From: an uncultured Candidatus Actinomarina sp.
Lineage (GTDB): Bacteria > Actinomycetota > Acidimicrobiia > Actinomarinales > Actinomarinaceae
Reading direction: 5' to 3'
NCBI GenBank assembly: GCA_902555985.1
Contig: CACDUI010000001.1
Span: forward strand, 1 to 64,000
Length of the DNA stretch: 64,000 nt
Shown here: positions 1 to 64,000 of the stretch, piece after piece
Layout of the letters: each line of letters opens with the position of its first letter
How positions within the stretch are numbered: position 1 is the first letter of the stretch
Notes under the pieces: generated by a model
What the model was told of the DNA's origin: nothing
Seen by the model: only the letters and a program-made list of their open reading frames with translations
Database searches by the model: none
Translations under genes and position numbers: made by a program

Positions 1-870
1 CTCTATTAAATCTTCATAACTTTTAATTTCATCTTTTCTAGTTTGTTCAGATTTCGCAATAGTCCTTGGGTTTGTTAAGTCTTTAAGAAGCGAAATTTGT
101 TGATTGTAATCTTCTATTAAATTTGTTGCTGTCTGCCAAGCTGTGTTTTCTTTAGTAGAGTTTTCAATTGCATCATCTAAAGTTTTCTTTTTGCTGTTTA
201 CTTCGGCAAGTGTTGTCACTGAGTCTTTTTGTAAATCTTCCAAAGTTTTCTTTTTACTGTTTACTTCGGCAAGTGTTGTGCCTCCATTAGAAATGGTTTC
301 TTCAATGCTTTCAACTTCAGTTTGTTTTAGATTAATAGCTACTTGTTCAACAGCTGTAACTTCAGATTTTGTTTCAATCTTGTAATCAATATAAAGTTGA
401 TTAAGCATACTTGAGGTAACTTCATCAAAAGTTTCATCTGGTAAAAAATCTTCTGAAGAATAACCTAAGAAAACAAGGGCATTTTCAACCTGTAAGACAT
501 CTGGCCCTGGATCAGAGTTTAAATCAAGCGTTCTATAAAAAGGAACTGATCCCTCCACTAAAATCACAGGCTTGTTATCAATAGCAAAAAGAACTTCTCC
601 AAAGTTAATAATTGTTCCTTCTTTTGGAATATATGTTGCAACTCCTGACATGGGCGAGTTAAGAACTTTGCTATTAGTTTGCCTCAGAGTTCCGTTATAT
701 TCTTCTTTTTTTTCTAAGTCTCCTTTATTTATTGCAACGGTTGTAAGTTCTAAAGTTTTATTATTGGAAGAAGTTTCAGTACTTTGAGTGCCAAAATAGT
801 AGCCTCCGTAAGCAAGTCCAGCCACTGCTATTAGTACGTATAAGTTTTTTAATTTAAGTAAGTTTTTCAT
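1..870 (-). CDS. Membrane-fusion / efflux periplasmic adaptor protein, partial (3' end outside window)
   Basis: This minus-strand reading frame opens at an ATG at 868-870 and is still open at base 1, so about 290 N-terminal residues are visible. It starts with a signal-anchor helix (lysines, then about 20 hydrophobic residues), a beta-rich stretch with a lipoyl-like pattern (SPMSGVATYIPKEG), then a peptidoglycan-binding-like segment (LNSDPGPDVLQVENAL, LGY). A long charged helical region follows. This order is typical of actinobacterial HlyD/MacA-type adaptors that work with ABC exporters. Two in-phase 38-bp repeats fall in the helical part. The lipoproteins downstream of its start belong to a type often found beside such exporters. 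The exporter partner is not visible here; a MacB-like pair lies at 36.5 kb. Confidence 0.75.
   Translation of the reverse strand, partial: MKNLLKLKNLYVLIAVAGLAYGGYYFGTQSTETSSNNKTLELTTVAINKGDLEKKEEYNGTLRQTNSKVLNSPMSGVATYIPKEGTIINFGEVLFAIDNKPVILVEGSVPFYRTLDLNSDPGPDVLQVENALVFLGYSSEDFLPDETFDEVTSSMLNQLYIDYKIETKSEVTAVEQVAINLKQTEVESIEETISNGGTTLAEVNSKKKTLEDLQKDSVTTLAEVNSKKKTLDDAIENSTKENTAWQTATNLIEDYNQQISLLKDLTNPRTIAKSEQTRKDEIKSYEDLIE
179..279. repeat. Two 38-bp in-phase direct repeats inside the adaptor gene
   Basis: Bases 179-216 and 242-279 are identical except for one base. They lie 63 bp (21 codons) apart in the adaptor frame, so each copy encodes the same helical heptad-like segment (TTLAEVNSKKKTL). 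This lengthens the predicted coiled-coil hairpin by 21 residues and looks like a recent internal duplication. Confidence 0.85.
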
Positions 871-936
871 CATTATTCCAATCAGATTAGTTTATTAAAC
901 CTGTAGGTTTTCTGAGAAATTATTTTATTAAATTTC

Positions 937-1536
937 TTAATCATCCCACTCTTCATCTTTCAATTCCTCTGGCAATGTTTCCTCACAGGCTTGCCATGTC
1001 TGAACGATTGGGTCATCTTCTCTGAGTTCCCAATCTTCGTCAATATAAACATCTAACCTGACTTCTCTATTGAAATAATCTGGATCAGGAACTTTTGGAT
1101 ACCCATTTTCTCTAAAACACTTGGCCATAAATAATGATCTATCAATTTCTTTTGATACTCGAGCAGGGTCTTCAAATTGATTTTCATCAGCTACACCCCA
1201 TAAATTATATTTCAATGCACACTCCTCGATTATATCCCAGAGTTCCGCAGCCTCCTGTTCGGTTATTGTTTCAAAATAAGATGCAATAGTAGTGTATAAA
1301 TCTAAAAAGTTTTTTGGTTCTTTAAATTTATATCCAGCTTCATTAACACATTGAACAAGTACTAAAGGTGCATCTTCATCTGAAATCTCTTCGCGATCAT
1401 CTACTAGTTCAACTCCTAAAGCAATAGCTTCTTTCCCTTTGTCCGTATCTGCAACAGATACAACAGACTGTTCTTCTTGTTGGAAAAAAGAGCATGCTGT
1501 TAAAAAGACAAGCACTAATGAAGCTTTTTTATACAT
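937..1536 (-). CDS. Secreted lipoprotein with two Cys-Leu/Phe-Arg repeat motifs (paralogue 1)
   Basis: A 199-residue protein of unknown function. I place the start at the ATG at 1536 rather than upstream, because this gives a clean lipoprotein signal (MYKKASLVLVFLTAC, lipobox Cys at residue 15). The mature part carries two copies of a motif of the form C-x-x-x-x-G-Y-x-x-x-x-P: CVNEAGYKFKEP and CFRENGYPKVPDP. The same layout occurs in the next two lipoprotein genes, so the three are paralogues. From family memory, actinobacterial proteins with C(M/L)RxxG...PDP motifs tend to sit beside MacA/MacB-type export genes, which fits the adaptor next door. The function is unknown. Confidence 0.75.
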   Translation of the reverse strand: MYKKASLVLVFLTACSFFQQEEQSVVSVADTDKGKEAIALGVELVDDREEISDEDAPLVLVQCVNEAGYKFKEPKNFLDLYTTIASYFETITEQEAAELWDIIEECALKYNLWGVADENQFEDPARVSKEIDRSLFMAKCFRENGYPKVPDPDYFNREVRLDVYIDEDWELREDDPIVQTWQACEETLPEELKDEEWDD

Positions 1537-1561
1537 AGAAAAATTATAAAGAAAACTAGTT

Positions 1562-2152
1562 TTATCCTCCATCTTGTTGTGGTGGTTCAAGTCCAAGGTC
1601 GTCAAAACATTCACCAGCAGCTTCTCTGACTTGGTCTTCTAAATATTGTCCAGATTGTACAAGGCCAACAAGAATAGGTCTAAGGGGTTTCTCTGCGCTA
1701 GGGTCTTCAACCTCTATTCCTTTTCCTCTTAAGCATTGTGCAAACTCAAGTTCTGTGTCTAGCCTGTCTGCCACATCTTCTGGATTCTCAAAGTCTGAGT
1801 TATCACCGAGTGGAATATTGTTTTCTTCTGCACATATTTGTATAGTTTCAAAAAGCTCTGTTCTTCCTCTCTCATCAGCTGCAATAAAGATTGGAGTTAA
1901 AACACTTCTTAAACCTTCATCATTCTTAGGATCTTGAACATCGTATCCTCTATCCCTTAAGCATCTAGCTAACAAAAGCTCAGCATCTTCAGGTGATAAA
2001 GTTTCTTCAACAACATCTTCTGCGATAGTTGTTACTGTTGTGACGGTCGATAAGTCTTGTGTAGAAACTACGCCTTGTGAGTCATCTGACGAGGAGCACG
2101 CAGAGATAAAAACAAATAAAAGCAATAAAAAAATAGTTAAATATTTTTTCAT
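1562..2152 (-). CDS. Secreted lipoprotein with two CLRxxGYxVxDP motifs (paralogue 2)
   Basis: A 196-residue lipoprotein with signal peptide and lipobox (FISACSSS, Cys about residue 19), then a Ser/Thr-rich linker. Two motif copies follow: CLRDRGYDVQDP and CLRGKGIEVEDPS. The second copy is almost identical in protein and DNA to that of the paralogue at 2652-3143. It lies 25 bp upstream of paralogue 1 on the same strand and is probably co-transcribed with it. Membrane-anchored extracytoplasmic location is inferred from the lipobox; no enzymatic motif is visible. Confidence 0.8.
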   Translation of the reverse strand: MKKYLTIFLLLLFVFISACSSSDDSQGVVSTQDLSTVTTVTTIAEDVVEETLSPEDAELLLARCLRDRGYDVQDPKNDEGLRSVLTPIFIAADERGRTELFETIQICAEENNIPLGDNSDFENPEDVADRLDTELEFAQCLRGKGIEVEDPSAEKPLRPILVGLVQSGQYLEDQVREAAGECFDDLGLEPPQQDGG

Positions 2153-2776
2153 AATTTTAATTGTTTTCTCTTATCGAAATAAAAAAGAATATTAAAGTCA
2201 CTAAACCTATAAGGGGAGAAAGTGCTCCTGGAGGATCTGCGCTTATGATTAAAGACTTATAGAAACCAATTCCTGCTCTGAATATGTTTTCTAAAGCAAT
2301 AATTAGTAACATAAGCGGAACAAGTTCTCTAATTTTTAAAACAACAAGAAGCAAAATGCAAGCTAAAACTAGCTGCGAAAAACCCCACTGAGCAAATATT
2401 GAAACAATGTTGTTTGCAGCTTCAGGTGAATAACTGCTTAGTGGAATACCTGCAATAGACTCTGCTCCACCATCTTCAGCAAATATGTGTTCAAGGCTTC
2501 TAAATAAGTTGAACCCAACTAGTAACCAGCAAAAGTAGTAGATAAATTTGTTACTTGGAATTTTATTTTCGATTGTTTCGGGTATTAATTTTTTCATAAA
2601 GTGTTTCTATGTTTTTAATTTCTTTATTTTTTTATTATACAAATCTAATACTTATTTTTGCCAACCACATTCTTGTAACAGTGGTGTTATATCATCTTCT
2701 GATTTTTTTAATCCACTTAAGTCAAGTTTAGGCTCTTGTTGGCTAGGGTCTTCAACCTCTATGCCTTTTCCTCTTA
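1697..2776. repeat. 35-bp near-identical segment shared by two lipoprotein genes
   Basis: Bases 1697-1731 and 2742-2776 match at 34 of 35 positions. Both encode the CLRGKGIEVEDPS motif of neighbouring paralogues. The DNA identity exceeds that of the flanking sequence, which points to recent duplication or gene conversion. Confidence 0.75.
2157..2597 (-). CDS. Small four-helix membrane protein of unknown function
   Basis: A 146-residue protein with four predicted membrane helices (about residues 18-36, 66-86, 88-108 and 120-142) and a short lysine-bearing N-terminus. A loop after helix 1 (SLEHIFAEDGGAES) contains an acidic patch. It lies between two members of the CLRxxG lipoprotein family, 4 bp upstream of paralogue 2, so it probably shares their transcript and may be functionally linked to them. 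I recognise no family. Confidence 0.65.
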   Translation of the reverse strand: MKKLIPETIENKIPSNKFIYYFCWLLVGFNLFRSLEHIFAEDGGAESIAGIPLSSYSPEAANNIVSIFAQWGFSQLVLACILLLVVLKIRELVPLMLLIIALENIFRAGIGFYKSLIISADPPGALSPLIGLVTLIFFFISIRENN

Positions 2777-3143
2777 GACATTTGGCTAACTCAAGATTTT
2801 CGTCGTATAATTTAGCAAGCTCCTCTGGATTTGAAGCAGATGAATCTGTCCAAAGATTGTATTTATTAATACAATAATTAATATCGTCCCCCAACTGTAG
2901 CTCTTCCTCCTTGCTGTTGCTTAGTTGACTAATTGTTGTTTTTAAATCTTGTATGTCAAATGGTGTTGCTATGTTGTATCCCTTTTCTTCATTCAAACAC
3001 TGAGATAAAACAATTGGATAATCCTCTTCTTCTATTATTGAGGTTGTTGTGGTGTCTCCCGAAAGAGAAGCTACTCCTTCATTGCTAGGGGCTGAACATA
3101 AACTTAAAAAAAGAATAAAAATTAATAAATTTGTTTTTTTCAA
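2652..3143 (-). CDS. Secreted lipoprotein with two CLxxxGYxxxxP motifs (paralogue 3)
   Basis: A 163-residue lipoprotein, the third and shortest paralogue. It begins at a TTG codon (3141-3143) preceded by an AAGGA ribosome-binding site. No ATG exists upstream of the signal peptide, and the lipobox (LSLCSAPS) lies about 16 residues in. The motifs are CLNEEKGYNIATP and CLRGKGIEVEDPS. It ends shortly after the second motif, lacking the C-terminal tail of paralogue 2. The acyltransferase gene ends 2 bp upstream of the start. Function unknown. Confidence 0.75.
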   Translation of the reverse strand: MKKTNLLIFILFLSLCSAPSNEGVASLSGDTTTTSIIEEEDYPIVLSQCLNEEKGYNIATPFDIQDLKTTISQLSNSKEEELQLGDDINYCINKYNLWTDSSASNPEELAKLYDENLELAKCLRGKGIEVEDPSQQEPKLDLSGLKKSEDDITPLLQECGWQK

Positions 3144-3145
3144 TT

Positions 3146-4249
3146 TTACTTATTCCTTAGACCAAACAATGGCCTTAGTGGTTTGATATTTTTTATAGTG
3201 TGATAAATAGTTAAAGAGAGAAAGCAAATCAAGAACAGCGCAATTGGAAATTTAATTATTGGATGAATATTTATACCTGCAAAAAAATACATTACTGCCA
3301 TTTGTACAGGTAAGTGAACAATGTAAACAGGATAAACAGCTGTTTTATAATAGGTAAGTTGTGGTGAGTCTTTGTTTAAATAAACTGCAGCAAGGCCAAG
3401 TAATAAAAATATAAAATTAAAAGACTCAAAAGCTATAAGCCTATTATCCAGTGCATAACCGTCTTGAAAATTATTCTCCCATCTATATAAATAAGAGACA
3501 GTTCCAAAAACTAGGTGAATACGCCAATTTCTCTTATTAGATTCCCAAAAAGCTTCACCTTGCGAAGTTAAAATTATTCCAATTAAGAACCATAAAAAAC
3601 CGAGTAAAAGCCCATGCTCTGTATTTGCATATTCATTATAAAAATTTCCATAGTACGACTCTGGATTAAATCTGAGAAAGTTTAGAAAATAACCTTCGGC
3701 AATAATGGGTAATGAAAATAAAAATATACCACCAGGTTTTTGAAGTAAAAATGAAACGATACCTTCTTTTTGCTTTTTATTAGAAATAAAATTTAAAACA
3801 GGAACTAACAGAATGCAGTAAATCAAGATGTTTAAAAGAAACCATAAATGAACACCATTAAATTCAAAAGCAGAAAATATTAACCATAGTGAGTCAGGTG
3901 ACCATCCTTCGTAATATGTAACAGCAATTACGAGAGAAGCTGTAGCAAATGTAATGGTTCCAAACAGCCAAGGGACTACAAGAATCTTGACTCTTTCTTT
4001 AAGTATTTCTGGACGTGATCTTTTTTGAAACGATAACCTTAGAGCAATTCCAGCAATCAAAAAAACTAACGGTATTCTCCATGTGTTTAGTAAGTTCAGT
4101 AGTGGCCAAATTCCATCAGCAACTCTTTTATTTTGAACAAAGAGAATATACGGAGAGAGTGAGGTAAATGAAATTCCAAGGTGATAAAAAATAAGTAAGA
4201 ACATTGCAATAGACCTCAAGGCGTCAATATCGTATCTTCTCTCGTTCAT
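3146..4249 (-). CDS. Acyltransferase 3 family membrane protein
   Basis: A 367-residue polytopic protein of about ten membrane helices. The N-terminal signature (RYDIDALRSIAMFLLIFYHLG) carries the Arg and His (about residue 23) that mark the acyltransferase 3 / OpgC family. Members transfer acyl groups to extracytoplasmic glycans or other envelope molecules. The substrate cannot be told from sequence. It lies 28 bp downstream of the thioesterase gene on the same strand. Confidence 0.8.
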   Translation of the reverse strand: MNERRYDIDALRSIAMFLLIFYHLGISFTSLSPYILFVQNKRVADGIWPLLNLLNTWRIPLVFLIAGIALRLSFQKRSRPEILKERVKILVVPWLFGTITFATASLVIAVTYYEGWSPDSLWLIFSAFEFNGVHLWFLLNILIYCILLVPVLNFISNKKQKEGIVSFLLQKPGGIFLFSLPIIAEGYFLNFLRFNPESYYGNFYNEYANTEHGLLLGFLWFLIGIILTSQGEAFWESNKRNWRIHLVFGTVSYLYRWENNFQDGYALDNRLIAFESFNFIFLLLGLAAVYLNKDSPQLTYYKTAVYPVYIVHLPVQMAVMYFFAGINIHPIIKFPIALFLICFLSLTIYHTIKNIKPLRPLFGLRNK

Positions 4250-4277
4250 ATGAACAATATTAATGCCAGAGTTTCAA

Positions 4278-4712
4278 TTAATTAAACTGTAGTTTTTCTT
4301 TAAGCTCTTCAGTTATAGGTGTGGGTTTCATAGTTGTTTGATCTGTATAAACATGAACAGCCTCACAAGAACTTACTAGTTCTCCTGTTTCTTTTAAAAA
4401 CATTCCCATAATCCAAGTCATACTTGAGTTTCCTATTTCTTTAACCTTGACGCCAATTTCTATATCTTGATCAAAATAGAGGGGCTTGTTGTACTGAACT
4501 AATACCTGTACTGTATGAAAATCTTTTTTAGTTTCTTCGATATCTTTTAAGTAGTCAAAATTTATATCCTTAAAATAGGCAGTAATTGCCTGATCAAAAA
4601 ACGCTACATGGTTAGCGTTGTGCATCACCCCTTGGGGATCAAGTTCATAATATCGAATAGTTGCTTCCCAAAAAGAATCAAATTCATCTCTGGATAAAGT
4701 TATTTTTGACAT
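4278..4712 (-). CDS. Acyl-CoA thioesterase, hot-dog fold (4-hydroxybenzoyl-CoA thioesterase family)
   Basis: A 144-residue single hot-dog domain. The motif YYELDPQGVMHNANHVAFFD carries the active-site Asp, Gly and Asn pattern of the YbgC/4HBT-type family, followed by the usual V-KEIGNSSMTW strand. These enzymes cleave acyl-CoA thioesters in the cytoplasm. The start ATG directly abuts the upstream pfp stop codon, so the two genes are co-transcribed. Substrate unknown. Confidence 0.8.
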   Translation of the reverse strand: MSKITLSRDEFDSFWEATIRYYELDPQGVMHNANHVAFFDQAITAYFKDINFDYLKDIEETKKDFHTVQVLVQYNKPLYFDQDIEIGVKVKEIGNSSMTWIMGMFLKETGELVSSCEAVHVYTDQTTMKPTPITEELKEKLQFN

Positions 4713-5915
4713 CTAAACAAAAATTTGTGTTTTTGGTTCTATACCGCCAGTTAATGGCATGGCGTATTCAAAAAAATTATTTGTGACATATGGTTTAGTT
4801 TCGTCCAAAAAATCTTGTGGCATATCTTTTGTATGTTTTGCAACTTTACTCAGCTCTACAACATCAACATCACAGAAGTATGTTTCTGACAATTGTCTTT
4901 TAAGGACTACAGATCCACTTTGTAAGTCTTGCGATGCAGCAACAGCGTGTTGTCCAACTCTCTCTGCCTCTTCAGCATCTACATCAGAAATGTCGGCCAA
5001 AAATGATCTCTGTAAATATCCAAAGGTATCCGCCCTGACCCTTGCACTATCAATATGTTCTGAAACTATATTTGTCAATGTATCTCCTAAAGCACCTGAG
5101 CCTGAGAGTTGAATATTTCCGTGACTATCTGTTTTTCCTGCTAAGCCAGAACCTGTTTCACTCGCATATGTCTGTAGAAAATACTCACCCTCTTCGTTGT
5201 GTATACCTTCAGATACTGCAACCACGCATCTTCCAAGTGAATCATATACTTCTTTAACTTCTTTTAAAAAGTTTTCAATTTTAAATACTTTTTCTGGAAC
5301 ATAAACTAAGTGGGGACCATCTTCTTCTGTAGATTTACCTAGAGTGCTTGCAGCAGTAAGCCAGCCTGCATGTCTACCCATCAAAACATTAATTTTGATT
5401 CCTTTGAGACTTCTATTATCTGCATCATCCCCTTGAAAAGCATGTGCGACAAATCGGGCCGCTGAGCCATAGCCTGGACAGTGATCTGTTTCAAGTAAAT
5501 CATTATCAATAGTTTTTGGAATATGAAATGCTTTCATTTCGTACCCAATAGAACTTGCTCCCTCTGCGACAAGATTCGCAGTTTCTGCAGAATCATTCCC
5601 GCCTATATAGTAAAAGTTTCTAATGTTTTGTTTTTCAAAAATTGAAACAAGTTTTTCTATATCAGATTCTGTAGGCTTTTTTCTGACCGAACCTAAGGCT
5701 GCAGCTGGTGTTTTACCAATTCCGTAAAGTTGCGCTTCTGATAGGCTGGCAAGATCAACAAAATCTTCATTGAGCATTCCTTCTAATCCATGTTTTGCGC
5801 CAAGGATTTCTTCAAAATCAGATTTAGTTGCTTCTTTAATAAAACCAACTAGTGACCTATTTATAACAGCTGTTGGACCTCCAGATTGTCCAATAACTGC
5901 TTTGCCTTGTGGCAT
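4713..5915 (-). CDS. pfp: PPi-dependent 6-phosphofructokinase
   Basis: A 400-residue phosphofructokinase that phosphorylates fructose 6-phosphate in glycolysis. The phosphate-binding start (GQSGGPTAVINRSL) and the catalytic PKTIDND motif are intact. Two residues argue for pyrophosphate rather than ATP as donor: Asp in IGGND (E. coli position 104, Gly in ATP enzymes) and Lys in PKTIDND (position 124, Gly in ATP enzymes). The Asp preceding position 104 is Asn here (GGND instead of GGDD), as I recall in some long-form PPi enzymes. The next gene upstream encodes an aldolase-like protein, so the pair may form a glycolytic unit. Confidence 0.88.
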   Translation of the reverse strand: MPQGKAVIGQSGGPTAVINRSLVGFIKEATKSDFEEILGAKHGLEGMLNEDFVDLASLSEAQLYGIGKTPAAALGSVRKKPTESDIEKLVSIFEKQNIRNFYYIGGNDSAETANLVAEGASSIGYEMKAFHIPKTIDNDLLETDHCPGYGSAARFVAHAFQGDDADNRSLKGIKINVLMGRHAGWLTAASTLGKSTEEDGPHLVYVPEKVFKIENFLKEVKEVYDSLGRCVVAVSEGIHNEEGEYFLQTYASETGSGLAGKTDSHGNIQLSGSGALGDTLTNIVSEHIDSARVRADTFGYLQRSFLADISDVDAEEAERVGQHAVAASQDLQSGSVVLKRQLSETYFCDVDVVELSKVAKHTKDMPQDFLDETKPYVTNNFFEYAMPLTGGIEPKTQIFV

Positions 5916-5918
5916 TTT

Positions 5919-6827
5919 TTAGCTCCCGTTTTGATATACAGAAATAAAACTTAAATAAGAATCTGCAATCTCTGTAACCGCTTCTTCTCGTGACTTTTCT
6001 TCTTCATGCCACCCTTTAAGAGAATTCCAGAAAATTGATCTTCCAATTGCGAAACCTTTATAACCGTCAACGGAAGAACCCGCTCTAAGCCATTCGTTGA
6101 CTTTTTCATCATTTGCTCCTCTACCAAGAACAACTGCTATAACGTCTTCCCTTCCACCGTCTTTAATAACTTGTGAAACGTTTTCGTTATCTTCAACTGT
6201 GTCTAAACCTTCAATTTTCCAAATATCAGGATCTGCTCCTCTTTCTCTCATTTCCTCAACAACTTGTACAGCTAACTTTGGTCTAATTTCAGAGTCGTAT
6301 CTTGATTGATCTCCATCAACACTTGCCAACTGTTCCTCTGATGCAGGAACTAGAAACTCTAAAAGAAACTTTCTCTCATTTTCATCAAGCCAGTCTGAAA
6401 GTGTTTTTATTCTTTCCCCTTGTATCTGTCTTGTTTCAGAGTCGTCATCTGGATTCCATCGAACGAGTATCTTCACAAAATCAGCATTTACTTCTTTGAT
6501 TTTTTCTCCAAAATTATCACCATACTCAAAATCAAAAATCTTTTGTCCTGATTTTTCTACAGGTGCTGCAAGTTTAATACCCATATCTTTTGCTCTGTTT
6601 TGAACTTGTATTCCAAATGTTTCGTCCACTAGAATTGCGGGGTCTCCACCCTCTATACCTTTACTACTCGCTTCAAGAAACCCATCAAAAATTATATCTT
6701 TCATAGATGAGACCCTTGCTACCTCTTCTTCAGAGGGTTGTCTTCCTTCGACTCCTAGAAGCCCCTTTGTTAACGTGCCTCTATGATCGAATGCAAGTAT
6801 GTATAAGTCGTTTGGATACCCCTTCAT
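5919..6827 (-). CDS. DUF2090 / IolC C-terminal-like class I aldolase-type protein
   Basis: A 302-residue TIM-barrel-like protein beginning LYILAFDHRGTLTKGL, the hallmark of DUF2090, a domain also fused to the IolC kinase and related to tagatose/fructose bisphosphate aldolases. The strand DFVKILVRWNPDD holds a candidate Schiff-base Lys. I chose the ATG at 6827 over the TTG immediately before it because AGGAG lies at ideal spacing. It is 3 bp upstream of pfp. A role in cleaving fructose 1,6-bisphosphate or a related sugar phosphate is inference from context; the assigned family reaction is 2-deoxy-5-keto-gluconate 6-phosphate cleavage. Confidence 0.7.
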   Translation of the reverse strand: MKGYPNDLYILAFDHRGTLTKGLLGVEGRQPSEEEVARVSSMKDIIFDGFLEASSKGIEGGDPAILVDETFGIQVQNRAKDMGIKLAAPVEKSGQKIFDFEYGDNFGEKIKEVNADFVKILVRWNPDDDSETRQIQGERIKTLSDWLDENERKFLLEFLVPASEEQLASVDGDQSRYDSEIRPKLAVQVVEEMRERGADPDIWKIEGLDTVEDNENVSQVIKDGGREDVIAVVLGRGANDEKVNEWLRAGSSVDGYKGFAIGRSIFWNSLKGWHEEEKSREEAVTEIADSYLSFISVYQNGS

Positions 6828-6838
6828 CAACTCTCCTT

Positions 6839-7759
6839 TTAAACTTTTTGTTTAGTGTTCCTTCTAGTTAAAACATAAATCATTATTACTAAAAACAATA
6901 ATGATATTAATAGTAACTGGTCTGAATACACGTTAGTTTGTGCACTTTCTTCGAAAGTGTTAGACAACTCCTCAACAAGCTGGACCGTAGTTGTTCCCCA
7001 GTTGCTTGCGAGGGTGTCATCAAGAAAATACACATTGGAGCTTTCTACTGCTGATATATTTCCCCAACCTTCTCTTATTGAAAGATCTTTATTTAAATAA
7101 TCAGAGTGTCCAACAACGATATAGTCTGGATTAGACTGTATGACCATTTCCTCACTCAGAGCTGGATATCCACTTCCAAAAGGGTCTTCTTCTGAATTAG
7201 CAATATTTACAACACCAAGTGCATTGTAAATTTCTCCAATTAGTGAATCAGAATTTACACTGTAAATTCCATAAGAATATCCAATTTCATGATAAACAGA
7301 AACATCTTCGTAATTTGCATCATCTAATATCCTGTTAATTTCTAGTTTCATATCTCTAACCTTCGAAGAGGCTTCACCTTTTTTATTTACAATCTCACCA
7401 ATTATTGAAATTTGAGAATAAACATCTTCAAAATTTTTTGCTGGTGGAAGTAAGACGTAGTTGATTTCTTGACTTTCAAGTCCTTCGACTATTCCGTTAA
7501 AATCAAAAGCAATAATTACCATATCTGGGTTTAATGGCGCAAGCTCTTCCGCTGTTACTGTATATGCATCTATTTTTTCCACTGGAAAATCAACCTCAGA
7601 AAAAGCATCTACTGCAACTAGAGTATCCTGCGCTTCTAATGACTGAATAATTTCAGTGTGTGTTGTTGACAAAGATATAATTTTTATATCTTCACTTTCT
7701 TGTGCTGGGCTCGAACACATCGATACCAACAAGGCAAGAAAAATTAACTTAGTTTTCAT
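6839..7759 (-). CDS. Cobalamin/Fe-type substrate-binding lipoprotein with C-terminal membrane anchor
   Basis: A 306-residue BtuF/FhuD-type periplasmic-binding domain. It has a signal peptide with a short lipobox-like end (LVSMCSSP), the family motif IISLSTTHTEIIQSL, two alpha/beta lobes joined by a long helix, and NPDYIVVGHSDY in the C lobe. A C-terminal hydrophobic helix (about 282-300) followed by a basic tail adds a second membrane anchor, unusual for a lipoprotein binding protein. A cobalamin riboswitch lies directly upstream, so the likely ligand is a corrinoid. No permease or ATPase is adjacent; the transporter must be elsewhere or shared. Confidence 0.82.
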   Translation of the reverse strand: MKTKLIFLALLVSMCSSPAQESEDIKIISLSTTHTEIIQSLEAQDTLVAVDAFSEVDFPVEKIDAYTVTAEELAPLNPDMVIIAFDFNGIVEGLESQEINYVLLPPAKNFEDVYSQISIIGEIVNKKGEASSKVRDMKLEINRILDDANYEDVSVYHEIGYSYGIYSVNSDSLIGEIYNALGVVNIANSEEDPFGSGYPALSEEMVIQSNPDYIVVGHSDYLNKDLSIREGWGNISAVESSNVYFLDDTLASNWGTTTVQLVEELSNTFEESAQTNVYSDQLLLISLLFLVIMIYVLTRRNTKQKV

Positions 7760-7760
7760 A

Positions 7761-7795
7761 ATTTCCTTTCTTACCTTGAGAAAATTTAGGAAACT
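7761..7795 (-). promoter_or_regulatory. Hairpin that can sequester the ribosome-binding site of the B12-binding protein gene
   Basis: On the minus strand AGTTTCCT (7788-7795) can pair with AGGAAATT (7761-7768), eight pairs with one G-U. This masks the AAAGGAAA Shine-Dalgarno just before the ATG at 7759. With the aptamer upstream, it is the expected translational expression platform of the riboswitch. Confidence 0.6.
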
Positions 7796-7845
7796 TCAAG
7801 AATTTCTAGAAACTTCATCCCTTCTCTCGAGGACTGTCGTTAAAA

Positions 7846-7926
7846 AATAATGAAGTCGACCTGACTTATCTTTCGAATTACAGTTGCGGGACAGTGCTAG
7901 AATTTCACTAGTTTCGCTTCATTATT
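7846..7926 (-). ncRNA. Cobalamin riboswitch, compact form
   Basis: Read on the minus strand, the region has the core of the B12 riboswitch in order: GTGAAATTCTAGCAC, then the highly conserved CCGCAACTGTAA, then the B12-box start AAGTCAGG. A perfect 10-bp closing stem (AATAATGAAG at 7917-7926 pairing with CTTCATTATT at 7846-7855) encloses it. At about 81 nt it lacks the peripheral arms of the long class and resembles the short env8-type aptamers first seen in marine metagenomes. It lies about 87 nt upstream of the B12-type binding protein start. Confidence 0.85.
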
Positions 7927-7945
7927 CTTGATGAATAGTAGCAGG

Positions 7946-8545
7946 TTAGTAAGAATCGTCTTCTTCGTTATCTGTGTTTTTAAGAGCGTCCATTAATGTA
8001 GGTTCTTCAATCTCTCTTGGAACATCTGGCCTTGGTAGGTCTGATTCTGATGGTTGCTTTTCTGAAGTAACTTCTGTTCTAACTTTTTTTATAGATTTGA
8101 TTATTGACATTAGTACAGTCTCTTTTTGGTCTTGGTTTATTTTTTGTTTTGCTTTTTTAGGTTTTGGTTGAGCATCAAGATGTGTTTCTTCAAGCACTAC
8201 AACTTCAATACCACCAACCAAGTCTGAAACAAGATTGTAGAAAAAGGCACCAACAGTTGCTATTGCTGTTTGAGTAAGCATGTAAACAGCTGCAAGCGAC
8301 ACTAGTCCAGTAAAAAGTGGTTCAATATTTCCAACTAAAGAAGCGTCTTGGTCTAATAAAGCAAGTCTTCTTGCAATATCTTCTAATCCTTGAGGTACTC
8401 CAGCATTAACTAGTAATACCCACATAATAGAAAAACCCAAGACAACAGTTAATGCAACAACAAAGTTTAGAACTAGCGTGACTTTCAAAACTGTCCATGG
8501 ATCAATTTTTCTAATTATTCTTCTTACTCTGTTAACTCGAACCAT
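7946..8545 (-). CDS. DUF3566 actinobacterial membrane protein
   Basis: A 199-residue protein with a basic N-terminus (RVRRIIRKIDPWTVLKVTL), two membrane helices (about 20-46 and 78-104) and a charged C-terminal tail. The arrangement matches DUF3566, which is found immediately downstream of gyrA in most Actinobacteria. Here too it follows gyrA by 3 bp. The molecular role is unknown. The acidic and Pro-rich tail after the second helix is longer than usual. Confidence 0.85.
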   Translation of the reverse strand: MVRVNRVRRIIRKIDPWTVLKVTLVLNFVVALTVVLGFSIMWVLLVNAGVPQGLEDIARRLALLDQDASLVGNIEPLFTGLVSLAAVYMLTQTAIATVGAFFYNLVSDLVGGIEVVVLEETHLDAQPKPKKAKQKINQDQKETVLMSIIKSIKKVRTEVTSEKQPSESDLPRPDVPREIEEPTLMDALKNTDNEEDDSY

Positions 8546-8548
8546 AAT

Positions 8549-11059
8549 CTAGGTTTTTATGGGTATAAATGCTGAAACTTCCTCTTCTGAAGAAAGTTTC
8601 ATAACCCTAACTCCTTGTGCTGCTCTACTCATTTGTTTTATCTGCTTTACTGCACATCTTATTGCCGTTCCGCCTGTACTCATAAGCATAACCTCAGTAT
8701 CTTCATCTACTGACCTGGCTCCAACTAAATTTCCTTTTGCCTCTGTGACTTTTAAGGCCTTTACTCCCATTCCACCTCTGCCTGCTCTTCTAAATTCATC
8801 TAGCTTTGTTCTTTTTCCATATCCCTTAGCTGTTATAAAAAGCAATGTTTCATCTCTGGATGTAGCGGCCCCGACTACCTTGTCACCTTCTCTTAATTTA
8901 ATACCTCTTACCCCCATTGCAGTCCTGCCTTGAGGTTTTAAATTGGTTTCATCAAAGCGTATTGCTTGACCCTTTTGAGAAACAAGTATTACGTCTTCTT
9001 TACCTGATGTGGTTTTAACCGAAACTACTCTATCATCGTCTTTTAGTTTTATAGCCTGAAGAGATTTGTAGTTTGAATCAAAATCTTTAAACTTTGATTT
9101 TTTTACAGTTCCTTTTTCTGTCATTATTAATAAGAATTTCTCAGTTTCATAATCTCTAGTATCAATGATTGCTTGTACTTTTTCATCTTGACCCATAGAC
9201 AAAACGTTTTGAATTAAGGAGCCTCTAGCAGTTCTGTTAGTTTTTGGAATTTCATGTGCTTTCGCCCTATAAACTTTCCCTTTGTCCGTAAAAAATAACA
9301 AATATGAGTGAACAGATGTTGAGAGAAGGTGTTCTATAACATCTTCATCAGATGAAGCAGCTTTTACACCTTTTCCTCCTCGACCTTGTTTTTTATAAGA
9401 TGTAGATGCTACAGATTTGACATATCCATTTGAAGAAACTGAAACAATAATTTCTTCGTCTTCAATTAAATCTTCAATAGACACCTCTCCAACATCTGGA
9501 ACGATTCTTGATCTTCTTTCATCTCCAAATTTTTCTGTAATTGCTTCTAGTTCTTCAATTAAAATTGTATTTTGCTTTGTTCGACTTTTAAGAATTGCTG
9601 CTAGATCTTTTATAGTGTTTTTGAGTTCTTTTTTTTCTTCTTCTAGTTTTTCCATTTCTAAAGCAGTAAGTCTTCTTAGGGGCATGTCTAATATGTGTGA
9701 GGCCTGAACTTCAGATAGTTTAAATTTTGTCATAAGAGATTTTCGCGCGGTATCGACATCTTTTGAGGCTTTGATAACTTTGATTATCTGATCTATTTTA
9801 TTTAAAGCAAGTAGTAAGCCCTCTACAATATGTAGTCTGTTTTCAGCTTTTTCCAACCTGTATTTGGTACGCCTTTGAATTACATCTATTTGGTGGCTTA
9901 TGTAATAGTTGATCAATTCTGGGACAGATAAAACTTTTGGAACGCCGTCAACCAGCGCTACTGAGTTGACTGAAAAAGTATCTTGTAGTTGAGTTTGTTT
10001 AAATAGTTGATTTAATACTACTTGTGGAACTGCATCTCTTTTTAATTCAACAACTAATCTTGTACCATTTCTGTCGCTGCTCTCATTTCTAAGATCAGAT
10101 ATTCCTTGGAGTTTTTTATCTTGAACAAGGGTTGCAATTTTTTCCATTATTCTATCTGTTGAAGCTTGGTATGGAAGCTCTTTCACCACAATTGCTGATC
10201 TTCCTCTTCCAAGCTCCTCAACATCAGCAACAGCTCTTATTTTTATTGAACCTCTTCCTTTTAATATTGCTTCTTTAATAGTTGGTGTTTCAACAACAAG
10301 TCCTCCTGTTGGGAAATCTGGTCCTTTAATAATTTTTAAATAGTCTTTTGGTTTTACGTCCTTATTTGCAATTGTAAACTTTACTGCTTCTGTTATTTCA
10401 CGTAAATTGTAGGGGGGCATATTTGTAGCCATAGCAACCGCTATTCCCTCTGCTCCGTTAACTAAAAGATTGGGGAACCTAGCGGGCAAAACTTTTGGTT
10501 CTGATGTCTCACCGGAATAATTTGGTTCAAAATTAACTGTGTCTTCATCGATTCCGTCTAAAAGCTGTGATGAAAGAGAAGACATTCTTGACTCTGTGTA
10601 CCTCATGGCTGCAGGAGGATCGTCCGGTGTACCAAAGTTTCCTTGTGGTTCAATCAGTGGATATCGGGTACTAAAGTGTTGACCTAACCTAACAAGGGTC
10701 CCATAAATGGCATCGTTTCCATGTGGGTGATAGTTACCCATAACATCACCTACAACCTTTGAACATTTCCTGAAAGGACCTGTTGGTCTTATGCCTGTTT
10801 CGTACATGGAGTATAAAATTCTTCTTTGAACTGGTTTCAGTCCATCTTTAACGTCCGGAAGCGCCCTAGAAACAATGACAGACATTGCGTAATCAAGAAA
10901 TGATTTTGATATTTCGTCTTCTACGGCAATAGTTCCGTTGTTTGTGTTTTCTAACTCTTTTGTAGCCACTGCTGCTGTTTTCTTTTTTGGTGCTGGTTTT
11001 TTAGCTGCAGTTTTCTTAGCTGGTGTTTTCTTTTTTGGTGCTGGTTTCTTTGGGGCCAT
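8549..11059 (-). CDS. gyrA: DNA gyrase subunit A
   Basis: An 836-residue GyrA that breaks and rejoins DNA for negative supercoiling. Features in order: a Lys/Ala/Pro-rich extension (residues 1-30, PAPKKK and PAKK repeats); the winged-helix core with catalytic Tyr at about 154 in AAMRYTE; the tower; and a beta-pinwheel C-terminal domain whose GyrA box reads QGRGGKG instead of QRRGGKG. In the quinolone region the E. coli positions 82, 83 and 87 are Asn, Asp and Gly (HPHGNDAIYG). The gyrB stop and gyrA start overlap by one base (TAATG), so the subunits are translationally coupled. Confidence 0.95.
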   Translation of the reverse strand: MAPKKPAPKKKTPAKKTAAKKPAPKKKTAAVATKELENTNNGTIAVEDEISKSFLDYAMSVIVSRALPDVKDGLKPVQRRILYSMYETGIRPTGPFRKCSKVVGDVMGNYHPHGNDAIYGTLVRLGQHFSTRYPLIEPQGNFGTPDDPPAAMRYTESRMSSLSSQLLDGIDEDTVNFEPNYSGETSEPKVLPARFPNLLVNGAEGIAVAMATNMPPYNLREITEAVKFTIANKDVKPKDYLKIIKGPDFPTGGLVVETPTIKEAILKGRGSIKIRAVADVEELGRGRSAIVVKELPYQASTDRIMEKIATLVQDKKLQGISDLRNESSDRNGTRLVVELKRDAVPQVVLNQLFKQTQLQDTFSVNSVALVDGVPKVLSVPELINYYISHQIDVIQRRTKYRLEKAENRLHIVEGLLLALNKIDQIIKVIKASKDVDTARKSLMTKFKLSEVQASHILDMPLRRLTALEMEKLEEEKKELKNTIKDLAAILKSRTKQNTILIEELEAITEKFGDERRSRIVPDVGEVSIEDLIEDEEIIVSVSSNGYVKSVASTSYKKQGRGGKGVKAASSDEDVIEHLLSTSVHSYLLFFTDKGKVYRAKAHEIPKTNRTARGSLIQNVLSMGQDEKVQAIIDTRDYETEKFLLIMTEKGTVKKSKFKDFDSNYKSLQAIKLKDDDRVVSVKTTSGKEDVILVSQKGQAIRFDETNLKPQGRTAMGVRGIKLREGDKVVGAATSRDETLLFITAKGYGKRTKLDEFRRAGRGGMGVKALKVTEAKGNLVGARSVDEDTEVMLMSTGGTAIRCAVKQIKQMSRAAQGVRVMKLSSEEEVSAFIPIKT

Positions 11060-12981
11060 TATACGTCCAAAAATCTTACGTCTTTGGCGTTCTTTTCTAT
11101 AAAGAGTTTTCTTTTAGACACATCGTTCCCCATTAAGACTTCAAACATATCAGAGGCTTTAGCCATTGCTCCTTTGGCGTCTGCAAGAGTTACTTTAATA
11201 AGGGTTCTTGTTTCTGGATTCATTGCTGTGTCCCACAACTCGCCAGCATTCATTTCACCAAGACCCTTGAACCTGCTGATATCAAATTTTTTGTTTTTGT
11301 TTTCTTTTTTAAACTTGTTAAGTGCTTCGTCGTCTTTTAAGTAGGTTATTCCAGAAGAAGCTTTAAGTCTGTAAAGTGGTGGTTCTGAGATCCAAACCTT
11401 CCCGCTTGTAATTAGGCCTGGCATAAATTTAAAGAAAAATGTTAACAACAGGGTTCTTATATGTGCGCCATCTACATCAGCGTCTGTAAGAAAAATAATT
11501 TTGTCATATCTTGACTCTTCTCCGTTGTACTGTGCTTTAATTCCTGTTCCAATTGCTTTTATTAAGGCGCTAATTTCTTCATTTTGAAGTGCCCTGTTTT
11601 CTGTAACTTTCTGAACGTTTATTATTTTGCCTCTTATTGGCAAAATTGCTTGAACCCTTGAGTCTCTTGCTTGTTTTGCTGGGCCTGCTGCTGAGTCACC
11701 TTCAACAATAAACAGTTCGCTTTCTGTTGGATCAGTAGAAGAACAATCTGCTAGTTTTCCAGGAAGTCCTGATGTTTCAAGAATGCTCTTTCTTTTTGTA
11801 AGCTCTCTTGCTTTTTTTGCGCTCATTCTTGCTTTTGCCGCAATAGCGCACCTTTCAACAATAGCTCTTCCCTCTTTCGTGTTCTTTGTTAGCCACTTTG
11901 GAAATTCATCATTAATTAATACTTGAACCCTTGATTTCATTTCTGTGTTTCCAAGCTTTGTCTTTGTTTGTCCTTCAAACTGTGGTTCTTTAACCCTCAC
12001 AGAAACAACTCCTGTCATTCCCTCTCTGATGTCGTCTCCAGTAAGCGAAATGTCTGAGTGCAGGTTTCTTTTTTTTGCAAAGTCGTTAATAGCTTTTGTC
12101 ACCGCTGTGCGAAGGCCCTCTTCGTGGGTACCCCCTTCAAGTGTGTGGATGTTGTTTGCAAAGCTTTTTACCGTTACGTCGTCTTCGTTTTTCCACTGCA
12201 AAGCTACTTCAATTTCTGAGTCTTTAGTTTGGTCTGCGAAAGAAATTATTTTTTCATGAAGAGGTTCAAACCCTTCGTTCAAATATTCAACAAAATCGAT
12301 AAGACCTCCTTTGAAATGAAACTCTTCCTTTGTTGCTGGCTTGACCCTGTTGTCAACAAGGGTGATTTTTAGACCTTTATTCAAAAAAGCAGTTTGGCGG
12401 AGTCTTTCAGAAACAATGTTGTATTCATATGTCTGTGTTTCATCAAATATTTCTGGGTCTGCAAGAAAGTTAACTTTGGTTCCTGTTTTTTTAGACACCT
12501 TGCCTCTTTTGATTTTTGTTTTGGGTTTTCCTAAATCAAAGTCTTGATTCCAAACGTGGCCATCTCTTTGAACCTCTACTTTAACAAACTTGGAAAGAGC
12601 GTTAACAACGGAAATACCAACCCCATGGAGGCCTCCACTAACCGTATAGGCTCCTGACTCGAACTTTCCACCTGCGTGAAGTGTTGTTAAAACTGTAGTG
12701 AGTGCAGAAACTTTAGTTTTTGGATGTGGTTTAACCGGAATACCGCTTCCATCATCTTCAACTGTTACTGATCCGTTTTTCTCCAAAGCAACAGTAATTT
12801 TTGAACACCTACCAGCCATTGCCTCATCAACTGAATTGTCTAAAACTTCCCAAATAAGGTGGTGTAGTCCATTTGGTCCTGTTGAGCCAATATACATAGC
12901 TGGTCTTTTTCTAACTGCTTCAAGACCCTCAAGAATTTTTATATCTTTTGAATCATAACTATTTGAATCTTTTTTAGACAC
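11059..12981 (-). CDS. gyrB: DNA gyrase subunit B
   Basis: A 640-residue ATPase subunit of gyrase. The GHKL ATP-binding site is complete (WEVLDNSVDEA, VEDDGSGIP, TTLHAGGKF, GLHGVG). The Toprim metal site shows FIVEGDSA and DADVDGAH, with PIRGKIINVQK between them. The length is the compact type without the insertions of some mycobacterial or enterobacterial homologues. It is separated from the DUF721 gene by 74 bp and coupled to gyrA by a one-base overlap. Confidence 0.96.
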   Translation of the reverse strand: MSKKDSNSYDSKDIKILEGLEAVRKRPAMYIGSTGPNGLHHLIWEVLDNSVDEAMAGRCSKITVALEKNGSVTVEDDGSGIPVKPHPKTKVSALTTVLTTLHAGGKFESGAYTVSGGLHGVGISVVNALSKFVKVEVQRDGHVWNQDFDLGKPKTKIKRGKVSKKTGTKVNFLADPEIFDETQTYEYNIVSERLRQTAFLNKGLKITLVDNRVKPATKEEFHFKGGLIDFVEYLNEGFEPLHEKIISFADQTKDSEIEVALQWKNEDDVTVKSFANNIHTLEGGTHEEGLRTAVTKAINDFAKKRNLHSDISLTGDDIREGMTGVVSVRVKEPQFEGQTKTKLGNTEMKSRVQVLINDEFPKWLTKNTKEGRAIVERCAIAAKARMSAKKARELTKRKSILETSGLPGKLADCSSTDPTESELFIVEGDSAAGPAKQARDSRVQAILPIRGKIINVQKVTENRALQNEEISALIKAIGTGIKAQYNGEESRYDKIIFLTDADVDGAHIRTLLLTFFFKFMPGLITSGKVWISEPPLYRLKASSGITYLKDDEALNKFKKENKNKKFDISRFKGLGEMNAGELWDTAMNPETRTLIKVTLADAKGAMAKASDMFEVLMGNDVSKRKLFIEKNAKDVRFLDV

Positions 12982-13055
12982 GAATTATCTCCAAGATACG
13001 CTTCTATTTATTTGTTACAGCCCCTGCTGAAATCTTATTTTACTAGGTTTATAGA

Positions 13056-13343
13056 TTATTGCTTAATATTGGATATTTGAACATCAATGTTTTTAAGCTT
13101 AATTTTCGTATTTTTTTCAATATTTATAATTAAATTTTGTGAATCAAGCTCTAAGATTTTTTTAACTCTTGAGTTGTCAACATAAACAATAAGCGTATCG
13201 TTTAAAACAGGTCCGGTTACAACATCTTCTACCCACTTATAATGGCTTTTTTTTATATAATTTTCAATTTTTTTAGAGTCGCTGAAATTTATACCTAATG
13301 TGTTGGTGTTTGGGTTTATTCTTTCAGGGTCTTTTTTAAACAC
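13056..13343 (-). CDS. Short DUF721 / DciA-like protein
   Basis: A 95-residue protein with the DUF721 pattern: a Trp-centred start (HYKWVEDVVTGPVL), a beta strand (DTLIVYVDNSRVKKILEL) and a closing LKNIDVQIS strand. DciA is the helicase operator that loads DnaB in many bacteria, and in Actinobacteria the gene normally lies between recF and gyrB. Its start overlaps the dnaN stop by one base. It is shorter than usual (130-190 residues), lacking the N-terminal extension. The assignment rests partly on position. Confidence 0.65.
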   Translation of the reverse strand: MFKKDPERINPNTNTLGINFSDSKKIENYIKKSHYKWVEDVVTGPVLNDTLIVYVDNSRVKKILELDSQNLIINIEKNTKIKLKNIDVQISNIKQ

Positions 13344-14461
13344 TATTCATTAGTTCTAACAGGCATTAATAAGTATTGATATGTTTCCTCTTCACCTTGA
13401 ATTACCGCTGGTTTGTCGTTTCCTGAAAATCTTAAAAAAGCTTTTCCTCCGTCTAAGACCTCGATGCCTTGAATTAAGTAATTGGGGTTAAATGAAATCT
13501 TGAAATCTGACACATCCCCGACCTCTAGTCCAAGAATGTTAATATCAATCTCCTCAACACCTCCGCCAATATCTTTGTTTGTTGATGAGATGTTTAATGT
13601 GTTCTCATTAACAACCTTTAAAGTTACTGGAATAAAGCCCTCAGCAACAACAGTGGATCTGTCTAGTGATTCCAAAATATCTTTTTTGTCAACCTCTATA
13701 GAGAAAACGTTTTCTTTTGGAAAAAGCGCTTGGTATTCTGGATAGCTCCCTTCGAGTTTCCTTACTGATGTATAGTATTTGTCGTTATAAAAATGAAGCT
13801 CTCTCTCTGTTGAGTTTATGAAAATTTTTTCTTCACTGTCTTCAAAAAGTTTTATTGTTTCATTTAGAGATCTGTATGAAACTATTCCTGCATCCTTTAT
13901 TGGAAGGTTTGAAATTGTGTTTGTAGCGAGTCTATAGCTGTCTGTTGAAACAAGCGTCGTTTTTTCTTCTTCGTTGTCGAAATATACCCCTGTAAGTATT
14001 GGCTTTCCTCCTTCTGGAGAAGCTGCTATCCCGACCTTTCTTAGAGCTTGGAAAAGTTCTGACGGCGCTAGTTCTTGGCTTTCCTCTTCTTTGTAAGACG
14101 TTTCAAGCAATGCTTTTGGATAGGTTAGGTGGTCTAGTTTTCTAAGCTTGTATTCAGACTTTTCAGTTTCGATCATGACTTCATTGCCCAGGTCTGAAAA
14201 AACAACCTCTCCTGGTGCCATTTTCCTTACCACCTCAGACAAAACCCTTGAACTTATTAGACACTCTCCGTCTACCATTGAATCTACTTGAAGCTTTGCC
14301 TTTATTACTAGGTCTAAATCCGAACCAACAACCTCACAAAAACCTTCTTCAACTTTAATGTAGATGCCTTGAAGAGAGGGGGTTGAGGGTTTGACGTCCA
14401 CAGCTCTTGAAACAGAGAGTATGACTTCTTTTAACTCTTTTGTTTTTGATTTAAATTTCAA
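13343..14461 (-). CDS. dnaN: DNA polymerase III sliding clamp (beta subunit)
   Basis: A 372-residue clamp of three homologous domains that encircles DNA and tethers polymerase III. It opens with the family strand MKFKSKTKELKEVILSVSRAVD and ends with the hydrophobic-pocket strand YQYLLMPVR, where clamp-binding peptides dock. Domain 2 shows YPEYQALFP. The gene follows dnaA by 103 bp and overlaps the DUF721 gene by one base. No recF gene lies between it and gyrB. Confidence 0.95.
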   Translation of the reverse strand: MKFKSKTKELKEVILSVSRAVDVKPSTPSLQGIYIKVEEGFCEVVGSDLDLVIKAKLQVDSMVDGECLISSRVLSEVVRKMAPGEVVFSDLGNEVMIETEKSEYKLRKLDHLTYPKALLETSYKEEESQELAPSELFQALRKVGIAASPEGGKPILTGVYFDNEEEKTTLVSTDSYRLATNTISNLPIKDAGIVSYRSLNETIKLFEDSEEKIFINSTERELHFYNDKYYTSVRKLEGSYPEYQALFPKENVFSIEVDKKDILESLDRSTVVAEGFIPVTLKVVNENTLNISSTNKDIGGGVEEIDINILGLEVGDVSDFKISFNPNYLIQGIEVLDGGKAFLRFSGNDKPAVIQGEEETYQYLLMPVRTNE

Positions 14462-14525
14462 TTTATTCCTTTATATATATAACAACAATAAAGCTGTTAA
14501 AAATGTTTAGTAAAACAAACAACCC

Positions 14526-14573
14526 TTTAAACACACCTTTTCCTTGTAGTAAGTTTTAAACATTTTAAACACT
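14526..14573. other. Three TTTAAACA-type repeats between dnaN and dnaA (possible weak DnaA sites)
   Basis: TTTAAACA occurs at 14526-14533, 14555-14562 and 14564-14571. The first extends to TTAAACACA, which matches the DnaA box TTATCCACA at 7 of 9 bases; the others match less well. The spacing and AT-richness fit an origin element, but such words are also expected by chance here. Confidence 0.25.
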
Positions 14574-15875
14574 CTCCAGAGAATTGCTCTTAAAAAGTAT
14601 TTTATTGTTGAAAATGTTTATTTCTTTCTTCAAACCAGGAGAACCTTCAACCTTTTTAATTGAAGACAAAACGGTTGAATGTGACCTGTTTCCAACATAT
14701 AGACCAATTTGGTTTAAAGAATATTCAGTGTGTTTTCTCATTAAATATATAAAAAGGTGTCTAGCGTTACTAACTTGTTCACTTCTGTTTTTTGATAAAA
14801 CCAATCTTTTATCAACTTGATATAGATCTGAGCAGTAATCAAGAATAAACTCCGGTGTAAGTTCTAAAACTTTGTTTTCACTATACATTGAAACAAGCTC
14901 CGCAACATATTTAGCATTACCGACACCTGTTTGTTTATTAATTACAAGGTTGTTCACAACACCGTTTATCTCTCTAAAGCTTTGAAAGTCTAAAGAGGAG
15001 AGTAGTTTAAACTCTTTATTTGTAACAAGGTTTCCACCATATTCTTTGTTGCTTTGGTTCAGCACCTCTGAAAATATTTTTTTATCAGGTTTTTCAATAT
15101 CAGTAACGAGCCCATTTAATATTCTTGACACCAATCTCTCAGGAAAACCAAGAAGATCTTGTGGTTTTTGATCAGACGCCAAAACAACGGCTTTAGAATT
15201 ATTTAAAAAATAGTTTATGGTGTGAAAAAGCTCTTCAGAAACACCCTTTTTGCCTAAGAAAAACTGAATATCGTCAATTAACAATATATCAACAGACCTT
15301 ATTTTGTTTTTAAAAATATCTATATCTTTGTTTTTTATTCCGTTTATATAAGACTCAAGAAAGGACTCTGAATCGATATAAAAAGAAGAGTAAGAAGCCT
15401 TTTCTATGGTTTTAAGTAAGTGGGTTTTTCCGACACCTGGCTTTCCATAAACAAAAAGAGGATTAAAACGACTACCGGGACTCATTACAACGTTTTTAGC
15501 GGCTGTTACGGCAAGGTTGTTACAACTACCTATAAACAAATCGTCAAAAAAACTAAGATCAAACTCTGGCTGGTCTTCAACAACCCCTTCCTCGACTTTT
15601 TCCTCAATAATCTCAACTAATTGAGGAGTTTTAACAAAAGATTTATCAAGAACAAAGATACAGTTTTGTCCAGGTTTTATTGATTTATACACTTTTTCAA
15701 TATTATTAAAAACTTTTTTCTCAATAGAGGTCTTAATAAAATCAGAACCAACATATATATTTAAATTACCATCTGGTCCTATTTCAAAACCAACTTGGTC
15801 AAGCCAATACTTATCGGTTTTATTTTTTACTTCACTATTTAATTTATTTTTAAAGTCTTGTAATTGACTATTCAT
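14565..15875 (-). CDS. dnaA: Chromosomal replication initiator DnaA
   Basis: A 436-residue initiator. The ATG at 15875 is chosen over a TTG 12 bp upstream because GGTGGAG lies just before it. A short N-terminal domain leads to the AAA+ core with Walker A (GKPGVGKTHLL) and Walker B (ILLIDDIQFF). The domain IV helix-turn-helix signature reads NRSHSTVLSSIKKV where the family norm is GRDH(S/T)TVLHAxxKI. The Asp that contacts the DnaA box (E. coli Asp433) is therefore Ser. It diverges from rpmH and heads the dnaA-dnaN-DUF721-gyrBA run. Confidence 0.93.
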   Translation of the reverse strand: MNSQLQDFKNKLNSEVKNKTDKYWLDQVGFEIGPDGNLNIYVGSDFIKTSIEKKVFNNIEKVYKSIKPGQNCIFVLDKSFVKTPQLVEIIEEKVEEGVVEDQPEFDLSFFDDLFIGSCNNLAVTAAKNVVMSPGSRFNPLFVYGKPGVGKTHLLKTIEKASYSSFYIDSESFLESYINGIKNKDIDIFKNKIRSVDILLIDDIQFFLGKKGVSEELFHTINYFLNNSKAVVLASDQKPQDLLGFPERLVSRILNGLVTDIEKPDKKIFSEVLNQSNKEYGGNLVTNKEFKLLSSLDFQSFREINGVVNNLVINKQTGVGNAKYVAELVSMYSENKVLELTPEFILDYCSDLYQVDKRLVLSKNRSEQVSNARHLFIYLMRKHTEYSLNQIGLYVGNRSHSTVLSSIKKVEGSPGLKKEINIFNNKILFKSNSLESV

Positions 15876-16158
15876 ATCTCCACCCAACTTTATTAAATTT
15901 AAACGACATGGTTAATTTTTCATAGAGTGTGAAAAACATATTAAATTTTTACAACTCTTTACAGTTTGTCTGAAAACTCAGTTTTTATTGACTTTTATAC
16001 GTTTAAATCAACAAATAGAGAAGCAAAAGTTGTTGTTATAAGATGTTAGTTAGTTTGTTTTTCGCGAGATAAAAATACTTTTCGCGAAGTGTAAAAATTA
16101 AAAATAATTTTGGTTTGTTTAAATACTTTATTGATTTAATGTTAGTTACAGGTAAAAA
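15876..16158. other. dnaA-rpmH intergenic region, probable origin / divergent promoters
   Basis: This 283-bp AT-rich gap separates dnaA (minus) and rpmH (plus). It holds an inverted repeat TTTTTCA-N7-TGAAAAA (15916-15936), whose right arm contains TTTTTCACA on the minus strand, a poor DnaA-box match. It also holds two copies of TTTTCGCGA 21 bp apart (16059-16067 and 16079-16087), and GTTTAAAT words at about 16001 and 16117. No TTATCCACA consensus box is visible. The position makes it the best origin candidate in the window together with the dnaN-dnaA gap. Confidence 0.5.
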
Positions 16159-16293
16159 ATGAAAAGAACTTATCAACCTAGTAATAGAAAAAGAAGCAGA
16201 AAACACGGTTTTAGATCAAGAATGCGTACCCGAGCTGGTCGCGAAATTCTTAAAAGAAGAAGAAAAAAAGGTCGAAAGATTATCTCTGCCTAG
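16159..16293 (+). CDS. rpmH: Ribosomal protein L34
   Basis: A 44-residue, highly basic protein beginning [18 protein letters not shown] and ending KKGRKIISA, the unmistakable L34 pattern (RMRTRAGR in the middle). It is a structural protein of the large ribosomal subunit near the tunnel. It is the first gene of the rpmH-rnpA-yidD-yidC-jag-rsmG-parAB run, directly opposite dnaA, as in most bacteria. Confidence 0.96.
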
Positions 16294-16296
16294 GTT

Positions 16297-16614
16297 TTGT
16301 TGGTGAAGTTCGCTGCATTAAATAAAAAAAATCATTTTGAAAACCTAAGAAAAGAAGAATTCTGCTTTGCAGAAAAAGGCGTAAGAGTTTTTGTAAAAGA
16401 AAATGATGCTGACGTAAACAGATTAGCAGTCAGCATTTCAAGCAAATACGCAAACGCTGTAAACAGAAATAGATTTAAAAGAAGGATTAAAGAAGCAGTA
16501 AGGGGTTTAAATACAGATTTAAGCATCGATATTTTAGTTGAAGGGAACTTTACTTCTCCATTACTAAAATTGAATGAAGTTGAAACAATCTTAAAAAAAC
16601 ACCCCCTGCTTTAA
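16297..16614 (+). CDS. rnpA: Ribonuclease P protein component
   Basis: A protein of about 103-105 residues that binds the RNase P RNA for tRNA 5' maturation. It shows the central RNR motif (NAVNRNRFKRRIKEAVR) and the N-terminal NKKNHFENL pattern. There is no ATG. Candidate starts are TTG at 16297, TTG at 16300 or GTG at 16303, only 3-9 bp after the rpmH stop, so translation is probably coupled. Order and spacing with rpmH are canonical. Confidence 0.92.
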   Translation: MLVKFAALNKKNHFENLRKEEFCFAEKGVRVFVKENDADVNRLAVSISSKYANAVNRNRFKRRIKEAVRGLNTDLSIDILVEGNFTSPLLKLNEVETILKKHPLL

Positions 16615-16623
16615 TAATAAAAA

Positions 16624-16839
16624 ATGAAAATTGTTACGATTTTATATCAAGTTTTAAGATCACTGCTTTCTTATTTTGGTTTAGGTAGTGGAAACTGCAT
16701 GTATTACCCAACATGTTCAGACGTGATTAGAGAAAGTCTTGAAAATAAAGGCCTTATAGGTTCTGTTCCTACAATTTTGAAAAGAGTTGCTATTTGCAAC
16801 CCTATATATCAGAAATTTGGTAAAAATTGGCAATATTAG
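16624..16839 (+). CDS. yidD: Membrane protein insertion efficiency factor YidD
   Basis: A 71-residue protein with an N-terminal amphipathic helix and the family signature CMYYPTCSDVIRESLE, followed by R-V-A-x-CNP. YidD is a membrane-associated helper of YidC-dependent insertion. It lies between rnpA and yidC and overlaps the yidC start by 13 bp. Confidence 0.93.
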   Translation: MKIVTILYQVLRSLLSYFGLGSGNCMYYPTCSDVIRESLENKGLIGSVPTILKRVAICNPIYQKFGKNWQY

Positions 16840-17642
16840 AACCATTTGCGCTTGCTATAGGCTTTCTTCTCTCTTATGTATATGATTTCACCTTGTCTTA
16901 TGGGTTTGCAATAGCAATACTTACGGTAATTATAAATGTAATTATTTTTCCGCTTACGCTTAGACAAACCAGATCAACAAAAAGAATGCAAGACGCTCAG
17001 TCTGACATTAAAAAATTACAGAAAAAACACAAAGACAACAAAGAAGAACTTAACAAAGCTATGGCCGCTATGTATAAAGAAAAAGGAATAAACCCACTCG
17101 GCTGCATACTTCCACTCATAATTCAAATGCCAATATGGTTTGCTTTATTCAGAGTTTTAAGAGATCCATTAAACTTTATTCCATCGTCTTCGGTTTTATT
17201 TAAAGATCTTGAAATTAGCACAAGCCTCACGTTTTTTAATATGGATCTCCAAATACCACCTTCTGAAGTGAGTGAATGGATTGATAGGATCCCTTATTTA
17301 GTTTTGATTTTACTTGTTATTTTGACAGCTTTATATCAACAGCAACAAATAACAAAAAAATCAGGAAAGAGCGACAACCCACAAGCCCAGCAAATGCAAA
17401 TGGTGGGCAAGGTAATGCCTTTATTTTTTGGATTTATTTCCTGGACATTACCCACAGGACTTGTTGTTTACTTTTTAACAGGAAATATATTCCGTATAGG
17501 GCAACAAGGTCTAATTGTTAGGCTTGATGGTCGTGAAGAAGTAAAAAATGAAGAAAAAAAAGAGGAAAGTAGTGAAAACACAGAGACAAACCCAATTCAA
17601 GAAAATCCTCGAAAAAACCGCAAAAAAAGAAGGAGAAAATAG
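16827..17642 (+). CDS. yidC: Membrane protein insertase YidC (Oxa1 family)
   Basis: A 271-residue Oxa1-type insertase that places helices into the membrane with or without SecYEG. It starts at TTG (16827), inside the end of yidD. The conserved domain spans about residues 15-230, with the cytoplasmic coiled hairpin (QSDIKKLQKKHKDNKEELNK), the GCILPLIIQMPIWFALF helix and a last helix ending VVYFLTGNIFRIGQQ. The C-terminus is strongly basic (RKNRKKRRRK), suiting ribosome contact. It lacks the large periplasmic domain of Gram-negative forms. The stop overlaps the GTG start of jag by one base. Confidence 0.94.
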   Translation: MAILEPFALAIGFLLSYVYDFTLSYGFAIAILTVIINVIIFPLTLRQTRSTKRMQDAQSDIKKLQKKHKDNKEELNKAMAAMYKEKGINPLGCILPLIIQMPIWFALFRVLRDPLNFIPSSSVLFKDLEISTSLTFFNMDLQIPPSEVSEWIDRIPYLVLILLVILTALYQQQQITKKSGKSDNPQAQQMQMVGKVMPLFFGFISWTLPTGLVVYFLTGNIFRIGQQGLIVRLDGREEVKNEEKKEESSENTETNPIQENPRKNRKKRRRK

Positions 17643-18406
17643 TGGCAAATAATAAATGGGTCGAAGTTGAAGCCAAATCAATTGACGATGCTATCAAAGC
17701 AGGATTAAACGAATTAAATCTTCAAGATGCAACACAAGCAAACATAAACATACTTAGAGAACCAGAAGGCGGGGTTTTTGGAGTAGGTGGTACAAAAGCT
17801 CTTGTAAGAATTTCAGTTAGAAACAGTAGTTCAAGAAACTACTCAAACAAAAAACGACCTAACAACAGAAATAATAATAATAAAAACACTAACAAAAATG
17901 GGTATAAAAAGCAGTATGATTCTAAAAAACCAAGGGTTGAAGCAGATAAAGATGAACAACTTAAGGTTTCACTTGAGTTTTTAAAAGGACTTATTAAATC
18001 TTTTGGCCTTAAAGGAGATGTTGAAGGTGTTTTAGAGGATGACAACTTAGTTGTGAAAGTTACAGGTGAACAGACAGAAGCTCTTGTTGGAGATAAAGGT
18101 TTTATTATACGTTCAGTTCACGAGCTCACAAGAACAGTTATTCAAAGAAAAACAGGTGCTGGAACACGTCTTAGACTAGATGTTGCAGACTATGCTTTAA
18201 AACGAAAAGAAGCATTAACAATATATGCAGAAAGACTGAGCAAACAAATTGTTGAAGACAAACAAGAAGTAATGCTTGAGCCTATGAATTCTGTAGACAG
18301 GAAAACCCTCCATGATGCAGCTTCAAGTTTTGAAGGCATAAAATCATACTCTGAAGGAAGAGAACCTTACAGATCAGTTGTTTTTGCACCTGAAGAAGAA
18401 GAATGA
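17642..18406 (+). CDS. jag: RNA-binding protein Jag / KhpB (Jag_N-KH-R3H)
   Basis: A 254-residue protein starting at GTG. The N-terminal Jag_N domain (VEVEAKSIDDAIKAGL, residues 5-55) is followed by an Asn/Lys-rich low-complexity linker (about 62-100). A KH-like domain with VGDKGFIIRSVHEL and a C-terminal R3H domain (about 195-254, RKTLHDAASSF) complete it. Jag/KhpB binds RNA and affects cell elongation and division in Firmicutes. The gene overlaps yidC by one base and rsmG by four. Confidence 0.92.
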   Translation: MANNKWVEVEAKSIDDAIKAGLNELNLQDATQANINILREPEGGVFGVGGTKALVRISVRNSSSRNYSNKKRPNNRNNNNKNTNKNGYKKQYDSKKPRVEADKDEQLKVSLEFLKGLIKSFGLKGDVEGVLEDDNLVVKVTGEQTEALVGDKGFIIRSVHELTRTVIQRKTGAGTRLRLDVADYALKRKEALTIYAERLSKQIVEDKQEVMLEPMNSVDRKTLHDAASSFEGIKSYSEGREPYRSVVFAPEEEE

Positions 18407-18999
18407 CTTTTGAGCCCCAGATTCCTAACTGGGGTGAAAAATTAACTTTTAATAAATTAGACGAATTAATTAAATATCACAAATGGTTAAGCACTACTGG
18501 TATAAAAACAGGTTTAATTAGTCCTAAAAATGAACAGTTTATTTGGGATGAATTTATTGTTCACTCTCTTTATTTTGCAAAAATAATTACAGAAATGCCT
18601 GAAATGGTCGAAGAAATTTCAGACCTAGGTACTGGTGGTGGGATTCCAGGTGTAGCTATAGGTATTACTACAGACATCAAGGTTAATTTGATAGATATTA
18701 AGGAAAAAAGAGTTTTTGAACTTTCAAGACTTTTAAAAATACTTGACCAAAAAAATATGTTTTCACTTCAGCAAGACGCAGAAGACTATATTAAAAATGG
18801 AGGTTTTTTTGTTTCAAGATGCTTTATATCTAGTGAAAATGTATTAAATAACATAAAAAAAGACAAAAAAACAACATATTTAGTGTCTTCAACTGGTGAA
18901 AACATAGAATATGATAACAATCTGTTTCACGTGAAACACGAAAAATTTAATATCAATAAAAATGATATAAGGCATATAGATGTTATAAATGTTAAGTGA
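18403..18999 (+). CDS. rsmG: 16S rRNA (guanine527-N7)-methyltransferase RsmG
   Basis: A 198-residue Rossmann-fold methyltransferase acting on G527 of 16S rRNA. The SAM-binding motif DLGTGGGIPGV is intact, followed by NLIDIKEKRVFEL and VSRCF. It is short for the family (about 210-240 residues). The last third contains a perfect parS site, whose DNA constrains the local sequence (LFHVKHE). The gene overlaps jag and parA by four bases each. Confidence 0.9.
   Translation: MTFEPQIPNWGEKLTFNKLDELIKYHKWLSTTGIKTGLISPKNEQFIWDEFIVHSLYFAKIITEMPEMVEEISDLGTGGGIPGVAIGITTDIKVNLIDIKEKRVFELSRLLKILDQKNMFSLQQDAEDYIKNGGFFVSRCFISSENVLNNIKKDKKTTYLVSSTGENIEYDNNLFHVKHEKFNINKNDIRHIDVINVK
18923..18938. promoter_or_regulatory. 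parS centromere site
   Basis: TGTTTCACGTGAAACA at 18923-18938 is a perfect 16-bp palindrome identical to the universal bacterial parS consensus. It lies within the 3' part of rsmG, about 60 bp upstream of parA and less than 3 kb from dnaA. ParB encoded just downstream should load here to organise origin segregation. Confidence 0.95.
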
Positions 19000-19751
19000 A
19001 AACAATTTCTGTAGTTTGTCAAAAAGGTGGAGTTGGAAAAACAACCACAGTTATTAATATTGCAAGCGTTTTAGCTAATAAAGGATTCAAAATACTAATA
19101 ATTGATACGGATCCACAAGGAAACGTATCTACATATCTTAATCAAGAAAAATCTAACACAGACAACACCACTACTACAGATATTTTGGATGGTGAAAAAA
19201 ATATAAATCCGTTGAAAGTTATGGATAATTTATATTTAATTCCTTCAGATATTGATATAAAAAAACACAATTCAGAAAAAATAATTGGTGGTTCAAAACT
19301 AAAAAAAATTTATGAAAATGAAAACATAAACACTTTTGACATAGTGCTTATAGACACTCCTCCAACAATGAGTTCACTTGTGCAAGAAGCTCTTGCAATT
19401 GCAGATTATTATTTTATTCCTAGTAAACCTGAGTTTTTAGCAGTTGAGGGTGTGGGGCAAGCTATGTCTTTTGCCAAACAAACAATAGCAGAGGTTCCCC
19501 ACACGAATCCTGTTTTTCTTGGTGTTATATTAAATCAAGTTGATACCCGAAGAGGTAGTTATCAAGACTTTGAATCAGAGTTAAAGCATATCTTGGCAGA
19601 CAAACTTTTTAAAACACATATATCACAACTAACTGAAATTGCAGACAGTCCGTTCTATGCTAAAACTGTATTAGATTTTAATGAAAATAGTAAAGCTAGA
19701 ATTGAATTTGAAGAGTTGACCGAGGAACTATTAAAAAAGGTTGGGTTATGA
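18996..19751 (+). CDS. parA: Chromosome-partitioning ATPase ParA (Soj)
   Basis: A 251-residue deviant Walker ATPase. The KGGVGKTT motif at the N-terminus carries the signature lysine, followed by IIDTDPQGN and LIDTPPT. ParA dimers on the nucleoid pull ParB-parS complexes apart. The start is GTG at 18996, in a GTGA overlap with the rsmG stop, and the 3' end overlaps parB by ATGA. Confidence 0.95.
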   Translation: MKTISVVCQKGGVGKTTTVINIASVLANKGFKILIIDTDPQGNVSTYLNQEKSNTDNTTTTDILDGEKNINPLKVMDNLYLIPSDIDIKKHNSEKIIGGSKLKKIYENENINTFDIVLIDTPPTMSSLVQEALAIADYYFIPSKPEFLAVEGVGQAMSFAKQTIAEVPHTNPVFLGVILNQVDTRRGSYQDFESELKHILADKLFKTHISQLTEIADSPFYAKTVLDFNENSKARIEFEELTEELLKKVGL

Positions 19752-20545
19752 AAAGATCTTTAAACACGCTTATAAAAAATACCGATGTAAGAGAGTTTAA
19801 AATTATTGATATTGAAATACAAAAAATCAGTGAGAGCAAATCACAAGCAAGAACTTATTTTGACCCAAAAAAGTTAGACGAACTATCAGAATCAATTAAA
19901 AAAAGTGGCTTGTTACAACCTTTAATTGTGCAAGATATCGGAAAAGATAGTTACCAACTTATTGCCGGAGAAAGAAGACTCAGAGCAAGTAAATTGGCTG
20001 GTTTAAAAACAATTCCATGTCTCGTAAAAGATGTAAGCGACAAAGAGGCTGCTGTTCTTGGATTAGTTGAAAATATTCAGAGGTCTCAACTTAATACAAT
20101 AGAAGAAGCACTTGGCTATAAAAGCCTTAAAGAAACCTATGGCCTTAATGCGAAAGAAATAGGTTTATTGGTGGGAAAAAGCAGATCTTTTATAGCTAAT
20201 TTACTTAGAATTTCTAATCTAAGTAAAACCGTTCAAGAAGCTTTAAAAAGTGAAAAAATATCTTTTGGTCAAGCCAGGCCTTTAATAGTTTTAGACCACA
20301 ACCTTCAAGACAAGCTTCTTGGGGAAATTATTCAAAGATCTATGAATAGTCGCCAAGTTGAAGAAAAAGTTAATGAGCTAAATGGAAAATCCTTGATTAG
20401 CGAAGAGGTGGTCCATGCCAAAAATGAATTAGAGAACCTAGTTGGTTCAAAAGTACAAGTTAAAAAAACTGGAAAATCATTCAAAGTTAATTTAAATTTT
20501 CAAGACTTTGAAAAACTAAAAGAATTTATAAATAATCTAAGTTAG
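19748..20545 (+). CDS. parB: Chromosome-partitioning protein ParB
   Basis: A 265-residue ParB CTPase. The N-terminal nuclease-like domain shows GERRLRASKLAG and ENIQRSQLNTIEEA, the CTP- and parS-contacting boxes. A helix-turn-helix (AKEIGLLVGKSRSFIANLLRI) and a C-terminal dimerisation domain follow. It loads at the parS site inside rsmG. It ends 3 bp before the convergent cwlM gene. Confidence 0.95.
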   Translation: MKRSLNTLIKNTDVREFKIIDIEIQKISESKSQARTYFDPKKLDELSESIKKSGLLQPLIVQDIGKDSYQLIAGERRLRASKLAGLKTIPCLVKDVSDKEAAVLGLVENIQRSQLNTIEEALGYKSLKETYGLNAKEIGLLVGKSRSFIANLLRISNLSKTVQEALKSEKISFGQARPLIVLDHNLQDKLLGEIIQRSMNSRQVEEKVNELNGKSLISEEVVHAKNELENLVGSKVQVKKTGKSFKVNLNFQDFEKLKEFINNLS

Positions 20546-20548
20546 CTA

Positions 20549-21424
20549 TTAATAAATATCTGAATATACGTTTGATATAACATCAAAAATTGAGTCTAAA
20601 TTTATTTGGTAAAAATTACCATTTATAATTATTGATACAGCTTTGGTGTTTTTAAGGAGCATATTGTTCTTACCATTTGGAGTTTTATTTATCTTCGGAC
20701 CTATTATTTCGGCGAGTTTTTTTCCTATGTTACTAAGAGAATGTTTTCCTTGAAAATAGTCAACAGTAGATAATTGATTATTTTCAAAAGTTAAAAAGAC
20801 TGATGGGTTTGTTTTATTAACAAAAGAAATAATATTCTCTTTAGACAGTGCTTCTCCAGCTTCTGAGGCAAATGAAATATTTATTCCACTTTTATTTCCC
20901 AACTCTTTAAGTGACTTGTAAAAAATAATTTGTTCTTTATATTCACCAACGTTTTCTACATATATGCAAATATTGAGCATTGACCCGGGACGTCTAAAAG
21001 CTTTAATAGCTTCATTGAGCGAATTATCTAAGTTAGGTCTGATTAATTTTTTAATTTCCGTTGCTGTATTTAAACCCACTACTCCGTCAACACTTAAACC
21101 CCTGTTTTCTTGAAAAGCTTCTACAGATTTCATTAATTCTTGTGTATATTCAGAATTTATAGGTTCTGAATAAAAACCAAGTCTGGACAATAACTCTTGA
21201 AGCTCCTCAACATCAGCTCCTTTAAGTACTGGGTTCGAAAAATTTAAAATACGATCACCAAGACTATACCCATGATTTAATAGCTCTAGCCATAAATTTT
21301 CTTTAGAGATAGGGTTTTCTAAATTGTAATCGCTTAAAAAAAGCTCAACAAGGGATCGACATTCAATTGAGTTTTCTGGAAAACGATAACCAGCTGATTG
21401 AATTTTATTACTTAAATCTAACAA
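20549..21424 (-). CDS. cwlM: CwlM-like peptidoglycan-binding protein with degenerate amidase domain
   Basis: About 291 residues or slightly more. Peptidoglycan-binding repeat 1 is weak; the conserved GDRIL link and repeat 2 (ADVEELQELLSRLGFY, SVDGVVGLNTATEIKKL) are clear. The C-terminal half aligns with amidase_3 in layout, but the His of the usual FISIHAN motif is lost (VFLTFENN) and other zinc ligands are missing. Mycobacterial CwlM, next to trxB and parB, regulates MurA rather than cutting the wall, and this copy fits that. The start is uncertain: TTG at 21424 is used, but the frame is open up to the trxB stop without an ATG. Confidence 0.75.
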   Translation of the reverse strand: MLDLSNKIQSAGYRFPENSIECRSLVELFLSDYNLENPISKENLWLELLNHGYSLGDRILNFSNPVLKGADVEELQELLSRLGFYSEPINSEYTQELMKSVEAFQENRGLSVDGVVGLNTATEIKKLIRPNLDNSLNEAIKAFRRPGSMLNICIYVENVGEYKEQIIFYKSLKELGNKSGINISFASEAGEALSKENIISFVNKTNPSVFLTFENNQLSTVDYFQGKHSLSNIGKKLAEIIGPKINKTPNGKNNMLLKNTKAVSIIINGNFYQINLDSIFDVISNVYSDIY

Positions 21425-21467
21425 TTCTTCTTGTGACAGATTGTCAATGTAGCTTAAGTTGTCTTGA

Positions 21468-22382
21468 TTAATGATCTAACCATCTTTCAGAATCTATAGC
21501 GGCTTGGCATCCTGTTCCTGCAGCTGTTACAGCTTGTCGATATATTGAGTCAGCTACATCTCCTGCTGCAAAAACCCCAGGCACAGAAGTGCTTGTGTCT
21601 GTTGTAAAACCGGTTTTGATATAGCCTTTTTCATCTAATTCAACAAAATTATTTAAAAAACCAACATTAGGGTCATGACCGATTGCTACGAAAACGCCAT
21701 CAATACCCATTTCTTTTTCAGAACTATTGATCGTATCTTTAATAACAATTGATGATACAGCTCCGTCTCCGTTTATTTTTTCTACGGTACTATTCCAAAT
21801 AACTTCGATTTTTTCATGGTTCAATACCCTGTCTTGCATAATTTGGCTCGCTCTAAACTCATCTCTTCGATGGACAACATAAACTTTGCTGGCAAACTTA
21901 GTTAAAAACAAAGCTTCCTCCATTGCTGAATCTCCGCCACCAACTACAGCAACTTCTTTTTCTTTAAAAAAGAATCCATCACATGTCGCACAAGCAGAAA
22001 CACCGTATCCTTGTAGTTCTTTCTCGCCTTCTACACCTAACCATCTTGCAGAAGCACCAGATGAAATAATTACTGACTTAAATTCATATTCTCCTTTTGA
22101 GCTTTTAAGCTTAAATCCTCCATCGATGGTTTCAATTGAATCTATAATTTCAGTTTTGATTTCTGTTCCGAATCTTTCAGCTTGTCCTTTAAAAACTTGC
22201 ATTAGCTCAGGCCCCATTATTCCATCAACAAACCCAGGATAGTTTTCAACATCGGTGGTAAGCATTAATTGTCCACCAGATTCAAGTCCCTCAAAAAGAA
22301 CTGGCTCGAGGTTTGCTCTACTAGCATAAATTCCGGCTGTGTATCCAGCTGGTCCCGAACCAATTATTGCAACATTTTTCAT
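21468..22382 (-). CDS. trxB: Thioredoxin reductase
   Basis: A 304-residue flavoenzyme that reduces thioredoxin with NADPH. It shows the FAD motif GSGPAGYTAGIYASRA, the redox-active CATC (ACATCDGFF), the NADPH motif VGGGDSAMEEA and the C-terminal GVFAAGDVAD. I start at the ATG at 22382, with GGAG about nine bases upstream, rather than a TTG five codons earlier. It is upstream of cwlM on the same strand, as in mycobacteria, but no trxA lies between them. It overlaps the small membrane gene by 4 bp. Confidence 0.94.
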   Translation of the reverse strand: MKNVAIIGSGPAGYTAGIYASRANLEPVLFEGLESGGQLMLTTDVENYPGFVDGIMGPELMQVFKGQAERFGTEIKTEIIDSIETIDGGFKLKSSKGEYEFKSVIISSGASARWLGVEGEKELQGYGVSACATCDGFFFKEKEVAVVGGGDSAMEEALFLTKFASKVYVVHRRDEFRASQIMQDRVLNHEKIEVIWNSTVEKINGDGAVSSIVIKDTINSSEKEMGIDGVFVAIGHDPNVGFLNNFVELDEKGYIKTGFTTDTSTSVPGVFAAGDVADSIYRQAVTAAGTGCQAAIDSERWLDH

Positions 22383-22672
22383 ATTTTTTTTCTCCAATAA
22401 CTTTTAACTGATAAAAATAAAAACAAAAGCCCTAGTGAAGCAAAAGCAAAACCAGTAGGATTCACACCTATCAGTAAACCCAGACCCTGCATGATTTTTA
22501 TAATTCCTATAAATATAAATATTAAAGACAGGAACAATAAAACTATAAGCAGAAAACCTAAAGAAGCAAATCCAGTTACCCTCTTAACAGGCTTAACTAT
22601 AAGTCTTCTTAAGGTGTCCAGTAAGCTTTCAAAAGATTCTATAAAGCTATCTTCTTGTTCCATAGACTTCAT
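22379..22672 (-). CDS. Small two-helix membrane protein
   Basis: A 97-residue protein with a charged N-terminal helix (EDSFIESFESLLDTLRRLIVK) and two membrane helices (about 37-60 and 70-90). This resembles the holin-superfamily / Phage_holin_3_6 style of small actinobacterial envelope proteins, but I cannot assign it. The stop overlaps the trxB start (ATGA), so the two are translationally coupled. Confidence 0.65.
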   Translation of the reverse strand: MKSMEQEDSFIESFESLLDTLRRLIVKPVKRVTGFASLGFLLIVLLFLSLIFIFIGIIKIMQGLGLLIGVNPTGFAFASLGLLFLFLSVKSYWRKKI

Positions 22673-22702
22673 ATTAAGCTAACGAGGATTATTAATGAAG
22701 TT

Positions 22703-23410
22703 CTATTTGGGGTTGCTTGTACTTAAAATTAAAAAATTAGTCTTAGTAGGCGTGAATCCATTATTTAAGTAGAGATTTTTTGCATGGGTATTTTGTTCTT
22801 GAGTATTTAGCCTTATATTTATAAACTTTTTCTGCTTAGAAAATTTTACTATCTCACCTAAAAGTATTTTACCAAAACCTCTTTGTTGAAATTCTTTGTC
22901 TATTCCAAATCTCTGAAGGAACCCATAGTTTCTTGTGACACCTAAAATACCATATCCTACAGTGTTGTTGTCTTCCTTCTGTATGAATAAATAGTTATGT
23001 GTACAGCTGGAAATTGTTTCATTAAAAGCAGCAACAGAGTTTTGCCAGTAGGAGTCAAAAATTTTATGATCAAGATTTATAATTTCTGGAATTTTTTTAT
23101 TTGTAAAAATTTCTACATTTTCAACTTCTCCATCTGAGTACTTGGCGTGTTTTAAATTAAGTGATAAAACATTAAGTCTTTGAACCTTTTCCCACCCAGA
23201 GACTTTCCAAGTTTCTGAATTACTCTCGTCAACCATGGAACTATTAAAAATTAAATTATTTTGGTCAGCTAAATGTTTTATTTTTTTAAGTAGTGGTTTT
23301 CCGCCATAAGCTTTTTCAAAATAAGCTATTGAGGTGTCGTCATTCCACTTGCGTGTGTAAAAAGTTCCTTGCCAAGATGTATGTTTCTTTTTTTCATCGG
23401 TTAAAAACAT
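22703..23410 (-). CDS. GNAT-family N-acetyltransferase
   Basis: A 235-residue protein whose C-terminal half is a GNAT domain: the acetyl-CoA loop reads QQRGFGKILL, followed by LNTQEQNTHAKNLYLNNGF. The N-terminal half is divergent and could be a second, degenerate GNAT-like lobe, as in the mycothiol synthase MshD, but no firm evidence supports that substrate. The start overlaps the NUDIX gene by 17 bp on the same strand. Confidence 0.75.
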   Translation of the reverse strand: MFLTDEKKKHTSWQGTFYTRKWNDDTSIAYFEKAYGGKPLLKKIKHLADQNNLIFNSSMVDESNSETWKVSGWEKVQRLNVLSLNLKHAKYSDGEVENVEIFTNKKIPEIINLDHKIFDSYWQNSVAAFNETISSCTHNYLFIQKEDNNTVGYGILGVTRNYGFLQRFGIDKEFQQRGFGKILLGEIVKFSKQKKFINIRLNTQEQNTHAKNLYLNNGFTPTKTNFLILSTSNPK

Positions 23411-23819
23411 ATTTTAATATTTTCCTGTCTTCATCATGAGTAAGTAAGCCAAGTGCATTATCAAAATTTTCTAATGCAATTTCTTCTATCTCATCATCAG
23501 GTTCATTTTTGAAAGCCTCAATGACTTCCATCTCATAAAACCATACTGTCTTTTGGAATTTTTCGCCATTACGTTCAATCTCATACCTTGACTCAGCAAT
23601 TGGCTTACTATTTACAATTTTTACTTCAAATCCGGTTTCTTCAAAGACTTCTCTAACAGCTGCTTCTGAAGGCTTTTCACCTTCTTCTAGGTGACCCTTT
23701 GGATATCCCCACCAAGGTTCATTATCTTTAGAAGAATCACCCTTTTTATTTTTTACTAATAAAATTTTTTCTTCTGAGAGAACTATTCCACCAGCTGCAA
23801 AGTCTACTCCTGCATTCAT
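23394..23819 (-). CDS. NUDIX hydrolase
   Basis: A 141-residue NUDIX protein. The box runs from G of GHLEEGEKPSEA to REVFEETGF and matches G-x5-E-x7-RE-U-x-EE-x-G-U with all catalytic glutamates. WWGYPKGHLE before it resembles diadenosine polyphosphate or RNA-cap-type hydrolases and actinobacterial MutT4. In mycobacteria a NUDIX gene (mutT4) also neighbours the CCA-adding enzyme. It diverges from cca across 37 bp. Confidence 0.85.
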   Translation of the reverse strand: MNAGVDFAAGGIVLSEEKILLVKNKKGDSSKDNEPWWGYPKGHLEEGEKPSEAAVREVFEETGFEVKIVNSKPIAESRYEIERNGEKFQKTVWFYEMEVIEAFKNEPDDEIEEIALENFDNALGLLTHDEDRKILKYVFNR

Positions 23820-23856
23820 GCTTCTATTGTTTCCATTCTTCTTCTAAGATATCAAT

Positions 23857-25230
23857 ATGGTACCAAAAACCCTATTAAGTCTAATTGAGAATAGTGAATA
23901 TTTGAAAACTGTGTCTGATCTGTACAGTTCAAATGGTTATGAATTCTATCTAGTTGGTGGTGCTGTTAGAGATGGGATTTTAGATATTGAAACAACTGAT
24001 TTTGACTTTACTACCAACGCTTCTCCTGAGGAATCAATTGATTTATTAAACAATAATGGTTATAAAACTACTGAAATTGGAAGAGCTTTTGGAACTATTG
24101 AGCTACAGATTGAAAATAACTCCCTACACATTACAACTTACAGAAAAGATACTTATGAAAATTCATCAAGAAACCCATCTATAGAATCTGCAACAGATTT
24201 AGAAACAGATTTATCTAGAAGAGATTTTACAATTAACTCAATAGCCTACTCCATTGATGCTAATGAACTTATAGATCCTTTTAATGGCTTAAAAGATCTA
24301 GCCGCAGGAGTTATTAGAACTCCAGATGATCCAATTATATCTTTTTCAGACGACCCCTTAAGAATGTTGAGAGTCTGCAGGTTTATTAGTACTCATGGAT
24401 TTTCCCCAGATAATGAGACTTATGTAGCAATGAGGGATAACACTGAGAGAATAAAGATTGTCTCTACAGAAAGAATCAGGGACGAGATTTCAAAGTTATT
24501 GATTGGAAAAAACCCCTCTCTTGGTTTAAGAACTTTTGTTGAGAGCGGCTTAAGCTCATATATAATTCCTGAGTTAAATGCACTAAAAATTGAGGTAGAT
24601 CCAAATCACCACCATAAAGATGTATATGAACATACATTAACTGTGGTTGACAATGTTTCCCCAACTTTGATTAGAAGACTCGGAGCTCTTTTTCATGACA
24701 TTGCTAAGCCAAACACAAAAGGTATTGAAAATGGAAAAGTTCACTTTAGACATCACGAAGTTGTTGGGGCAAAAATGACTAAGAGGATTCTTCAAGAATT
24801 AAAGTATGATAAAAAAACCATTAAGGAAGTAGCACTATTGGTTGAGCTTCACCTTAGACCCCATACTTTTAAAATGGGGTGGACAGATTCCGCTGTGAGA
24901 AGATATATAGTTGATGCCGGTGAAGTTTTAGATGATTTAAATAATTTAGTTAGGGCAGACGTAACAACTAAAAACAAACAAAAAGCTCAGGAAATATATG
25001 ACAAATTAGATGAAATGGAAAACAAAATTAAAGATGTTCTTGAAAAAGAGGAAATGTCAAAACTAAGACCACCAATTACTGGAGATGAAATAATGGAAAT
25101 CTTTAATCTTGAACCAGGTCCCAAAGTTGGATTAATTATGAAAGCCTTATATGAGCAGAGAATTAATGAGGGCGAAGTCTCAAAAGAAGATGCGATAAAG
25201 TTAGCTGAGGATATATTTATAAATTTGTAA
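23857..25230 (+). CDS. cca: CCA tRNA nucleotidyltransferase
   Basis: A 457-residue enzyme that adds the 3' CCA to tRNAs, needed here because most tRNA genes in the window do not encode it. The nucleotidyltransferase head shows LVGGAVRDGILDIETTDFDF with the catalytic DxD, then RRDFTINS and LRMLRVCRF. The C-terminal HD domain contains LFHDIAKP and FRHHEVVG. A TAAGAT hexamer (23845-23850) lies 6 bp before the ATG, and no Shine-Dalgarno is visible, suggesting a leaderless message. Confidence 0.92.
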   Translation: MVPKTLLSLIENSEYLKTVSDLYSSNGYEFYLVGGAVRDGILDIETTDFDFTTNASPEESIDLLNNNGYKTTEIGRAFGTIELQIENNSLHITTYRKDTYENSSRNPSIESATDLETDLSRRDFTINSIAYSIDANELIDPFNGLKDLAAGVIRTPDDPIISFSDDPLRMLRVCRFISTHGFSPDNETYVAMRDNTERIKIVSTERIRDEISKLLIGKNPSLGLRTFVESGLSSYIIPELNALKIEVDPNHHHKDVYEHTLTVVDNVSPTLIRRLGALFHDIAKPNTKGIENGKVHFRHHEVVGAKMTKRILQELKYDKKTIKEVALLVELHLRPHTFKMGWTDSAVRRYIVDAGEVLDDLNNLVRADVTTKNKQKAQEIYDKLDEMENKIKDVLEKEEMSKLRPPITGDEIMEIFNLEPGPKVGLIMKALYEQRINEGEVSKEDAIKLAEDIFINL

Positions 25231-25266
25231 TTGTATAAATATGCACCTATATGTATATTTATACAA
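25231..25266. promoter_or_regulatory. Two ARG-box-like operators at the argR start
   Basis: TTGTATAAATATGCA (25231-25245) and TGTATATTTATACAA (25252-25266) are near-palindromic AT-centred boxes whose centres are 21 bp apart, the spacing of paired ARG boxes in ArgR operators. The outer arms (25230-25242 and 25255-25267) are also perfect 13-bp inverted repeats of each other. The second box runs into the argR ATG, which suggests tight autorepression. Confidence 0.65.
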
Positions 25267-25727
25267 TGAAGAAATCTACTTTTCAAAGACAGAGACTTAT
25301 AGCTGATTTTATAGATTCTGAAAATGTTTCTTCTCAAAATCAACTCAAGGGACTTTTAAAAAAGAATCAAATTGTAATTACACAGGCAACACTATCAAGA
25401 GATCTAAATGAACTAGGTGCAATTAAGAAAAGGTTAAAAAATGGAAGACTTGTTTACGTGTTGCCTAAAAACCAAGACAATAATGCACAATTCAAAATTG
25501 CAAAAAAAGCATTAGAAGATTTTGTTTTAGATGTTGAACCTGTTTCAAATCAGGTTGTAGTAAAAACTACTACAGCTGCTGCCCAAGTAATAGCTGAATC
25601 AATAGACAATCTTTATATTGATAATATTGTTGCATCAATAGCTGGTGATAATGTTGTCTTAATAATTTCTAAAGATGAAACTAAAGCAAAAGAAGTATCA
25701 AAGACAATCGAAGACAATATAAAATAA
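25266..25727 (+). CDS. argR: Arginine repressor ArgR
   Basis: A 153-residue repressor. The N-terminal winged helix has TQATLSRDLNELGAIKK and the C-terminal oligomerisation/arginine domain has ASIAGDNVVLII. The usual Asp-Asp pair that binds arginine (E. coli 128/129) is Asp-Asn. I start at the ATG at 25266, not 25251, because homologues begin about there and the paired operator covers the region. No arginine-biosynthesis gene is adjacent, so ArgR would act in trans and on itself. Confidence 0.88.
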   Translation: MKKSTFQRQRLIADFIDSENVSSQNQLKGLLKKNQIVITQATLSRDLNELGAIKKRLKNGRLVYVLPKNQDNNAQFKIAKKALEDFVLDVEPVSNQVVVKTTTAAAQVIAESIDNLYIDNIVASIAGDNVVLIISKDETKAKEVSKTIEDNIK

Positions 25728-25731
25728 TTTA

Positions 25732-26538
25732 ATGCTCCTATTTTCAGAATACGATAAATCTCTAGAAAATGTTTATTCAAGCCAACCAGTAGTAGATATT
25801 AATCTAAGCGATACTAACAATTATTTAGTAAGATTCCCAAAATTCAAACAAGTTACCCACATCATCCTTGCATTTGATGCTGAAAACTTATTTCTTAAAG
25901 AAAAAAGTGCTTATGGATATTTTTTTAATTTAGAGTCACTTTTGTCTGAGCTTGAAGAGAGTGAAAATAGAGGATATTTTGTTGTTGCTACAACATCTAA
26001 TTCCAGCAGGCAACAACAGTACAACCCATATCCAAGAGATGGACGTGAAAATTTTGCTACAAAGCATATTAAATCTATTTTTGAAACACACCTCCCACAG
26101 ATATGCAGCGATTATGACATCGAAATATCTAATTTAAAAAAAATAGTAATGGGAGCATCTATGGGTGGTTTAATGTCAATTAAGACATCTATTTTATACC
26201 CCACTTTTGATAATATAATTTCCCTCTCTCCAGCATTTTGGTTTGGTTATCCAGGAATTGTCAATGATTTAGACAGCCTGAGTAAAAAATCTAAATGCAA
26301 TATATCTGTGGGTACAAAAGAAGGAGATATTTTTGGCGATGATGTAAGAAATATATTTCCCAAAGAATGGGACTTAGATTTTTCAAATAACAATAATTTT
26401 TACATTTCAGGAGTAAAGAGAATCAAAGAAGAATTAGAGGTAAGAAGTATTAATACAAATTTTATACTTAAAAAAGAAGGAAAACACAATGAAACATATT
26501 GGAACCCTATCCTCAAACAATTTCTATTTTCTATATAA
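25732..26538 (+). CDS. Esterase-family alpha/beta hydrolase (PF00756 type)
   Basis: A 268-residue alpha/beta hydrolase. The nucleophile elbow is GASMGGLMS (G-x-S-x-G), followed by ISLSPAFWFG, which is characteristic of the esterase D / antigen 85-like family. A C-terminal GKHNETYW supplies the catalytic His. No signal peptide is visible, so it is probably cytoplasmic. It follows argR by 4 bp. Substrate unknown. Confidence 0.8.
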   Translation: MLLFSEYDKSLENVYSSQPVVDINLSDTNNYLVRFPKFKQVTHIILAFDAENLFLKEKSAYGYFFNLESLLSELEESENRGYFVVATTSNSSRQQQYNPYPRDGRENFATKHIKSIFETHLPQICSDYDIEISNLKKIVMGASMGGLMSIKTSILYPTFDNIISLSPAFWFGYPGIVNDLDSLSKKSKCNISVGTKEGDIFGDDVRNIFPKEWDLDFSNNNNFYISGVKRIKEELEVRSINTNFILKKEGKHNETYWNPILKQFLFSI

Positions 26539-26584
26539 AAACAACTAGCCTTTTAAGCACTTATTAGATTATTCTTATTCAGTG

Positions 26585-28006
26585 ATGGGTAATTCTAAAA
26601 TAGCTAGAGAAAACCTGGCTAAAGAAATTAAAAATGGTGCTGTAATAATTCATAGTGGCGACATTGTTTATAGAAACAATGACACTTGGTATCCGTTTAG
26701 ACAGAACTCAAATTTTTACTATCTAACTGAATGGCCAGAGCCTGAAGCCCATGCAGTAATTTTGATTAATGACTCAAAGTATGAAATGCACATGTTTGTT
26801 CAGGATAGAAATGAAGAGATGGAGACTTGGGAAGGAAAACGTCTTGGCCAGTCCGGAGCAGTAGAGCAGTACGAAGCTGAAAAAGCATATTCGTACCAAG
26901 ATTATAGAAAAATACTGCCAAACCTATTAAACGGGTATCAGGATATTTATTGCGATTATTCTTCTTCAAACTTTGAAAAATATGACAAAAGTTTGCTAAC
27001 TAATGCAGTTCCATATGATCAAAGAGGTGCTGATTTCAGCAATGCTACTTTGTATTCATTACAACCATTGATTTCTGAGCTCAGATTAATAAAGAGTGAT
27101 GGAGAAATTGAATTACTTAAGAAAGCTTGCGATATTACTGTAGCTGGACACATGCGTGCAATGAAAATCACAAGTCCAGGTAGCTATGAATATCAAGTAG
27201 CTGCTGAGATGGAAAAGGTTTTTTATGAAATGGGAGCAGAGAGGCTAGGATATCCTTCAATAGTTGCAGGTGGTCACAATGCATGTATTCTTCATTACTC
27301 AACAAACAGAGACCTACTTGAAGAGGGAAGCCTTTTGCTAATCGATGCTGCTGCAGAATTTGGTATGTACTCATCAGATGTAACAAGAACATTTCCAGTA
27401 TCTGGCAAATTTACGTCGCCACAGAAAGCTGTATACGAAGAGGTTTTAAAAGTACAAAAAGAAGGTATAGATGGTGTGAAAATAGGAAATTCAATGAAAA
27501 ACATTCATGAACAGACAATTAAATCATTATCAGAATCATTAGTAAATCTTGGCTTAGTTCCATTAGGTGTAGACGAAACTATTTCAATGATGCACTTTTT
27601 TGAGTTCTTTATGCATGGCACTGGGCATTGGCTTGGTCTTGACGTTCATGATGCAGGCAGTAATGAAAAAAATGGTATACCAAGAGCATTTGAACAAGGG
27701 ATGGTAACCACTATAGAGCCAGGCATCTATGTAAGGCCAACAAAACCTACTATAGAGTTTCCTCTTTTAGAAAGAAACCCAGTTGAGATAAGAGAGCGAA
27801 GAAAACTTATTGGAATGGAAAAAGCAACAAAACTAGAAAAAGAAGAAATTATGAATGCAGAAACTGTAAAGCACAAAATTCCAGCTGAATTACTTGGTAT
27901 TGGAGTCAGAATTGAAGACGATATTGTTTGTACAGACAAAGGACCACTTAATCTCACTGAAAAAGCACCAAAAACAATTGAAGAAATAGAAGCAGTTACA
28001 GCTTAA
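26585..28006 (+). CDS. Xaa-Pro aminopeptidase (M24B, PepP-like)
   Basis: A 473-residue two-domain peptidase that removes an N-terminal residue preceding proline. The N-terminal creatinase-like domain starts at about residue 15. In the catalytic pita-bread fold the metal ligands are seen in LLIDAAAEFGMYSSDVTRTF (two Asp), GTGHWLGLDVHD (His), EPGIYV (Glu) and RIEDDI (Glu). The ATG at 26585 is preferred to the GTG three bases before. TATTCT at about 26574 with no Shine-Dalgarno suggests a leaderless transcript. Confidence 0.88.
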   Translation: MGNSKIARENLAKEIKNGAVIIHSGDIVYRNNDTWYPFRQNSNFYYLTEWPEPEAHAVILINDSKYEMHMFVQDRNEEMETWEGKRLGQSGAVEQYEAEKAYSYQDYRKILPNLLNGYQDIYCDYSSSNFEKYDKSLLTNAVPYDQRGADFSNATLYSLQPLISELRLIKSDGEIELLKKACDITVAGHMRAMKITSPGSYEYQVAAEMEKVFYEMGAERLGYPSIVAGGHNACILHYSTNRDLLEEGSLLLIDAAAEFGMYSSDVTRTFPVSGKFTSPQKAVYEEVLKVQKEGIDGVKIGNSMKNIHEQTIKSLSESLVNLGLVPLGVDETISMMHFFEFFMHGTGHWLGLDVHDAGSNEKNGIPRAFEQGMVTTIEPGIYVRPTKPTIEFPLLERNPVEIRERRKLIGMEKATKLEKEEIMNAETVKHKIPAELLGIGVRIEDDIVCTDKGPLNLTEKAPKTIEEIEAVTA

Positions 28007-28010
28007 AGTC

Positions 28011-28781
28011 ATGTCTTCACCTAGATTAATTTACTCAATTTATGAAAACCGTTTGAAGAACAAGTTAGAAAAAGAAAACCTACCAAAACACATTGGACTA
28101 ATACATGATGGCCATAGAAGATACGCCAGAAAAGAAGGACTTTTGAGTTTTGAAGTTTCATACAAAATTGGAATGACAAGACTTAAAGAATGCATTGCAT
28201 GGTGTGATGAAGCAGGAATAGATTATATTACAAGCTGGCTTTTGTCTAGAGAAAACTTAGAAAGACCGATTGATGAACTCGGTCCTTACTTTCAGGTATT
28301 AAATGAATTGTTTGAAGATCTCTTAATTGATGATGTTGTTGACAATTTCACAATTCAATTTATTGGAAGTACTGATATGCTTCCAGAATTTCTACAGAAA
28401 ACTATAAAACAATTAAAAGAAGTTAGAGGAGGTGGGCAAAAAACATTGACCATAGCATTGGGTTATGGTGGAAGACAAGAAATCTTAGATGCAATAAAAG
28501 GCTTAATTGATGAAAACCGTAATGAAGAAAATGATTTTGATTCTCTTATAAAAAATGTAACAGATGAACAACTCAGACAACATTTGTACTCTCCTGATAC
28601 ACCAGATATTGATTTAATAATAAGAACTAGTGGAGAATCTAGATTATCTGGTTTCTTGTTATGGCAGAGCGCATATTCTGAAGTTATTTTCCAAGATGTT
28701 TATTGGCCAGAATTTAGAAAAATTGATTTTCTTAGGTGCTTAAGAGAATATACCCAGAGAGAGAGAAGATTTGGAAAATAA
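28011..28781 (+). CDS. uppS: Cis-prenyltransferase (undecaprenyl diphosphate synthase family)
   Basis: A 256-residue Z-isoprenyl diphosphate synthase that makes the polyprenyl carrier for cell-wall precursors. Motif 1 reads LIHDGHRRYARK, with the catalytic Asp kept but Asn of DGN changed to His and Trp to Tyr. The C-terminal motif is canonical: DLIIRTSGESRLSGFLLWQSAY, then SEVIFQDVYWPEF. A shorter product (Z-farnesyl type) is also possible. It lies 4 bp after the M24B gene. Confidence 0.85.
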   Translation: MSSPRLIYSIYENRLKNKLEKENLPKHIGLIHDGHRRYARKEGLLSFEVSYKIGMTRLKECIAWCDEAGIDYITSWLLSRENLERPIDELGPYFQVLNELFEDLLIDDVVDNFTIQFIGSTDMLPEFLQKTIKQLKEVRGGGQKTLTIALGYGGRQEILDAIKGLIDENRNEENDFDSLIKNVTDEQLRQHLYSPDTPDIDLIIRTSGESRLSGFLLWQSAYSEVIFQDVYWPEFRKIDFLRCLREYTQRERRFGK

Positions 28782-28792
28782 TAAAAATTCAA

Positions 28793-29968
28793 ATGATTGA
28801 TATAGAAAAGATACGCGCTGAAACTCCAGGTATAAACTTTTCAACACACCTTCTTGCTTGTGGATCTTCTCTTATGCCCCAAAGTGTTGTTGATGTAATT
28901 TTAGAGCACACACAACTTGAAGCTTTGATGGGAGGTTACGAGGCTGAAGAAAAAAAAATTGATGAGCTAAACAAAGTATATGAGACAGTCGCAGAACACA
29001 TTGGTGCAAAATCTCATGAAATAGCACTTATGGAAAATTCAACGGTGGCATGGAGTCATGCTTTTTATGCACTGCCGTTAAAAAGTGGGTCAAGAATACT
29101 TACATCGGAAGCTGAATATGCAGCAAACTATGTAGCTTTTCTACAACGTGCTAAAAGAGATAACTTAAAAATAGACATTGTTCCTTCTGACCAAAATGGA
29201 ACCTTAGATATAAACGTTTTGGAGGACATGATAGATGAAAGTGTTGGACTGATTGCTATTTCTTGGATTCCTACAAATGGCGGTTTAGTTAATCCTGCAG
29301 AGAAGGTTGGTCAAGTCGCTAAAAAATACAACATACCCTACCTTTTAGACGCTTGCCAAGCAGCAGGCCAAATGTCTATAAATGTAAAAAAAATTGAGTG
29401 CGATTTTTTATCAGCAACGGGAAGAAAATTTCTTCGTGGTCCAAGAGGAACGGGTTTCTTATACATCAAAGAAAAATGGTTAGACACAATTGAGCCCGTT
29501 ATGATTGATCATTTTGGAGCTCCATGGGTAGAAAAAAATGTGTACGAACTAAGACAAGATGCAAGACGATTTGAAACCTGGGAAAACTCTTATGCTCTTA
29601 GAGCTGGTCTTGGAGAAGCTATTAATTATGCTGAAAAGATAGGTATAGACTTAATTCACGAACGAGTTCAATTACTAGCTGGAGAAAATAGAAAGCTTCT
29701 TTCAGAAATTAAAAAAGTTCAGATAAGAGATATTGGTATGGAGCAGTGTGGAATTATAAGTTTCTCCATTGAAGAAAAACATAACCCCAAAAATATTGTT
29801 AATCAAATGTCAGATGCGGGCTTCGCAATTGGTTTAGTTGATCCAGAAAGCACACTCATAGATTCTGAGAAAAGAAACTTACCCACATTATTACGTATGG
29901 CGCCACATTACTACAACACAGTAGACGAAATAGAGAAAGCTGTTAAGCAACTAAGCTTGTTGTTGTGA
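28793..29968 (+). CDS. Class V aminotransferase / cysteine desulfurase-like PLP enzyme
   Basis: A 391-residue fold-type I PLP enzyme. The start is the ATG at 28793, 11 bp after uppS; an upstream in-frame ATG overlaps uppS and adds non-homologous residues. The PLP Lys lies in SATGRKFLRGPRGTGFLY; LLDACQAAGQM supplies the Asp and Gln that hold the cofactor. No flexible-loop catalytic Cys typical of SufS/IscS is evident, so an aminotransferase, lyase or EgtE-like reaction is as likely as desulfuration. Confidence 0.82.
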   Translation: MIDIEKIRAETPGINFSTHLLACGSSLMPQSVVDVILEHTQLEALMGGYEAEEKKIDELNKVYETVAEHIGAKSHEIALMENSTVAWSHAFYALPLKSGSRILTSEAEYAANYVAFLQRAKRDNLKIDIVPSDQNGTLDINVLEDMIDESVGLIAISWIPTNGGLVNPAEKVGQVAKKYNIPYLLDACQAAGQMSINVKKIECDFLSATGRKFLRGPRGTGFLYIKEKWLDTIEPVMIDHFGAPWVEKNVYELRQDARRFETWENSYALRAGLGEAINYAEKIGIDLIHERVQLLAGENRKLLSEIKKVQIRDIGMEQCGIISFSIEEKHNPKNIVNQMSDAGFAIGLVDPESTLIDSEKRNLPTLLRMAPHYYNTVDEIEKAVKQLSLLL

Positions 29969-29996
29969 ACTCCGTGACTATAATAAGTTTTCATAC

Positions 29997-31280
29997 ATGC
30001 AAGATTTTTTAGACTCTACAAACTTTACAAGCATCTTTATCAGCTTGGTCGTATTTAAATTCCTTTTAGAAACATATTTAAAAATCAGAAATATTTCCTC
30101 TATTCAAAAAAATAAAAATAAAATTCCTGAGAGATTTAAAAATCTTGTTACAGAAGAAGAGTATCAGAAATCGATAGAATACAACCTGGACAGAGTCAAA
30201 TTTCAAATTTTTACAGCATTTTTTGGTTCCACTGTCTTAATAGTTTTTACTTTGGGTGGATTATTTAACTATCTTGCAAAATTAGTTATTAACACAACCT
30301 CCTCAGATGTTTTAGGAGCAGTATTACTTGGCTTGTTGCTTTTAATTGTTGAAGAAATAATATCAACACCAGTGTCAATATATTCAACATTTGTTATTGA
30401 AGAAAGACATGGATTCAATAAAACTACTAAAAAAACTTTTGCAACAGATGTAATTAAGAGTTTATTAATTTCAGCAACAATATCTTCTCTTTTATATGCA
30501 ATAGTGATTTATATTGTTGTTAATCTCGGTGAGATGTGGTGGCTGTACGCATTTGGTGCAGTCTTTTTACTGCAGGCCATTATATTTTTTCTCTATCCTG
30601 TCTTGATAATGCCTTTATTTAATAAGTTTGAGCCACTAGATGATGAAGCATTTAAAAAACCTATTGAAAAATTATTAGAAAAAATTGATTTTAAGTCTAA
30701 GGGATTATTTGTCATGAACGCGAGCTTAAGAAGCACACACGGAAATGCTTTTTTTACCGGATTTGGAAAGAACAAAAGAATTGTATTCTTTGATACTCTT
30801 TTAAAAACAATTACTCCTGATGAAATGGAAGCAATTCTCGGACACGAACTAGGACATTACAAACTCGGCCATATTAAAAAAGGATTGTTAAGTTCTTTAG
30901 TTTTTGGGTTCATTGGCTTTTACTTGTTAAGTGAAATAATTCAAAGTAATAATTTCTTTTTGGACCATGGTTTAGAAAATCTAACTATTTATTCAAAGTT
31001 TTTACTTTTCTACCTAGTGGTTGGATCTTACACATTCTTTACAAAACCATTCACTTCTGCATTGTCTCGTAAAAGAGAGTTTGAAGCAGATGATTTTTCT
31101 TTTCAATACACTGACGGTGAGTACATGATTTCTGGATTACTTAAATTAAGCAAAGATAATGCATCAAATTTAACACCAGACCCACTTTATAGCTCTTATT
31201 ACTACTCACATCCACCAATTGCTGAACGTGTCCTGAGTATAGAAAAAAAGTTAATCCAGGTAAAAAAACAAGCAGACTAG
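29997..31280 (+). CDS. M48-family Ste24-like membrane metallopeptidase
   Basis: A 427-residue CAAX-protease-1-type protein with about six or seven helices. The zinc site is ILGHELGHYKLGH (HExxH) with the third ligand in SRKREFEADDFS. Preceding SLRSTHGNAFFTGFGKNKRIVFFDTLL is a family hallmark. It acts on membrane or membrane-proximal peptides. TATAAT at 29979-29984 lies 12 bp before the ATG without a Shine-Dalgarno, so the message is near-leaderless. Confidence 0.87.
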   Translation: MQDFLDSTNFTSIFISLVVFKFLLETYLKIRNISSIQKNKNKIPERFKNLVTEEEYQKSIEYNLDRVKFQIFTAFFGSTVLIVFTLGGLFNYLAKLVINTTSSDVLGAVLLGLLLLIVEEIISTPVSIYSTFVIEERHGFNKTTKKTFATDVIKSLLISATISSLLYAIVIYIVVNLGEMWWLYAFGAVFLLQAIIFFLYPVLIMPLFNKFEPLDDEAFKKPIEKLLEKIDFKSKGLFVMNASLRSTHGNAFFTGFGKNKRIVFFDTLLKTITPDEMEAILGHELGHYKLGHIKKGLLSSLVFGFIGFYLLSEIIQSNNFFLDHGLENLTIYSKFLLFYLVVGSYTFFTKPFTSALSRKREFEADDFSFQYTDGEYMISGLLKLSKDNASNLTPDPLYSSYYYSHPPIAERVLSIEKKLIQVKKQAD

Positions 31281-31290
31281 CTTTTATCTC

Positions 31291-32535
31291 TTAAGCAACA
31301 CTCAATACAAATAATGCTTGAAGTGTTAAAGCCACTGTTATAAATAAAAAGATATACTGAGTTTTATCGCTTTTCTGGTGTCCAAATAATTTAACAGATA
31401 AATCATGAGCAAGAACAACACTTAACATATGACCAGCAAGCGTAACTACCACCATAATTATCCATAGAACAATTGGTTCTATGAAATAATCAACAACCGG
31501 TTCTTGAATGTTGAATAAATTCCACCCAAAACCAAATGGATCATTTAGTCGATAGAAGACAGTCTGAAATTCAAATAATAACAAACTCAAATAATGTGTC
31601 ACATGATATGCAAAGGCAATTGGAAGCATGGTGTGTCCAAATTTCAGTGATACCTCATTTAAGCCAAGTTTTTCACCACTAGCTCTGATGGCAAAATAAC
31701 ACGCAAATCTGTAAAAAATGATTATTAATAGATTCATCAGTAAGAAAGCAAAAGTAGAAAAAAATGTTTCATAAGTTTGTGATCCGAACAAGTCAAACCA
31801 AAAAGTGGTCTCCCTCAAACCGTCATATGTAACAGTGCCAATCATAAGCAATATAAAATATTCCATACCTTTTAGGTGAGCGAGGTTAGATATATTATTA
31901 AGCAATGTTTTAAAAATAGGAGATTTGTTTGTAATTCTCATCTTGCTGTACAAGTGGTGTAACAGCAGTAGCGGATCAACTTCAATAATTGTTTTTTTAT
32001 AAAACTTTTGTAGAACTGAAACCGCTGTTAGCAATATTAAAAATACTATGCCAATATGCCTTGGGTTACCAGGCTTATTCCAAACTAATTCAAACCAAGT
32101 TAAACCTAGGAAAAGAAAAGATGCAAAATAGACATTTTGAGAGGCACCTTCACGATTAACAATAAGTGCCAACGGATTAAATTTTGCGTATAAATCTCCA
32201 AAGATAAGACCAAGTACTGGTACAGCAATCCATAAAAATATCCATAAAACTAGTGGAGTAATAGAAGTTTTAGCATCCTCATTGCTTATTAATCCTGGAA
32301 CAGTCAATAGTAGTAAAATCAAGAACCCAAAAGATTTACCACTAAAAGTTTGTTTTGTCGAAAATAAAGACTCCTGAGAAGTTAGTATTGACTCTTTCCA
32401 AGAAGTTTTTAAAAATACGAAAGTTAGCACAATTACTAAAACTGCAGCGTTTAAAACTATATCAAAAGGTATAGGCAAGTCTCCAACATTGATAATCCCA
32501 TGTTTGACTTGTGGTAAAAATGTATAATCTATCAT
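31291..32535 (-). CDS. Polytopic membrane protein (resembles proteins annotated as fenitrothion hydrolase)
   Basis: A 414-residue protein of about ten membrane helices. The start (HGIINVGDLPIPFDIVLNAA) and a loop LGLIFGDLYAKFNPLA match, from memory, a family of actinobacterial membrane proteins often labelled fenitrothion hydrolase; that label is not biochemically convincing for most members. His residues in helices (THYLSLLLFEFQ, AGHMLSVVLAHD) could bind metal or haem. It converges on the M48 gene with 10 bp between stops. Confidence 0.55.
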   Translation of the reverse strand: MIDYTFLPQVKHGIINVGDLPIPFDIVLNAAVLVIVLTFVFLKTSWKESILTSQESLFSTKQTFSGKSFGFLILLLLTVPGLISNEDAKTSITPLVLWIFLWIAVPVLGLIFGDLYAKFNPLALIVNREGASQNVYFASFLFLGLTWFELVWNKPGNPRHIGIVFLILLTAVSVLQKFYKKTIIEVDPLLLLHHLYSKMRITNKSPIFKTLLNNISNLAHLKGMEYFILLMIGTVTYDGLRETTFWFDLFGSQTYETFFSTFAFLLMNLLIIIFYRFACYFAIRASGEKLGLNEVSLKFGHTMLPIAFAYHVTHYLSLLLFEFQTVFYRLNDPFGFGWNLFNIQEPVVDYFIEPIVLWIIMVVVTLAGHMLSVVLAHDLSVKLFGHQKSDKTQYIFLFITVALTLQALFVLSVA

Positions 32536-32587
32536 TCAAATATGACCTTTTATATGCTCAATTATCAATATATAATGAGTTTATATT

Positions 32588-32767
32588 ATGTGTGTAGTCT
32601 GTAGTGTTGTTGAAAAAGATTTTATAGAATCCGCTCTCGCTGTAAAGTCTACTGTCACGGGTGAGACAATGACGATTCCCTTAAGAGCACCATTAGAAGC
32701 TTTTCATTCATTTGAAGCAATTGAATCAATGTTATTAAATGCAAATTTACTTGCAATTATGTTTTAG
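32588..32767 (+). CDS. Possible small protein (59 residues) convergent with zur
   Basis: An open frame beginning MCVVCSVVEKDFIE and ending NLLAIMF. A good TATAAT (32571-32576) lies 11 bp before the ATG, matching the leaderless pattern of other genes here. The composition is protein-like, with a Cys-x-x-Cys at the N-terminus. It ends 2 bp before the zur stop. No family recognised; it may be chance. Confidence 0.4.
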   Translation: MCVVCSVVEKDFIESALAVKSTVTGETMTIPLRAPLEAFHSFEAIESMLLNANLLAIMF

Positions 32768-32769
32768 AT

Positions 32770-33207
32770 TTATTTACAGTTCGAACATTCCTCAGTGCAA
32801 AGTCCAAACATTTCTACTCTATGATCTGTAATTTCAAAGTTGAACTTTTTTTGAACATTTTCTATTTCTTTATTTAACATAGTTTCAAACTCTTCACTTA
32901 ATTCAACATCGATAACTTCCCCACAGTCGCTACAAAAAAGATGATGGTGGTGGGAGTGATCTTCCAATATAAGCTCTACAACAGTTGAATTATCAGGCGA
33001 AGTAAACTCATTAAGAATTTTTATTTTTTTTAAGTCATTTAAAACTCTATATAGTGTGGATTTTGCTACTGCTCCTTTAAGCTTAGATTGAAGTTCATCT
33101 ATCGTTATAGGATTACCAAATTCTAAAAGTGCTTCGAGGACTAAAATTCTAGGATTGGTAATAGAGACACTGTGTTCGGATAGTATTTTTCTGGAGTCCT
33201 CAATCAT
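32770..33207 (-). CDS. zur: Fur-family metal regulator, probably Zur
   Basis: A 145-residue Fur-type repressor. The start is ATG 33207, not the TTG seven codons upstream. The winged helix spans ITNPRILVLEALL to KSTLYRVLNDLKK. The regulatory site is HSHHHHLFCSDCGEV. Structural zinc ligands are CSDC and CTEECSNC. It is divergent from znuACB with a palindrome in between, which argues for zinc sensing. A nickel role (Nur) towards the palindrome at 51.9 kb cannot be excluded. Confidence 0.82.
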   Translation of the reverse strand: MIEDSRKILSEHSVSITNPRILVLEALLEFGNPITIDELQSKLKGAVAKSTLYRVLNDLKKIKILNEFTSPDNSTVVELILEDHSHHHHLFCSDCGEVIDVELSEEFETMLNKEIENVQKKFNFEITDHRVEMFGLCTEECSNCK

Positions 33208-33262
33208 GTTTTTTATTATACTTCTCAATTTTAAAACAGACGAAATTAATTATCATATAAAC

Positions 33263-33297
33263 TTGACAATAAAATAAATGAGACTTATTCTCATTTA
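33263..33297 (+). promoter_or_regulatory. znuA promoter with overlapping Zur-type palindrome
   Basis: TTGACA (33263-33268), a 17-bp spacer and TATTCT (33286-33291) form a good sigma-70-type promoter. A 23-bp palindrome, TAAATGAGA-N5-TCTCATTTA (33275-33297), covers the -10. It resembles Zur/Fur boxes in which AATGA and TCATT half-sites flank an AT centre. Occupancy would block RNA polymerase when zinc is ample. Confidence 0.8.
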
Positions 33298-33321
33298 CTG
33301 TTATAAATTAGAAGGAGAATT

Positions 33322-34389
33322 TTGAAGAATAAACCTATTTTTAAAATTGGTGTTATAGCACTCTCATTAGTGTTGATAGCTTGTTCTGGCGGAAGTGCAG
33401 AAGCAGGTTGTCCGGAAATTGATGGTAGAGAGATTAATGTTGTAGCAACAACACCAATGATTGGTGAGTTTGTTAGTCAAGTCGGTGGAGAAAATATTAA
33501 CCTAACAATATTAATGCCGCCTGAAGCTAATCCTCATACGTACGAACCAGCACCACAAGATGCTGGAAAAATAGCAGACGCTGATCTAGTTTTTTATACA
33601 GGGTTAATGTATGAACCAGCAGCTTTAATTGAGTTGCTAGAAAATTCAGTATGTGGCTCGGAGGCTTTGGCAGAAGTGGGTGAAAGTGTTTTTCCAATTG
33701 AGTTCAAAGAAGGTGGTCACGATGATCACGATGACCATGGTGAAAAAGGACATGATGACCACGACGAAGAAGGACATGATGACCACGACGAAGAAGGACA
33801 TGATGACCATGATGAAGAAGGACATGATGACCACGATGGACATGAAGGTCATGGCCACGGTGCATATGATCCTCACTTTTGGTTCGATCCAAACAGAGTT
33901 GCTTATGCAGCAGAGTTTATTGAGTCAAAATTAGTTGAGTTTGATTCAAGCAACGCTGCTAATTATGAAGCAGGTGGAGATGCTTATACAAACGAGTTAA
34001 GTGGCTTAACAGGTCAGGTCTCACAATTAATTGCATCAATACCTTCTCAAAATAGAAAACTCATAACTACACATGAGTCTTTAGGTTATTTGGAAGCTAA
34101 ATTTGGTCTTGAAGTGCTGTCAACAATTATTCCTGATTTAGATTCTTCAAACGAGATTTCACCATCACAACTTGTTGGTGTAATTGATGTAATTGAAGAC
34201 AATAATGTAAAGGTAATCTTTATTGAGGCAGAGGCCCCATCTGTTTACGCCGAAACAATTGTCGCTGAGACAGGAATAAAAGCCGTAGAAGGCTTGTGGG
34301 TAGAAACCTTAAGGCCTGGTCAAACTTACCCAGAGTTTTTAATGACTGCTGTTGAATTAATTGTGGAGAATCTAATAAATACTGATTAA
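33322..34389 (+). CDS. znuA: Zinc ABC transporter substrate-binding lipoprotein ZnuA
   Basis: A 355-residue zinc-binding lipoprotein starting at TTG 33322 after AAGGAG. The lipobox is LIACSGGS. Zinc ligands are seen in NPHTYEPAPQD, DPHFWFDPN and THESLGYLEAKFG. Between the first two lies a His/Asp-rich loop of about 45 residues built from GHDDHDEE repeats, thought to collect zinc. It heads the znuACB operon, controlled by the palindromic promoter and divergent zur. Confidence 0.94.
   Translation: MKNKPIFKIGVIALSLVLIACSGGSAEAGCPEIDGREINVVATTPMIGEFVSQVGGENINLTILMPPEANPHTYEPAPQDAGKIADADLVFYTGLMYEPAALIELLENSVCGSEALAEVGESVFPIEFKEGGHDDHDDHGEKGHDDHDEEGHDDHDEEGHDDHDEEGHDDHDGHEGHGHGAYDPHFWFDPNRVAYAAEFIESKLVEFDSSNAANYEAGGDAYTNELSGLTGQVSQLIASIPSQNRKLITTHESLGYLEAKFGLEVLSTIIPDLDSSNEISPSQLVGVIDVIEDNNVKVIFIEAEAPSVYAETIVAETGIKAVEGLWVETLRPGQTYPEFLMTAVELIVENLINTD
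33748..33840. repeat. 24-bp tandem repeat in znuA (His/Asp loop)
   Basis: Three full 24-bp units (33748-33771, 33772-33795, 33796-33819) and a partial fourth (33820-33840) encode GHDDHDEE. Units 1 and 2 are identical; unit 3 differs at synonymous positions. Such in-frame arrays can change copy number by slippage and so tune zinc capacity. Confidence 0.93.
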
Positions 34390-34433
34390 GTTAGTTGTAG
34401 ATAACTTTAGCTACCCGTAAAAAAGGTATCACA

Positions 34434-35225
34434 ATGAAGACAACAGAAGATAAATTATTAGATGACACAGCAATCATCGTTTCAGATGGTTGCTGTGTTC
34501 AACTAGGTACAACACCTGCATTAGATGATGTGACTTTTCGTATAAATAAAGGTAAAAAAGTTGCAGTTGTAGGACCAAATGGTGGTGGTAAATCCACTTT
34601 ATTCAATGCTATTGCAGGATTGGTTCCCATTGTGGATGGTTCATTGCAAATTAATGGTATGAATCCAAAAGACGCTAAGGGCACAATCAGCTATGTTCCT
34701 CAAAGAGATTTAATAAACCGAAACTTTCCTCTTTCTGTAAAACAGGTAGTTGAAATGGGTCTAATTAATAAAAGTTCTTTAAATTTGTTTTCTAGAAAAA
34801 AAATAAATTCAAAAATTAAAGAAGCATTAGAAAATGTTGGACTTGCTGAAAAAATAAATGAAAATATAAACAATCTATCAGGTGGTCAATTTCAAAGAGT
34901 TTTAATAGCAAGGGGCCTAGCTCAAGATGCAGACATTTTACTTTTAGACGAGGCTTTTAGCGCTGTTGATGTCGGAGCTCAAGAAGATATCATGAGTTTA
35001 ATAAGTGATATAAATCTAGACGGTAAGACAATTTTAGTTGCAACTCACGACATAAATAATCTTGAGGAAAAATTTGATGAAGTTTTATGTCTAAATAGAC
35101 ACTGTTGTGCTTATGGAGACCCATCTGAAGTATTAACTAAAGATGTAATTGAAGAAATGTATGGTTCACATTTTGAGATGTTTAAAACACACACTCCAGA
35201 AAGTCATATGAAAAATAATGATTGA
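34434..35225 (+). CDS. znuC: Zinc ABC transporter ATP-binding protein ZnuC
   Basis: A 263-residue ABC ATPase with Walker A (GPNGGGKST), signature (NLSGGQFQRV), Walker B (ILLLDEAF) and the H-loop (ATHD). It follows znuA by 44 bp and overlaps znuB by 8 bp. It energises the ZnuB channel for zinc (possibly manganese) import. Confidence 0.92.
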   Translation: MKTTEDKLLDDTAIIVSDGCCVQLGTTPALDDVTFRINKGKKVAVVGPNGGGKSTLFNAIAGLVPIVDGSLQINGMNPKDAKGTISYVPQRDLINRNFPLSVKQVVEMGLINKSSLNLFSRKKINSKIKEALENVGLAEKINENINNLSGGQFQRVLIARGLAQDADILLLDEAFSAVDVGAQEDIMSLISDINLDGKTILVATHDINNLEEKFDEVLCLNRHCCAYGDPSEVLTKDVIEEMYGSHFEMFKTHTPESHMKNND

Positions 35226-36039
35226 AATAATAACTGAACCTTTCAAGTATGATTTTATGGTTCGTTCTCTTGTCACCGCTATAGCTTCGGGGATTATGTT
35301 ATCAATATTGGGACCTTTTGCTATCAATAGAAATATGGGTTTTATGGCCGATGCAATGGCTCATGCGACACTTCCGATTATTGCAGTCGGTGTTTTTCTT
35401 GGTTTTAGTATTTCTGAATTAGGAGTTCCAGCATCTATATTGATTGCACTTTTCTTGGGATATATAATTAAAAATTCAAATGTTGGTGAGGACACTGCAA
35501 TAGGCATTATTTTTTCTTCTTTTTTTGCTCTTGGATTCATTTTGATATCGGTACTTAATGTAACAATTAATTTAGAAGATTTATTATTTGGCCAAATATT
35601 AGCAGTGAGCCAATTTGATGTATTTATAGTTATTGCAATGTGTGTTGCGGTAGTTAGTTTGGTCATAATTTTTTTCAAACAACTTCTGTTTTACTCCTTT
35701 GATCCAATTGGTGCAGAGGTTAAAGGTCTAAATACAAATTTTTTAAATTATTTATTTCTCATAATTTTATCTGTAGCTATTGTTGCCTCTCTTCAAACAG
35801 TTGGAATTATTTTAGTTTTAAGCATGCTTTTAATTCCAGCTGCTGCATCAAAACAAATAACAGATACATTTGTTCCGTCCATATATGTAAGTATTGTTTT
35901 TGGAGTTTTTTCATCAGTTTCAGGTCTTTTTCTATCTTACTTTTTTAACTTACCCTCCGGTCCAACCATGTCATTAGTAGCAACTTCAATTTTTGTAATC
36001 TGTTTTTTTATAAGTAAATTAAAGGAAGTTCGAGTTTAA
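35218..36039 (+). CDS. znuB: Zinc ABC transporter permease ZnuB
   Basis: A 273-residue ABC-3 family permease with about eight helices and the signature GFMADAMAHATLP near the N-terminus. QTVGIILVLSMLLIPAAASK marks the conserved later helix. It is the last clear gene of the znuACB operon. Confidence 0.92.
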   Translation: MIEIITEPFKYDFMVRSLVTAIASGIMLSILGPFAINRNMGFMADAMAHATLPIIAVGVFLGFSISELGVPASILIALFLGYIIKNSNVGEDTAIGIIFSSFFALGFILISVLNVTINLEDLLFGQILAVSQFDVFIVIAMCVAVVSLVIIFFKQLLFYSFDPIGAEVKGLNTNFLNYLFLIILSVAIVASLQTVGIILVLSMLLIPAAASKQITDTFVPSIYVSIVFGVFSSVSGLFLSYFFNLPSGPTMSLVATSIFVICFFISKLKEVRV

Positions 36040-36083
36040 TTAACCAACTTTATAAAGCAAAAATTCAAGTTTGGTCAATCTTT

Positions 36084-36269
36084 TTGATACAGCATCTTTC
36101 ATTAAGCTATGGGGATGAGTTACCTAAATCTTTCGATCCAGGGGAACTTAATGAACTCATCCCTATAACTATCTCATTTGATACTCTGTTTTTAAACAAA
36201 ACAGGACCAGATGTTTCAGAGTGGAAGGGGATAACCACTCAATTTCTGCATACGTACCTTTCTAAATAA
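36084..36269 (+). CDS. Doubtful 61-codon ORF after znuB
   Basis: Opens at TTG 36084 and ends at 36269. It has no Shine-Dalgarno and no recognisable family. The DNA holds two short hairpins and one long inverted repeat (36108-36166), which favours structured RNA over coding sequence. Listed only because it is the sole frame in a 481-bp gap. Confidence 0.2.
   Translation: MIQHLSLSYGDELPKSFDPGELNELIPITISFDTLFLNKTGPDVSEWKGITTQFLHTYLSK
36108..36240. other. Stretch of inverted repeats (possible structured RNA)
   Basis: Three hairpins in sequence: TATGGGGATGAGTT (36108-36121) with AACTCATCCCTATA (36153-36166), 14 bp with one mismatch or wobble; CTGTTTT-TAAAC-AAAACAG at about 36187-36205; and GAGTGG-N10-CCACTC at about 36219-36240. 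They may form a 3' UTR or an independent RNA. I recognise no Rfam family. Confidence 0.4.
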
Positions 36270-36314
36270 ATTATTTTTTGGGTTTGGCCCGGAGATTTAA
36301 TTTCAGTGACAACA

Positions 36315-36339
36315 ATAAAAAAACCGGGCGGTGCCCGGT
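36315..36339 (-). terminator. Strong intrinsic terminator on the minus strand
   Basis: A perfect GC stem (ACCGGGC 36323-36329, GCCCGGT 36333-36339, loop GGT), followed on the minus strand by a run of seven T. The plus strand has no U-tract, so it ends leftward transcription. No minus-strand gene of normal size lies upstream. Confidence 0.85.
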
Positions 36340-36364
36340 CCAACAAAATAACAACACGGAGCAC

Positions 36365-36409
36365 TTACCTATGTAGTGACCACCAATGCCAGTTATTTAA
36401 TTTGTACAT
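36365..36409 (-). CDS. Trp-rich 14-codon mini-ORF upstream of a terminator (leader-peptide-like)
   Basis: Minus-strand ATG at 36407-36409 opens MYKLNNWHWWSLHR and stops at 36365-36367. Three Trp codons sit in a four-codon window, and the stop lies about 25 nt before the strong terminator at 36339. This is the geometry of a tryptophan attenuator. A possible promoter (TTGCAA, 17 bp, TAAATT) would start transcription almost at the ATG. No trp or other gene follows on this strand. Confidence 0.4.
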   Translation of the reverse strand: MYKLNNWHWWSLHR

Positions 36410-36431
36410 ATTGATAATTTAAAACCTATCA

Positions 36432-36453
36432 GCACAAATTGCAAATTCTGTGC
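36432..36453. promoter_or_regulatory. Palindrome GCACA-AATT...AATT-C-TGTGC
   Basis: Arms GCACAAATT (36432-36440) and AATTCTGTGC (44-53) pair with one bulge. The element lies between the minus-strand mini-ORF and the MacB-like operon, overlapping the putative promoter of the former. It could be an operator; no regulator can be named. Confidence 0.35.
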
Positions 36454-36520
36454 ATAAACAATTTGTTAACATTGTAATAACAGATATCGATAAAGTATCT
36501 TCTTACCTATTATTGAATTC

Positions 36521-37249
36521 ATGAATAACATAATTCATTCAGTGGACTTAACAAAAATATATGGAGAAAAAGAAACTAGTGTTAAGGCTCTAGATGATAT
36601 CAGTGTCGAATTTAAAGAAAATGATTTTACAGCAATCATGGGCCCTTCTGGCTCAGGAAAGTCTACACTGCTCCACTGTTTAGCTGGACTTGACAGACCT
36701 TCCTCTGGTCAAATATTTCTAAGAAATCAAGACATATCTACTCTTAACGATAAACAATTAACAAAAATTAGACGAGATAGCTTTGGATTTGTATTTCAGG
36801 CATTTAATTTGATTCCAACACTAACAGCTGAAGAAAATATAACTCTTCCTGCATCTATAGCTGGTAGAAAGCCAGATATGGACTGGGTAAAACAAGTTGT
36901 AGAAACAGTAGATATAGGAGACAGATTAACACATAGACCTAATGAACTTTCTGGAGGACAACAACAAAGAGTTGCAGCTGCTCGAGCAATGGCAACAAAA
37001 CCAGAAGTTATATTTGCAGATGAGCCTTCAGGAAACCTAGATTCTAAATCTAGTAAAGAATTATTAGTTTTTATGAAGTCAGTTGTTGAAGAGCTCAATC
37101 AAACAATAATTATGGTTACTCATGATCCCTATGCTGCTTCGTTTGCCAACAGAGTCGTGATGTTAAAAGATGGAAGAATTGCAAGTGACTTAGAAAAACC
37201 AACACAAGAAGAGATTGTTGCAGAGGTTACAGCACTAAGTAATATCTAA
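36521..37249 (+). CDS. MacB/LolD-type ABC transporter ATP-binding protein
   Basis: A 242-residue ATPase of the lipoprotein/macrolide-export group. Walker [11 protein letters not shown]-loop [15 protein letters not shown], signature [10 protein letters not shown], Walker [13 protein letters not shown] (the Gly-Asn-Leu-Asp extension typical of this group) and the H-loop MVTHD are all present. It overlaps the permease gene by one base (TAATG). Confidence 0.9.
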
Positions 37250-39900
37250 TGTTTGGATTTACAAAGCGACCACTTTTTTTAATAGCATGGAAAAATCTAA
37301 AAACATATCCAGTTAGAATATTTCTTACTACATCTTCAATTATTCTTGGCGTGGCAGTTATTATCGCATCAAATATTTTTTCTGAGAGTAACAAGTCTGC
37401 ATTCGATAATTTATTTACTGGAATATATGAAGGTGTTGATTTAGTTGTACAACCAATACAAGAAGATTTTGCTCAGGGATTTAGTGGAGATGGTGGCCAA
37501 GGCCCAATATCTTTTGAAGTAAAAAAAATACCAGATGAGAAAATTCAAGAAATACAAGATTTACCAAGTGTCAAGGCTGCATGGGGTGAAGTCTTAGGAT
37601 TTGCTCAATATATTAAGTTTGGTCCTAGAAAAGATTGCCATGCATTTGCAAAAGAGTGTCCTAGAGAAACAATTCTAATTCAAAATGGTTTCGCTCCGAC
37701 ATTTGGTGCGGCTTGGGATAGCAACTCTTATGCTCAGCAGTGGTCTCTTGTTTCAGGTGAACCGCCTACAAATATAAAAGAAGTAGTAATGGATGTCCTC
37801 ACTGCTGAAAATCATGGATTTGTAGTTGGAGATAAGGTAACAGTGCTTGCTGGAGCTACTCCTGCTACTTTTACTATTTCTGGAATAGCAGAATTTGCAA
37901 GTGTGGGTTCACCAGGAGGAGCAACTTTTGCTTTATTTGAATTTAAAACTGCACAAAGACTGTTGGATTCAAGAGGAAAGGTTGACTTAATAAATGTTGT
38001 TATTGAAAACAATTTTGATATAAATGATGTTAAAAATCAGATTTCAAATTTAGATTCAGAAAACTTAAATGTCATAAATGCACAAGAAGCCGCTGCCGAA
38101 CAAGCCGACTCTATTAAACAGGGATTAGATTTCTTTAATACAATACTCAATGTTTTTGCAGGTATAGCAATTTTTGTTGGTGCTTTTATTATTCAAAATA
38201 CTTTTAGAATTCTACTTTTACAAAGGACAAAAGAGCTTTCACTATTAAGAGCTTTGGGAACATCAAAGAGACAAATTTATAGGTTAGTTATTTCTGAATC
38301 TCTTTTTATGTCAGTTATAGGCTCAGGCCTTGGAATTGGCCTAGGTATTGGGCTAGCTGTCGCAGTCAAAGAAGGTTTACAATATTTCGAATTTGGATTA
38401 CCAGAAGGGCCATTGGTTTTAACTACGGAAGCCGCAATAGTTGGCCTTGCAATTGGTGTAACAGTAACAATATTATCTTCACTACTTCCTGCAAGAAAAG
38501 CTTCCCAAGTAAGCCCTATGGAAGCAATTAGAGATAGTGTCTCAACACCTAAAGCAAAATCTTTATTTATGCGTTTACTTTTTGGCTCTTTAATATCAAC
38601 ACTTGGCTTTGGAGCTTTGTTTGGTGTTTTATTTGAGTTTTTAGATTTACCAACACTATCATCTCTCCAACAAGTTGGTTTTGGTGCAGGTGTAATTTTT
38701 ATAGGTATATCAGTAATTACCCCATCAATAACAAAACCTTTTGTTTTTCTTTTTGAAAAAATTTACAACTTAGTATTTGGTATCTTAGGCAAGCTAGCGA
38801 CTGAAAACTCAAAACGCACACCTAGAAGAACAGCTTCAACAGCATCTGCTCTTATGATTGGTTTAACTTTAATCTCTCTTGCTAATGTGATCACAACATC
38901 TTTTAAAGCACAAGCAGAGACCTTGATTAGTGAAGTGATATTAGCTGACTACCAAGTCAGTGCTGCAAATGTATTTGCATCTCCAGGAATTCCCACAGGA
39001 TTGTCCGAAGAGTTGTTAGAACTTGATGAAGTGACCAAACTCTCAAGAACCAGAGCTACTGTTGTTGGGTATAACCAAAGACCTTTAATCCTAGGTGCTG
39101 TTGATGAAACAGTTTTTGACCTTGTCAAGACAGATGATATTGAAGGTAGCAGACAAGACTTTCTTAATGAAAATGCTATCGGAGTACTAAGGCCAACAGC
39201 CGAAAGAGAAGAACTTTCAGTTGGCGACAAAGTTTCTCTAACTATCCCCGAAGAAGGAGAAAGAGAATTCATTGTTTCATATATATTCGACTGGACTACT
39301 CAACCTCCAGCAGAGTTTTTTGTTTTATTAGAAAATAATTCTTTTTTCAAAGATGAGTCACTTGATACAGAGCTTTATTTTAACGTAGTCGAAAAAACTC
39401 CAGTATTGGAAGAAAAAATTAATGCAATTGTTGATGGTTATCCTGGTGTCGAGATACGTGATGAGGACGGGTTAGTAGAAGAAGCAAATAATCAAATCCA
39501 ACTGTTGCTAAATGTAATATATGGCTTTTTGTCTATTTCTATTTTTGTAGCTTTATTTGGAATTACTAATACACTTTCTCTTTCTGTTTATGAAAGAACT
39601 AGAGAGATTGGGCTCATGAGGGCTATAGGTACGTACAGAAAGCAAATAAGAAGAATGATTTTTATTGAATCATCTATTATTGCTATATTTGGTGCCGCTC
39701 TTGGTACTGGACTTGGTATTTTCTTTGCTTGGAGCTTGATACAAACACTAGCAGATGAAGGATTCACAGTATTTTCTGTTTCAATTCAGCAAACTTTTTT
39801 ATGGATAGGAATAGCTATAGTTGCTGGGGTTATTGCTGCAATTCTTCCTGCCATTAGAGCTTCAAGACAAAACATACTTGAAGCTATCTCCTACGAGTAA
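37249..39900 (+). CDS. FtsX-like ABC transporter permease (duplicated)
   Basis: An 883-residue permease with an N-terminal helix, a MacB periplasmic core domain (about 60-270), then a FtsX domain (LRALGTSKRQIYRL, about 280-420). After a central helical region comes a second extracellular domain and a second FtsX domain (GLMRAIGTYRKQIRRM, about 760-883). This two-halves architecture is usual for actinobacterial mechanotransmission-type exporters. An adaptor such as the one at 1-870 could couple to it, but that is inference. Confidence 0.9.
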   Translation: MFGFTKRPLFLIAWKNLKTYPVRIFLTTSSIILGVAVIIASNIFSESNKSAFDNLFTGIYEGVDLVVQPIQEDFAQGFSGDGGQGPISFEVKKIPDEKIQEIQDLPSVKAAWGEVLGFAQYIKFGPRKDCHAFAKECPRETILIQNGFAPTFGAAWDSNSYAQQWSLVSGEPPTNIKEVVMDVLTAENHGFVVGDKVTVLAGATPATFTISGIAEFASVGSPGGATFALFEFKTAQRLLDSRGKVDLINVVIENNFDINDVKNQISNLDSENLNVINAQEAAAEQADSIKQGLDFFNTILNVFAGIAIFVGAFIIQNTFRILLLQRTKELSLLRALGTSKRQIYRLVISESLFMSVIGSGLGIGLGIGLAVAVKEGLQYFEFGLPEGPLVLTTEAAIVGLAIGVTVTILSSLLPARKASQVSPMEAIRDSVSTPKAKSLFMRLLFGSLISTLGFGALFGVLFEFLDLPTLSSLQQVGFGAGVIFIGISVITPSITKPFVFLFEKIYNLVFGILGKLATENSKRTPRRTASTASALMIGLTLISLANVITTSFKAQAETLISEVILADYQVSAANVFASPGIPTGLSEELLELDEVTKLSRTRATVVGYNQRPLILGAVDETVFDLVKTDDIEGSRQDFLNENAIGVLRPTAEREELSVGDKVSLTIPEEGEREFIVSYIFDWTTQPPAEFFVLLENNSFFKDESLDTELYFNVVEKTPVLEEKINAIVDGYPGVEIRDEDGLVEEANNQIQLLLNVIYGFLSISIFVALFGITNTLSLSVYERTREIGLMRAIGTYRKQIRRMIFIESSIIAIFGAALGTGLGIFFAWSLIQTLADEGFTVFSVSIQQTFLWIGIAIVAGVIAAILPAIRASRQNILEAISYE

Positions 39901-39926
39901 ATATTTTTTTACTTTAAAATACACTT

Positions 39927-41225
39927 ATGTCCCAGGAAAAAATAATTAATTTATTATCAGAAATGGTAGAAATAAAATCAATCAGCTCGGATAAAAACCA
40001 TCGGGATGATGTTGATGCTTCTGCACAGTTCGTTGAAAACTTGTTTGCAGATCTCGGACTAAACACACAAGTTATAAAAGTTGCTGGCGGTATGCCTGCT
40101 GTTGTAGCTCATACAACAATAGACCCTTCTAAGAAAACAGTTTTACTATATGCTCACCATGATGTTCAACCAGTTGGAGATTTAGACTTATGGAATACAG
40201 AGCCATTTGACCCAGTTGTAAAAGAAGGAAGACTCTATGGAAGAGGGTCTGGTGATAATAAAGCAGGAGTAGTTGTACATTACAATGTCGTAAAACAGCT
40301 GCTTGAAGATTTGCCAGTAAATATTCGAATATTCATTGAAGGTGAAGAAGAAATTGGTTCTCCAACTATGTCAGATTTTATAGAACAAAATAGAGAAGCA
40401 TTAGAAGCAGATGTTATTGTTATTGCTGATTCAGGTAATGTAAAAATTGGTGTGCCAACAATTACAACATCCCTTAGAGGTTTAGCAGACGCCATTATTG
40501 AAGTAGATCAACCAATGAGACCAGTACATTCGGGGATGGGTGGAGGAATTGTTCCTGATGCTTTCATGGTATTAAGTAAAATTATTGCTTCATTTCATAA
40601 TGAAAAAGGTGATTTAATGATTGAAGGCTTAACATCAACTGATATGAAAGTTGCGGAACTTGATAAATCTTATACTCAAAAAATGCTTGGATCAGAAGAA
40701 ATAAATCTTTTTGACACGGATAGTATTTCAAAGAGACTCTGGCTAGAACCGGCACTAGATGTTTTAGCAATTGATGCGCCGTCTATTGAAGATGCAGTAA
40801 ATTTAGTAATCCCAAAAGCCAGAGCAAAAATCAGCTTGAGACTCCCTCCAACAGAAGACCCTGAGCATGCAATGCAAATGCTTGAAGAGCATGTAATGAA
40901 AAATATTCCTTGGAATGCATCCGTTAAATTTATTCCAAATTCAAAAGGTTCAGGGGTAGTAGCAGACCCAAGTAAGCCATTTACTACTGAATTAGTAAAT
41001 AGCTTTAATTCAATTTGGGAAAATGAAACTGCTTACATTGGTGTTGGTGGATCAATACCATTTGCTAATGATTTTGTTAGAGAATTTCCTAATGCAGAGC
41101 TTGTATTAGTCGGTGCTGCAGATGAAGAGCTTGGAAATGCTCATGCACCAAATGAGAGTGTACAAATTGATCATATAGAAATGCTTATTGAAAGCCTTGT
41201 TAAAACCCTCAAAAATATTTCTTAA
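39927..41225 (+). CDS. M20-family dipeptidase
   Basis: A 432-residue zinc peptidase. Metal ligands are seen in YAHHDVQPVG, GRGSGDNKAG, EGEEEIGSP, DSGN and the C-terminal NAHAPNE. The dimerisation domain lies at about 195-310. The length and DVQP motif fit the dipeptidase / CNDP-like subgroup. TAAAAT lies 6 bp before the ATG, a leaderless-type start. It follows the ABC permease by 26 bp. Confidence 0.88.
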   Translation: MSQEKIINLLSEMVEIKSISSDKNHRDDVDASAQFVENLFADLGLNTQVIKVAGGMPAVVAHTTIDPSKKTVLLYAHHDVQPVGDLDLWNTEPFDPVVKEGRLYGRGSGDNKAGVVVHYNVVKQLLEDLPVNIRIFIEGEEEIGSPTMSDFIEQNREALEADVIVIADSGNVKIGVPTITTSLRGLADAIIEVDQPMRPVHSGMGGGIVPDAFMVLSKIIASFHNEKGDLMIEGLTSTDMKVAELDKSYTQKMLGSEEINLFDTDSISKRLWLEPALDVLAIDAPSIEDAVNLVIPKARAKISLRLPPTEDPEHAMQMLEEHVMKNIPWNASVKFIPNSKGSGVVADPSKPFTTELVNSFNSIWENETAYIGVGGSIPFANDFVREFPNAELVLVGAADEELGNAHAPNESVQIDHIEMLIESLVKTLKNIS

Positions 41226-41243
41226 CCAGAAAAAAGAAATCTT

Positions 41244-41891
41244 TTAGCTTATATCAAAAAGTTTTACTTTTGAAGAATTTTCATAAACTTTAGACCAAGA
41301 GCTAATAAGAAATATTTTCTCTCCTTCTTTATCCTTATCTATATTGCTTATAGCAGTATGAAAGGTTCCATTAACATAGATACTTAAATTACGCATAAAC
41401 TCAGCCTTGGAAATTTTTAAGTTTTCTTGTTTAAAGATATTTTGAATTATATTATTTCTAATATTTACAAACTCGTGATTTTTAAAATTATCATTAAATA
41501 TATTTCCCACCATTAATAATCCATAAACTTGAGAACCCGCAAATGGAAATTTAGTGTTGGCATAACTTAAACCTTTATAAATTAAATTTAATTTATCTTT
41601 TTCGCGCATGTTGTTCATAAGGTTTACATTGTAATGATGTAATGCTAAATCAAGCAGATAGTTTAAGATTGATAAACTAAGGTCTACTTGTAAATTAGGA
41701 AAGTGAGAATAGATAGTTACGGTTGATACACCAGATATTTTTGACAATTGAGCAGCTGAAATATTTACCCCACTTTTACCATTGTCATCCTCAATTATTT
41801 TTATTGCAGAGAGTATTAATTTTTGATGAACATCAGCCCTTATCTTTTTTGATCTTTTGACTCTTCCGTCTATTTTTGATTCTGTTTTCAT
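41244..41891 (-). CDS. TetR-family transcriptional regulator
   Basis: A 215-residue regulator with N-terminal helix-turn-helix (ISAAQLSKISGVSTVTIYSHFPN, residues about 43-66) preceded by a basic arm. The C-terminal half is a divergent all-helical ligand domain. It is divergent from the membrane-protein operon at 42083, and the 191-bp gap holds three palindromes, so it very likely controls that operon and itself. Confidence 0.85.
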   Translation of the reverse strand: MKTESKIDGRVKRSKKIRADVHQKLILSAIKIIEDDNGKSGVNISAAQLSKISGVSTVTIYSHFPNLQVDLSLSILNYLLDLALHHYNVNLMNNMREKDKLNLIYKGLSYANTKFPFAGSQVYGLLMVGNIFNDNFKNHEFVNIRNNIIQNIFKQENLKISKAEFMRNLSIYVNGTFHTAISNIDKDKEGEKIFLISSWSKVYENSSKVKLFDIS

Positions 41892-41919
41892 TGTTAATTA
41901 CTTTTTCGATATTTAAGTA

Positions 41920-42001
41920 CATCTAAAAGTTTAGATGACTATTATTAATTTTGAAGTTTTAACTTAATAAAACTTAAGTTAAAAAACTTTACTTAAAAGT
42001 T
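41920..42001. promoter_or_regulatory. Three palindromes, candidate TetR operators
   Basis: Palindrome 1: CATCTAAA-AG-TTTAGATG (41920-41937). Palindrome 2: TTTTAACTTAA-N6-TTAAGTTAAAA (41957-41984), 11-bp perfect arms. Palindrome 3: AACTTT-ACTTA-AAAGTT (41985-42001). Centres of 1 and 2 are 42 bp apart, about four helical turns. Palindromes 2 and 3 share an AACTT/AAGTT core. Confidence 0.7.
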
Positions 42002-42082
42002 ACAAAAAAATAATTTATTGTCAATTTAAGGAAGTTAAATTAACAAAAGAATACAAAAAACTTATGGGAGGTAAGTTCACTT

Positions 42083-42625
42083 ATGAAAAATTTTTTCTTA
42101 CAGGATGATGTTTCTACCGCAAAAACATCATCAATAATGTTCTTTATTTCTGGATTAATAGCTTTTATACAGCCAGACATACTAGTTGTCAGAACATTAG
42201 CTAGTTTCTTTGGAGCTCTAGCAATAGCAAATATAGTACTGCTTGGTCCGCAAATTATGGAAGACAGTATTCCAGAATCTTGGCAAACAGGCAACGCAAT
42301 GATTGCAGCTGTTATTTTGCTAGATAATTTAATTGATACGGGTTATGTTGCACGAGAAATGGAAAACCCAATCGCTAGAGAACCAATTTTTATATTTCTG
42401 AACATTACTTTCCTTGGGTATGCTTTTACAACTGAAGGAAAAATGTCCAATATATTCAGGTACATGATTATGTTTGGTGCTTCTGCATTTATTCTTGTTT
42501 TAGGCGCAGAGTTCTTTTTTGGAGTTGAGATACCAGAATCTCTTGACATAATATTCTTGCCTGTTTTCTTTACTTGGCTTATAGGAATTACAGCAGGAAC
42601 TTACACAGCTTTTAATAATAAATAA
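42083..42625 (+). CDS. Six-helix membrane protein, tandem paralogue A
   Basis: A 180-residue membrane protein of unknown function with six predicted helices (about 14-30, 37-56, 69-88, 96-113, 121-143, 152-174). It shares three landmarks with the next two genes: an MK-x-FF start, a D-S-I-PESW motif after helix 2, and an IPESL motif after helix 5. An EGKMSNIFRY loop follows helix 4. It is first of the TetR-facing operon, with GGGAGG about 11 bp before the ATG. Six helices and no retinal-type Lys rule out a rhodopsin. Confidence 0.75.
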   Translation: MKNFFLQDDVSTAKTSSIMFFISGLIAFIQPDILVVRTLASFFGALAIANIVLLGPQIMEDSIPESWQTGNAMIAAVILLDNLIDTGYVAREMENPIAREPIFIFLNITFLGYAFTTEGKMSNIFRYMIMFGASAFILVLGAEFFFGVEIPESLDIIFLPVFFTWLIGITAGTYTAFNNK

Positions 42626-42649
42626 AAAAAAGAAAGGAAATAAAATAAA

Positions 42650-43222
42650 ATGAAAGCATTTTTTACACAACCGATAGGACAACTTGCAAGACAAAATGCA
42701 CTTGGATTTATTGGTTGTAATTTATATCTAATAGTTATAAATTTTGGATCATTTGATTCAGTAGAGGCAGTTGATAAAATATTTAACTTTGCTTGGGGAT
42801 TTACACTTTTAGCATTGATTATTGCAGGTTATAACTTAGTAGAAGATCAAGTACCTGAATACTGGAGAATGGCGACTGGAATTTTAGCTGCAGTTATTAT
42901 TACGGGAACCCTTATTGAATTAGCAATACCAGAGTTTCAGGAGAATGGATTTGTTCCAATGTACTTTTTATGGGCATTCAACTCATTAACTTATAGTTTA
43001 ACGAATAGAGGAACAGGGGTATTTCGACCAATCTATGAAAATCTAAGTATTCTTGGTTTCCTCTCAATACTTATTGGCACAGGAGCAAACATATTTTTTG
43101 ACTACACACCACCTGAATCTATTCAACCTATTTTTGGAATTGGTTGGATTGCAATGGTTATTGGTTTAGGTTACGGAAGTTATGTTGCTTGGGGTGACAA
43201 AATGTCATCAAGCACAGAATAA
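42650..43222 (+). CDS. Six-helix membrane protein, tandem paralogue B
   Basis: A 190-residue paralogue of the genes on both sides. Landmarks: MKAFF start, EDQVPEYWRMATG after helix 2, TNRGTGVFRP after helix 4 and YTPPESI after helix 5, ending GYGSYVAWGD. The ribosome-binding site AAGAAAGGAAATAAA is nearly the same as those of the following genes. Function unknown; six helices imply an integral membrane role. Confidence 0.75.
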   Translation: MKAFFTQPIGQLARQNALGFIGCNLYLIVINFGSFDSVEAVDKIFNFAWGFTLLALIIAGYNLVEDQVPEYWRMATGILAAVIITGTLIELAIPEFQENGFVPMYFLWAFNSLTYSLTNRGTGVFRPIYENLSILGFLSILIGTGANIFFDYTPPESIQPIFGIGWIAMVIGLGYGSYVAWGDKMSSSTE

Positions 43223-43239
43223 AAGAAAGGAAATAAATT

Positions 43240-43779
43240 ATGAAATCATTTTTTGCATCAACAGATAAAGAAAATGCACAACAGGCTGGTTACTTATTTC
43301 TAATTACTAACCTTTTAGGATTTGTAACTACAGGATTAATGGGAATGGAAGCTCCTCCGGGAGAGCTATTGGTAAACTTTTTATGGGGTTTAAGCATTGC
43401 TGGTATTTTTCTGACCATCAAACCATTATTAGGAGATAATGTACCTGAAAATTGGAGAGAAGGCACAACTTTTCTAGCAGCAGCAATTTTTGCAGGAAAC
43501 TGTTTAACACTAGGAAGTGATGGAAATGAATTTGGTCCGTTTTTCTTTTTTATTTGTTTAAACATGGTGGCTTTATATGCAGTTTCAGAAGGTGTTATTG
43601 GTAATATATGGAGATACAACCTTTTAGTCGGAGGGCTTATGGGAGTTATTTTTGCTGGGGCCGGGACATTTTTTGGATATGAACCACCAGAAGCTTTAAT
43701 GCCCCTTCAATTAGTCCTTTGGATAACATTTATCTTAGGTCTAGGAGTAGGACCATTGTTAGCATGGAGAGATAGATAA
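43240..43779 (+). CDS. Six-helix membrane protein, tandem paralogue C
   Basis: A 179-residue paralogue. Landmarks: MKSFF start, GDNVPENWREGT after helix 2, SEGVIGNIWRY after helix 4, YEPPEAL after helix 5, ending GPLLAWRDR. It lies 17 bp after paralogue B, with AAAGAAAGGAAATAAATT before the ATG. The conserved PE-x-W and PPE motifs at the same membrane faces suggest a shared binding surface or contacts between the three. Confidence 0.75.
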   Translation: MKSFFASTDKENAQQAGYLFLITNLLGFVTTGLMGMEAPPGELLVNFLWGLSIAGIFLTIKPLLGDNVPENWREGTTFLAAAIFAGNCLTLGSDGNEFGPFFFFICLNMVALYAVSEGVIGNIWRYNLLVGGLMGVIFAGAGTFFGYEPPEALMPLQLVLWITFILGLGVGPLLAWRDR

Positions 43780-43827
43780 TGTATCTAAGGCATTTTCAAA
43801 TTAATCAAGACAATAAGAAAGGAAGTT

Positions 43828-44448
43828 ATGTTAAGCAATAAAGAAGCAAAAATTGGATCAAACATGGCAAGGATATTCGCAATTGCGATTGTTCCAAGCT
43901 TTTTAATACAAGCTTTTGCCCTTGATCCCACAAACCCTGGATACGACTCAACATGGGGGCCGGCACTGTCAGTTCTCAATGTTGTTACAGGTTTTGCATT
44001 ATTATTCGTATTTGCTCTAACTACAAAATTATATGGTGATGACAATAATCCTTATGTAAGAATTACAGGGTCTATTGCATTTGTCACACAGTGTATTTTT
44101 GTACAAGATGCATTTGCAGGACCACTAAATGAAAATAGTGATAATGCATTATTTACGACAAATGAGATTTTGCAAACAACTGGAACAAATGGTCCAGTTT
44201 GGGCATTATTTTTAGGTATTTTTACACTATCAGTATTAAGAAGCAGCAAGGTTGATCTCCTTCCAAGCTGGGGCGTTAATGCCGGATATGGTGCAGCAAT
44301 ATTAGTGATTGTTAATGGAGTAGGTTCAGCATTTGGATTAATTCCAGATACAGCTAATTTAATTATTTTAGTTTTAGGTGGAGTAGTACTCTATCCCGCA
44401 ACTGTGTGGGCACTTGGGGTATCTTTCCAAAACTCTGGAGCTGAATAA
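43828..44448 (+). CDS. Six-helix membrane protein of a different family
   Basis: A 206-residue protein with about six helices (17-33, 46-64, 78-96, 118-138, 148-168, 172-194). It lacks the PE-x-W and PPE motifs of the three preceding genes. Extracytoplasmic or loop segments contain DPTNPGYDSTWGPALS and DAFAGPLNENSDN. The GAAAGGAAGTT ribosome-binding site matches its neighbours. No family recognised. Confidence 0.72.
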   Translation: MLSNKEAKIGSNMARIFAIAIVPSFLIQAFALDPTNPGYDSTWGPALSVLNVVTGFALLFVFALTTKLYGDDNNPYVRITGSIAFVTQCIFVQDAFAGPLNENSDNALFTTNEILQTTGTNGPVWALFLGIFTLSVLRSSKVDLLPSWGVNAGYGAAILVIVNGVGSAFGLIPDTANLIILVLGGVVLYPATVWALGVSFQNSGAE

Positions 44449-44467
44449 CAAAGAAAGGAAGAAATAT

Positions 44468-45103
44468 ATGTACTTTAGAATAACAATTCCATCTCTTCAG
44501 GACGGAAAAAAAGACGAAGCCACATCTTTTGTTAAAGAAAAAGTTATGCCTGAGTTTGATGGCACACCAGGGCTTTTAACTATGATGGCCGCCATTACTG
44601 GAGAGACTTCTGGTATAAATATGTCAGCTTATGAAAGCAAAGAGTCAGCTGAAGCCGTAGAAGAAAAAATACAAGGTGTATTATCAGAGGCAGCTGGAAT
44701 GATGGCAGCACCTCCTGTTATATACCAAGGAGATGCGGTTTTCGGCAAAGTTTATCAAACTATGCCTAAAGACAGTCAAAGACCAAGCTACTTAAGATTG
44801 GTAGTTGGTGTTGCAAAAGACACAAATGCAGTCTTAGGCTTTCTTAAAGAAAAAGTTGAACCAATTTATGAAGAGTCAGAAGGACTTCAAGTAACTGGTG
44901 CAATTTTTGATGGAAGTAGTGCAATTAGTTGGAACTTCTGGGACTCAAAAGAAGCAATGGATGTTGCTGTTGCAAAACTACAAGAAGCTCTTGATAGTGA
45001 ATCAGAGACAGACTTGTTTGATGGTACAACTATAGCCTATATGGGACCTGTATACGCAGGTAAGTTATTTATAGATTTTAATGAAGGAGACACTCCTGCT
45101 TAA
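44468..45103 (+). CDS. Duplicated ferredoxin-like (ABM/Dabb-type) soluble protein
   Basis: A 211-residue cytoplasmic protein made of two similar halves (about 1-100 and 108-211). Each begins with a YFRITIP / YLRLVVGV strand, then an FVKEKVMPEF / FLKEKVEPIY helix and a strand ending in S-AYES / WNFWDS-KEA. This is the dimeric alpha-beta barrel pattern of ABM and Dabb proteins. Such folds act as monooxygenases, cyclases or binding proteins, but no catalytic residues can be assigned. Start is the ATG at 44468 after AAAGAAAGGAAG. Last gene before the terminator at 45131. Confidence 0.72.
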   Translation: MYFRITIPSLQDGKKDEATSFVKEKVMPEFDGTPGLLTMMAAITGETSGINMSAYESKESAEAVEEKIQGVLSEAAGMMAAPPVIYQGDAVFGKVYQTMPKDSQRPSYLRLVVGVAKDTNAVLGFLKEKVEPIYEESEGLQVTGAIFDGSSAISWNFWDSKEAMDVAVAKLQEALDSESETDLFDGTTIAYMGPVYAGKLFIDFNEGDTPA

Positions 45104-45130
45104 TTCTCTCTAACAAAAATAACGCATAGA

Positions 45131-45165
45131 AAAAAGGGATTTTATAAAAATCCCTTTTTTTTATC
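45131..45165 (+). terminator. Intrinsic terminator after the TetR-facing operon
   Basis: AAAGGGATTTT, a three-base loop ATA and AAAATCCCTTT form a perfect stem followed by a T-run, with a matching A-run upstream, so it may work in both directions. It lies about 27 bp after the 211-residue gene and closes the five-gene unit. Confidence 0.92.
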
Positions 45166-45188
45166 GTAATTATATTTAGCATATTTCT

Positions 45189-45314
45189 ATGTTTAGAAAG
45201 ATAACACCACTCAGAGTATTATTTATTCTTTTCCTTCTTTATGTACTTTTTTCTGAAGACAATACTGCAAGAAGATTTAAACAACTTCCTGAACTATTAT
45301 TAAATTATTTTTAA
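45189..45314 (+). CDS. Possible 41-residue single-helix membrane peptide
   Basis: An open frame MFRKITPLRVLFILFLLY... with a basic N-terminus, one hydrophobic helix (about 9-21) and an acidic then basic tail (SEDNTARRFKQLPE). It fills most of the gap between the terminator and the PPOX gene. No clear Shine-Dalgarno and no known family. Confidence 0.4.
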   Translation: MFRKITPLRVLFILFLLYVLFSEDNTARRFKQLPELLLNYF

Positions 45315-45323
45315 ACTTAATTT

Positions 45324-45698
45324 ATGAATTTAAACAACTTCATCGAAGCTGAATATATAAATTTAATTACTTATAAGAAAGACAAATCTCCTGTCACGAC
45401 CCCAGTGTGGGTTGCTGATTTTTCTAATTCATTAGTTATAACTACGAGTCTTAATGCTGGAAAAGTAAAAAGAGTAAGGAATAATGGTAGAGCAACAATT
45501 TACATTACTAATCAAAATGGGTCTAAAAAATTATCAGATAGTCTTGATTTAAAGGCATCACTTATAGAAGATACAGACCTTAAGAAACAGGCCGCAGATT
45601 TAATCAGAAAAAAATATGGAATGATGGCAAAAATGATTATGAAAGGCCCTGATGAGCAAAGGGCAATTATAAAACTAGAAGAAAAGGGAGGTGAATAA
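45324..45698 (+). CDS. PPOX-class (F420-type) split-barrel oxidoreductase
   Basis: A 124-residue pyridoxamine-phosphate-oxidase-like split barrel. VTTPVWVADF, KVKRVRNNGRATIYI and the length fit the PPOX class F420-dependent family common in Actinobacteria. A role in F420H2- or flavin-dependent reduction is likely, but the substrate is unknown. Its last codons carry a GGGAGGTGA Shine-Dalgarno for a 12-codon ORF that overlaps its stop by one base (TAATG). Confidence 0.82.
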   Translation: MNLNNFIEAEYINLITYKKDKSPVTTPVWVADFSNSLVITTSLNAGKVKRVRNNGRATIYITNQNGSKKLSDSLDLKASLIEDTDLKKQAADLIRKKYGMMAKMIMKGPDEQRAIIKLEEKGGE

Positions 45699-45736
45699 TG
45701 ATCTGTCCAGAATGTGGATGCGAAGACGAAAGCTAA
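45698..45736 (+). CDS. 12-codon Cys-rich ORF with near-perfect Shine-Dalgarno
   Basis: ATG at 45698 opens MICPECGCEDES and stops at 45734-45736. AAAGGGAGGTGA ends 3 bp before the ATG and pairs with the 16S tail far better than most sites in this window. The A of the PPOX stop is the A of this ATG. The peptide has a C-x-x-C-x-C motif that could bind a metal. It overlaps the convergent S9 peptidase stop by 4 bp. Confidence 0.45.
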   Translation: MICPECGCEDES

Positions 45737-47601
45737 TTCAAATTATCTTTGTGCCAATTTATGATATGGTCAAATCTTTGTTTTCTATGATTTGGTGTTC
45801 CAGATCTAGAAAGCTCATGACTTTCACCAGGAAATCTAAGCATTGCTGTTTTTACACTTCTTCTTTTAAGATTTGAAAATAACTGTTCCGCTTGCTCTAC
45901 AGGACACCTGTAGTCTTCTTGTGAGTGAATAATTAGTGTCGGAGTTTTAATATTTGATGCGTATGTAATAGGGCTTTTTTTTCTGTATAGATTAATATTT
46001 TTTTCCATATCATCAAGTAAATACATTTCAGGAAAACCTATTCCTATGTCTGACGTACCAACCATAGTCTCCCAATTTAAAAGCGCTCTTTCAACAATCG
46101 CAGATTTAAACAAATTCGGATAATGACTAATGACCCAAGATGTCATAAAACCTCCATACGAGCCACCCATTATCCCATCATTTTTATTTGTAATTCCCAT
46201 TAATTTTTTCATACTTTTAAATGAAGAAAGAACATCATGCAAGTCTGTTTTGCCCCATTTGTTACCGCAGACATCTCTTAAGAAATCATGACCTCTACCA
46301 CTAGAACCTCTTGGGTTACAAGCAATAACATTAAAACCTCCAGAAGCATATGTTTGAAACTCGTCAAAAAATGTAAAACCATATTGGCTTGCTGGCCCAC
46401 CATGAATATTTAAGATTGTTGGTTTATCTTTACCCACAAAAATTCCCCACGTATCTATTTTTGACTTTCCTGTATCAATTCTTTTGTATTCACAATCCCA
46501 CGTCTTAACCTTTTTGTTAAAAAATTCATTAGCTTTAGAAGTTTTTTCAAGTTGACCATTATCTAGTTCATAGACTTCGTCAGGCTTTGAGAATGAGTTG
46601 GCTATTACATAGGTTTTATCATTGTTAAAAGCAAAATCTTTAACCGTAATTTCTGCATCAATTAAATCAATATTATTTGTTCCATCACGGAGCAAAGTTT
46701 TTCCGGAGTCTTCGTATAAAAAATAAAGTACAGAATTATTAACCTCTGCTTTAACAACATTTCTATCAAACGTACGACCTTTAAATGAAACCTTTCCATC
46801 TCTTGAAATCTTTAAAATAGAGGTGTTTGTGGGCCAGTCAAACCTATTTTTCAGACCTACTGCGTGAAGATCACCTTCATAGTAGAAAAGGTTGCCCATA
46901 CTTCCTCTTGAATGAATTTCTTTAATTTTTTTGGTTTCTAAGGATCCAACTTTCTCCTCTAACCTAGTTCCTTTAGAGTTGTACTTTTCATAAGAGAATA
47001 CGATACCTTTATCACTTTCAACTAAGGACCCAATAGAAATAATTTGGTTTTTATCACCGTCTACTATTTTGTTAAATTTATTTGTTCCGAGATTAACTTT
47101 ATAGACGTGACCACGCTTGTTGTAGATGATGCCTCTAGTATCAAAACGAAATGGAAGATTTTCATAATACATTGGCTCAGAATCTTTATTTTCTATATTT
47201 TCAAATTCTTCACTCCATTCGCTGGTAGTTACGTATATAAATTTTCCATCAGCACTTAATGAGTAATTACTTATACCCCCATCAACCTCAAAAACTTTAT
47301 TTATAGATCTTCCTGCCTGCATATATACAGAAGATAAAGTTTTCTTTGATTTACTTTTATCTTGTACGGCTCTATTTGTTTTAATATAAAAAATAGTATT
47401 TTCTTTATCTCCAAATTTTGGATTACTAAAGTTATTGTCTCCTGATTTAAATTTCTTCCACTCACCATTACTTCTTTTCCACAATTCACTGATGTATGTA
47501 TTGGTCTCAAAGTCCATGCGAGTACTTTGTACAACTAGATTTTTACCTTTACCAACTAAATTAGATAAAGTATTAAATGAATTTAAGTTTTCAGATTTCA
47601 T
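45733..47601 (-). CDS. S9-family prolyl oligopeptidase-like serine peptidase
   Basis: A 622-residue two-domain enzyme: an N-terminal beta-propeller (to about 355) and a C-terminal alpha/beta hydrolase. The nucleophile is in GGSYGGFMTSW, the Asp in HSQEDYRCPVEQ and the His in PGESHELSRSG. LNIHGGPASQYGF forms the oxyanion region. No signal peptide, so it is cytoplasmic and acts on short peptides. It follows the symporter gene by 15 bp on the same strand. Confidence 0.88.
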   Translation of the reverse strand: MKSENLNSFNTLSNLVGKGKNLVVQSTRMDFETNTYISELWKRSNGEWKKFKSGDNNFSNPKFGDKENTIFYIKTNRAVQDKSKSKKTLSSVYMQAGRSINKVFEVDGGISNYSLSADGKFIYVTTSEWSEEFENIENKDSEPMYYENLPFRFDTRGIIYNKRGHVYKVNLGTNKFNKIVDGDKNQIISIGSLVESDKGIVFSYEKYNSKGTRLEEKVGSLETKKIKEIHSRGSMGNLFYYEGDLHAVGLKNRFDWPTNTSILKISRDGKVSFKGRTFDRNVVKAEVNNSVLYFLYEDSGKTLLRDGTNNIDLIDAEITVKDFAFNNDKTYVIANSFSKPDEVYELDNGQLEKTSKANEFFNKKVKTWDCEYKRIDTGKSKIDTWGIFVGKDKPTILNIHGGPASQYGFTFFDEFQTYASGGFNVIACNPRGSSGRGHDFLRDVCGNKWGKTDLHDVLSSFKSMKKLMGITNKNDGIMGGSYGGFMTSWVISHYPNLFKSAIVERALLNWETMVGTSDIGIGFPEMYLLDDMEKNINLYRKKSPITYASNIKTPTLIIHSQEDYRCPVEQAEQLFSNLKRRSVKTAMLRFPGESHELSRSGTPNHRKQRFDHIINWHKDNLN

Positions 47602-47616
47602 ATATTAAAACATATT

Positions 47617-48981
47617 CTATTTACTTAAACTATCAGCGACAAGTGTAATTAGTGCTGATGAAAATAAAGCTATCGCAAAAGTATTTAGATCAGCTAATCC
47701 ATAGAGGTCTGTAGGTATAAAAATCCCTCCAGGGTTTTCACTAAGATTTATAAATAAATATCTATAGACAAAAACGGAGACAAGTGAACCGATGAACGGA
47801 ATAATAAGCAAAGCATTCTTACTAGATTTTTTTAATCTATAGAAAGCTGGAAAAACAAGACAAGTAGCAAACAAATCAGCTACTAAAAATACATTAAAAA
47901 TACTTGTTACTTCTAGTGAAATTATTAAAGCAGCACAAACAACTAGTAATGTTATTAATTTAGCTTCTTCTGATTTTTTCTTGATGATATCAACGGAAAT
48001 AGTTGAAGCTATTGCATTCTCAAGAGTATCAATGCTCGACGTTACAAGCAGAGTTGCTAAAGAAACTAGTAAGATAATTGTAAAATTATTTAATTCAAGT
48101 TGATCAATAAAACTTAATGAAGGAGTTTCAAGACCTTTCCCTGCTCCAACTGCACCACCAATTCCCAACAAAAGAATTGTCAAGAAAGCGCCAAGCCCTG
48201 AAAAGATACTTGCTTTTTTTATAACTTCTGCGTTCTCTGCTGAAAAAGTCCTTTGCCAATATCCCATAGAGAAAACTTCAGCTGCTGTTACTGCAATTAT
48301 TACAGCTAGGGCAGATTTGAGACTAAAAGTTTCAAAAGAATTTAAACCTCCGGCATTTGCAAAAGAAATAATTTGAGAAGGACTGTTCTGACTGAACCAT
48401 ATTGTAAAAACAATAACTAGTAAAAAAATAATCCCATAACTCTGAAGCTTGTCTGTAAAATAAGAAGCTTTGAAGCCATGTTTAAATAAGTAGGCCAAGG
48501 TTGTGACAGCAATAAGTAAACTTATCAATATTCCACGAACAGATGATATTGATCCAAAAACAAAACCTATTGATGCAAATTCAGCTACTAAAAAAGCCCC
48601 CATGTATATAACTGCTACTGATGAAACTATTTTTTGAGCAATGCTTCCATACTTAGTTTCAACAAATTGCGCAAGGGTAACTCCATTGGGTAGTAATTCT
48701 GCAATTTTAGGTCCAAAAATATAAATAAGCACAAAGGGAGTAGCTGCTGATAGAGCATATCCATAAATGTCGTATCCCAACCCATACCAAGCCACTTCAG
48801 CCGGTGAGGTTAAAATCCAAAGTCCCATACCACTTGCGTAAAAACTTAAAGTTAAACCAAGCACCCCTTCAGACTTGTTTAAAACAAAATATTCATCTTC
48901 ATTGGATTTTAAGCTTCTTGTTTTGAAGTAAATCGTTGACAAAATAGCAACAACTATTAAATAAATTATATTTGAATTCAT
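47617..48981 (-). CDS. Sodium:solute symporter, probable thiamine or thiamine-precursor transporter
   Basis: A 454-residue SSS-family carrier with about 13 helices; GLTLSFYASGMGLWILTSPAEVAWYGLGYD is split here by function: an early unwound helix and a loop. A TPP riboswitch lies directly upstream, so its substrate is likely thiamine or a pyrimidine precursor. SAR11 bacteria have an analogous riboswitch-controlled SSS carrier (ThiV, proposed for HMP). I start at the third Met (48981), nine bases from AAAGGA; ATGs at 48990 and 48987 sit too close to it. Confidence 0.85.
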   Translation of the reverse strand: MNSNIIYLIVVAILSTIYFKTRSLKSNEDEYFVLNKSEGVLGLTLSFYASGMGLWILTSPAEVAWYGLGYDIYGYALSAATPFVLIYIFGPKIAELLPNGVTLAQFVETKYGSIAQKIVSSVAVIYMGAFLVAEFASIGFVFGSISSVRGILISLLIAVTTLAYLFKHGFKASYFTDKLQSYGIIFLLVIVFTIWFSQNSPSQIISFANAGGLNSFETFSLKSALAVIIAVTAAEVFSMGYWQRTFSAENAEVIKKASIFSGLGAFLTILLLGIGGAVGAGKGLETPSLSFIDQLELNNFTIILLVSLATLLVTSSIDTLENAIASTISVDIIKKKSEEAKLITLLVVCAALIISLEVTSIFNVFLVADLFATCLVFPAFYRLKKSSKNALLIIPFIGSLVSVFVYRYLFINLSENPGGIFIPTDLYGLADLNTFAIALFSSALITLVADSLSK

Positions 48982-49007
48982 ATACATCATTCCTTTATAA
49001 ATAATGG

Positions 49008-49096
49008 AGTATGAGAGTTCGATTTCCCTTCGTTAGAATTACCTAACAGGTTCATACGGTCGGTTTTTAAACCCTCTCAGCTTTTGCTCCCGTAAT
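49008..49096 (-). ncRNA. TPP riboswitch (THI element)
   Basis: Minus-strand order of conserved blocks: CGGGAGC (about 49085-49091), CTGAGAGGGT (about 49072-49081), GACCGTATGAACCTG (about 49048-49062), GTAATTCTAACGAAGGGAA (about 49023-49041), closing with CTCTCAT. All are diagnostic of the thiamine pyrophosphate aptamer. No terminator follows, so control is probably at translation of the SSS symporter 25 bp on. Confidence 0.94.
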
Positions 49097-49157
49097 TTAA
49101 ATAGTACTAGTAATTTATAATAAAAGTTATCTTTTTCGAGACGTTACTATCTCAATA

Positions 49158-50072
49158 ATGAATTCAACTGAAAAAAATAATTTAGAAAAGCCAACACTGC
49201 TTCAAACTATTGGTGCAGTGTTAGTAGCTGCAATTATGTGGGGTTCAGGAAATGTTCTCTCCAGAAGCTTATTAATTGAAGGGGTTAATGAAATCTTCTT
49301 AGTTACATTAAGAGTGACCTTAATTGGCTCAATTCTATTCTTGAATTATTTCTTATTTATAAGAGAAAAGTTTCAAATGAGAATATTTAAAGAAGCAACA
49401 ATAACCGGTACATTTTCTGTATTTTCAGTGAGTTGGTTTTTTATTTATGCCTTACAATATATTTCTTCTGGACTTGTCACCATACTCATTAGCTCAGCTC
49501 CAGTATTTACAGCACTTTGGTTAAAGATACTTTTAAAAGAAGAGAAAATCTCAAGAGTTAGATATATTGCCATAATTGTTGGATTTATAGGGATTCTATA
49601 TTTGTTTATTACAGGCGAAACAGGCTTATTGAACGATGGGGATATATTACTTGGAGGAACATTAGCATTTTTTGGTGTACAGTGCATTGCTTTAGCAACG
49701 GTTCTAAATAGAAAATATGCACCAAAGTATAAAGTTGCAACCTGGCTTACATACCAATATCCGCTAGTAATTATTTTAAGCATTGCTGCTTATATCATTT
49801 TTGATATAGAACCACAATCTTTATCAACATCTCAAATAATCAGAATAGGAGCATTGGTAATTTCAAATCTTAGTGCTTTTACGGCTTTTACTTGGCTTAT
49901 TAGAAGGGTAAGTGCTTTACAAGTTGCATCTGTAGACTATCTTGTTCCGATTGTAGGAGTTACAGCAGGGGTTGTATTTTTAAATGAAGCGTTTAATTCA
50001 AACATTATAATTGCATCTATTTTTATTTTTTTCTCATTGCTTCTCAACACCAAAGAAGAATTTTCAGAGTGA
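49158..50072 (+). CDS. EamA/DMT-family transporter
   Basis: A 304-residue ten-helix protein with two EamA repeats (about 15-150 and 165-300). GSGNVLSRSLL near the start and LVPIVGVTAGVVFLNEAF in the last repeat are typical. It exports or imports small metabolites; the substrate is unknown. Divergent from the TPP riboswitch; TACTAT about 10 bp before the ATG and no Shine-Dalgarno suggest a leaderless start. Confidence 0.88.
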   Translation: MNSTEKNNLEKPTLLQTIGAVLVAAIMWGSGNVLSRSLLIEGVNEIFLVTLRVTLIGSILFLNYFLFIREKFQMRIFKEATITGTFSVFSVSWFFIYALQYISSGLVTILISSAPVFTALWLKILLKEEKISRVRYIAIIVGFIGILYLFITGETGLLNDGDILLGGTLAFFGVQCIALATVLNRKYAPKYKVATWLTYQYPLVIILSIAAYIIFDIEPQSLSTSQIIRIGALVISNLSAFTAFTWLIRRVSALQVASVDYLVPIVGVTAGVVFLNEAFNSNIIIASIFIFFSLLLNTKEEFSE

Positions 50073-50642
50073 GTTTAGTTCTCTCTTAACTTTTTTTAAA
50101 TCCTGCCATGTCAGCCATTTAGGTTTACCCTTCTCTTTAGATGGATTTCTCAACAAATAAGAGGGATGAAATATTGGCATACACTTAATACTATCTTTTG
50201 TAATCCACTCTCCTCTCAATTTAGAAATAGGTTCATTAATTTCAAGATAAGATTGAACCGCGGTAGATCCTGCTAAGACGATAATTTTTGGTTTTATCAT
50301 TGCAATTTGTTCAGTTAACCACGGAGTACATTCTGAAACTTCTTTTGACAAAGGCTTCCTATTATTTGGTGGTCTACACTTTACGATATTAGATATATAA
50401 CAGTCTTTATTTGTATCTATACCTACTGACGAAAATACGTTATCTAACATTTTCCCAGCTCTTCCCACAAAGGCCAAGCCCTGTTCGTCTTCTTGTTGCC
50501 CCGGCCCTTCACCTATAACAAAAAGATTGGCATTGGGATTTCCTCGACCAAAGACTACATTTTGTCGTGTAGAAGATAATGAGCACTTTATACATGTAGT
50601 ACATTTTTCTTCTAAAACTTTAAATTTGGCTTGATTTACCAT
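50064..50642 (-). CDS. Family 4 uracil-DNA glycosylase (Fe-S)
   Basis: A 192-residue glycosylase that removes uracil from DNA. It has motif 1 GEGPGQQEDEQGLAFVGRAG, motif 2 HPSYLLRNPS, and the four iron-sulfur cysteines in CTTCIKC (two ligands), CRPPNNRKP and SEC. Convergent with the EamA gene, 9-bp overlap. Confidence 0.93.
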   Translation of the reverse strand: MVNQAKFKVLEEKCTTCIKCSLSSTRQNVVFGRGNPNANLFVIGEGPGQQEDEQGLAFVGRAGKMLDNVFSSVGIDTNKDCYISNIVKCRPPNNRKPLSKEVSECTPWLTEQIAMIKPKIIVLAGSTAVQSYLEINEPISKLRGEWITKDSIKCMPIFHPSYLLRNPSKEKGKPKWLTWQDLKKVKRELNSL

Positions 50643-50822
50643 CGTATAAAATATTAGCTAAATTTGTTAAATTGAACACCCCAAGAACAAAGTTCAAGGG
50701 ATTTTCTGTATAACAATAAAGGGAAAAATTGTTATGATTACAAATTCATTATGGATCAAAGAATTAAACACCTAATAAAATTGAGTTAAATAGTAAGTAA
50801 ATTTAAAAAAAAGTTAGGAAAT

Positions 50823-50882
50823 GAGAAAACCCTTGAAAACTCCGCAATCTGTTTCCAGATTTCCAGTCTCAAGGGTTATCTC
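50823..50882. other. 60-nt bulged hairpin in a 332-bp gap (terminator or small RNA)
   Basis: GAGAAAACCCTTGA (50823-50836) pairs with TCAAGGGTTATCTC (50869-50882), one mismatch. Inside, AATCTG-TTTC-CAGATT (50846-50861) forms a second stem, whose minus-strand loop is a GAAA tetraloop. The minus-strand arm is followed by TTTTCTC, so it could terminate the downstream end of the Ni/Co transporter unit. The rest of the gap (50643-50974) shows only a small hairpin CCC-AA-GAAC-AAA-GTTC-AA-GGG near 50682 and no gene. Confidence 0.5.
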
Positions 50883-50974
50883 TTAATACTTCTTATAATG
50901 ATCATCTATAAAGACTTTCTTCATAAAAAGTAATATAAATCTAACTAAAGTTATTTAGAAAATCAAAAAAAAAT

Positions 50975-51910
50975 TTAGGAATTTTTCCCACTTTTTCTTC
51001 TAGTGATAATTAGATTAAACATAATCGCTACAACAGTTATGCCCAGTAATGCACTTAAGACAGTAGATACGAAATTATTGTTTATCGCACTAATTCCATA
51101 ATCGTCAAGAAGAAGAACAATTCCATCTGTTTGTGTGAATCCAAATTCTTCAGCAACAGACTCTAATCCATCTGGTGAAGACGAAGCAAAAGGTGTAACG
51201 AGGCTTAAAAGCAATATTAAAATAATAAATAATCCGTAAAAAGAAACTTTAGTTGTGTTTTTGTCATTTCTGTCGAACGCATAAACTAAATCTGGTCTGA
51301 CACGCATTAGAAGAGTGATGATTAAAGCAGTTATGATTCCTTCACCTAGTCCAATAATTAAATGAGTTGTTACCATAGCTATCAAAACTGTACCAACTGG
51401 AATAGATATTGTTCCGCCAATTGCGTACTGAATAGTAAATGCTATTGAAGAAAAAACTACACTTAGAATTCCAGCAAGGACACTAACAGTTACAATAGAT
51501 GTTTTATTTTTACCAATAAATTTTATCCAATATTTTACGATAAACCAGCTTGTTGTAGTTGTGACTATTGCCATATTTAAAACATTCACACCTAACGCAC
51601 TGAGACCCCCATCAGCAAAAAGTAGAGACTGTATTATCACAACTACTGATAGGCAAATTAATCCTAATCTTGGCCCTAAAACAATTACAGCAAGAGCTCC
51701 TCCAAGTAGATGCCCACTTGTTCCAGCAGCTACAGGAAAATTAATCATTTGAAGAACAAAAATTAATGCAGACATCATTCCAGTTAAGGCTATAAACTTA
51801 TCTGCAATTAGGCCTTTTGCAGATCTTATATATGCCCACAAAGTCCCGAAACTTATTGCACCAGTCGCAGCAGACATAGTAACGTTCATAAATCCATCAG
51901 GTACGTGCAT
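50975..51910 (-). CDS. Energy-coupling-factor nickel/cobalt transporter component (CbiM/NikM with fused N domain)
   Basis: A 311-residue membrane protein. The mature N-terminus MHVPDGFMN holds His2, which coordinates the metal in CbiM/NikM proteins. Seven helices follow, with SGHLLGGALAVIVLGPR as the signature. The C-terminal extension (PFASSSPDGLESVAEEFGF, then a last helix) is the CbiN/NikN part fused in one chain. The ATPase and Q components are not adjacent. The upstream palindrome matches a Nur box, so nickel is favoured over cobalt, by inference. Confidence 0.88.
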   Translation of the reverse strand: MHVPDGFMNVTMSAATGAISFGTLWAYIRSAKGLIADKFIALTGMMSALIFVLQMINFPVAAGTSGHLLGGALAVIVLGPRLGLICLSVVVIIQSLLFADGGLSALGVNVLNMAIVTTTTSWFIVKYWIKFIGKNKTSIVTVSVLAGILSVVFSSIAFTIQYAIGGTISIPVGTVLIAMVTTHLIIGLGEGIITALIITLLMRVRPDLVYAFDRNDKNTTKVSFYGLFIILILLLSLVTPFASSSPDGLESVAEEFGFTQTDGIVLLLDDYGISAINNNFVSTVLSALLGITVVAIMFNLIITRRKSGKNS

Positions 51911-51930
51911 ACAGAATTATAAAACTAATT

Positions 51931-51963
51931 AAATCTTATTGCAAAACGATTGCAATAAGATTT
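51931..51963 (-). promoter_or_regulatory. Nur-type palindrome upstream of the Ni/Co transporter
   Basis: AAATCTTATTGCAA (51931-51944), five bases AACGA, then TTGCAATAAGATTT (51950-51963): perfect 14-bp arms. The core TTGCAA-N5-TTGCAA equals the nickel-responsive Nur box described in Streptomyces. It lies 21 bp upstream of the CbiM/NikM start. A secondary role as terminator of the upstream hydrolase gene is possible, but no U-run follows. Confidence 0.7.
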
Positions 51964-52700
51964 TAAATAACTTTTTGTTCTCTAAGCCAATGATGAATTT
52001 CACTTAATACAAATGTTCTTGTGTCTTGATTAAGGATTTCATGTTTAGAGTTATCAACTTTGATAAATTTTACATTTTCTAATTGAGAGATTTTACCACT
52101 TGCTTTAATAGGAACAATTTTGTCTCCAGAACCATGAAGGACCAATGTCGGTATTTTTAAATTTTGTATATTTTCATTTACAAATCTTTGTTCAGTATTT
52201 ATTTCACTTCCAAACTTAAATGTAAGACTTCTAAAGACCAAAGGATCATTAAAATAGGTTTCTACAGTTTCTTTATCAGTAGATAAATTTCCCTTAGTCA
52301 CAGGGGAGGGTGCTCGTAATTTTGGGAAAACTTTTGAAAGCCCTCCGGACATATTCTTAACAAATTTAGGGTAATTGTCGTCAAAGTGAGGAGCAGACAG
52401 AATTAGATAGTCAGGCTCGATCCTATTTCTTAAAATAGCAGAAACTGCTACAAGCGAACCATAGGAGTGGGCAAAAATAATTTTTTTATCCTTTTTTGCT
52501 ATCTTTTCGTATGCACTTGTAATTGTGGTTAAGTTTTCTTCCCATGACTCGATATGACCTTTTTCCTCAACTTCCCCGTGTCCAGGCAGGTTAAAAGAGA
52601 AAGCCTCAATACCTAACTTTTGTAACCACGCAACATTATCTTGATGACGTCCTTTGTGTTCAAACAATCCATGTAGTACTAATGCTCCAAAATTAGACAC
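51963..52700 (-). CDS. Alpha/beta hydrolase (monoacylglycerol lipase-like)
   Basis: A 245-residue Hydrolase_4/S33-type protein. HGLFEHKGR is the oxyanion motif typical of monoglyceride lipases, the nucleophile elbow is AHSYGS, and HGSGDKIVP and SKHEIL supply the Asp and His. Cytoplasmic; acts on lipid esters by inference. It diverges from the DUF3445 gene over 32 bp. Confidence 0.83.
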   Translation of the reverse strand: MSNFGALVLHGLFEHKGRHQDNVAWLQKLGIEAFSFNLPGHGEVEEKGHIESWEENLTTITSAYEKIAKKDKKIIFAHSYGSLVAVSAILRNRIEPDYLILSAPHFDDNYPKFVKNMSGGLSKVFPKLRAPSPVTKGNLSTDKETVETYFNDPLVFRSLTFKFGSEINTEQRFVNENIQNLKIPTLVLHGSGDKIVPIKASGKISQLENVKFIKVDNSKHEILNQDTRTFVLSEIHHWLREQKVI

Positions 52701-52732
52701 AAGCGCTCCTTTTTTTTATTAAATTAATAATA

Positions 52733-53443
52733 ATGAATATAGATTTCATAAAAGTACCATTTTCAAATAATCCTTCTATGCAAAAGTATGACGGTCCTCT
52801 CTTCAACCGTAATCCTAATAACAAATATTTATTTAAAAAAAGGGAAGAATTAGAAAAATATGGAAACGATTTATATGGACAAACAAAACAATTTGAAAAT
52901 TCAAATTTAAGCAGCAAAGTTAATGATCTTCTTGGGCTAGATGAAAACGATTCTTTTTTAAATACAGCAATGAAAATTGAAGAAGATTTGGCAATAATGC
53001 ATAACGGAAATCTTGAAGCTATATGTTTTTGCTTTCCTAGCGGATGGATCCCAAGTAATGAACTAAAATCAAATTTCTCTAAATTACATAATCCTGTTGC
53101 TGATAATGATCAGTTAATAAAATCAAGTAAAAAACTAACAGAACATATGACTAAAAAAACTATTCGTAGATGGGTATGGAATTTAACAACTATTTCAAAT
53201 TTAAGCAACCACCCAAACGAAAATCGACCTGAGATTACTGATTTTGAAAGTTTATATTTCAGACTTGAAACGCAAATATCAGCTCCTTTAGACAATAAAT
53301 CAAGCTTATTTCTTGTAAAGGTAGAAGTGTTTCCGCTAGGAGAAGTTTGGGATGAAATAATTCTTGAAAGCATTAATTCAATGAGTGAAAATATTTTAAA
53401 TTATAAAAAATTAATTGAAATTAAAAAATTTTTAAACAGCTGA
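52733..53443 (+). CDS. DUF3445 haem-dependent oxidative demethylase-like protein
   Basis: A 236-residue protein matching DUF3445, the family that includes haem-dependent oxidative N-demethylases. CFCFPSGWIPSNELKSNF, LHNPVADNDQLIKSS and the late FRLETQISAPL segment are the family landmarks. Substrates are thought to be methylated amines; specificity cannot be read from sequence. It ends 12 bp into the convergent SemiSWEET gene. Confidence 0.78.
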   Translation: MNIDFIKVPFSNNPSMQKYDGPLFNRNPNNKYLFKKREELEKYGNDLYGQTKQFENSNLSSKVNDLLGLDENDSFLNTAMKIEEDLAIMHNGNLEAICFCFPSGWIPSNELKSNFSKLHNPVADNDQLIKSSKKLTEHMTKKTIRRWVWNLTTISNLSNHPNENRPEITDFESLYFRLETQISAPLDNKSSLFLVKVEVFPLGEVWDEIILESINSMSENILNYKKLIEIKKFLNS

Positions 53444-53695
53444 TTTTTTTTCTTTTACAATTAAATACAAGATTAAACCAGTGAGTATCGTTGTTAATGA
53501 ATTGGTTGTCATCAAAGGTATGTCATTTAAATAACTTCCATATAAAAACCACGATAAAGAACCAAAGAAAAGAAATAAGTATGTCAGCATAGACAAACCC
53601 TCAACATTTCTTGTTTTTAAAGTTTTTATTGCTTGAGGCAAAAAAGACACAGTTGTAAAAAAAACAGCAAAATATCCAAAAATAACAAAACTCAT
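53432..53695 (-). CDS. SemiSWEET-type PQ-loop sugar transporter
   Basis: An 87-residue three-helix half-transporter that works as a dimer. The PQ motif reads SFLPQAIKTLKTRNVEGLS, followed by WFLYG and a conserved Asn in TTNSLTT. Typical length. Sugar flux is the family function. Confidence 0.9.
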   Translation of the reverse strand: MSFVIFGYFAVFFTTVSFLPQAIKTLKTRNVEGLSMLTYLFLFFGSLSWFLYGSYLNDIPLMTTNSLTTILTGLILYLIVKEKKSAV

Positions 53696-53715
53696 TACAT
53701 AACCTTTTTTAAAAT

Positions 53716-53793
53716 TGGTGGGCCTAGTTAGATTTGAACTAACGACCTCATCCTTATCAGGGATGCGCTCTAACCAGGCTGAGCTATAGGCCC
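53716..53793 (-). tRNA. tRNA-Ile(GAT)
   Basis: Minus-strand cloverleaf with acceptor GGGCCTA/TAGGCCC, D-arm AGCTCAGCCTGGTTAGAGC, anticodon loop CTGATAA (GAT) and T-arm GTTCAAATC. The discriminator A is followed by an encoded CCA (53716-53718). Confidence 0.96.
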
Positions 53794-53881
53794 ATATGTC
53801 TAATTAACATTAGTCTATCAAGAGAAATATTTAATTTTTTTTTTCATTTACTGTAATATTCTGTGCATAATATTAATGCGA

Positions 53882-53954
53882 GGGGATGTAGCTCAGCTGG
53901 AAGAGCACCTGCTTTGCAAGCAGGGGGTCGTGGGTTCAAGTCCCATCATCTCCA
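53882..53954 (+). tRNA. tRNA-Ala(TGC)
   Basis: Acceptor GGGGATG/CATCTCC, D-arm GCTCAGCTGGAAGAGC, anticodon loop TTTGCAA (TGC), T-arm GGTTCAAGTCC. CCA is not encoded, unlike the neighbouring tRNA-Ile. The Ile/Ala pair normally follows gyrA in Actinobacteria. Confidence 0.96.
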
Positions 53955-53974
53955 CAACAAGCTAACCTAAATAT

Positions 53975-54160
53975 ATGGATAAAAAAGATTTAGAAAATTT
54001 GTCTGTAAGCGAGTTAAAAAAGCTTAAAGAATCAATTAATGACGAAATAGAAAACAAGCGCGCTCGTCAGTCACTTTCTAATGCAAATAGGAAGGGATTA
54101 GCTTTAGTTTGGGTAGCTATTGGAATAGCAATTACTTTATTTAGGCTTTTTGCTTCGTGA
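53975..54160 (+). CDS. Small protein with C-terminal membrane helix
   Basis: A 61-residue protein: a charged N-terminal coiled helix (LENLSVSELKKLKESINDE) and one membrane helix (about 40-58). It lies 20 bp after tRNA-Ala and shares TGATG with the next gene. No family recognised. Confidence 0.6.
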   Translation: MDKKDLENLSVSELKKLKESINDEIENKRARQSLSNANRKGLALVWVAIGIAITLFRLFAS

Positions 54161-54390
54161 TGGAGTACCTAATAGCCTTATTCATAGGTATAGTCATATT
54201 TAGATTCTTAAGAAACTCAATATCATCACTAGCAAGCATACCCCCTGAACTTGATACGGACGATGTAGTAGATATATCACAATCTTTTATTTGTAATAAA
54301 TGTGGTACAGAGTTAACCATTAACAGACAATCCGTAGTTGCTAATGAGCCTCCAAAACATTGTAAAGATGCGATGGAGCCTTTAGATTAG
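54160..54390 (+). CDS. Membrane-anchored zinc-ribbon-like protein
   Basis: A 76-residue protein with one N-terminal helix and a cytoplasmic ribbon: CNKCG, then HC about 24 residues on. An acidic stretch (PPELDTDDVVD) links them. The ATG at 54160 overlaps the upstream stop (TGATG). Probably acts with the preceding small membrane protein. Confidence 0.6.
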   Translation: MEYLIALFIGIVIFRFLRNSISSLASIPPELDTDDVVDISQSFICNKCGTELTINRQSVVANEPPKHCKDAMEPLD

Positions 54391-54393
54391 ACC

Positions 54394-54648
54394 TTAGTTA
54401 TAGTTTGTAGTCATTAAGAAGCCTACTCCAATAAGTCCTAGGCCGCTCCACAAATACCATCTAGAAACAGAACCTGGAAGTAAAGTTAAATAATTAAGAA
54501 CGATCAGCAATACACCAATAATCATCAAAGCAGACATTAAAACTGTGTACCATCGTGGTGAAGGCGCATCACTTGTCGCCATTTGGCTAGAAATTTTTTT
54601 GGACTGAGTAGGCCTATTATTTTGTTTTCTTTTTTTTGAAACTGGCAT
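54394..54648 (-). CDS. crgA: Cell division protein CrgA
   Basis: An 84-residue actinobacterial septation protein. A basic N-terminus (MPVSKKRKQ), the signature SPRWYTVLM, two membrane helices (about 35-53 and 64-80) and the terminal LIGVGFLMTTNY match CrgA. It recruits wall-synthesis enzymes to the divisome. Its place beside tRNA-Ile/Ala and near pknB matches mycobacterial order. Confidence 0.9.
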   Translation of the reverse strand: MPVSKKRKQNNRPTQSKKISSQMATSDAPSPRWYTVLMSALMIIGVLLIVLNYLTLLPGSVSRWYLWSGLGLIGVGFLMTTNYN

Positions 54649-54664
54649 TATTTACAAAATAGTA

Positions 54665-55498
54665 TTATTTTGAATTTATTTCAATAATATTATTTTTCTT
54701 AATAATTAGTAAATTATCTTTTTGCAATCCATGGAGTGCCTTATTTAGTTTCCCTTCTTCTTCACCAAGTTTATTGGTAAGTTCTTCTTTACTAATTTGG
54801 TCTTCATTAAGTAAAAGCTTTAAAACTTTACCCCTTATTTCTCTGTTCGACCCTTCAAATTTTTGATACGACTTTTTTATTTTTGAAAAATATTTACTAC
54901 ATTCGGTTTCTAATGGGCAGATATCACATGATGGATTTAGACTTGTGCAAACCATACTTCCAAAATCCATAAATGCTTGATTTAAGTCTTTCGAATTAAC
55001 TTTTTTAAGTAAGGATTGCGAATATCTTTTTAAATAATCCTTTGCATCATCAACTCCAAAATATCGAGTAATTATTCGCTCCAAATTAGTATCAATAGCT
55101 AAAACACTATCTCCATAAGCAAACGAAAGAATTGCATTTTTAGTATAAGGACCTACTCCTGGAAGTATTTCAAAGTTTGGATTTATGCTATCAAAACTAG
55201 ATTCTGATAATATTTTAGATGACTCATAAAGCCTTTTTGCTCTGTTGTTATAGCCCAATCCAGACCACAATTCTAAAACTTTTTTAAGTGAGGATCTAGC
55301 CATCGACTCTGGAGTAGGAAACTCTTTTATAAATTTTTTATAATAATCATCTGCTCTATTGATTTGAGTTTGTTGAGATATTATTTCAACTAAGAATATC
55401 TTCCATGGATTATTTGTATTTCTCCAACTGAAAGTTCTTTTATTTTTTCTGTACCAAGAAAGTAGATTTTGCTTAAGTTTTCTTGTCTTAATCTCCAA
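54665..55498 (-). CDS. mutY: A/G-specific adenine glycosylase MutY
   Basis: A 277-residue DNA repair glycosylase that removes A opposite 8-oxoG. Helix-hairpin-helix LPGVGPYTKNAILSF with catalytic Asp (AIDTN), EIISQQTQ with the catalytic Glu, and the Fe-S cysteines in CTSLNPSCDICPLETEC are intact. The NUDIX-like C-terminal domain is absent. In its place is a short winged-helix-like tail (EELTNKLGEEEGKLNKAL). It overlaps pknB by 11 bp. Confidence 0.9.
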   Translation of the reverse strand: MEIKTRKLKQNLLSWYRKNKRTFSWRNTNNPWKIFLVEIISQQTQINRADDYYKKFIKEFPTPESMARSSLKKVLELWSGLGYNNRAKRLYESSKILSESSFDSINPNFEILPGVGPYTKNAILSFAYGDSVLAIDTNLERIITRYFGVDDAKDYLKRYSQSLLKKVNSKDLNQAFMDFGSMVCTSLNPSCDICPLETECSKYFSKIKKSYQKFEGSNREIRGKVLKLLLNEDQISKEELTNKLGEEEGKLNKALHGLQKDNLLIIKKNNIIEINSK

Positions 55499-57257
55499 AA
55501 GTTAACTCTACAACTTCACCAGGCTCTATAAATTCACCTTTTCTTGGTATTTGTTTTCTAACTGTTTTACTTGTGTCTCCACTTACTGTTACAACAAGAT
55601 TAAGTTCTTCAAGTACACTAAGGGCTTCTTCATAGCTCATTCCATCTACTTCCGGAACTTCTATTCTTATACCAAGTGAGACAACAACTTGAATTAATTG
55701 TTCCGGAGTTACAATTTCTCCAGCTCCAGGTAAAGTTCCTGACACTAACCCAATTTCGATATCTTCTGAGTACTCTTCTATTAATTCATATTCAAAACCT
55801 AAAGTTTCTAAAATTTGAATGGCATCCTCTGGTGACTTTCTAGAAAGATCACTAATCTCGATGAGGCTTGGGCCCTTTGAGATGACTAAGTCTATATTCG
55901 AACCTGGGCTCATTTTTGTACCAGCTACAGGGTTTTGAGATATCACAAAACCTCTTGGTATAATATCGTCATTAACTTCGAGTAATTGACCTATACTAAA
56001 ACCACTTTCTTCAACAACATACAGGGCTCTTTCTGTTTCTATATCTAAAACATAAGGAATAGGAAATGCTTCAGGCCCAACAGACACAATTATTGTTACT
56101 AAAGAATCTGGATTAATTATGGTGTTAGATGATGGTTGGGTTCGAATTACAGACCCAGCAGGCACTGAAGCATCTGCTGAGTTTTCAATTCCAACTTTAA
56201 AACCAAGTGCTTGAAGATCTTCTAATGCTTGTGCTTGCATACTTCCTGTTAGGTCTGGAATCTCAATCAAAGATGGCGCACCACCGTCAACTGGAAGTCC
56301 ATCAAATACTTGAGTCAATGTCCAGATTGTGCCAAATACAATCCCTATTGATAAAAGAAGAGCTGGTAGTGTAAATCTCAATTTAATTTTTGGGTTAGTA
56401 AGGTCTACTAAGTTTTCTCTAGTTTCCTCAGACTGTAATGTTTTTCTTTGTTGAAGAAGAGTAGCTCTTAAATCTTCTGCAGACTTAAATCTGTCATAAG
56501 TTGCCTTTTCAAGAAGTTTCATGATTGCACTTTCGACACCTTTTGGCAAATCCCTTCTATAGTTTGATGGTTTTTCAGGCTTTTCAGTCAAGTGTTTTGT
56601 TGCAGTTGAGATTGGAGTGTCTCCAGTGAAAGGAGCTTTTCCTGTTATAAGTTCATACAGAACTGTTCCTAAAGAATACAAGTCAGACTCTATAGAAACA
56701 GCCTTACCTTGAGCTTGTTCAGGAGATATATAGCTTGCTGTACCTAAAATTGAACCAGTTTTTGTAATATCACTTTCTTCATTTTGCAATGAAACAATAC
56801 CAAAGTCGGTAACTTTTACTTTCCCATCAGGCGTTATCATAATATTTCCAGGCTTGATATCTCTATGCACCAACCCTTTCTGATGTGCGGCATGAAGTCC
56901 ATTGGCTACTTGTGCTCCAATAAATAAGATATCACTTAAGCTAATGGTTCTATTTTTTGCAATAATTGAAGTTAGTGTGTTCCCTTCTATATATTCCATA
57001 ACAAAATATGGTTCATCTTCAATTCCCCAATCAAAAATTTGAACAATATTAGGATGATTTAAATTTGCTGCGGTTGTTGCCTCTCTTTTAAATCGTTCAA
57101 CAAATGTTTCTTGATTTACATAGTTTGGCTTCAGTGTCTTAATCGCAACAAGCCTTTCAAGTTGAGTATCACGAGCTTTGTAAACAAAAGCCATTCCACC
57201 CTCGCCTAAAATCTCGAGAATTTCATATCTTTCTTTTACAATCTGTCCAATTTTCAT
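55488..57257 (-). CDS. pknB: Serine/threonine kinase PknB with four PASTA domains
   Basis: A 589-residue receptor kinase. The kinase domain (about 10-270) has GEGGMAFVYKARD, the Lys in VAIKTL, HRDIKPGNI and TDFG. A membrane helix at about 293-315 leads to four extracytoplasmic PASTA repeats (each about 65 residues) that sense muropeptides or lipid II. It is directly downstream of pstP. The pknA, rodA and pbpA genes normally between them are missing. Confidence 0.94.
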   Translation of the reverse strand: MKIGQIVKERYEILEILGEGGMAFVYKARDTQLERLVAIKTLKPNYVNQETFVERFKREATTAANLNHPNIVQIFDWGIEDEPYFVMEYIEGNTLTSIIAKNRTISLSDILFIGAQVANGLHAAHQKGLVHRDIKPGNIMITPDGKVKVTDFGIVSLQNEESDITKTGSILGTASYISPEQAQGKAVSIESDLYSLGTVLYELITGKAPFTGDTPISTATKHLTEKPEKPSNYRRDLPKGVESAIMKLLEKATYDRFKSAEDLRATLLQQRKTLQSEETRENLVDLTNPKIKLRFTLPALLLSIGIVFGTIWTLTQVFDGLPVDGGAPSLIEIPDLTGSMQAQALEDLQALGFKVGIENSADASVPAGSVIRTQPSSNTIINPDSLVTIIVSVGPEAFPIPYVLDIETERALYVVEESGFSIGQLLEVNDDIIPRGFVISQNPVAGTKMSPGSNIDLVISKGPSLIEISDLSRKSPEDAIQILETLGFEYELIEEYSEDIEIGLVSGTLPGAGEIVTPEQLIQVVVSLGIRIEVPEVDGMSYEEALSVLEELNLVVTVSGDTSKTVRKQIPRKGEFIEPGEVVELTFGD

Positions 57258-57259
57258 AA

Positions 57260-57913
57260 TTAAATTATATTTATAATAATCGCAGACACATTATCTTTAG
57301 GTTCTTGAAGTAAAACCTCACTAACTAATGTATCTGCACTAATACCCTCTTGTAGTTTTTTCTTAATATACTCTTCACCTATTTCGTTGTAAAGGCCATC
57401 AGTACATAGCAAAATTACATCTCCTTTATTTAATTGAAGATCTTTAGTTTGTATATCTAGTCTTTTTTTAGTTCCTAAAGCTTGAAGCAATACATTCTGG
57501 AACCCAGGAACATTTTCATCTTCAGTAAGCATTATTAACTGTCTTTTTGAAAGTACATAACATCTTGAATCTCCAACATGAGCAACCTGCAAAACTCCAT
57601 TATCATCAATTTTTATTGCTGTCATAGTTGTTCCCATTCCATCTGAATCAGAATTACTATCTTGATATTCGTAAATCTGTTTATTTGCTATTTCTACATA
57701 AGTTTTTAAATCTTTGTGGTCTTCTTTCATTACTAGTGATGCTATGTTGCTTGCTACCTCACCTTTTTTATGACCACCCATACCATCAAACACACCTGCT
57801 CTAAAAGGAACTAAACTACTTCCAGAAATTTCCGGATATACAGAATCTTCATTTTTTTTTCTAATTGGTCCACATTCACTTTTTACAGACCAAACAACTT
57901 TTAATTTACTCAC
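57260..57913 (-). CDS. pstP: PP2C-type Ser/Thr phosphatase PstP
   Basis: A 217-residue PP2C phosphatase domain with the metal motifs NEDS, FDGMGGH, VGDSR and CTDGLYNEI, then DNVSAIII. Unlike mycobacterial PstP it has no membrane helix or extracellular domain, so it is soluble. It reverses phosphorylation by PknB, whose gene follows 2 bp on. Confidence 0.92.
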   Translation of the reverse strand: MSKLKVVWSVKSECGPIRKKNEDSVYPEISGSSLVPFRAGVFDGMGGHKKGEVASNIASLVMKEDHKDLKTYVEIANKQIYEYQDSNSDSDGMGTTMTAIKIDDNGVLQVAHVGDSRCYVLSKRQLIMLTEDENVPGFQNVLLQALGTKKRLDIQTKDLQLNKGDVILLCTDGLYNEIGEEYIKKKLQEGISADTLVSEVLLQEPKDNVSAIIINII

Positions 57914-58013
57914 TTATCAATAATCTTAGTTGTGAAATGTATTTGTTTTCTTACACTCAATAAAGAAGTAGAATGTCTTTCGAGAAGTAATTTTGTTAAA
58001 AAGTTGGTAATTA

Positions 58014-58994
58014 ATGAGAAATGGCATAAAGTATTTTTTGTTAATTGTTGTAGTTTCAATTATTTCTACCGCAGCATTTCAATATTATCAAAATTTTACT
58101 TCAGCTAGAGCATATAATAATTTTTTAGATAGCTCTGGCTTAATATCTGCTCTCCATTATGAAGCTTCAGATGAATTTAAAAATGTTCTAGATTTTTCTG
58201 AAATTAGTAGGGAAGAGTTTGAAAATAAATTAAATAAAATAGTTTCAAATTCTAAAGAAGCTTATGAAATTATAAACAATACTGAATCATCACTGACGCT
58301 CAAAGAAAAGGAACTGCTGTCGCTCGCCACCTCTTATTGGTTACAAGGTCTTGAACTATTTGAGGTTTCAATTATTACTTTAATTGATAATCCAAATTCA
58401 GAAAAAATACAGCAATCAATTGCTCAGAGTATTTCAGACTTGTCTATTGGTGACAGATCATACTCTGAATTTTTGTTTTTAATTAAACAGAACGCAATAA
58501 TGGAAGGAATATTTTTACCTGTACTTTACGATATCGAATATGTTGGACTTGAGGATAATTCTTTTAGGTTTGCTGACTTGTTAGTTGAGAAAGCAAAATC
58601 AAGTACTGGAGGTTTATTCTTAGTGAGAAACTTGGCTATTTCTGGAGCAGAGTTTAAACCAGCTCCTATTGCAATTACAGAGGAAGAATATTCTGTATTG
58701 TTAAATGATAAAACAGAGTTACAAATTGTGTTAACCAACGAAGGAAATGTTGCAGCATATGATGTAGTTATTTTAATATTAGTTACTGATGAATACGGTG
58801 AAACAATTTATGAAGAACAGTCTAAGATAAATTCAATCGGACCTCAAGAGAGTAGAATATTTTATAGTGATGCAATTAATATAGAACCAGGTGTTTTACA
58901 TGAGTGGTTTATAAAATTAGAAGAAGTAGAAAAAGAGGAAAACTTAAATGATAACTTATTTAGTGTATTTGGGTTTATTCCTCCTGAAGGATAG
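58014..58994 (+). CDS. Membrane-anchored extracytoplasmic protein with C-terminal beta domain
   Basis: A 326-residue protein with an N-terminal anchor helix (about 6-24), an all-helical middle (35-190) and a C-terminal beta-sandwich-like part (about 195-315) with the ELQIVLTNEGNVAAYDVVILI pattern seen in CARDB/DUF11-type domains. Such domains mediate adhesion or protein contact. It lies 3 bp before serS. Function unknown. Confidence 0.65.
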   Translation: MRNGIKYFLLIVVVSIISTAAFQYYQNFTSARAYNNFLDSSGLISALHYEASDEFKNVLDFSEISREEFENKLNKIVSNSKEAYEIINNTESSLTLKEKELLSLATSYWLQGLELFEVSIITLIDNPNSEKIQQSIAQSISDLSIGDRSYSEFLFLIKQNAIMEGIFLPVLYDIEYVGLEDNSFRFADLLVEKAKSSTGGLFLVRNLAISGAEFKPAPIAITEEEYSVLLNDKTELQIVLTNEGNVAAYDVVILILVTDEYGETIYEEQSKINSIGPQESRIFYSDAINIEPGVLHEWFIKLEEVEKEENLNDNLFSVFGFIPPEG

Positions 58995-58997
58995 TAA

Positions 58998-60251
58998 ATG
59001 CTAGATCCAGGATTATTAAAAGACAACTTAGAAGCCCTTAAAATAAATATTTCAAGAAGAAACTTAGATGTAGATATTGACTTTTTAATAAATCTAAATG
59101 ATGAAAGAAAAAAACTTAGATTTGAGGCTGAGCAAAAACGTGCCGAACAGAAAGAGATTGGTAAAGCAATTGCAACAGCTGATGAAGAAAGTAAAGAAGC
59201 TTTATTAAGCAAGGCATCAGATTTAAGTAATGTAGTTAAATCCTTATTTGAGAAAGTTGACCAAAAGGATGAAGAGTTTTTTAATCAATGGGTTAAAATT
59301 CCAAACATTATTTCAGAAACTTCTCCAGACGGAAAATCAGACGTAGATAATTCAGAAATAAAAAAAATTGGAAATATTAAGGAAATAAAAAATCCAAGAG
59401 ATCATTTAGAAATTGCATCAAAACTTAATCTCATTGATGTGGAAAAGGCTTCTGAGGTATCAGGTTCAAGATTTGCTTATTTATTTGGGGATTTAGTCAA
59501 GATTGAATTCAATCTTGTTTCTTGGGCTTTAAATAAGTTATCCGATAAAGGCTTTACCCCAACAGTCCCACCTGTATTGGTACGAGAAAATGCCCTATTT
59601 GGAACAGGGTTCTTTCCAGATGATGCCGAACAGGTATACGAAATTCCTAATGATGAGCTGTTCCTTGTTGGCACTTCTGAAGTACCTTTGGCTGCATTGC
59701 ATTCAAACGAGATATTAAATATTGAAGAATTACCACTCAGATATGCAGGTTTCTCTACATGTTTTAGGAGGGAAGCTGGTACATACGGAAAAGATACAAC
59801 AGGTATCTTTAGAGTTCATCAGTTTGATAAAGTTGAGATGTTCTCTTTTTGTGATCCTACAAAATCTGAAGAAGAGCATGAGTTTATTCTTTCTGTTGAA
59901 GAAGAATTATTGCAGGCATTAGAAATTCCCTACAGAGTAGTAGATGTATGTGCTGGAGACTTGGGCGCATCTGCTACAAAGAAGTTTGATATTGAAGCAT
60001 GGATTCCGAGTCAAAATACATTTAGAGAAGTTACGTCTTGCTCAAACACAACAGACTATCAAGCAAGAAGGCTGAACATAAGGGCAAAAAGTGAAGGAAA
60101 GACATCAGTCCTACACACTTTAAATGGTACAGCAATTGCAGTTGGAAGGATACTAATTGCACTCATTGAAAATAACCAAAATGAAGATGGTTCAGTTGTG
60201 TTTTCAGATAAGGTATCTGAAATAATCGGGGTTAAGAAGTTAGGCGAGTAA
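58998..60251 (+). CDS. serS: Seryl-tRNA synthetase
   Basis: A 417-residue class II synthetase. The N-terminal coiled-coil arm (about 28-100) binds the long variable arm of tRNA-Ser. Motif 2 is FSTCFRREAGTYGKDTTGIFRVHQF, split by the catalytic Arg; motif 3 is NGTAIAVGRILIALIEN. All four serine tRNAs of this window lie within 1.5 kb. Confidence 0.95.
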   Translation: MLDPGLLKDNLEALKINISRRNLDVDIDFLINLNDERKKLRFEAEQKRAEQKEIGKAIATADEESKEALLSKASDLSNVVKSLFEKVDQKDEEFFNQWVKIPNIISETSPDGKSDVDNSEIKKIGNIKEIKNPRDHLEIASKLNLIDVEKASEVSGSRFAYLFGDLVKIEFNLVSWALNKLSDKGFTPTVPPVLVRENALFGTGFFPDDAEQVYEIPNDELFLVGTSEVPLAALHSNEILNIEELPLRYAGFSTCFRREAGTYGKDTTGIFRVHQFDKVEMFSFCDPTKSEEEHEFILSVEEELLQALEIPYRVVDVCAGDLGASATKKFDIEAWIPSQNTFREVTSCSNTTDYQARRLNIRAKSEGKTSVLHTLNGTAIAVGRILIALIENNQNEDGSVVFSDKVSEIIGVKKLGE

Positions 60252-60791
60252 TAAACTAGAGATCATACTTAAGGCTAGCAACACATATACCAGTCTTTCT
60301 AATTTTGCATTTTTCAAAAGAAAGTTTTGCAATCCTTCACCTAAAAATAACCAAGCTATCACACATGGGCCACCAACTAGTAAATAAATTAAATTTGCTT
60401 GTAAGTGAGGAATGTCAAAAGCTGTTAGGCCAGACACCGCCATAACAACACCTTTTGGATTTACCCACTGGAAAAGAGCTGCTTGAAAGAATGTAAAAGG
60501 CTTTTCACTGCTGTTAGTTTGTTTGTCTGCAGTTTTTGTTAGTGCAATTTTATATGCAATATAAATAATTACAATATATCCAGCATATTGTAAATATTGA
60601 AAAACAACTTCAGGAATGTAAGATAATAAATTTCCGCCTAGGAAGAAAAGGAAATTAAAGCCTAGCCAAATTCCAAAAAAATGAGGAAGAGATTTTTTTC
60701 GTCCAAATCTTATTCCAGAGGCCATTAACATCGAATTATTTGGACCTGGAGTTATAGAGGTTACGAAAGCAAAAATTCCAAATTCAAACAT
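60240..60791 (-). CDS. LysE-family exporter
   Basis: A 183-residue six-helix LysE/RhtB protein, slightly short for the family. The signature TPGPNNSMLMASGIRFG is near the N-terminus and FQWVNPKGVVMAVSG is in the middle. It exports amino acids or related compounds. The stop overlaps serS by 12 bp. Confidence 0.88.
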   Translation of the reverse strand: MFEFGIFAFVTSITPGPNNSMLMASGIRFGRKKSLPHFFGIWLGFNFLFFLGGNLLSYIPEVVFQYLQYAGYIVIIYIAYKIALTKTADKQTNSSEKPFTFFQAALFQWVNPKGVVMAVSGLTAFDIPHLQANLIYLLVGGPCVIAWLFLGEGLQNFLLKNAKLERLVYVLLALSMISSLLLA

Positions 60792-60822
60792 TGTTTAATA
60801 ATAGATAGATAAATTATTAATG

Positions 60823-60911
60823 CGGAGGGGGTGGGATTCGAACCCACGGAGCCTACAAAGACTCACGACATTTCGAGTGTCGCGCACTAGGCCGGACTAT
60901 GCGACCCCTCC
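60823..60911 (-). tRNA. tRNA-Ser(CGA)
   Basis: Minus-strand class II tRNA with acceptor GGAGGGG/CCCCTCC, anticodon loop CTCGAAA (CGA), a long variable arm (GAGTCTTTGTAGGCTC), T-arm GGTTCGAATCC and discriminator G. Confidence 0.95.
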
Positions 60912-60931
60912 AAATGTGTATTATTAACATT

Positions 60932-61390
60932 ATGGATTATAAAACTGATGAAAAAAAGATGAAAGTTGCTCTTGAGCAAGCAAATTTAGCATTCGATAAA
61001 AACGAAGTACCAGTTGGTGCAGCAATATTTGATAGCAGTAATAATTTGATTTGTGCAAATCACAATCGTAGAGAACTTGATAATAATCCAACAGCTCATG
61101 CTGAAATACTTGTATTACAGGAGGCGGCACAGATATTAGGTAGTTGGCGACTTGAAAACACAACACTTGCAGTCACATTAGAGCCAGATGCAATGTGTGC
61201 TGGTGCAATAGTAATTGCAAGAATTAAGAGACTCATTTATGGGGCTGCTAATTTAAAAGCTGGAGCAGCATTTTCACTTTACAACATTCCACAGGATGCT
61301 CGACTTAACCATCATGTCGAGATAAAAGATAATATTCTTTCTCATGAATCTGAAGCTATATTATCCTCTTTCTTTGACAGCAAGAGATAA
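60932..61390 (+). CDS. tadA: tRNA adenosine(34) deaminase TadA (atypical zinc ligand)
   Basis: A 152-residue deaminase that converts A34 to inosine in tRNA-Arg(ACG), whose gene lies 320 bp downstream. Start ATG 60932; upstream frame crosses the tRNA-Ser(CGA) gene. The proton-shuttle HAE (56-58) is intact. The second zinc motif, normally PCxMC, reads PDAMC, so the first Cys is Asp86. LKAGAAFSLYNI and LNHHVEI match TadA. Asp could still bind zinc; a cytosine or guanine deaminase is less likely given length and context. Confidence 0.85.
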   Translation: MDYKTDEKKMKVALEQANLAFDKNEVPVGAAIFDSSNNLICANHNRRELDNNPTAHAEILVLQEAAQILGSWRLENTTLAVTLEPDAMCAGAIVIARIKRLIYGAANLKAGAAFSLYNIPQDARLNHHVEIKDNILSHESEAILSSFFDSKR

Positions 61391-61417
61391 CTAAAATAGA
61401 ATTTCAGGTTTTTTTTC

Positions 61418-61506
61418 GGAGGGATCGCATAGTCTGGCCTAGTGCGCACGCTTGGAAAGCGTGTAAGGGTTTATCCCCTTCGAGGGTTCGAATCCCTCTC
61501 CCTCCG
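61418..61506 (+). tRNA. tRNA-Ser(GGA)
   Basis: Acceptor GGAGGGA/TCCCTCC, anticodon loop CTTGGAAAG core (GGA), long variable arm with AAGGGTTTATCCCCTT, T-arm GGTTCGAATCC, discriminator G; no encoded CCA. Confidence 0.95.
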
Positions 61507-61526
61507 CAAAAAAAAAGATAACATCT

Positions 61527-61612
61527 GGAGGGATGGCCGAGCGGACGAAGGCGATAGTCTTGAAAACTATTGTATGTATTCCATACCGTGGGTTCGAATC
61601 CCACTCCCTCCG
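61527..61612 (+). tRNA. tRNA-Ser(TGA)
   Basis: Acceptor GGAGGGA/TCCCTCC, anticodon loop CTTGAAA (TGA), variable arm around GTATGTATTCCATAC, T-arm GGTTCGAATCC, discriminator G. Confidence 0.95.
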
Positions 61613-61619
61613 CTGACTT

Positions 61620-61706
61620 GGAGAGGTGACTGAGTGGCCTAAAGTGCTCGCCTGCTAAGCGAGTGGGGAAGAAATTCCCTCGAGGGTTCGAATCCCTCCC
61701 TCTCCG
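61620..61706 (+). tRNA. tRNA-Ser(GCT)
   Basis: Acceptor GGAGAGG/CCTCTCC, anticodon loop CTGCTAA (GCT), long variable arm with GGGGAAGAAATTCCCTC, T-arm GGTTCGAATCC, discriminator G. Confidence 0.95.
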
Positions 61707-61710
61707 CAAA

Positions 61711-61784
61711 GCGCCCGTAGCTTAATTGGATAGAGCATCTGATTACGGATCAGAAGGTTGGGGGTTCGACTCCCTCCGGGCGTG
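61711..61784 (+). tRNA. tRNA-Arg(ACG)
   Basis: Acceptor GCGCCCG/CGGGCGT with a terminal G-U pair, D-arm AGCTTAATTGGATAGAGC, anticodon loop TTACGGA (ACG), T-arm GGTTCGACTCC. The A34 is the standard substrate of TadA. Confidence 0.95.
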
Positions 61785-61821
61785 CTCAGATTAGTACTTA
61801 ATAGTTAATATAAATTTATAT

Positions 61822-62406
61822 TTAGTTATTTAAGATTTCCATAATTAATGGATGAGCAGATTTTATATCTTCAATTTTAAAGCTAACTTGGTATTTTAAT
61901 TTATAAAGCCTTACTGCAGACTCTCGAGTGTCACCCCATTCAACTGAAACAAGATCCATAGCAGTTAAATCTTGACTCATTATTATATTAGGATCAGCCC
62001 CGGCATCGTTTAGAAGTTGAACGATATCTGTTTGGCCAAAAAATACTGCACAAAATTGTGCCGTGACGCCCTCATCATTTTGGATATCTAAATCTGCTCC
62101 TTCATTTACTAATAATTCAACGATTTCATAATATCCTTGGCAAGCAGCGATAATTAATGCTGTTTCATCCCTTCTAGAGCCAATAGAGTTTATATCTGTT
62201 CCAAAAGCTATATGTTGTTTTATAGATTCAATGTCACCTTTTTTTGCTGAAACCCAAATATTGTTATCAGGTTCTTTTATTTCCTCGACTTGTTCTTCAA
62301 TAGTTGTTTCAACTGTTGATTCTGCCTCATTTACTTCATTATTATCACTACAGTTAGCAAAGAAAATTAAGAAGAAAATTAAAATAGATAAATTTAATCT
62401 TTTCAT
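61822..62406 (-). CDS. Ankyrin-repeat lipoprotein
   Basis: A 194-residue protein with a lipoprotein signal (FFANCSDN, Cys about residue 19), an acidic Thr/Glu linker and three to four ankyrin repeats (DETALIIAACQGYYEIVELLVNEGAD and the next repeat, positions about 78-145). Bacterial ankyrin lipoproteins often act as immunity or chaperone-like partners in the envelope; nothing here names the partner. Confidence 0.8.
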   Translation of the reverse strand: MKRLNLSILIFFLIFFANCSDNNEVNEAESTVETTIEEQVEEIKEPDNNIWVSAKKGDIESIKQHIAFGTDINSIGSRRDETALIIAACQGYYEIVELLVNEGADLDIQNDEGVTAQFCAVFFGQTDIVQLLNDAGADPNIIMSQDLTAMDLVSVEWGDTRESAVRLYKLKYQVSFKIEDIKSAHPLIMEILNN

Positions 62407-62453
62407 AATCAGAGCTTAATAATAAAAAGGCAGCTTTACTAATCGGTTTTAAA

Positions 62454-63116
62454 TTAGTAATTCCAGATGGGTTCTTCCAAATTCCAATTAGTTTCATTAC
62501 CCCAGGTGTTTAAATATGTGACTTCGTCTACAGGATTTCTTTCTGCTACGCCCCATTTCCCTAATGGGTATCCTGCTGTGACTACAGCGTCAATTTTCCA
62601 TCCTTTATCATTTGGAACCTTCAGAATCTTAAAAGCTTTTTCTGGTTTAAACATACCAAGAACAGTTGTTAAACATGTACCAATACCATGAGCTCTACCA
62701 GCAAGCATAAGGTTCCAAATAGCCGGAAAAATTGAGGAACCGGTTGGATCATTTCTAGAAAGAATTACAAACATTGCTGGCACTTTATGAAAATTTTCTG
62801 ACAACCATGCTGCAGATTTAGTTATACGAAGAACTTGATTTGCTTTTTCATCATTTGAGATATTTGATGCACCTAAATCAGAACTTCCGCCATAGACTTC
62901 TTTTACATAAAAATCCCATGCTTCCCTGTAAGAATCTCCAAGTTGATTTTTAATTTTCTGATCAGTTACAACAATAAATTTCCAACCTTGTCGATTTGAA
63001 CCACTAGGAGCTCTTATGCCAGCGTCTACCATTTGTTTTAAAATATCTTCAGGAATTGGATCTTCACTAACTCTTCGCATTGCTCTAGTTGTATATAATG
63101 CTTCGAATACATCCAT
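62454..63116 (-). CDS. Nitroreductase-family flavoprotein
   Basis: A 220-residue FMN enzyme. TTRAMRRVSEDPIPED at the N-terminus supplies the FMN phosphate contacts; APSGSNRQGWKF and GIGTCLTTV are later landmarks. It reduces nitro, quinone or related groups with NAD(P)H. It diverges from the enoyl-CoA hydratase gene over 26 bp. Confidence 0.87.
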   Translation of the reverse strand: MDVFEALYTTRAMRRVSEDPIPEDILKQMVDAGIRAPSGSNRQGWKFIVVTDQKIKNQLGDSYREAWDFYVKEVYGGSSDLGASNISNDEKANQVLRITKSAAWLSENFHKVPAMFVILSRNDPTGSSIFPAIWNLMLAGRAHGIGTCLTTVLGMFKPEKAFKILKVPNDKGWKIDAVVTAGYPLGKWGVAERNPVDEVTYLNTWGNETNWNLEEPIWNY

Positions 63117-63142
63117 CAGACAATTTTAGTAAGATAATATAA

Positions 63143-63952
63143 ATGGAAGACAAATTACTAAAAGAAATTAAAAACAATGTTGGGTATGTCTGGATAAATC
63201 GTCCTGATAAAAAAAATGCTTTAGATGCAGATGTCTGGTTTGGATTACCAGGAGTTATTGAAGAGCTTGATAACAATGACGAAGTCCGATGTATAGTAAT
63301 TGCTGGTAAAGGAGATGGGTTTTCAGCAGGAATTGACATAACAATGTTTATGTCAGATTTTCAAATCAATGAAGACATGTCCTCCACTCCTAAAGATAGG
63401 AAAAAATTAAAAAACCAAATCAAAAAAATGCAAGATGCTTTTACTGCACTTTCAAAAACTACAGTACCAGTTATTGCACTAGCTCACGGACACTGTATTG
63501 GAGGAGCTACTGCTTTGATATCAGCATGTGACATAAGGATTTCAACTAAAGATGCAAAATTTTCGATTGGAGAAACAAAATTAGGCTTGGTTGCTGATGT
63601 AGGGATATTACAGAGAATGCCAAAAATTGTATCTAAGGGTGATTTACGAGAGCTTGCATACACTGGAAAAGTATTTGATGGTGATTATGCTGAAAAAATT
63701 CGGTTTGTAAGTAAAACTTATAAAAATTTTGATGATCTATTTGATGCTGGTGTAGAACTTGCCGAAGAGATAGCTAGCAATGCGTCAAATATCGTTCAAG
63801 GAACTAAGCAGGTACTTGATAAGGGAGAAGACCTCACAACAGAACAAGCTTTAGATTTTGTACAGCTATGGAATACTAGTTTTTTGATTACAGAAGATTT
63901 AAGAGAAGGAGTGACTGCATTTATGGAGAAAAGAAAACCAAAATTTAATTAA
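63143..63952 (+). CDS. Enoyl-CoA hydratase/isomerase family protein
   Basis: A 269-residue crotonase-fold protein. IAGKGDGFSAGIDI and AHGHCIGGATALISACDIRI form the oxyanion hole. The usual first catalytic Glu position is near Gly-Gly-Ala (IGGATAL) and the second is Asp (VADVG), the pattern of dienoyl-CoA isomerase-like members rather than a classical hydratase. AT-rich GATAATATAA just before the ATG suggests a leaderless start. Confidence 0.84.
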   Translation: MEDKLLKEIKNNVGYVWINRPDKKNALDADVWFGLPGVIEELDNNDEVRCIVIAGKGDGFSAGIDITMFMSDFQINEDMSSTPKDRKKLKNQIKKMQDAFTALSKTTVPVIALAHGHCIGGATALISACDIRISTKDAKFSIGETKLGLVADVGILQRMPKIVSKGDLRELAYTGKVFDGDYAEKIRFVSKTYKNFDDLFDAGVELAEEIASNASNIVQGTKQVLDKGEDLTTEQALDFVQLWNTSFLITEDLREGVTAFMEKRKPKFN

Positions 63953-64000
63953 TTTTTTCAAAAGTTGAAATAGCAAACCTATCTGTCATCCCTGCAACAT
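63945..64000 (-). CDS. dgt: C-terminal end of a dGTPase-like gene, partial
   Basis: The last 18 codons of a minus-strand frame read VAGMTDRFAISTFEKIN and stop at 63945-63947. The sequence AGMTDRFA is the conserved C-terminal motif of dGTP triphosphohydrolase-like HD proteins. It overlaps the enoyl-CoA hydratase stop by 8 bp. Most of the gene lies outside the window. Confidence 0.6.
   Translation of the reverse strand, partial: VAGMTDRFAISTFEKIN

Follow-up and report, generated by a model that had tools for sequence, protein, structure and literature searches.

Why does a genome as economical as that of Ca. Actinomarina, a streamlined ocean bacterium with a very small genome, reported to have few paralogues, a median intergenic spacer of 2 bp and no recognised mobile elements (PMC7771536), maintain a row of paralogous membrane protein genes, and what controls them? 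The genes lie in a stretch of 64,000 nucleotides from an uncultured member of this genus (hereafter the window). The gene set named in a first-pass annotation of this DNA, genes A to E and a divergent TetR-like gene, was recovered in full and at the same positions. The features of the locus are as follows.

41244..41891, minus strand: divergent TetR-like gene; weak PDB matches of TetR fold (residues 13-108), singleton among the loci
41957..41984, no strand: possible operator in the gap between the TetR-like gene and gene A, an 11-nt perfect inverted repeat with a 6-nt spacer (sequence)
42020..42085, plus strand: structured leader RNA with the gene A start codon (match to the covariance model)
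42020..42044, plus strand: leader hairpin 1, loop GGAAG (covariation, 16 distinct leaders)
42059..42077, plus strand: leader hairpin 2, Shine-Dalgarno in and beside the loop (fold of 23 leaders, pair counts)
42083..42625, plus strand: gene A, six-helix membrane protein of the MEM family (ORF and paralogy)
42650..43222, plus strand: gene B, six-helix membrane protein of the MEM family (ORF and paralogy, AlphaFold2)
43240..43779, plus strand: gene C, six-helix membrane protein of the MEM family (ORF and paralogy, dS)
43828..44448, plus strand: gene D, six-helix membrane protein, distant MEM homologue (AlphaFold2, profile comparison)
44468..45103, plus strand: gene E, soluble protein with two ABM-like domains (internal duplication, weak ABM matches of relatives)
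about 45131..45162, plus strand: probable terminator, an inverted repeat followed by a T run (read directly from the sequence)

The products of genes A, B and C are full-length paralogues (26-32% identity, BLASTP E 1e-13 to 5e-25) and carry the motifs by which they had been grouped as three related six-helix proteins. AlphaFold2 models of B (pLDDT 90.6) and D (pLDDT 89.6) each consist of six long helices. D had been described as a fourth membrane protein, and its predicted helices agree with this; by profile comparison, however, D and the MEM proteins form one distant superfamily, so that D is not an unrelated fourth component. No homologue of known function was found for A/B/C or D, and the view that the membrane proteins match no known transporter or enzyme family was supported by the searches. 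The best PDB fold match of B is SatP 5ys3 (Foldseek probability 0.92, TM 0.47, E 0.24; 21% identity across 189 columns). AceTr/SatP permeases (PF01184) resemble MEM proteins in size (about 188 residues), in their six helices and in this weak fold match, and MEM proteins may be conceived as small, oligomeric channels or permeases of the SatP kind, which transport acetate or succinate. Besides the poor Foldseek E value, however, the profile similarity does not rise above control level: in a test that used reversed and unrelated controls, hhalign scored 12.3 against 36 AceTr sequences and 14.6 for the reversed control, and PF01184 has no match in the source genome. Homology to SatP/AceTr, which an alignment by eye had also suggested, was therefore rejected, and a SatP-like function is very unlikely.

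Other candidate relatives were considered as well. DUF4386 (PF14329), a family itself of unknown function, is close to D and MEM proteins in size and has a comparable LP-x-W step in its second half, but the local score of D against it (24.0, versus 13.1 for the reversed control) corresponds to a probability of 5% and is not significant. PF14329 was unmatched in 13 genus members, the signal was weak on the cleaned alignment, and weaker DUF4386 relatives provided no bridge. Two relatives of D matched DUF2871 (best E 5e-5), a family present in 2 of 199 actinobacterial genomes. HlyIII, TspO and EamA were discarded as isolated weak matches (best E 5e-4), and a supposed relative of D from outside the genus proved to be a chance match in a membrane protein whose N-terminus is zinc-ribbon-like.

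That gene E encodes an internally duplicated ABM-like protein, as had been proposed, is borne out by profile comparison of its two halves, which match each other with an hhalign probability of 99.6% (E 1e-24). Both halves contain the W-x-S/N-x-E/D-A signature shared with ABM/Dabb proteins. In Pfam, the window's E protein matches DUF1428 only (16.5 bits, cut-off 27) and does not reach the curated cut-off of ABM (PF03992), which is matched weakly by 25 of 34 E relatives (best E 6.5e-5). The likeness of E to ABM/Dabb ferredoxin-like proteins (PF03992, also PF07237) lies in these weak matches of most relatives. In contrast to them, E is a fusion of two domains, scores below cut-off and is encoded in an array beside six-helix membrane proteins.

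The operon in the window is one allele of a genus-wide array at a single site. This site, between genes for an M20 peptidase and a PNPOx-like protein, is fixed across Ca. Actinomarina, and 20 distinct gene orders were found in 21 complete loci. MEM genes occur in 26 of the 35 genus members searched (the source genome included); several members are without one, most of these assemblies being incomplete. Among other members of the class, MEM genes were found in none of 24 genomes, and a profile search of its 147 other genera found none. Species carry between 0 and 3 A/B/C-type genes, and A/B/C-type, D and E genes recurrently co-occur across the genus.

The first-pass annotation had suggested that the three paralogues, D and E make up an assembled membrane complex under TetR control, putatively induced by a small molecule, and proposed conserved co-occurrence of all five genes with the TetR gene as a test. 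Their recurrent association does point to a system, albeit one with a variable list of subunits, but the TetR-like gene occurs at this locus in this genome only, and none of the other 20 complete loci has it. TetR control is thus not supported as a property of the system; what the loci have in common for regulation is an RNA leader. With 0 to 3 A/B/C-type genes per species, the three paralogues are unlikely to form a fixed complex. The divergent gene and the inverted repeat before gene A speak for the TetR-induced complex; we nevertheless regard it as highly improbable, and for the locus in general it is refuted. The inverted repeat could have arisen by chance, because the region is AT-rich. 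The divergent regulator has no Pfam match to TetR_N, and its residues 13-108 weakly match SlmA and EthR in the PDB. In this genome alone, the TetR-like gene and new upstream DNA appear to have replaced the usual promoter region, and the gene would then add transcriptional control on top of the leader.

Comparisons with the flanking genes revealed that single array genes recently moved between species. Gene C and its counterpart in AG-422-J23 differ by a dN of 0.005 and a dS of 0.142, whereas dS in the flanks is 1.50 (M20) and 1.69 (PNPOx). Likewise, gene B has a dS of 0.325 to AG-470-F09, compared with 1.52 for the M20 flank; its DNA is 93% identical and the flanks about 70%. In 23 genome pairs an array gene exceeds the best flank by at least 10 points of DNA identity. 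The array genes are under strong purifying selection (dN/dS 0.03-0.14). The earlier suggestion of an undescribed gene set is supported, and the set is functionally constrained. Diversification by gain, loss and exchange is known from other tandem paralogue arrays. The array could be a surface-variation or immunity locus, whose membrane proteins face phages, toxins or competitors and undergo this kind of diversification, and the variable copy number and order and the transfer of single genes between species would fit such a role. However, the dN/dS values are not raised as expected of an arms race, PADLOC recognised no family at E 0.1 for any of the six proteins, there was no useful match to phage families, and the soluble ABM-like partner and the redox genes of some arrays would be left unexplained. 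We consider this role improbable. A viral fold search with B gave nothing at E 0.001.

Ca. Actinomarinales also possess one flexible island that is conserved across the order, fGI1, which spans 43-79 kb, carries envelope-glycan genes and is associated with tRNA hot spots (PMC7771536). As in the array, its location is fixed, its content is variable and small cassettes are exchanged. Unlike fGI1, the array is a single one of a few kb and is made up of a single membrane superfamily and a single family of soluble proteins. A small genus-wide locus whose membrane superfamily is multiplied, shuffled and traded one gene at a time, under strong purifying selection and behind one conserved leader, clashes with the picture of few paralogues and no mobile elements. 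It points to a function that continues to be altered in these cells in spite of their extreme economy.

The leader, which the first-pass annotation did not mention, is 66 nt long and was found in 23 genomes, immediately before the array's first MEM gene. It consists of two hairpins with GGAAG-type loops, the second containing the Shine-Dalgarno sequence. In the source genome, its covariance-model match (71.5 bits, E 3.8e-12) is the single strong one in 1.02 Mb (98.7% of the genome), and a model built from one version of the leader also detects the second version where arrays begin (E 2e-4 to 2e-3). In hairpin 1, 9 of 10 pairs form in the source genome; across 16 distinct leaders 96.3% of cells are paired, compared with 75.6% in shuffles and 22-43% in slid registers of the stem. 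Both sides have changed in 7 of the 10 pairs, and none of 500 shuffles reached the covariation score, but much of the two-sided change reflects a single split between the two leader versions, so that the cell counts overstate the number of independent events. Because 25 of the 154 paired cells are G-U, an RNA stem is favoured over a DNA dyad. Hairpin 2 shows one-sided and no two-sided change in pair counts. A multi-version leader alignment, misaligned between versions, was left out of the counting. The Rfam 15 gathering score was reached neither in the window region nor in seven loci. The leader is a folded RNA not listed before, with a probable effect on translation of the array.

The leader has a counterpart in leaders controlled by CsrA/RsmA, such as that of glgC, where a GGA in an upstream hairpin loop is combined with a second GGA at the Shine-Dalgarno sequence (PMC7652899). 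The array leader has GGA in the same two places but differs in its stems of 7-10 pairs and in the apparent lack of the regulator: CsrA (PF02599) was undetected in 26 genus members and found in 9 of 18 other members of the class. Hairpins selected by CsrA typically have four or fewer stem pairs. CsrA control was rejected, since CsrA was not found in these 26 genus members.

The ribosome-binding sites of the array suggest an alternative without regulation. The claim that these sites are near-identical is true beyond chance for B, C, D and E: in 98.7% of the source genome, which comprises 937 ORFs of 120 aa or longer, just 10 of these ORFs have GAAAGGAA at most 20 nt upstream, and B, C, D and E are four of the 10. 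Gene A instead has GGGAGG in a hairpin. Strong sites precede 114 of 127 array genes, compared with 40 of 207 other genes. Hairpin 1 might protect the 5' end and the GGAAG loops serve as ribosome landing sites for constitutively high translation. The loops are indeed Shine-Dalgarno-like, a promoter-like element, as read from the letters only, directly precedes hairpin 1, and no known regulator was found. Yet a hairpin serving protection alone would have no need to conserve its loop, and a generic stabiliser would be reused, whereas the leader is unique to the array in its own genome. A leader without regulatory role is doubtful. The leader likely acts on the mRNA.

The array and its leader are well supported, and what follows on biochemical function we infer. 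Our best guess, still tentative, is a translationally controlled membrane module that handles a lipophilic small molecule. With hairpin 1 at or near the 5' end of the transcript (given a start placed from the sequence only) and hairpin 2 presenting the Shine-Dalgarno sequence, translation of the array would depend on the ribosome, or on a ligand or a factor other than CsrA that recognises the two GGAAG-type loops. More tentatively still, MEM proteins and D might bind the molecule or pass it within the membrane, and E might take it over and change it chemically at the cytoplasmic face. With each gene set suited to other molecules, the trading of single genes between species would make sense. 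A bolder reading, which we think unlikely, is a new class of cis-regulatory RNA that senses a metabolite or binds a protein and controls a membrane module with subunits swapped gene by gene; species would then differ in the small molecules they can handle, within a lineage otherwise known for its few paralogues and its lack of mobile elements. The leader offers a direct handle, by assay, on what controls the array.

Some arrays contain further genes, for a luciferase-like monooxygenase (PF00296, E 7e-50), for Pyridox_ox_2 (E 8e-23) and for NIPSNAP-like and cupin-like proteins; that the extra flavin-type genes are limited to some loci counts against the membrane module. A second E-D module adjoins a gene that we take to be MsrA. 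This chemical theme, comprising the flavin-type, NIPSNAP-like and cupin-like array genes and the E-D module beside MsrA, was counted for the membrane module.

The five forward genes A to E and the reverse TetR-like gene were confirmed on the sequence at the coordinates assigned to them, and the proposed paralogy of A, B and C (the MEM family of six-helix membrane proteins) is borne out by 26-32% identity along their full length. D, annotated as a fourth membrane protein, is related to these three: judged by profile comparison, MEM and D are distant homologues. The MEM profile retrieves D relatives with E-values of 6e-8 to 7e-7, and hhalign aligns the two families over 176 colinear columns with a score of 44, versus 19 for a reversed control and 12-16 for unrelated families. 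AlphaFold2 predicts six long helices both in B (pLDDT 90.6) and in D (pLDDT 89.6). The first-pass annotation matched A, B and C to no known family, and none of the membrane proteins reaches a Pfam or NCBIfam cut-off, a PADLOC model or, by profile, a PDB chain. SatP, a Foldseek lead for MEM, failed a profile test, and the signal for DUF4386, the nearest named family among those tested, is not significant. Two other contigs encode further small multi-helix array proteins with an LP/FP-x-WG step and weak similarity to MEM and D (L049, 6910-7437; L047, 6520-7062), and given these the superfamily may extend beyond MEM and D. The soluble protein E does consist of one domain in tandem (hhalign 99.6%); its likeness to ABM holds in weak form, with matches for 25 of 34 E relatives (best E-value 6.5e-5).

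Between the M20-peptidase gene and the PNPOx-like gene, the array of MEM, D and E genes is highly variable. The 21 loci complete from one flank to the other show 20 different gene orders and contain 0-3 MEM, 0-2 D and 1-4 E copies. Among them only the locus of the window has a TetR-like gene, which does not support TetR control as a property of the system as a whole. Certain loci additionally contain genes for a luciferase-like monooxygenase (PF00296), Pyridox_ox_2, acyltransferase-3, or NIPSNAP-like or cupin-like proteins. Some are joined by a long gene that we take, by eye rather than by profile, to be PutA-like; this gene (about 1,100 aa) lies immediately upstream of the MEM array in L040, L041, L048 and L098, of which L048 keeps the RNA leader described below and the other three lack it. 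In one species group the M20 gene adjoins a reverse-strand gene (L042, 642-3815) whose product, roughly 1,000 residues long, contains numerous repeats with Cys and has a G/P-rich tail. Several species have a second, smaller module at another site (L093-L096, L177-L182), comprising E and usually D without the leader, which the covariance model did not find there; in many cases it adjoins a sugar-kinase-like gene and a gene that is presumably MsrA.

Individual array genes are more similar between some species than the genes around them. C of the window and of AG-422-J23 differ by a dN of 0.005 and a dS of 0.142, compared with flanking dS values of 1.50 (M20) and 1.69 (PNPOx), and for B of the window and AG-470-F09 dS is 0.325 versus 1.52 for M20. 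In 23 genome pairs, the DNA identity of some array gene exceeds that of the best flanking gene by at least 10 percentage points. For the array genes dN/dS is 0.03-0.14. We take these figures to mean that single genes have recombined between species, each under purifying selection.

The ribosome-binding sites were described as near-identical, and they are also rare: among the 937 ORFs in 98.7% of the own genome, ten have GAAAGGAA in the 20 nt ahead of them, and B, C, D and E are four of these ten. Two others precede the following genes, whose products are judged by their sequence.

Own-genome genes outside the array with the rare ribosome-binding site
Window 6839-7759, reverse strand: resembles a substrate-binding transport protein
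L265 (own genome) 18146-19438, reverse strand: resembles a substrate-binding transport protein

Across the genus loci, with one start-site rule applied to all genes alike, 114 of 127 array genes have a Shine-Dalgarno-like motif versus 40 of 207 other genes. In 23 genomes the first MEM gene is immediately preceded by a conserved leader with two hairpins. Ten pairs form the stem of hairpin 1, which closes on an R-G-N-A-G loop; this stem occurs in two main versions, UGUAAUUUAA/UUAAAUUACA and UGAGUAUGGG/CUCAUAUUUA, each of which pairs throughout. In 16 distinct sequences (omitting L036 and L048, whose loops differ in length), 96.3% of cells are paired, compared with a shuffled mean of 75.6%, and slid registers reduce pairing to 22-43%. 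Seven pairs show both-sided change, much of which reflects the split between the two stem versions, so that there are fewer independent events than the counts suggest. G-U pairs make up 25 of 154 paired cells, which argues against a DNA operator, as such a site is not expected to keep them. In hairpin 2, whose loop carries the Shine-Dalgarno, variation affects one side only. In two hybrid leaders (L055, 4943-5009; L097, 5817-5883) hairpins 1 and 2 belong to different versions, which suggests that recombination has occurred inside the leader or beside it.

Trained on first-version leaders, a covariance model recovered leaders from outside its training set at array starts, with E-values of 2e-4 to 2e-3 for the second version; four second-version leaders (L039, L046, L099, L100) were missed or scored at chance level. 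Within 1.02 Mb of the own genome it matches once, at the array described here, with 71.5 bits, while the runner-up scores 20.8 bits (E 0.74); no Rfam family matches the leader. A TANAAT-like element precedes hairpin 1 by 6-7 nt in most species, which makes the hairpin the probable start of the transcript. The part upstream of hairpin 1 is different in the window, where an inverted repeat, perfect over 11 nt, lies towards the TetR-like gene; we infer a promoter and an operator, both putative.

With a GGA-loop hairpin and a GGA at the Shine-Dalgarno, the leader is reminiscent of CsrA targets, glgC among them (PMC7652899). However, searches of the genus found no CsrA, whereas half of the other members of the class that were searched have it. 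The loops would therefore need another reader, which could be a different protein, a ligand or the ribosome itself. Our best guess for the proteins is that MEM and D would form a membrane module for the uptake or retention of a lipophilic small molecule, which the ABM-like partner E would modify. This guess draws on the family signature of E, the flavin/redox-type genes in certain arrays and the MsrA gene beside the second module.

Neither structured leaders nor lineage-specific paralogue arrays are new in kind; their combination here and the families involved are not described in the literature and databases searched. Main-text passages of a comparative paper on the order of Ca. Actinomarina report a single flexible island conserved order-wide, few paralogues and no mobile elements, and do not mention the array or leader (PMC7771536). 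With C as query, a protein search detected its family in 26 of 35 genus members, the own genome counted among them, and in 0 of 24 other class genomes. In a profile search, 31 of 42 genus members reached the threshold, one of them solely via a D gene, as did 0 of 147 other genera of the class. Outside the genus, D yielded one chance match in the phylum (347 genomes, 219 genera), and full-length E proteins were found in the genus only, five other genomes having short weak matches alone. A contig titled Marine group II euryarchaeote REDSEA-S43_B8 (LUSA01000094.1) contains Actinomarina-type MEM genes with 59% identity to B and is probably a mis-binned actinobacterial contig. Four genus members (L056-L059) encode solitary, more divergent MEM-family proteins (MKK[FL]N...) in other contexts outside the array.
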